The position numbers were made by a program, and so were the translations under genes. A stretch of DNA of 16,460 nt from Actinomycetota bacterium. Lineage in GTDB: Bacteria; Actinomycetota; Acidimicrobiia; Acidimicrobiales; Iamiaceae. Numbering within the stretch: the first letter of the stretch is position 1; each line of letters starts with the position of its first letter. The notes under the pieces are model-generated. The model had not been told where the DNA came from. It ran no database searches and saw nothing but the letters and a program-made list of their open reading frames with translations. The stretch covers positions 1 through 16,460 of the forward strand of contig JADGOP010000009.1 of the NCBI GenBank assembly GCA_017882935.1, read 5' to 3'. This document shows positions 1-16,460 of this stretch, piece after piece.

Positions 1-33
1 TTCGTGGTGGAGCTCCCGGTGGCCACGCCGTGA
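1..33 (+). CDS. Sensor histidine kinase, C-terminal tail (partial)
   Basis: Only the last ten codons are present, reading FVVELPVATP and then TGA. A short hydrophobic strand of the type F-V-V-E-L-P is the usual last beta strand of the HATPase_c domain in sensor kinases. The stop codon overlaps the GTG start of the next gene as GTGA. In mycobacteria a GerMN lipoprotein (LpqB) directly follows the MtrB kinase, so this is probably an MtrB-like kinase. The identification rests on ten residues plus the downstream gene, so it is tentative. Confidence 0.5.
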   Translation, partial: FVVELPVATP

Positions 34-680
34 CGCGCCGCCGGGGTGGCCTCGCCATCGTCGTGATCGCGGTGGGCCTGCTGGTCGTCGGCTGCGGACT
101 GCCCACCGACCACCGGCCGCGCGTCATCGACCCCGAGCAGATCCCCGACCTGCTCTCGCCCAACAACGGGCCGAGCACCACCCAGGCCGCCCCCGGGGCC
201 CCCGTCGCCAAGCTCTTCTACGTGAGGGACGGCGGCCTCGTCGGCGTGAACCGGCGGGTCAACCAAGGCGTCGAGCCGGCAGCGGTGCTGCGGCTGCTGC
301 TCACGCCCCTCACGTCCGCCGAGAAGGCCCAGGGGTACACCACGCTCATCCCGCCGCGCACCCGGCTCCTGAAGGCCGTCCTGGGCCGCGACCAGATCCT
401 CACGATCGACCTGAGCAAGGAGATCAACAGCATCGGTGGCCAGAACGCCAAGACCGCCTACGCGCAGCTCGTCTACACCGCCACCGCCCTCGACGGCGTG
501 AAGGCGGTGCGCTTCGCCACCGAGGGATCCCAGGTTGCCGTGCCCACCGACACCGGCACGGAGTTCCTCGTCGACCGCGCCAGCTACAACACGCCTTACC
601 AGGTGGTGGGCGGCGGCAGCCCCGCGTCCGGGCCGTCGACCACCGTCACGGTGGGCGTCCCTCCCGTCCCCAGCAACTGA
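30..680 (+). CDS. GerMN-domain lipoprotein (short LpqB-like)
   Basis: This is a 216-residue exported lipoprotein. Residues 1-21 form a signal peptide with an Arg-rich start (TRRR) and a hydrophobic core, ending in the lipobox V-V-G-C with Cys22 as the lipidated residue. A Pro-rich linker leads to a GerMN domain at about residues 60-175, and the tail is Gly/Ser/Pro-rich. The GTG start overlaps the stop of the preceding kinase fragment (GTGA), implying translational coupling and one operon. GerMN domains occur in spore germination GerM and in LpqB, which modulates the MtrAB two-component system in mycobacteria. LpqB has a long C-terminal beta-propeller and is more than twice this size; here only the GerMN part exists. 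A role in sensing or tuning the upstream kinase at the membrane surface is inferred. Confidence 0.85.
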   Translation: MTRRRGGLAIVVIAVGLLVVGCGLPTDHRPRVIDPEQIPDLLSPNNGPSTTQAAPGAPVAKLFYVRDGGLVGVNRRVNQGVEPAAVLRLLLTPLTSAEKAQGYTTLIPPRTRLLKAVLGRDQILTIDLSKEINSIGGQNAKTAYAQLVYTATALDGVKAVRFATEGSQVAVPTDTGTEFLVDRASYNTPYQVVGGGSPASGPSTTVTVGVPPVPSN

Positions 681-710
681 CGCAGCGGTCGGCTCGCCGC
701 CACCAGCGGC

Positions 711-716
711 TACCTT
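711..716 (+). promoter_or_regulatory. -10 hexamer of leaderless glpK promoter
   Basis: TACCTT lies exactly 7 nt before the glpK ATG. This is the spacing expected when transcription starts at the A of the start codon. No convincing -35 element is seen 17 bp upstream. No Shine-Dalgarno is present either, which fits a leaderless transcript. Confidence 0.5.
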
Positions 717-723
717 CGCCCAG

Positions 724-2196
724 ATGTCCCTGGTCATCGCCCTCGACGCAGGCACCACCGGTGTGCGCGCCGTCGCCATCGACGGCGCGGGCTCGCCGGT
801 GGGCTACTCCTACCGAGAGTTCACCCAGCACTTCCCGCGGCCCGGCTGGGTCGAGCACGACGCCACCGAGATCTGGGACGCCATCGTCACGGTGCTGCGC
901 GAGCTACTGGCCACGCTCGACGAGCCCGTCGCGGCCATCGGCATCACCAACCAGCGCGAGACCGTCGTGGCGTGGGACCGGCGCACGGGCGAGCCGCTCC
1001 ACCGGGCCATCGTGTGGCAGGACCGCCGCACCGCGGCGCGCTGCGACCAGCTCGCCGCCGCCGGCCACACGCCGCTGGTGCGCGCCACCACCGGCCTGGT
1101 GCTCGACCCCTACTTCTCGGGCACGAAGCTGGCCTGGCTCTTCACCGAAGGGGGCATCGAGCCCTCGGCCGACGTGGCGGTGGGCACCATCGACACCTGG
1201 CTGCTCTGGAAGCTCACGGGCGGCGAGGTGCACGCCACCGAGCCCTCGAACGCCAGCCGCACGATGCTGTACGACATCAATGCGGGAGCCTGGTCCGAAC
1301 CGCTGTGCGACCTGCTGGGCGTCCCACTGGCCGTGCTCCCCGAGGTCCGGCCCACCAGCGGCCGCTTCGGCATCACCGCGGTCGACGGCCTCCCGGCGGG
1401 CCTCCCCATCAGCGGCATCGCGGGCGACCAGCAGGCGGCGCTGTTCGGTCAGGCGTGCTTCGAGCCGGGCATGACCAAGAACACCTACGGCACCGGCTCG
1501 TTCGTCCTCATGAACGTGGGCACGACCTGCCCCGAGCCGGTCGACGGCCTGCTCACGACGGTGGCCTGGTCGCTCGGCGGCGAGGTCACCTACGCCTTCG
1601 AGGGCGCCATCTTCGCCACGGGCGCCGCGGTGCAGTGGCTGCGCGACGGGCTCGGCATCATCACCGAGGCGTCCGAGGTCGGCCCGCTGGCCGCGTCGTG
1701 CCCCGACAACGAGGGCGTCTACGTGGTCCCGGCGTTCACCGGCCTGGGCAGCCCCTGGTGGGACCCCTACGCGCGGGGCACGGTGCTGGGCATCACCCGT
1801 GGCACCGGCCGCGCCCACCTGGCGCGGGCGGTGGTCGAGTCGATGGCGTACCAGACCCGCGACGTGGTCGATGCCATGAGCGCCGCATGCGGCTGGCCGG
1901 TGCGGCGCCTCCTGGCCGACGGCGGCGCCTCGGTCATGGACCTGCTGCTGCAGCTCCAGGCCGACCAGCTCAAGGTCCCCGTGGCCCGCCCAACCGTGCA
2001 GGAGACCACCGTGATGGGGGCCGCCTACCTGGCGGGCCTGGCCGAGGGGGTGTGGACGTCGCTCGACGAGATCACGGCCAACTGGCAGGTCGAGCACGAG
2101 GCGCAGCCGGCGACCGACACGTCGGAGGCCGACGCCCGCTACGCGCAGTGGCGGCGGGCCGTCGAGCGGTCGCAGCACTGGGAGCCGAGCGACTGA
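724..2196 (+). CDS. glpK: Glycerol kinase
   Basis: The enzyme phosphorylates glycerol with ATP to sn-glycerol 3-phosphate in the cytoplasm, feeding glycerol into glycolysis and phospholipid synthesis. The 490 residues match the FGGY family along their whole length; E. coli GlpK has about 502. The N-terminal phosphate loop is D8-A-G-T-T. The glycerol-binding residues are recognisable: R78-E79 in NQRET, Y130 in DPYFSGTK, and the catalytic base D235 in GIAGDQQAALFG. Further GlpK hallmarks are GWVEHD (41-46), NASRTML and KNTYGTGSF. The ATG at 724 was chosen because homology begins there and a -10 hexamer sits 7 nt upstream. An in-frame extension to 535 would overlap the lipoprotein gene and adds non-homologous sequence. 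No glpF or glpD is adjacent. Confidence 0.97.
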   Translation: MSLVIALDAGTTGVRAVAIDGAGSPVGYSYREFTQHFPRPGWVEHDATEIWDAIVTVLRELLATLDEPVAAIGITNQRETVVAWDRRTGEPLHRAIVWQDRRTAARCDQLAAAGHTPLVRATTGLVLDPYFSGTKLAWLFTEGGIEPSADVAVGTIDTWLLWKLTGGEVHATEPSNASRTMLYDINAGAWSEPLCDLLGVPLAVLPEVRPTSGRFGITAVDGLPAGLPISGIAGDQQAALFGQACFEPGMTKNTYGTGSFVLMNVGTTCPEPVDGLLTTVAWSLGGEVTYAFEGAIFATGAAVQWLRDGLGIITEASEVGPLAASCPDNEGVYVVPAFTGLGSPWWDPYARGTVLGITRGTGRAHLARAVVESMAYQTRDVVDAMSAACGWPVRRLLADGGASVMDLLLQLQADQLKVPVARPTVQETTVMGAAYLAGLAEGVWTSLDEITANWQVEHEAQPATDTSEADARYAQWRRAVERSQHWEPSD

Positions 2197-2214
2197 CCGT
2201 CGCCCGTCCGCAAG

Positions 2215-2270
2215 GCGTCCTGGGTGTGCTCGCAGCTGCGGGGGGACAGGGTCGAGCACACCCAGGACGC
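2215..2270. terminator. Perfect 18-bp hairpin between convergent genes
   Basis: The arms GCGTCCTGGGTGTGCTCG (2215-2232) and CGAGCACACCCAGGACGC (2253-2270) are perfect reverse complements around a 20-nt loop. The element begins 18 nt after the glpK stop and ends 62 nt before the stop of the convergent ACT-GAF gene. That is the place for a bidirectional terminator. No T-tract follows on either strand, and the stem is longer than most intrinsic terminators. A palindromic repeat element or a transcript-stabilising structure is therefore the alternative. Confidence 0.55.
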
Positions 2271-2332
2271 TGACCTTGGGGACCTGGTGGGATCTGGGGG
2301 TTCTGGTGGGGAGGAGATCTGGGGTCGGCAGC

Positions 2333-3058
2333 TCAGGTGTTGCTGGGGTGGGCTAACCGACACTGCTGCTGGACGAGCTCGCGGTAGCGCGTGTCGACGA
2401 TGCGGGCGAGGGCGGCGACCTGGCGGCGCTCCCGGGCGCGGAACACGGTGTGCTCGCGCCCGAGCACCACGGCGAGACCGGCGCCCGCGAGCGGGGCCCA
2501 GGCCACGTCGTCGGGACCGGCGACGTCGGCACCCGACCCGGCCGAGGCGCCCGCCGCCAGGCGGCTCCCCGCCACGAACGCCGTGAGCCACTCGATGCTG
2601 GGGGGTGCGCCCGCGGCGGCCCGCAGGTCGCCCGCTTCGGCGTCGACGACGGCCATCCACGACGCGCCCAGCGTGCGGCTGGCGTGGAGGCACAGCGCGT
2701 CGAGCAGGTCGCCCGGTGTCGAGGCTCCGACGAGCACCGCCGCCGTCTCGAGCGCGTCGAGGCGCGGGTCGTGCACCGCGTCGGTGAGCGGGCGCACGTC
2801 CTCGACCTTCACGCCGTCGACCTCGTTCACCTCGCGCACCAGCAGGTCGATCAAGCCGGCGTCGGGGATGCGGACGACCAGTTCGTCGATCGCCATGCCC
2901 GCGCCCGTCTCGAGGATGTCGATGCCGGTGACGTCGCCCCGCACGGCGCCGATGCGCCCCGCCACCGCGGCCAGCGCGCCGGGCCGGTCGGGCATCCACA
3001 CGCGCATGACATACGTCGGACTGGTGTCCTCGTCCTCGTGGAAGGGCTCCGATTCCAT
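2333..3058 (-). CDS. ACT-GAF two-domain sensory protein
   Basis: This 241-residue soluble protein appears to bind small molecules. Residues about 14-90 fit an ACT domain, opening with YVMRVWMPDRPGALAAVAGRIG, the typical beta strand plus D-R-P-G turn and helix of ACT regulators. Residues about 100-235 look like a degenerate GAF domain: an alpha-helical lead, A-S-W-M-A-V-V-D, then LAVVLGREH and the closing helix F-R-A-R-E-R-R-Q-V-A-A-L-A. No catalytic domain or DNA-binding motif is visible, so it is probably a ligand-responsive partner of another protein. The ATG at 3058 was preferred over an upstream in-frame start at 3139 because homology begins just after it and a TACCGT hexamer ends 7 nt before it. 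It is divergent from the TetR gene. The ligand is unknown; amino acids are usual for ACT domains. Confidence 0.7.
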   Translation of the reverse strand: MESEPFHEDEDTSPTYVMRVWMPDRPGALAAVAGRIGAVRGDVTGIDILETGAGMAIDELVVRIPDAGLIDLLVREVNEVDGVKVEDVRPLTDAVHDPRLDALETAAVLVGASTPGDLLDALCLHASRTLGASWMAVVDAEAGDLRAAAGAPPSIEWLTAFVAGSRLAAGASAGSGADVAGPDDVAWAPLAGAGLAVVLGREHTVFRARERRQVAALARIVDTRYRELVQQQCRLAHPSNT

Positions 3059-3065
3059 GCAGCAG

Positions 3066-3071
3066 ACGGTA
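3066..3071 (-). promoter_or_regulatory. -10 hexamer of putative leaderless ACT-GAF promoter
   Basis: On the minus strand TACCGT ends 7 nt before the ATG at 3058, the same spacing seen at several other genes in this window. No good -35 is recognised. Upstream, between 3090 and 3126, are two small imperfect inverted repeats that could be operator sites: GTTTC (3093-3097) with GAAAC (3104-3108), and GTTGC (3110-3114) with GCAAC (3122-3126). Confidence 0.4.
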
Positions 3072-3148
3072 CGGACCCCGTGTGAACGGCCGGTTTCGTC
3101 GGTGAAACGGTTGCGTGAGCAGCAACGCACGTTTGGCACCCGACTGTT

Positions 3149-3166
3149 CTTGACCGATTGGTCAAG
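3149..3166. promoter_or_regulatory. Palindromic TetR operator
   Basis: CTTGACCGATTGGTCAAG is a 7+7 bp inverted repeat around GATT, the form typical of TetR-family operators in actinobacteria. It covers the -35 hexamer (TTGACC) and most of the spacer of the TetR gene's own promoter, 19 bp before the GTG. Binding there would block RNA polymerase, so negative autoregulation is inferred. The divergent ACT-GAF start is about 90 bp away and might also be affected. Confidence 0.75.
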
Positions 3167-3178
3167 TTTTCCTAGCGT
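3150..3178 (+). promoter_or_regulatory. Leaderless promoter of the TetR gene
   Basis: A -35 hexamer TTGACC (3150-3155) and a -10 hexamer TAGCGT (3173-3178) are separated by 17 bp. Seven nt after the -10 comes the GTG at 3186, so transcription should begin at or next to the start codon. The arrangement supports this start over an in-frame GTG at 3177, which lies inside the -10. Confidence 0.65.
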
Positions 3179-3185
3179 GCGCCCG

Positions 3186-3830
3186 GTGAGCCGCCGCCTG
3201 ACCGACCGGGGAGAGGAACGTCGGCGCCAGCTGCTGGCCTACGCCACGGCCCGCTTCGCCGAGCACGGCTACCACCCCACCTCGGTGGCCGACATCGTCA
3301 ACGGCCTCGGCGTGGGCAAGGGCGTCTTCTACTGGTACTTCGACAACAAGGAGGAGCTGTTCCGCTCCATCCTGCGCGAGGCCCAGCTCGACCTGCGCCG
3401 TCGCCAGCGCGACGCCCTGGCCGGGGCCCCCGACCCGCTGAGCCGCATCGCTGCCGGCATCCGCGCCTCGGTGCGCTGGTCGGCGGAGCACCACGAGCTG
3501 TTCACGCTGGTCGCCTTCGCCGCCACCGACGACCGCTTCTCGGGCCTGGTCCGGCGCGGGCAGGAGGTGGCGGTGGCCGACGCCATGCGCCACGTCACCG
3601 ACGCCATCGAGCAGGGCCTCATCCCCGACCGCAACCCCCTCGAGCTGACGCGGGCCATGTTCGGCGTCACCTCCGAGCTCACCCGGCACTTCCTGCACCA
3701 GGAGCCCGAAGCTGCGGTGTCGGTCGACGAGATCGCCGAGACGGCCGCGCAGTTCTGCCTGGGTGGGCTGCTCGGTCCCGACGCCCGGGGCGCCGGTGAC
3801 CAGCCCGTCGCTAGTTCTTCGAGATCGTGA
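3186..3830 (+). CDS. TetR/AcrR-family transcriptional repressor
   Basis: This is a 214-residue regulator, a normal length for TetR. The N-terminal helix-turn-helix spans about residues 12-58, with the usual pattern A-T-A-R-F-A-E-H-G-Y, T-S-V-A-D-I, G-V-G-K-G-V-F-Y-W-Y-F and the following K-E-E-L-F. The remaining helices form the ligand-binding and dimerisation part, which shows no family-specific motif that I can name. The start is fixed by the leaderless promoter and operator immediately upstream. The gene ends with a Ser-rich tail and overlaps the convergent glycosidase gene by 20 bp at the stop codons. The natural ligand and any target beyond its own promoter cannot be read from the sequence. 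No transporter or catabolic cluster is adjacent to suggest one. Confidence 0.92.
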   Translation: MSRRLTDRGEERRRQLLAYATARFAEHGYHPTSVADIVNGLGVGKGVFYWYFDNKEELFRSILREAQLDLRRRQRDALAGAPDPLSRIAAGIRASVRWSAEHHELFTLVAFAATDDRFSGLVRRGQEVAVADAMRHVTDAIEQGLIPDRNPLELTRAMFGVTSELTRHFLHQEPEAAVSVDEIAETAAQFCLGGLLGPDARGAGDQPVASSSRS

Positions 3831-5055
3831 AGAAGTCGCGGGCCTCGGGGCTGAGGTAGCGGCTCCCGGGGCGCGACTGCTGCGGGTACAGCGGCACGCC
3901 GTTGACCACGCTCGGGTTGGTCGAGCTGGGGTGCTCGTAGAGGTTGAAGGTGACCCACTCGGGGTTGATGTCGAGCGTCATGGCCCGCACCGCGCCGACC
4001 CGCTGCAGGCTCTCGGCCAGGCTCTTGGCGGTGAGGGTGGGCCCGGCGACGTAGACCAGCGCGCCGTCCTTGGTGACGCCGATGCCCGACCGGGCCACCG
4101 CGATGCTGCCGCCCAGGGTGGAGCCCCAGAAGCTGGTGTCGTTGTGGCTGATGCGGGCGTCGAGCACGCCGTTGTCGACCATGAGCGTGAGGTTCTGCAG
4201 CACGGCCCGCACATCGGTGGTCATGGCCACGTCGCGGCCCCACACCCCGATGTTGATGCGCCCGTCCTTGTAGATGACCATCGAGGCCGCGCCGTCGACC
4301 AGCGGGATGGCCGTGCGGCCGTCGAGGTAGAAGCCGCCGTGCGCGTCCTGGAAGCGGAAGCCGCCGTTGAACGCGGCGGCGATCTTCGGCAGGGCCGGAC
4401 CGGTGATGTAGTGGGGCTGCACCCAGTCGCCTCCCGGCTCCTGGTAGCCCGGCACGAGGCGCACGCGCAGCAGCTTGGGGTCGATCCACACGGCCGAGGC
4501 GAGCTGGCTGGTGTAGATGTCGTCGGCGCGGAACTGGGCGATGTACATGCCCGGCTGGCCGCCCACGACGGGGCCCGTGGGCTGCCACTCGCCCTCACCT
4601 GCGGTGCCGGGCTGGACCACCAGCGGCACGCTGCTGGGCCGCTTCAGGTGCGGCACGAGGGTGGTGGTGGGCCCGGCGTGGGGCACCGTGCTCTGCACCG
4701 TGGGGACGGCGTTCAGCCCCTTGACGTCGCCACCCTTCTTCGCGGCGTTGGCCTTGAAGTAGATGTCCTCGAGCTCCTTGGTGACGATCTCGGCGTGGTG
4801 GGCGCGGAGCCAGTCGGCCCACTTGGCCTTGAAGCTGTAGTTGCCGTGGGTGCGCAGCGCGCCCACCACGGAGAACACGAAGAACAGCACCGGGATGGCG
4901 AGGATCGGGACCAGGATCAGCAGCACCCACCGCAGCACCGGGTGCGCGGGCGGGCGACGGTGCCGACCCCCGCGGGGGGCGCGGGGTGTCGGCGGGCTCG
5001 GTGGGCTCGGTCGCGGATCGGCCTCAGGGCGCGTATCCGTGGTCGGGGAGGCCAT
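3811..5055 (-). CDS. Membrane-anchored phosphodiester glycosidase (NAGPA/DUF2233-like)
   Basis: This is a 414-residue protein of the family related to the lysosomal uncovering enzyme NAGPA. Members cleave sugar-phosphodiester bonds, acting outside the cell in bacteria. It has a cytoplasmic Pro/Arg-rich N-terminus (about 1-40), one membrane anchor at about 42-66 (VLLILVPILAIPVLFFVF), and a Thr/Pro-containing stalk. The catalytic-type domain occupies roughly 170-405. Family marks are A-A-F-N-G-G-F-R-F-Q with HGGFYLDGR, then V-D-N-G-V near the middle. Near the end T-L-D-I-N-P-E-W occupies the place of the usual D-G-G-G-S motif, so activity is uncertain. The ATG at 5055 is preceded by AGGAG 4 nt away, which decides the start. 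Its substrate might be a polyol- or sugar-phosphate wall polymer. Confidence 0.8.
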   Translation of the reverse strand: MASPTTDTRPEADPRPSPPSPPTPRAPRGGRHRRPPAHPVLRWVLLILVPILAIPVLFFVFSVVGALRTHGNYSFKAKWADWLRAHHAEIVTKELEDIYFKANAAKKGGDVKGLNAVPTVQSTVPHAGPTTTLVPHLKRPSSVPLVVQPGTAGEGEWQPTGPVVGGQPGMYIAQFRADDIYTSQLASAVWIDPKLLRVRLVPGYQEPGGDWVQPHYITGPALPKIAAAFNGGFRFQDAHGGFYLDGRTAIPLVDGAASMVIYKDGRINIGVWGRDVAMTTDVRAVLQNLTLMVDNGVLDARISHNDTSFWGSTLGGSIAVARSGIGVTKDGALVYVAGPTLTAKSLAESLQRVGAVRAMTLDINPEWVTFNLYEHPSSTNPSVVNGVPLYPQQSRPGSRYLSPEARDFFTISKN

Positions 5056-5090
5056 GGGGCTCCTGGGTCGGGCACGGTGCGGGTCGGACG

Positions 5091-5096
5091 ATTCTA
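5091..5096 (-). promoter_or_regulatory. -10 hexamer upstream of the glycosidase
   Basis: On the minus strand TAGAAT matches the consensus TATAAT at five of six positions. It would give a leader of about 28 nt containing the AGGAG ribosome site. No clear -35 is found at 17 bp. The element lies in the 88-bp gap after alaC, so the glycosidase probably has its own promoter. Confidence 0.45.
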
Positions 5097-5105
5097 GAGG
5101 GCGAC

Positions 5106-5143
5106 CCACCCGAAACCCGGGATCCGTCCACCCAAAATCCGGG
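5106..5143. repeat. Two 16-bp imperfect direct repeats, 22-bp period
   Basis: CCACCCGAAACCCGGG (5106-5121) and CCACCCAAAATCCGGG (5128-5143) agree at 14 of 16 positions. The second copy abuts the alaC stop codon. On the minus strand each unit reads C-C-C-G-G-x-T-T-T-x-G-G-G-T-G-G and can fold a short CCC/GGG stem with a T-rich loop. They may act as a weak terminator pair or as binding sites upstream of the glycosidase promoter. Confidence 0.5.
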
Positions 5144-6316
5144 TCAGAGCTTGGTCAGGGCCTTCTTGAGGTGGCGAACACCCTGGTGGATGCGTTGTTC
5201 GTTCTCGATGAGCGCGAAGCGCACGTGGCCATCGCCCCCGGGACCGAAGCCGATGCCGGGCGAGGTGGCCACGTTGGCCTCGCGGACGAGGAACGAGGCG
5301 AACTCGACCGACCCCATCTCGCGGTAGGGCTCGGGGATGGGTGCCCACACGAACATGGTGCCCTGGGGCGGGGTGAGCTCCCAGCCGATGCGGCTGAGGC
5401 CGTCGCACAGCGCGTCGCGGCGGGCCTGGTAGATGGGCTGCACCTCGCGTGGGTGGTCGGGGTCCTCGTTGAGGGTGACCGTGGCGGCGATCTGGATCGG
5501 CTGGAAGGTGCCGTAGTCGAGGTACGACTTGAGCTTGGTGAGCGCGGCGATGACCTCGGCGTTGCCGCACAGGTAGGCCACCCGCCAGCCGGCCATCGAG
5601 AACGACTTGGTCATCGAGTACAGCTCGACCGCACACTCCTTGGCGCCGTCGGCCTGCAGGATGCTGGGCGGTTCGTACCCGTCGAAGCCCAGCTCGGCGT
5701 AGGCGTTGTCGTGCACCAGGATGACGTTGTTGGCCCGGGCGAAGTCGACCATGCGCTGCATGAAGACCACGTCGACGCAGGTGGTGGTGGGGTTGTGCGG
5801 GAACGACAGCACGATGACCCGCGGCTTGGGCCACGAGTAGCTGTAGGCCTCCTGCACGCTCTCGAAGAAGTCGGCGTCGGTGCCGATGGGGATCTCGCGC
5901 ACGTCGGCGCCCGCCAGGTGGGGCCCCCAGATGTGGATGGGGTACGACGGCGACGGCACCAGGCAGGCGTCGCCGGGCTGCAGCAGCACCCACATGAGGT
6001 GGGAGAAGCCCTCCTTGGCCCCGATGGTGCTGATGACCTCTCGGTCGGGGTCGAGCGTGACGCCGAAGCGCCGCTGGTAGAGCGCGGCGACAGCCTCGCG
6101 CAGCTTGGGGATGCCGCGGCTGGCCGAGTAGCGGTGGTTGCGGGGGTTGCGCACCGCCTCGCAGAGCTTGTCGACGGCCACGTCGGGCGAGGGCAGGTCG
6201 GGGTTCCCGAAGCCGAGGTCGATGACGTCCTCGCCGGCTCGCCGGGCCTCGATCTTGAGCCCATCGATGATGGGGAAGACGTAGGGCGGCATGTTCGTGA
6301 TCCGGCGGAACTCCAT
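5144..6316 (-). CDS. alaC: Alanine-synthesising aminotransferase (AlaC type)
   Basis: This is a class I/II PLP-dependent aminotransferase of 390 residues. E. coli AlaC, the glutamate-pyruvate transaminase that makes alanine, is close in sequence all along. Shared stretches include the N-terminal LPPYVF-like motif (here MPPYVFPI), IDLGFGNPD (32-40), Y-S-A-S-R-G-I-P (63-70), PSYPIHI (123-129), and the C-terminal SPGIGFG and HVRFALIEN. The Schiff-base lysine is K237 in SMTKSFSMAGWR, and D203 should hold the pyridine nitrogen. The enzyme is cytoplasmic. The ATG at 6316 fits the homologous N-terminus and has a TAACGT hexamer 7 nt upstream; an in-frame ATG at 6358 adds 14 unrelated residues. The gene is divergent from ppa. 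A broader substrate range (e.g. other 2-oxo acids) cannot be excluded. Confidence 0.9.
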   Translation of the reverse strand: MEFRRITNMPPYVFPIIDGLKIEARRAGEDVIDLGFGNPDLPSPDVAVDKLCEAVRNPRNHRYSASRGIPKLREAVAALYQRRFGVTLDPDREVISTIGAKEGFSHLMWVLLQPGDACLVPSPSYPIHIWGPHLAGADVREIPIGTDADFFESVQEAYSYSWPKPRVIVLSFPHNPTTTCVDVVFMQRMVDFARANNVILVHDNAYAELGFDGYEPPSILQADGAKECAVELYSMTKSFSMAGWRVAYLCGNAEVIAALTKLKSYLDYGTFQPIQIAATVTLNEDPDHPREVQPIYQARRDALCDGLSRIGWELTPPQGTMFVWAPIPEPYREMGSVEFASFLVREANVATSPGIGFGPGGDGHVRFALIENEQRIHQGVRHLKKALTKL

Positions 6317-6323
6317 CCCGCCG

Positions 6324-6329
6324 ACGTTA
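6324..6329 (-). promoter_or_regulatory. -10 hexamer of putative leaderless alaC promoter
   Basis: TAACGT on the minus strand ends 7 nt before the alaC ATG at 6316. This matches the leaderless geometry seen elsewhere in the window. No recognisable -35 is present at 16-18 bp. Confidence 0.5.
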
Positions 6330-6390
6330 GTGGTCCGGGGATTGGCCCCCTCTTTCATTGCGGACGGGGCGGAGGTGCGATCATGCGGGC

Positions 6391-6897
6391 GTGAGCCGCA
6401 CCGAAACGAACATCGACGTCGTCATCGAGATCCCCCGCGGGAGCCGCAACAAGTACGAGTACGACCACGAGAAGCACGTGATGCGCCTCGACCGGCGGCT
6501 CTTCTCGGCCACGGTCTACCCGGCCGACTACGGCTTCATCCCCGACACGCTCGGCGAGGACGGCGACCCGCTCGACGCCCTGGTGCTGCTCGACGACCCC
6601 ACGTTCCCGGGCTGCTGGGTCAGCGCCCGGCCGGTGGGCGTGCTCTGGATGGAGGACGAGGCCGGGCCCGACGCCAAGGTCATCTGCGTGCCTGCGGGCG
6701 ACCCCCGCTGGGACCACGTCACCGACATCCCCGAGCTGCCCGACCACCTCGTCGACGAGATCGTGCACTTCTTCGACGTCTACAAGGACCTCGAGCCGGG
6801 CAAGGCCATGACCACCCGCGGCTCGGAGGGCGTCGACGCCGCCTGGACCGAGATCGAGGCGGCCCGGGCCCGCTACGTGCCACCCGCCTCGCACTGA
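6391..6897 (+). CDS. ppa: Inorganic pyrophosphatase (family I)
   Basis: The enzyme hydrolyses pyrophosphate to two phosphates in the cytoplasm, pulling nucleic-acid, aminoacyl-tRNA and activated-sugar reactions forward. At 168 residues it is a normal bacterial family I enzyme. It opens with the typical [16 protein letters not shown] (9-24), which supplies the active-site E13 and K21. Next comes [20 protein letters not shown], whose metal-binding aspartates are D57 and D62, with a third at about D95 (G-P-D-A-K). The C-terminal part has [10 protein letters not shown]. The GTG at 6391 was chosen because the conserved N-terminus begins right after it. A GATCAT hexamer (6379-6384) ends 6 nt upstream and may be a weak leaderless -10. 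The gene is convergent with the glucokinase gene, 22 bp apart. Confidence 0.96.
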
Positions 6898-6919
6898 GCC
6901 GCGTTTGGCAACGGGCAGA

Positions 6920-7924
6920 TCAGGCGCGGGCGCGGGCGTCGGCCAGCAGGGCCGCGCCGATGGCCCCGGCCTGCTCCCCCAGCTCCGCCTGCACGATCGG
7001 CACCGCAGGGCGGTGGTCGTGCGCCAGCACCAGGCTGGGGTACGCGGCGCGGACGGGGTCGAGCACGAGCGGGCCCGCTTGCGAGAGGCCCCCGCCGATC
7101 ACCACGATCTCCGAGTCGAGGATGTTGACGAGGTTGGCCACGCCGAGCGCCACCCACCAGCCGAAGTCGCGCAGCACGCGCCGCGCGCCCTCGTCACCCT
7201 CGGCGGCGGCTTGCGTGACGTGCTCGCCCTTCACGTCCTCGGGGTCACCGCCGGCCAGGGCGACGACGCGCTCCGCGTGCCCCGCGTTGGCGGCGTCGCG
7301 CGCCAGTCGGCCCAGCCCGCTCCCCGACGCGTAGCGCTCCCAGCAGCCCCGGCGTCCGCACGGGCACGGTGGTCCCGACGGGTCGACCACCATGTGCCCG
7401 GGCTCGCCGGCGAACCCGTGGGCGCCCCGGAGCAGTGAGCCCTTCACGGTGATGCCCGCACCGATGCCGGTGCCGAGCGTGACCAGCAGCGAGTGGTTCT
7501 TGTGGCGCGACGCGCCGCGCTCGTGCTCGCCCCACGCAGCGCAGGTGGCGTCGTTGTCGACCGTCGTCGGAAGGCCCGTGCGCTCCTGCAGCAGCGCGCC
7601 GAAGGCATGGTCGATGACGCCCGGCAGGTTCGGCCCGGTGCGCAGCGTCCCCGACCGGTCGACGAGGCCCGGTGCCCCCATGCCCACCGACGACAGGTCG
7701 CACCCGAGGTCGCGCTGCACGCGGGTGCGCAGCTCGGTCACCATGTCGACCAGCACGTCACCCAGGGCCGCCGCGTCGCCGTGCAGCGTGGGGACGCGGT
7801 GCTCAGCCAGGATCGGACCGTCGGTGGTGGGGTCGATGACGACGCCCAGCAGCTTCGTGCCGCCGAGGTCGAGCCCGCACGCCAGCCGCGCCACGCCGCC
7901 CGCCGGACCGGACCCGGACGGCAC
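6920..7924 (-). CDS. glkA: ROK-family glucokinase
   Basis: This is a 334-residue sugar kinase of the ROK family, most likely phosphorylating glucose with ATP (or polyphosphate) in the cytoplasm. The phosphate loop is D19-L-G-G-T-K, and the catalytic base is D125 in T-V-D-N-D-A. The ROK zinc site is complete: H177 in GEPGHM, then C187, C189 and C194 in CPCGRRGC, followed by W-E-R-Y-A-S-G. There is no N-terminal helix-turn-helix, so it is an enzyme and not a ROK repressor. The GTG at 7924 lies 3 nt after the stop of the upstream release-factor-like gene, so the two are translationally coupled. A second in-frame GTG at 7894 is possible. In Streptomyces, as I recall, glkA sits in a comparable region near a PimB-like gene. 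Other sugars (N-acetylglucosamine, mannose) cannot be excluded. Confidence 0.85.
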   Translation of the reverse strand: MPSGSGPAGGVARLACGLDLGGTKLLGVVIDPTTDGPILAEHRVPTLHGDAAALGDVLVDMVTELRTRVQRDLGCDLSSVGMGAPGLVDRSGTLRTGPNLPGVIDHAFGALLQERTGLPTTVDNDATCAAWGEHERGASRHKNHSLLVTLGTGIGAGITVKGSLLRGAHGFAGEPGHMVVDPSGPPCPCGRRGCWERYASGSGLGRLARDAANAGHAERVVALAGGDPEDVKGEHVTQAAAEGDEGARRVLRDFGWWVALGVANLVNILDSEIVVIGGGLSQAGPLVLDPVRAAYPSLVLAHDHRPAVPIVQAELGEQAGAIGAALLADARARA

Positions 7925-7927
7925 CCG

Positions 7928-9037
7928 TCAGTACCGGAGCAGGGCGCCGATGCGCCCGGCCACGTCGAGATCGGCGTTGTCGACGCAGATCTCGACGCGA
8001 CACGACTGCATGAGCGCCGTCTCCACCGCTTCCTCGACGACGTCGCTGACGGCGTGCATCTCGGCACCACAGGAGCTGCACGCACGACCCTTCGCGGCGA
8101 GCAGCTTGCACGAGCCGCAGCGCCAGCCGTCGACGGCGTAGCCCTGCGACACGAGCAAGGTGTCGACGCGGTGCTCAGAAAGTGCGGCGAGGGTGTCGGG
8201 GAGCCCCGACGCGCCCTTGCCGGTGCCCACGGCGTCGCGCAGGCGGCCCACCAGCTCGGCCTCCTTGTCGCGCTCGACGCGCGCCTCGACGTCGGCCGCC
8301 GCGTGGCGGATGTCGTCGAGCGAGGCGGTGGGGCTCACGCTGATGCGGCCGCAGTAGCGATCACGCAGGTAGGGGTGGAGCAGGTCGCGCAGGTGCGGCA
8401 CCAGCTCCTCGGGGGCCGCGGCGGTGAAGCGGTCGAAGCCGACCCGCTGGAACACCGACCAGGCCAGCCCGGCGGCGTTGCGCGCGTGCTGGTCGGCCAA
8501 GGCGTCGACGTGGCTGCTGCGGTCGCCGCGCTCGCTGTGCCCGCGCAGGTCGTAGTCGCGCGGCAGCTCGTCGACGTGCTCGGAGTGCTCGACCAGCTCG
8601 CCGAGCTCGAACACGAACATGCGGGCCCGCTGCTTGTCGACCAGCAGCACACCGAAGCGGTCGTACTGCTCGACGACCGACTTGAGCTCGCCCACTGCGG
8701 GCTGGCTGTTGACCACCACGCGGGTGCGCACCGGGACGGGCAGCGGCACGACGTGCCACAGCTCGGGGTCGCTGCACGAGAACATCGCGAGGCCACGGGT
8801 GCGGGAGCGGTCGAAGCCGTCCTTCACGAAGCGCTCGATGCGCTCGAGGTCGCGCCGCACCGGCGCCGACCCGTCGTTGCGCGCGCGGGCACCCCGCAGC
8901 GCCGTGTCGAGCTCGTGCTCGATGTCCTGTTGCCGCAGCAGTCGCCTCCCGTCGACATCGAGGTAGCAGCTGGTGACCGGCGCCGCCCCCTTGAACGTGG
9001 CGAGCTCCCGGATGGCATCCTCGGTGATGACGGGCAA
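7928..9037 (-). CDS. eRF1/Vms1-like release-factor family protein with zinc ribbon (BaeRF)
   Basis: This is a 369-residue protein of the bacterial relatives of eRF1, Dom34 and Vms1, proposed to act in ribosome rescue or peptidyl-tRNA hydrolysis. Residues 1-110 form the N-terminal domain (T-S-C-Y-L-D-V-D-G). The core at about 125-225 has GVLLVDKQRARMFVFELGEL, the strand pair typical of the family's middle domain. It is followed by a charged loop (160-186, including RGHSERGDRSS) where a catalytic GGQ loop would lie; no GGQ is present. The C-terminal eRF1-like domain carries C307-x2-C310-x9-C320-x2-C323, a probable zinc ribbon. The start is TTG at 9037, fixed by a strong AAGGAGG 6 nt upstream. 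It shares an operon with the glucokinase. The exact subfamily and activity are not certain. Confidence 0.75.
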   Translation of the reverse strand: MPVITEDAIRELATFKGAAPVTSCYLDVDGRRLLRQQDIEHELDTALRGARARNDGSAPVRRDLERIERFVKDGFDRSRTRGLAMFSCSDPELWHVVPLPVPVRTRVVVNSQPAVGELKSVVEQYDRFGVLLVDKQRARMFVFELGELVEHSEHVDELPRDYDLRGHSERGDRSSHVDALADQHARNAAGLAWSVFQRVGFDRFTAAAPEELVPHLRDLLHPYLRDRYCGRISVSPTASLDDIRHAAADVEARVERDKEAELVGRLRDAVGTGKGASGLPDTLAALSEHRVDTLLVSQGYAVDGWRCGSCKLLAAKGRACSSCGAEMHAVSDVVEEAVETALMQSCRVEICVDNADLDVAGRIGALLRY

Positions 9038-9082
9038 GCCGATCCTCCTTGTCTGCGCGGTCCCTGGAGAGGGCGTGGGCCG

Positions 9083-9104
9083 ATGGTAGGCCCCCGTCGC
9101 GGGG
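9083..9104 (-). promoter_or_regulatory. Intergenic promoter and small hairpin before the release-factor-like gene
   Basis: In the 81-bp gap after the acidic-protein gene, the minus strand holds TACCAT (9088 down to 9083), a possible -10 giving a leader of about 39 nt with the AAGGAGG site. Just upstream, CCCCG-TCG-CGGGG (9092-9104) can form a 5-bp hairpin and may help end transcription of the preceding operon. No -35 and no T-tract are seen, so both are weak calls. Confidence 0.3.
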
Positions 9105-9118
9105 TCGCGCTCCGGGGT

Positions 9119-9496
9119 TCAATCCACGGGTATGTGCTCGACGTCGTCGGGCGGTTCGGGGTCGTCGGCGGCTCCCGGTGCGGGACGGCCGGTGGCCCCC
9201 ACCCAGTCGGTGCGCAGGGCGTTTCGGGCGAGGTCGGCGAAGCCCCCGACCAGCTGCACCACGGCGTCGGGGTCGTCGACCACGCCTTCCGCGACGTCGA
9301 GCACCGTGCGGGCCGCCCGGATCAGCTCGCGGGCTGCGGCCTGCAGCGCCTCGACGCCACGCTCGATGCGCTCCGACGAGTGCAGCGGGCCCGTCTCGTC
9401 GCCGACCTCTTCGCCCAGCACCTCGTCGTCGTCGGATGGCCAGGGGCCCCAGCCCGCGTCGTCGTCGGCGCCGTCGTCGAACCGGTCGTCGCTCAT
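9119..9496 (-). CDS. Small acidic protein linked to the ArsA-like ATPase (Rv2183c position)
   Basis: I do not recognise a functional domain in this 125-residue protein. The N-terminal 40 residues are dominated by Asp and Glu (MSDDRFDDGADDDAGWGPW). The middle (about 45-95) is a helical segment, G-V-E-A-L-Q-A-A-A-R-E-L-I-R-A-A-R-T-V-L-D. The tail is again acidic and Pro-rich and ends in H-I-P-V-D. There is no signal peptide or membrane segment. The ATG overlaps the stop of the ArsA-like gene (ATGA), so the two are made together. It occupies the place of Rv2183c in the mycobacterial locus, and sequence equivalence is plausible but unchecked. A role as adaptor or regulator of the ATPase is a guess from its position. 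Confidence 0.75.
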   Translation of the reverse strand: MSDDRFDDGADDDAGWGPWPSDDDEVLGEEVGDETGPLHSSERIERGVEALQAAARELIRAARTVLDVAEGVVDDPDAVVQLVGGFADLARNALRTDWVGATGRPAPGAADDPEPPDDVEHIPVD

Positions 9497-10722
9497 GCCG
9501 TCTTGCGCCCCTGGCCGAAGGTGACGCGCAGGGTGCCCTCGCGGAGCGCCGCGCCCACGACCTTGCGACGGCGGAGCGTGTCGGGGAGGAGCACGACCCG
9601 ACGATAGGGCCCGACGCGCACGAGCAGCTCGTCGTCGTGGCGCCCGAGGTCGAGGTCGTCGCGCTCGGCGAAGGGCAGGGGCAGCACGAGCGTGGCGCGC
9701 CCGTCGGACGCGGTCTCGACCTGGAGCAGCTCGCCCTCGTGCAGCACGGCGGCGGGATCGAGGCCCTGGTAGAGCAGCGCGCCGAACGCCCGCAGCCGCT
9801 CGAAGCCGACCAGCTCCTCGGCCGCCAGCTCGGCGCGCAGCACGGGCACCGGCGCGAAGCCGTCGTCGATGGTCTCGAGGTGCTCGGCCTGCAGTGCCTT
9901 CCACCGGTCGAACCAGGGGTCGCTGACCTCGGGCGGGAGCAGGCGGTTGGCCACCACGGCGTCGACGCGGTAGCCGAACAGCGACAGGTAGGTGTAGGTG
10001 CGCTGCGCCTCGGCGATGACCACCTTCTCGGGGTTCATGACCAGGCGGATGCTGGTGGTCGACGCGTCGGTGAGCACCGAGTGCACCCCGTCGAGCCGCT
10101 CGTAGAAGTCGTTCGCGGCCCCGAACACGTTGTCGCCCGCCACCGGCAGCGAGGTGACCCGCGCCAGGATCGGCGACACCACCTTGTTCACGCGACGGCC
10201 CACGGGGAACAGCCGGTCCATGTACCAGGCGAGGATCTCGGGCAGGGACAGCAGGCGCAGCGTCTCCGCCGTCGGGGCGCAGTCGACCACCACCACATCC
10301 CACTCGTCGGCGTCGACGTAGGACTTGATGTCGCTCAGCGCGAAGAGCTCGTCGAGCCCGGGGAGCATCGACAGCTCCTCGGCCCGGATGCCCTCGACGC
10401 CGGCCCAGTCGAAGACCTGCATCAGGTACGCCTGGATCTCCGCCCACGAGTCCTCCATGCGGTCCTGCGCGTCGAGCTGCTGGCCCCACAACCGCTCGTG
10501 GCCGCCCACCCGCGCCGCGAGCGGGCCCAGCGGCTCGTCGAAGGCGTCGCCGAGGGAGTGCGCGGGGTCGGTGGACAGCACGATGGTGCGCAGCCCCGCA
10601 TCCGCGCACTGCAGGGCGGTGGCTGCGGCCACGCTGGTCTTGCCCACCCCACCCTTGCCAGTGAACAGCAGCACCCGGGTGCGGGTGCCCAGCCGGCCCT
10701 GCGGCCGGGCGGACGTGGTCAC
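9493..10722 (-). CDS. ArsA/GET3-family ATPase with C-terminal HSP20-like domain
   Basis: This is a 409-residue deviant-Walker ATPase. The P-loop is G22-K-G-G-V-G-K-T-S. Switch I is S50-T-D-P-A-H-S-L-G-D, and switch II is the D-C-A-P-T-A-E-T-L stretch. The NPEKVVIAEAQRTY segment is typical of actinobacterial ArsA-like proteins. The last ~70 residues (about 338-409) match the ArsA_HSP20 pattern: LVLPLPF, DELLVRVGPYRRVVLLP, then L-R-V-T-F-G. The CxxC zinc pair of eukaryotic GET3 is missing and no arsenite-pump partner is nearby, so arsenite transport is unlikely. GTG at 10722 is the start: it overlaps the SRPBCC stop (GTGA), and a much longer open frame running upstream is only the shadow of that gene. 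It corresponds in position to Rv2184c. Handling of a lipid or membrane-protein client is inferred. Confidence 0.88.
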   Translation of the reverse strand: MTTSARPQGRLGTRTRVLLFTGKGGVGKTSVAAATALQCADAGLRTIVLSTDPAHSLGDAFDEPLGPLAARVGGHERLWGQQLDAQDRMEDSWAEIQAYLMQVFDWAGVEGIRAEELSMLPGLDELFALSDIKSYVDADEWDVVVVDCAPTAETLRLLSLPEILAWYMDRLFPVGRRVNKVVSPILARVTSLPVAGDNVFGAANDFYERLDGVHSVLTDASTTSIRLVMNPEKVVIAEAQRTYTYLSLFGYRVDAVVANRLLPPEVSDPWFDRWKALQAEHLETIDDGFAPVPVLRAELAAEELVGFERLRAFGALLYQGLDPAAVLHEGELLQVETASDGRATLVLPLPFAERDDLDLGRHDDELLVRVGPYRRVVLLPDTLRRRKVVGAALREGTLRVTFGQGRKTA

Positions 10723-11189
10723 GCGGGGTCGCCAGAGGCCGTCTGGACCGCCTCGACCCGACGCTTGAGGTCGCGCAGCGCAGTGTGGATGATCTTGAGC
10801 TCGGCGCGCCGCTTCACGAACACGGGCAGCGGGAACACCAGCTCGACCAGCAGCTCGTAGCGCACGTCGGTGCGCGACGGGTCGGCGTCGACCTCGGCGA
10901 AGTCGTAGTAGCCGTCGAGCTTGCGGGCGATGTCGCCGGCCTCGAGCACCCAGGCCAGGCGACCGGGCGCGCCCGAGTAGTCGTAGCGCAGCGTGTAGCT
11001 GGTGCTGTGGCCCATGGCAGCGGCGCGGAACGCCACGAGGGTGGGTCGCTGCTCGTCGTCGCGCTCGACGACGGTGACGGCCTTGATGTCGGGCGCCCAC
11101 TCCGGGTACGCCTCGACGTCGGCGGCGACCGCATAGCAACGCGCGGGCGACGCATCGATCACGGTCTGCTCCAGGGCGTGGTCGGCCAT
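10719..11189 (-). CDS. SRPBCC (polyketide cyclase/START-like) lipid-binding protein
   Basis: This 156-residue protein has the SRPBCC helix-grip layout. It begins with a beta strand (H-A-L-E-Q-T-V-I-D-A), then A-S-P-A-R-C-Y-A-V-A-A-D-V-E-A-Y-P-E-W-A-P, the usual helix pair followed by the D-x-x-x-Y-P-x-W signature. Alternating strands follow, and it ends in a long amphipathic helix (K-I-I-H-T-A-L-R-D-L-K-R-R-V-E). The fold binds hydrophobic ligands in a deep cavity; no ligand can be named. The ATG at 11189 has AGGAG about 10 nt upstream and fits the family N-terminus. Its stop overlaps the ATPase start. It sits where Rv2185c (TB16.3) lies in M. tuberculosis, next to the same ATPase type. A shared lipid-handling task with the ATPase is inferred. 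Confidence 0.88.
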   Translation of the reverse strand: MADHALEQTVIDASPARCYAVAADVEAYPEWAPDIKAVTVVERDDEQRPTLVAFRAAAMGHSTSYTLRYDYSGAPGRLAWVLEAGDIARKLDGYYDFAEVDADPSRTDVRYELLVELVFPLPVFVKRRAELKIIHTALRDLKRRVEAVQTASGDPA

Positions 11190-11284
11190 GGGGTTGCGAC
11201 TCCTCGTGTCGGTCCGGGTCTGTCCCAGCCCGTGCAGCATTCTGGCCGATGGCGCGGCTGCGGCGCGACGCCGGTGGTCTGCGG

Positions 11285-11869
11285 TCAGCCGCGGCGCCGC
11301 TTGCGCCGCCGGAACAGCTGGTCGAAGTCGTCGAGGTCGTCGTCGTCGGGCGGGGCGTCGGCGTCGGGCCCCGGCGCGGCATCGGGCCCCGACGGGTCGG
11401 GCCCCACGGTTGCTGCCGACGGCTCACCGATGGCGGGGAAGGTGCCGTGGCGGGCCGCCCACAGGCCGATGATGCCGACCCCGAACAGCGGCACCAGGAT
11501 CCCGAAGGCGAGCGGGGTGAAGGGCCGGATCGCTGCGGTCATGACGGCCACGACCACCTGCAGGGTGAGGTAGCCGAGCAGCCGCACGCGGACGTCGTCG
11601 GGCGCGCTGCCCTGCAGGAAGTAGAGCCCGGGCAGCGTGACCACGTCGTCGCGGCTGCGGCCCGCGGCCACGAGCAGCCCCCATGCGAACGTGACCACGC
11701 CGACGAGGAACAGCGCGAGCGACACGACCACCGCCACGGCCAGCACGGCGCCCCGCGGCACCACGTCGGCGGCGACCTGCGTGGCGGTGAACACCGCCGT
11801 GGCGACGCCGTCGAAGCGGATCAGGCCCAGGCCGGGGATCGCGGCGTCGGGTGCGGGGTCGGGGCTCAC
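11285..11869 (-). CDS. Small three-helix membrane protein (Rv2186c position)
   Basis: This 194-residue membrane protein belongs to no family I recognise. Hydrophobic segments are at about 41-69, 97-113 and 118-139 (P-L-A-F-G-I-L-V-P-L-F-G). The first is long and could span as a single bent helix. The C-terminal 45 residues are cytoplasmic in character: Pro/Asp-rich, then an acidic patch (DDDDLDDFD) and a basic end (R-R-R-K-R-R-R-G). The GTG at 11869 overlaps the stop of the preceding ANL-like gene (GTGA), which sets the start. A 95-bp gap follows before the SRPBCC gene, containing a possible CAGAAT -10 (11244 to 11239, minus strand). It occupies the position of Rv2186c in mycobacteria. It could anchor the neighbouring soluble proteins to the membrane, but that is a guess. 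Confidence 0.8.
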   Translation of the reverse strand: MSPDPAPDAAIPGLGLIRFDGVATAVFTATQVAADVVPRGAVLAVAVVVSLALFLVGVVTFAWGLLVAAGRSRDDVVTLPGLYFLQGSAPDDVRVRLLGYLTLQVVVAVMTAAIRPFTPLAFGILVPLFGVGIIGLWAARHGTFPAIGEPSAATVGPDPSGPDAAPGPDADAPPDDDDLDDFDQLFRRRKRRRG

Positions 11870-13188
11870 GGGCGAGACCCCGGCGGGTGCGCCGGGGCCA
11901 TGTCGAGGTGCACGTTGGCGTGGTCGTCGAGCCAGCCGTGCCGCCCGGTGTCCACCCGGCCCGACTTCCCCTCACCGGAGCCGCCCTCGAGCCCCGCTCC
12001 CGTGACCACGAGCTCGCCGTGACCGGCGGCGTCGGGGTCGGCCACCAGCACCGAGCGACCCGGGAGCGGGCGGCCGAGACCCCCGTCGGGCCCTCCGGGC
12101 GCGCGGCCCACCGTGGCCGGTCCCACCACCCCTGCAGGGGTCCAGGCGCTGACGACGTCGACCCCCACCGCGGCGAGGTCGAGGCGGGTGCGCTCGTCGA
12201 GGGCGCCGGTGACCAGGGCGAGCCCGCAGGCGTCGAGCCCCACGGCCGTCCGCATCCGGCCCCCGAGCGCTGCCCGTAGCCCCGCGTGCGCGGCCCGGTC
12301 GAAGCGGCCGTCGGACGGGTGCCCGAGGAGGCGCAGCCCACCCGGCACGCGGCGGGCCTCGTCGCGCAGCCGTTGGTGCAGCAGCGCCCAGCCCTCGGTG
12401 TCGGCCACCACGGCGGCCGGGTGGTGCCCCGCGGTGGCCTCCGCGAGCCCACGATGGTCGACGAGGTGGCCGTCGCGGCCGCTCACGGCGGGCCACCAGG
12501 TGCCGAGGGCCCGGCTGGTCACGTCGCTCCAACGCCCCACCACCACGACGGGCCCGGCGGCCTCGGGCGCGACCGGGGCCGGGGGCACCGGCACCTCGAA
12601 CGCCCGCGCCAGCACCTGCACACCGAGGTGGAGCGACCGGTGCGAGAACCCGGCCTCGCGCTCCCCCGCTCCCCCGGCGTCGAGCACGACCACCGCGAGG
12701 TCGTCGGGGGGAAGGGCGGCGAGCAGGCGCTCGAAGGCGTCGGGCTCGGCGACGTCGGCCTGCCGACCGAGGCCCGCCACCCGGGCGAACGCGGGGTCGT
12801 CGGGCGGCTCGCCCGCGGTGGCGACCAGCCCGAGCGTGTGGTCGGGGCGCTCGGCGACGCACCAGGTGGCGCCGACGCCGCGCAGCACGTGGCCGGCGGC
12901 CTCGACGCCGATCGCCGCCGGGACCGGGACGACCGCCCCGCCAGCGACCCACACCCCGAGCTCGAGCGCGGCGCCGTGCGCACCGTCGTCGAGGACCAAC
13001 CCGACCCGGTCGCCGCGGCGCAGGCCGATGGCCCGCAGGCCGAGCGCCACGTCGCGGGCCCGGCTCACGATGCTCGCCCAGTGGGGCCCGGGCCCACCCC
13101 TCAGGTCGGCCCCCGCCCGCGTCGCGGGGTGGCGGTGGGCGGCGGCGACCAGCGCCGCCGCGAGCGTGGGCGGGTGGTCGGCGCTCAC
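11866..13188 (-). CDS. Degenerate AMP-binding (ANL) protein, FadD15-like position, likely non-catalytic
   Basis: This 440-residue protein resembles the large N-terminal domain of acyl-CoA ligases but lacks their active-site motifs. The beginning is clear: L-R-A-I-G-L-R-R-G-D-R-V (51-62) and G-G-A-V-V-P-V-P-A (83-91) match the family's G-V-x-x-G-D-R-V and G-A-x-x-V-P-x motifs. The phosphate-binding motif (normally T-S-G-T-T-G-x-P-K-G) is reduced to L-D-A-G-G-A-G-E-R-E-A-G-F-S-H-R-S-L (169-186). The Y-G-x-T-E motif is A-W-T-P-A-G. A trace of Y-R-T-G-D remains as V-D-T-G-R-H-G-W-L-D-D. The C-terminal lid with the catalytic lysine is absent. GTG at 13188 was chosen because it overlaps the pimB stop (GTGA); an in-frame GTG two codons earlier is possible. 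It probably binds acyl groups or acts as a scaffold. Confidence 0.78.
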   Translation of the reverse strand: MSADHPPTLAAALVAAAHRHPATRAGADLRGGPGPHWASIVSRARDVALGLRAIGLRRGDRVGLVLDDGAHGAALELGVWVAGGAVVPVPAAIGVEAAGHVLRGVGATWCVAERPDHTLGLVATAGEPPDDPAFARVAGLGRQADVAEPDAFERLLAALPPDDLAVVVLDAGGAGEREAGFSHRSLHLGVQVLARAFEVPVPPAPVAPEAAGPVVVVGRWSDVTSRALGTWWPAVSGRDGHLVDHRGLAEATAGHHPAAVVADTEGWALLHQRLRDEARRVPGGLRLLGHPSDGRFDRAAHAGLRAALGGRMRTAVGLDACGLALVTGALDERTRLDLAAVGVDVVSAWTPAGVVGPATVGRAPGGPDGGLGRPLPGRSVLVADPDAAGHGELVVTGAGLEGGSGEGKSGRVDTGRHGWLDDHANVHLDMAPAHPPGSRP

Positions 13189-14312
13189 GGGCACACCGAG
13201 GCGATGGCGTCGTCGAGCTCGGCCGCCAGGAGGTCGTAGGTGAACTGCTCCACCGCGCGCACCCGGCCTGCGCGGCCCATGGCGTGCCGAATGTCGGGGT
13301 CGTCGAGCAACTGCCGCAGCGCAGCGGCCACGGGCCCCACCTCACGGGGGTTGCGCACGACGAGCCCGGTGGCGCCGTGCTGCACCGCCTCGGCCGACCC
13401 CCCGCTGTCGCCCGCGATCTGGGGGATGCCGGCGGCGGCGGCCTCGAGGAACACGATCCCGAAGCCCTCCTGCTCGAGCCCGGCCCAGCGGTTGCGACAC
13501 AGCATGGCGAACACGTCAGCACAGCCGTACAGGGCAGGGAGGTCGGCGTCGGGCACGCGGCCCAGGAAGCGCACGGGCGCGTCGTGCTCGGCGGCGAGCC
13601 GCTCGAGGCGGTGGCGGTCGCGGCCCGCGCCCCCGATGGCCACCACGAGCTTCGGATGGTGGCCGCGGAGGCGGGCCGCGGCCTCGATGAGGACGTCCAT
13701 GCCCTTGCGCGGCACGAGGCGGCTCACCGACACGACGAGCTGCGCGTCGGGCGCCACCCCGAACGCCTCCCGGGCCCGCAGGCGCGCGGCCCGGTCGAGG
13801 GGGGTGAACCGGTCGACGTCGACCCCGGGCGGGACGACCACCGTGGGCAGGGGCCGGCCGGCGGACCGCTCGGCCTCCGCAGCGGGGTAGCCGCCCGCCG
13901 CCACGACCAGCCGGGCGTCGCGCAGCACGCGGGCGAGCGGGTGGCGGAAGCCCACGCCCCGGGCGGGGACGGTGACCTCGGCGCCGTGGATCACCACGCC
14001 GTAGGGGCGCGCGAGGTGGGGGCCGACCAGGCCGAGGGGCAGCACCGGGTCGAGCAGCACCAGGCCGGCACCGACCTCCTCGGCGAGCCCGTCGATGCGC
14101 CGGGCGAGGGCACGGCTGGGCAGCAGGACCCGCGCCGGGTCGCGCACCACGCGGAACGGCTGCGCGTCGTCGAAGCTCCGGGCCCCTTCGTGGGGCGTCG
14201 TGAGCACCGTGACCTCGTCGGCCGGGAGGCGGCGCCACAGCTCCCACAGGTAGGACTGGATGCCGCCGACCTTCGGGGGGAAGTCGTTGGTGACCAGGAG
14301 GTGGGGAGCCAC
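13185..14312 (-). CDS. pimB: GT4 mannosyltransferase, PimB-like
   Basis: This is a 375-residue GT-B glycosyltransferase of family GT4. The opening L-L-V-T-N-D-F-P-P-K-V-G-G-I-Q-S-Y-L (5-22) is characteristic of PimB', which adds the second mannose of phosphatidylinositol mannosides from GDP-mannose on the inner face of the membrane. The C-terminal donor domain shows S-R-L-V-P-R-K-G-M-D, the W-A-G-L-E-Q-E-G-F-G-I-V-F-L-E-A stretch carrying the E-x7-E motif, and G-D-S-G-G-S-A-E-A-V. GTG at 14312 is the only usable start, because an in-frame TAG lies three codons upstream. TTGCCA (14393 to 14388, minus strand) may be a -35 with a poor -10. The gene heads the operon, with the ANL-like gene directly overlapping. 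PI-mannoside production in this organism is inferred; a related glycolipid acceptor is possible. Confidence 0.85.
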   Translation of the reverse strand: MAPHLLVTNDFPPKVGGIQSYLWELWRRLPADEVTVLTTPHEGARSFDDAQPFRVVRDPARVLLPSRALARRIDGLAEEVGAGLVLLDPVLPLGLVGPHLARPYGVVIHGAEVTVPARGVGFRHPLARVLRDARLVVAAGGYPAAEAERSAGRPLPTVVVPPGVDVDRFTPLDRAARLRAREAFGVAPDAQLVVSVSRLVPRKGMDVLIEAAARLRGHHPKLVVAIGGAGRDRHRLERLAAEHDAPVRFLGRVPDADLPALYGCADVFAMLCRNRWAGLEQEGFGIVFLEAAAAGIPQIAGDSGGSAEAVQHGATGLVVRNPREVGPVAAALRQLLDDPDIRHAMGRAGRVRAVEQFTYDLLAAELDDAIASVCP

Positions 14313-14421
14313 GAGCCGCTAGAGCGCCGGGTCGAGGCTCGCCGAGTTCCGCACGGCGGCCATGGTTGCACAGGGGGCGGGCCGCGATGGCAACCGACCG
14401 GCGCCCAGGCGACCCTCAGCG

Positions 14422-14698
14422 CACGCTCAGCCGGTGCGGCGACGGTGCCGCAGCGCCGGGGCGAGGCCGCCCTGGTGCAGCAGCCGCAACGCCACCACGT
14501 CGGACTCCTCGATGATGACGGCCTCACCGGGCTCGCGCTCGCACAGGAACGTGACGACGCAGTCACGGCAGGCGTCGGAGTGCTGCAGTTCGCAGCAGTC
14601 GCAGTCGATCACCAGCGGCGCCGCTGCCGTGAGCTCGGGTGACGTCGGTGTGGCCATGGGACCCCCAGGGAACGAGCCGGCCACGTTCAGCCGGTGCG
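14422..14698. repeat. 17-bp direct repeats flanking a small Cys-rich gene
   Basis: CACGCTCAGCCGGTGCG (14422-14438) and CACGTTCAGCCGGTGCG (14682-14698) match at 16 of 17 positions and lie 260 bp apart. The first copy covers the stop codon of the small Cys-rich gene and the second lies just upstream of its start. The arrangement could be chance in GC-rich DNA, a duplication trace or the footprint of an old insertion. Confidence 0.45.
14427..14657 (-). CDS. Small Cys-rich protein
   Basis: This is a 76-residue protein whose first half carries five clustered cysteines, in D-C-D-C-C-E-L-Q-H-S-D-A-C-R-D-C, plus a sixth further on (V-T-F-L-C-E). The spacing suggests a bound metal, probably zinc. The second half has an acidic stretch (E-E-S-D-V-V-A-L-R-L-L) and a basic end (R-H-R-R-R-T-G). 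I recall similar short proteins in actinobacteria near envelope genes, but cannot name a family. The ATG at 14657 was chosen; an in-frame GTG at 14684 would add nine residues. It lies upstream of pimB on the same strand with a 114-bp gap, so it may or may not be co-transcribed with it. Confidence 0.7.
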   Translation of the reverse strand: MATPTSPELTAAAPLVIDCDCCELQHSDACRDCVVTFLCEREPGEAVIIEESDVVALRLLHQGGLAPALRHRRRTG

Positions 14699-14755
14699 CC
14701 CATCATGCGGTGGGGGTGTGACAGTGCCCGCCAGGGGGTCGGGTCGGCGAGGGGG

Positions 14756-14974
14756 TCAGGCCGGCGCGTCGGCCGAGATCTCCTCGACCTTGGCCGCAGG
14801 CCCGCACCAGCGGCAGGTGACCGCCTCGATCTCGTCGGCGAGCACCTCCACCTCCTCGACCGAGAGGTCGCCGCCCACGGTGTAGTGGTGGAACGCCTTG
14901 GTGCGGCGGGTGGACGTGACGTCGAAGCGGGTGAGGTTCCCGCACGCAGTGCAGCGGTAGCGAGGCGTGGGCAC
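14756..14974 (-). CDS. Small zinc-ribbon protein
   Basis: This is a 72-residue protein with two CxxC pairs, C-T-A-C-G-N near the N-terminus (residues 8-13) and C-R-W-C-G in the second half. Together they form a likely zinc ribbon of the rubredoxin-knuckle type. Between them lie a basic stretch (T-S-T-R-R-T-K-A-F-H-H-Y) and an acidic helix (S-V-E-E-V-E-V-L-A-D-E-I-E-A-V). The GTG at 14974 is the start, supported by TACGAT ending 6 nt upstream and by the first Cys pair following at once. It is divergent from the exonuclease/GIY-YIG gene, with 85 bp between the starts. I do not recognise the family; nucleic-acid or protein binding would be typical. Confidence 0.75.
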   Translation of the reverse strand: MPTPRYRCTACGNLTRFDVTSTRRTKAFHHYTVGGDLSVEEVEVLADEIEAVTCRWCGPAAKVEEISADAPA

Positions 14975-14980
14975 GCCCCG

Positions 14981-14986
14981 ATCGTA
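14981..14986 (-). promoter_or_regulatory. -10 hexamer of putative leaderless zinc-ribbon promoter
   Basis: TACGAT on the minus strand matches the consensus TATAAT at four of six positions and ends 6 nt before the GTG at 14974. In the expected -35 region lies GCCGGC-A-GCCGGC (15005-15017), a doubled palindrome that could be a binding site but does not resemble a -35. Confidence 0.45.
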
Positions 14987-15023
14987 CCCGCGCCCCGTCC
15001 CCACGCCGGCAGCCGGCGGGTAC

Positions 15024-15052
15024 TTGATCCACGAACACCTGTTCGATACCGT
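15024..15052 (+). promoter_or_regulatory. Leaderless promoter of the exonuclease/GIY-YIG gene
   Basis: A -35 TTGATC (15024-15029) and a -10 TACCGT (15047-15052) are spaced by exactly 17 bp. The -10 ends 7 nt before the GTG at 15060, so the transcript should be leaderless. Confidence 0.7.
15031..15046. promoter_or_regulatory. SOS (LexA) box in the promoter spacer
   Basis: ACGAACACCTGTTCGA matches the actinobacterial LexA consensus TCGAAC-N4-GTTCGA at 11 of 12 defined positions; only the first base differs. It fills the spacer between the -35 and -10 of the nuclease promoter, the classic position for LexA to block RNA polymerase. DNA-damage induction of the downstream gene is inferred. Confidence 0.8.
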
Positions 15053-15059
15053 CCACGGG

Positions 15060-16460
15060 GTGCCCCTCGCCACCGCTGCCCGCCGCTCGCCCACCGGTGT
15101 GCAGGGGAGCTTCGACGATCTCGGCACGCCCCTGCGCGACGTCACCTTCTGCGTGGTCGACGTCGAGACCACCGGCGGCTCGGCAGCCGAGGGCGCCATC
15201 ACCGAGATCGGCGCCGTCAAGCTGCGCGGCGGCGAGTGCCTCGGCACGCTGCAGACCCTGGTGAACCCGGGGCAGGCCATCCCACCCCAGATCACCATGC
15301 TCACCGGCATCACCCAGGCGATGGTGGCGCCGGCGCCCCGCATGCACACGGTGCTGCCGTCGTTCCTCGAGTTCCTGGGCGACGCGGTGCTGGTGGGCCA
15401 CAACGTCCGCTACGACATCTCCTTCCTGCAGTCCGAGCTCAGCCGCGCCGGCCAGCGCCCGCTGACCAACCGCACCCTCGACACCTGCGCGCTGGCCCGG
15501 CGCCTGGTGCGCGACGAGGTCCCCAACTGCAAGCTCGGCACGCTGGCCGAGCGGCTGCGGCTCGCCCACCGGCCCAGCCACCGCGCCCTCGACGACGCGC
15601 TGGCCACCGGCGACCTGCTGCACCTGCTCATCGAGCGGGCCGGCACGTGGGGCGTGTTCGGCCTCGACGACCTGATCGACCTCCCCAAGCTGGCCGGGCA
15701 CCCCCAGGCGGGCAAGCTGCGGCTCACCGAGCACCTGCCCCGGCAGCCCGGCGTCTACATCTTCCGCGACGTCGGCGGCCGGGCGCTCTACGTGGGCAAG
15801 GCCACCAACCTCCGCAGCAGGGTGCGCTCGTACTTCTCCGGCGACACCCGCCGGAAGGTGGGCTCACTCCTCCGCGAGGCCCAGGCCATCGACCACATCG
15901 TGTGCCGCAACCCGCTCGAGGCCGCGGTGCGCGAGATCCGCCTCATCCACGAGCTCGAGCCCCGCTTCAACCGGCAGGCCACCACGTGGCGCTCCTACGT
16001 GTACCTGCGGCTCACCGACGACCGCTTCCCGCGCCTGTCGGTGGTCCGCGTGCCCCCGCCCGACGGCAGCCTGCACCTCGGACCGTTGCCGAGCACCCGC
16101 TTCGCCACCCGCGTGGCCGAGGCGGTGCAGACGGTGGTCCCGCTGCGGCGCTGCAGCGCCCGGCCGCCGAGCACGCCGGTGGCCGCGCCGTGCACGTCGG
16201 CACAGCTGGGCGTCGCCACCTGCCCCTGCGCCGGAGCGATCACCCCGGAGGCCTACGCGGCGCTCACCGACTCGGTCCGGCGCGGCCTGTCGCACGCCCC
16301 CGCGGAGCTGCTCGACCCCCTCGCCGACCGGCTCCGCGACCTCGCCGCCGACGAGCGCTACGAGGAGGCCGCCGACACCCGCGACCGCGCCGCGGCGCTC
16401 AGCCAGGCGCTGCAGCGGCACCGGCGGTTCGCCATGTGGCGCGGCTCGGGTCGCGTGGTG
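15060..16460 (+). CDS. DEDDh exonuclease/GIY-YIG (DnaQ-UvrC/Cho-like) fusion nuclease, 3' end beyond window
   Basis: 467 codons are present and the frame is open at the window edge. Residues about 28-195 are a DnaQ-type 3'-5' exonuclease with all DEDDh residues: D34 and E36 in D-V-E-T-T-G, D119 in G-H-N-V-R-Y-D, and H174 and D179 in H-R-A-L-D-D-A. Residues about 228-310 are a GIY-YIG endonuclease domain as in UvrC and Cho: G231-V-Y-I-F, then L-Y244-V-G-K, N-L-R-S-R-V, and E-L-E-P-R-F-N. At about 420-455 is a UvrB-binding-like UVR helix pair (D-E-R-Y-E-E-A-A-D-T-R-D). The combination matches Rv2191 of M. tuberculosis. The GTG at 15060 fits the leaderless promoter. The SOS box upstream points to a DNA-repair role, perhaps incision followed by end trimming. 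Whether a UvrC-type RNase H domain follows cannot be seen. Confidence 0.92.
   Translation, partial: MPLATAARRSPTGVQGSFDDLGTPLRDVTFCVVDVETTGGSAAEGAITEIGAVKLRGGECLGTLQTLVNPGQAIPPQITMLTGITQAMVAPAPRMHTVLPSFLEFLGDAVLVGHNVRYDISFLQSELSRAGQRPLTNRTLDTCALARRLVRDEVPNCKLGTLAERLRLAHRPSHRALDDALATGDLLHLLIERAGTWGVFGLDDLIDLPKLAGHPQAGKLRLTEHLPRQPGVYIFRDVGGRALYVGKATNLRSRVRSYFSGDTRRKVGSLLREAQAIDHIVCRNPLEAAVREIRLIHELEPRFNRQATTWRSYVYLRLTDDRFPRLSVVRVPPPDGSLHLGPLPSTRFATRVAEAVQTVVPLRRCSARPPSTPVAAPCTSAQLGVATCPCAGAITPEAYAALTDSVRRGLSHAPAELLDPLADRLRDLAADERYEEAADTRDRAAALSQALQRHRRFAMWRGSGRVV

What the first reader, a model, noticed from the sequence alone, without database searches (positions are those of the whole stretch)
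9119..14312. Conserved envelope-lipid module: PimB, ANL pseudoenzyme, membrane protein, SRPBCC, ArsA-ATPase, acidic protein
Six genes on one strand, four of five junctions being 4-bp stop/start overlaps, follow the same order as I recall for Rv2188c to Rv2183c in M. tuberculosis, now in what looks like a distant actinobacterium. Such deep conservation and tight coupling suggest one machine, perhaps moving or delivering a lipid or lipoglycan precursor with the SRPBCC protein as carrier and the ArsA-type ATPase as the energy source. To my knowledge no joint function has been established.
Basis: partly seen in the sequence, partly recalled or inferred. Interest (0 to 1): 0.75.

Follow-up and report, generated by a model that had tools for sequence, protein, structure and literature searches.

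The report
ATPase with a tail-docking partner protein
Across many actinobacteria a Get3-type ATPase is encoded next to a small protein whose short tail seems to plug into the ATPase and mostly decays where the ATPase gene is missing, which points to an unrecognised protein partnership rather than the proposed six-gene lipid machine.

Summary
The six genes, their strand (minus) and four 4-bp overlaps are real, but they are not one conserved module. In 37 loci in or near the window's order, SRPBCC and the small protein occur in 33 each, the PimB'-type GT in 30, the membrane gene in 29, the degenerate ANL in four. In mycobacterium-like loci the ANL is full length on the opposite strand and the membrane protein's slot holds a second SRPBCC-like protein. 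The constant core is a Get3/ArsA ATPase with a C-terminal alpha-crystallin-like domain plus the small 'acidic' protein, which ends in an I-x-I/V/L tail (window: EHIPVD) like motifs that bind alpha-crystallin grooves. A tail gene follows 93 of 107 such ATPases, 5 of 49 other Get3 genes and 42 of 433 random stretches. Where the ATPase gene is missing but SRPBCC and small protein remain, 1 of 11 loci keeps the tail; 37 of 37 relatives with the ATPase do, 30 of them picked by a model that includes the tail. I infer a SRPBCC-adaptor-ATPase complex for a hydrophobic cargo; docking site and cargo are unproven.

The parts
9119..9496 (-). small acidic 'adaptor' protein, 125 aa, no Pfam hit itself; related proteins are DUF5304 (PF17230) or PF27253 in other lineages
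   Evidence: found by the family model in its own genome (6.2e-8)
9125..9133 (-). Ile-Pro-Val of the C-terminal tail ...VEHIPVD (I-x-I/V/L motif)
   Evidence: read from the sequence; conservation
9493..10722 (-). Get3/ArsA-type ATPase, 409 aa, P-loop GKGGVGKT at residue 22, no CXXC
   Evidence: PF02374 and TIGR00345 over cut-off; motifs; PDB relatives
9517..9705 (-). alpha-crystallin/HSP20-like domain of the ATPase (residues 340-402), proposed docking site of the tail
   Evidence: PF17886, 69.5 bits
10719..11189 (-). SRPBCC (START-like) protein, 156 aa
   Evidence: PF03364/PF10604 (scanned with an upstream start); 5z8o 4.5e-10
11285..11869 (-). membrane protein, 194 aa, three hydrophobic segments by a simple scale (four in L005); family of the order
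11866..13188 (-). degenerate ANL protein, 440 aa from this start, lacking catalytic motifs and the C-terminal domain; in 4 of 37 order-level loci
13185..14312 (-). PimB'-type GT4 glycosyltransferase, 375 aa
7928..9037 (-). baeRF family 10 protein, frequent neighbour (26 of 110 loci)
6920..7924 (-). ROK-family protein, glucokinase-like (TIGR00744 229 bits, below its cut-off 260), conserved neighbour (70 of 110 loci)

Best explanation
The core is a SRPBCC-adaptor-ATPase complex. The ATPase is Get3-like and carries an alpha-crystallin-like domain (aCD) at its C terminus. The small acidic protein is its adaptor: its C-terminal I-x-I/V/L tail lies as a beta-strand in the aCD groove, as IXI tails of small heat-shock proteins and the IPV motifs of BAG3 do, while its N-terminal part (helix, in many lineages with a CPxC knuckle) serves the SRPBCC partner or another common function. 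The SRPBCC protein would hold a hydrophobic cargo (lipid, acyl chain or membrane segment) and exchange it with the hydrophobic chamber of the Get3-like protein, ATP hydrolysis driving hand-over where the P-loop is intact. Shown by comparison: the linkage, the tail, and its decay in most loci where the ATPase is missing. Inferred: the docking site, the complex, the cargo, the ATP step. PimB', the membrane protein, the ANL pseudoenzyme, the ROK protein and baeRF are neighbours, not proven parts.
For: Linkage: in 296 genomes of the phylum 102 of 115 small-protein hits lie within -60 to 1500 nt downstream of an aCD-type ATPase on the same strand; 103 genomes hold both (112 the ATPase by my reading of the list, 111 the small protein). 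Tail: 79 of 99 slot genes end in the strict motif, against 19 of 813 other small genes; 93 of 107 aCD loci have a tail ORF within 900 nt, against 5 of 49 other Get3/Bag genes and 42 of 433 random stretches. ATPase-missing loci: in f61, g164 and G046 SRPBCC, knuckle and helix stay and the tail goes (lost, lost, degraded to RIDAV); tail kept in 1 of 11 such loci against 37 of 37 relatives with the ATPase. Beyond the phylum: Glassbacteria L009 has the pair, tail KKVEVE, and its small protein shares PF27253 with actinobacterial hits. AlphaFold: tethered to the ATPase the L009 tail is a strand (464-466, up to the first V of V-E-V) and the best-scored block of the small part (66); alone it is below 50 with no strand. 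PF17886 also rings in 8 of 14 control genomes and on short frames that I read as ordinary HSP20 genes. b4-b8 groove binding IXI and BAG3: PMC6212398 (passages).
Against: No coordinates were seen, so the partner of the tail strand is unknown; the five models vary (mean pLDDT 74 to 46). Covariation was null (top-30 share of aCD columns 0.27 against 0.24 shuffled). The ATPase-missing loci are about five lineages, and one (G016, L276) keeps RPVDLG. 30 of the 37 ATPase-bearing relatives are the best hits of a model that includes the tail; the unpicked comparison is 93 of 107. Streptomyces-like ATPases (L129-L134, L136, L141) have GxGGxGRT instead of GKGGxGKT, so ATP hydrolysis cannot be general, although their partners keep the tail. 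Fusobacterium L220 has two aCD ATPases and no small gene beside them. L057 and L064 have no small gene between ATPase and ROK. 33 of 110 loci show no SRPBCC, some at contig ends. Nine ATPase genomes gave no small-protein hit. The non-aCD controls are partly from another phylum. In one search the Glassbacteria genome was the only one of 150 whose listed match reached the aCD.
Confidence: 0.52

Rival explanations
1. The small protein and the ATPase do bind, but the tail docks on the Get3 core or its dimer interface, not on the aCD groove.
For: The tail goes with the ATPase as a whole; the model gives a strand but not its partner; Get4 and the aCD use one surface on Get3 (PMC10248533, section 8).
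Against: Beside Get3/Bag genes without aCD the tail gene is no commoner than chance (5 of 49), and the motif type matches known aCD ligands.
Confidence: 0.2
2. One reading: one envelope-lipid machine of all six genes, moving a PIM/lipoglycan precursor.
For: PimB' is the nearest solved relative of the GT; GT is in 30, SRPBCC in 33 and the membrane gene in 29 of 37 order-level loci; Get3d can carry phospholipid-like density (PMC10248533, discussion passage); expression zone of Rv2184c.
Against: ANL in 4 of 37, membrane family in 7 of 110 and GT in 41 of 110 phylum loci; the pair also stands beside TyrS-like (L092, L102) and PdxS-like genes (L100, L103), both named by eye.
Confidence: 0.1
3. The small protein is a thioredoxin-like redox partner of the ATPase, working through its CPxC cysteines.
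For: Rv2183c (131 aa) is listed as Trx-like beside Rv2184c in PMC3792642 (one table passage); at least 37 of 99 slot proteins have CPxC (some starts were called too late).
Against: The window's, Streptomyces-like and L084-L109-type members lack CPxC; the L009 member is modelled as two helices; it is the tail, not the cysteines, that goes when the ATPase is missing.
Confidence: 0.08
4. Only co-transcription: the genes are neighbours for expression reasons and the tail has an unrelated role.
For: 4-bp overlaps are common here (91 of 344 pairs); L276 keeps a tail without the ATPase.
Against: The pair keeps together in several gene contexts and in Glassbacteria, and the tail decays in most ATPase-less loci.
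Confidence: 0.1

Closest known systems
Get3d (NosGet3d 8egk/3igf, AtGet3d 8elf; NCBIfam NF050088)
   Same: Get3 fold with C-terminal alpha-crystallin domain, no CXXC; Foldseek aligns the tethered L009 model with 8egk over 402 columns, gaps included (TMt 0.76)
   Different: Active-site motifs of the window protein are complete; nearest PDB sequences are ARSA1 5zme and archaeal Get3 3ug6, NosGet3d 5.6e-20; NF050088 below cut-off (139 of 325 bits); has a small partner gene
IXI tails of small heat-shock proteins and IPV motifs of BAG3
   Same: Short I-x-I/V motif bound by an alpha-crystallin groove (PMC6212398, passages)
   Different: Here the motif is on a separate small protein and the domain is fused to a Get3-type ATPase; binding untested
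DUF5304 (PF17230) and PF27253
   Same: Streptomyces-like member 236.7 bits; the Nonomuraea member, with knuckle and tail, 32.4 bits over the cut-off of 26.8; many database hits incl. Glassbacteria carry PF27253
   Different: No function found: the search for these names and PF17886 gave one paper, on Get3d; PF27253 is not in the local Pfam copy
BagA/BagB (Rv3679/Rv3680) of mycobacteria
   Same: ArsA/Get3-type ATPases in actinobacteria (PMC10597346, passages)
   Different: Weak family match of the window protein (BagB 59, BagA 39 bits); tail gene not above chance beside the Bag-like and other non-aCD genes examined
M. tuberculosis Rv2188c-Rv2183c cluster
   Same: PimB', SRPBCC, ATPase and small protein in that order (gene names recalled; Rv2183c 131 aa beside Rv2184c)
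   Different: By mycobacterium-like loci: ANL opposite and full length; second SRPBCC-like protein instead of a membrane protein

Membership tests
Get3d | C-terminal alpha-crystallin domain (PF17886) | tested here: met
   69.5 bits; 107 of 110 loci reach position 390 or more of the 405 of my model
Get3d | no Zn-binding CXXC | tested here: met
   none in the window protein; 0 of 110 in residues 181-310
Get3d | membership by NF050088 cut-off | tested here: not met
   139 bits, cut-off 325; no tree was built
Get3d | photosynthetic host | not tested
   host is kin of Acidimicrobiia MAGs; photosynthesis genes not searched
IXI/alpha-crystallin ligand | I-x-I/V/L near the C terminus | tested here: met
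   79 of 99 strict; window EHIPVD
IXI/alpha-crystallin ligand | binds the b4-b8 groove | tested here: inconclusive
   strand in the tethered model, partner not visible
PimB' | closest solved relative is PimB' | tested here: met
   3oka 2e-54, only PimB' at E <= 1e-25
ANL acyl-CoA ligase (FadD15-like) | TSGTTGxPK, YGxTE, TGD motifs and C-terminal domain | tested here: not met
   alignment with five full-length ANLs
GET tail-anchored pathway | binds tail-anchored clients | not testable with these tools
   no client known here

The most novel reading that the evidence does not exclude
Bacterial Get3-type ATPases with an alpha-crystallin domain are switched or loaded by a dedicated adaptor that plugs an IPV-type tail into that domain, as BAG3 does with small heat-shock proteins, and couples a START-like cargo binder to them: an unrecognised three-part chaperone or lipid/membrane-protein delivery system spread over Actinobacteria and beyond, giving the unexplained aCD of Get3 proteins a function.
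Probability: 0.42. Interest if true: 0.85.

Novelty: new variant of a known kind. Interest (0 to 1): 0.68.

Why it matters
The Get3d paper that I opened calls the role of the alpha-crystallin domain unclear and says new partners would be needed for targeting (PMC10248533, passages and section 8). A conserved small gene whose tail depends on such an ATPase offers a partner and a cheap test. It would also give a biochemical handle on DUF5304/PF27253 and on uncharacterised genes beside pimB' in actinobacteria.

Tried and rejected
Six-gene module: rejected. Tail-anchored protein SCO2124 as built-in client: the tail printed in PMC3087755 (passage) resembles a gene at +4 on the opposite strand in 7 of the 9 Streptomyces-like loci looked at, so not part of the unit. 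Natural ATPase-adaptor fusions: none among the best 120 of 7995 hits (lengths 262-411 for a 469-aa query). Covariation: null. Profile-profile links of the membrane protein to three other slot families: none. Plasmid records: two matches covering 80% or more of the query, one of them a counter-example. A first scan suggested that the ANL was private to the window; the order-level search corrected this. Model-reach proxy: small-protein matches reach model position 72 or more of 74 in 21 of 42 genomes of f140 (8 of 16), f139 (6 of 15) and f129 (7 of 11), 41 of them with an adjacent ATPase and G790 with a fragment, against 0 of 24 in the ATPase-less f61 and g164 (my notes say 22, recounted 21). 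It is noisy: ATPase-bearing Streptomyces-like hits also stop short. On checking, the confidence of the best explanation went from 0.55 to 0.52 for the degenerate P-loops, and that of mere co-transcription from 0.07 to 0.10.
Full report
What is there. All six genes are on the minus strand: PimB'-type GT 14312-13185, ANL 13188-11866, membrane protein 11869-11285, SRPBCC 11189-10719, ATPase 10722-9493, small acidic protein 9496-9119. Junctions are GTGA, GTGA, a 95-bp gap, GTGA and ATGA. The window is contig C387 of an incomplete genome (2.76 Mb, 78.7% complete) related to Acidimicrobiia MAGs. The GT finds only PimB' in the PDB at E <= 1e-25. The ATPase has PF02374 and PF17886, a full P-loop and no CXXC.

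Neighbourhoods. From 296 genomes of the phylum (227 with any ArsA-like match) I fetched 105 regions around the best matches (some, such as G183, G205 and G265, were left out; six further stretches there are two tokens and four controls) and added five named loci and the window: 111 loci, an ATPase gene being placed in 110 (L125 gave none; L007 and L072 are one genome). Counts near the ATPase, of 110: SRPBCC 77, ROK 70, PimB'-type GT 41, baeRF 26, ANL 25, window's membrane family 7. For the window's order I added 28 regions and one search locus and counted them with eight earlier loci: 37, L005 and L256 being one genome and L008 known only as Acidimicrobiia. SRPBCC 33, tail-bearing small protein 33, GT 30, membrane gene 29, ROK 28, baeRF 25, ANL 3 by model, a fourth by alignment (L259). 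These four degenerate ANLs are 30-35% alike and lack the catalytic motifs and the C-terminal domain; they lie between GT and membrane gene, in L259 with one more gene before it. In the phylum set the other ANLs are full length: 14 on the opposite strand three genes off, nine on the same strand 5-8 genes off, besides one weak match in L144.

Mycobacterial comparison. Four unnamed loci (L135, L137-L139) show an opposite ANL (599-600 aa), a 129-130-aa protein, SRPBCC of 144-145 aa, ATPase and small protein of 123-134 aa, with the GT upstream. That they are Mycobacterium is my inference; Rv2183c is given as 131 aa beside Rv2184c in PMC3792642 (one table passage), Rv2186c as conserved hypothetical in PMC3388012 (one table row). 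The 129-130-aa protein matches my iterated SRPBCC model (9.5e-20 to 2.5e-18), PF10604 only below its cut-off (0.0005 and 0.005 for two tested), and has no profile link to the window's membrane family (probability below 1%). The named Nonomuraea locus L219 reads ANL (opposite, by eye), metallophosphoesterase, SRPBCC, ATPase, DUF5304-type small protein with knuckle and tail VEHIDLN, ROK-like gene.

The small protein. Of 110 loci, 99 have a same-strand gene of at most 250 aa right after the ATPase; 79 of 99 end in [RKHV][IVL][DEPTNSRAKH][IVL] plus 1-4 residues, 74 of the 79 with exactly one residue after it; among other genes of these loci it is 19 of 813 small and 33 of 1665 in all. At least eight of the remaining loci have a tail ORF that my gene caller missed. 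The N-terminal part varies: CPxC in 37 of 99 as called, a helix in the aligned members (by eye), PF17230 in Streptomyces-like and Nonomuraea members and below cut-off in two knuckle types, PF27253 in many database hits and in the Glassbacteria member. The 120 best of 3085 database hits all end in [RK]ID[IV]x, but a model that includes the tail picked them.

Controls. By one rule (tail ORF within 900 nt downstream, same strand) 93 of 107 aCD-type loci score, 42 of 433 random stretches, and 5 of 49 other Get3/Bag-type genes with at least 500 nt downstream (52 genes listed, 23 of them from the Glassbacteria phylum; the five ORFs do not look like the family; L149 has a second weak match into the aCD). 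Over whole genomes, 112 of 296 have an aCD-type ATPase by my reading, 111 a small-protein hit, 103 both; 102 of 115 small hits are directly downstream. Of the 13 others, three lie beside an ATPase C terminus at a contig edge, one beside a divergent ATPase, three look spurious, one (G264) is near a contig start, and five are loci without the ATPase.

Where the ATPase is missing. In L276, L277, L278 and L280 SRPBCC is followed directly by the small gene and ROK; in L283 SRPBCC lies further off and the small gene looks frameshifted. Six more loci were fetched from the two lineages of L277 and L278. Tail: gone in all eight loci of f61 and g164, RIDAV in L280, broken in L283, RPVDLG kept in L276: 1 of 11. 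Relatives with the ATPase, L291-L327: 37 of 37 (Fisher 1.7e-9, not corrected for kinship; about five lineages). Two cautions: L291-L320 are the 30 best hits of a model with the tail, and the pattern used for the relatives also allowed N before the motif (needed by L296; adding it changes none of the eleven on reading). The f15 set is complete: of its eight small-protein hits seven have the ATPase and an intact tail, the eighth (G046) neither. In the eight f61 and g164 loci knuckle, helix and SRPBCC remain. None of the 10 g164 and 15 f61 genomes searched shows an aCD-type ATPase; their best matches are 5e-22 (G670, without aCD, not adjacent) or weaker than 1e-10. In ATPase-bearing relatives the motif is often followed by about 5-40 residues, which fits a linear motif better than recognition of a free C terminus. 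I read this as a two-part adaptor.

Structure. L009 ATPase and small protein, tethered by reading one stop as W, folded with 24 rows: mean pLDDT 74, strand at 464-466, last block 66 while 455-462 is below 50 and the helices of the small part score 46-55. Alone, with five rows, the small protein is two helices, 73-75 below 50, no strand. Foldseek puts archaeal Get3 first, NosGet3d and AtGet3d in the list. Weak support that the tail pairs with the ATPase; where was not visible.

Reading and limits. ATPase + small protein is the commonest unit, with SRPBCC in most loci but not in L084-L109-type loci. Exceptions: L057 and L064 without small gene, Fusobacterium with two aCD ATPases and none beside them, nine genomes with ATPase but no small hit. 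Streptomyces-like ATPases (eight loci) read GxGGxGRT in the P-loop, L144 GKGGAGRT, so the partnership may outlive catalysis. Cargo is unknown; Get3d showed lipid-like density and binds tail-anchored proteins (PMC10248533, abstract and passages). Searches for earlier reports: two or more of Rv2183c-Rv2188c (two papers), pimB/fadD15/ArsA, DUF5304/PF17230/PF27253/PF17886 (one, the Get3d paper), Get3 with SRPBCC or actinobacterial terms, TB16.3, SCO2124 and others; listings and passages only, no account of this pair seen.

Noticed in passing
L129-L134, L136, L141: The Get3-like protein of Streptomyces-like loci has GxGGxGRT instead of the P-loop GKGGxGKT, so it may be catalytically dead while its DUF5304-type partner keeps the tail (L141's partner has it internally).
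   Followed up: partly
L220 3908-6261: Fusobacterium vincentii record with two tandem ATPases, both with PF17886, and no small tail gene beside them: perhaps a heterodimer that needs no adaptor.
   Followed up: partly
L127 and L128: Tandem ATPase - small protein - ATPase; the small protein of L127 ends RPIDIG.
   Followed up: partly
L040, L042, L254, L261, L269, L274: A ~690-770-aa gene, SMC-like coiled coil by eye in L040 and L261, stands between the small gene and baeRF.
   Followed up: no
L005, L006, L041, L255-L258, L261, L271: A conserved 71-81-aa hydrophobic protein before SRPBCC; absent from the window.
   Followed up: no
L135, L137-L140, L142: Two SRPBCC-like genes in tandem before the ATPase; PMC3388012 lists a conserved noncoding RNA between Rv2185c and Rv2186c.
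   Followed up: partly
G000 contig C437 (L002-L004): The window's genome also has two neighbouring Get3/ArsA-type genes without alpha-crystallin domain.
   Followed up: partly
window 7928-9037: baeRF-family-10 protein, below cut-off for NCBI ribosome hibernation factor families, directly downstream of the unit.
   Followed up: no
15 loci: ATPase and small gene are in the same frame with a single stop between them, 7 of the 15 TAG; no evidence of read-through was sought.
   Followed up: no
L005, L040 (upstream of GT): A QueG-like gene (by eye) overlaps the PimB'-type gene by 4 bp in relatives.
   Followed up: no
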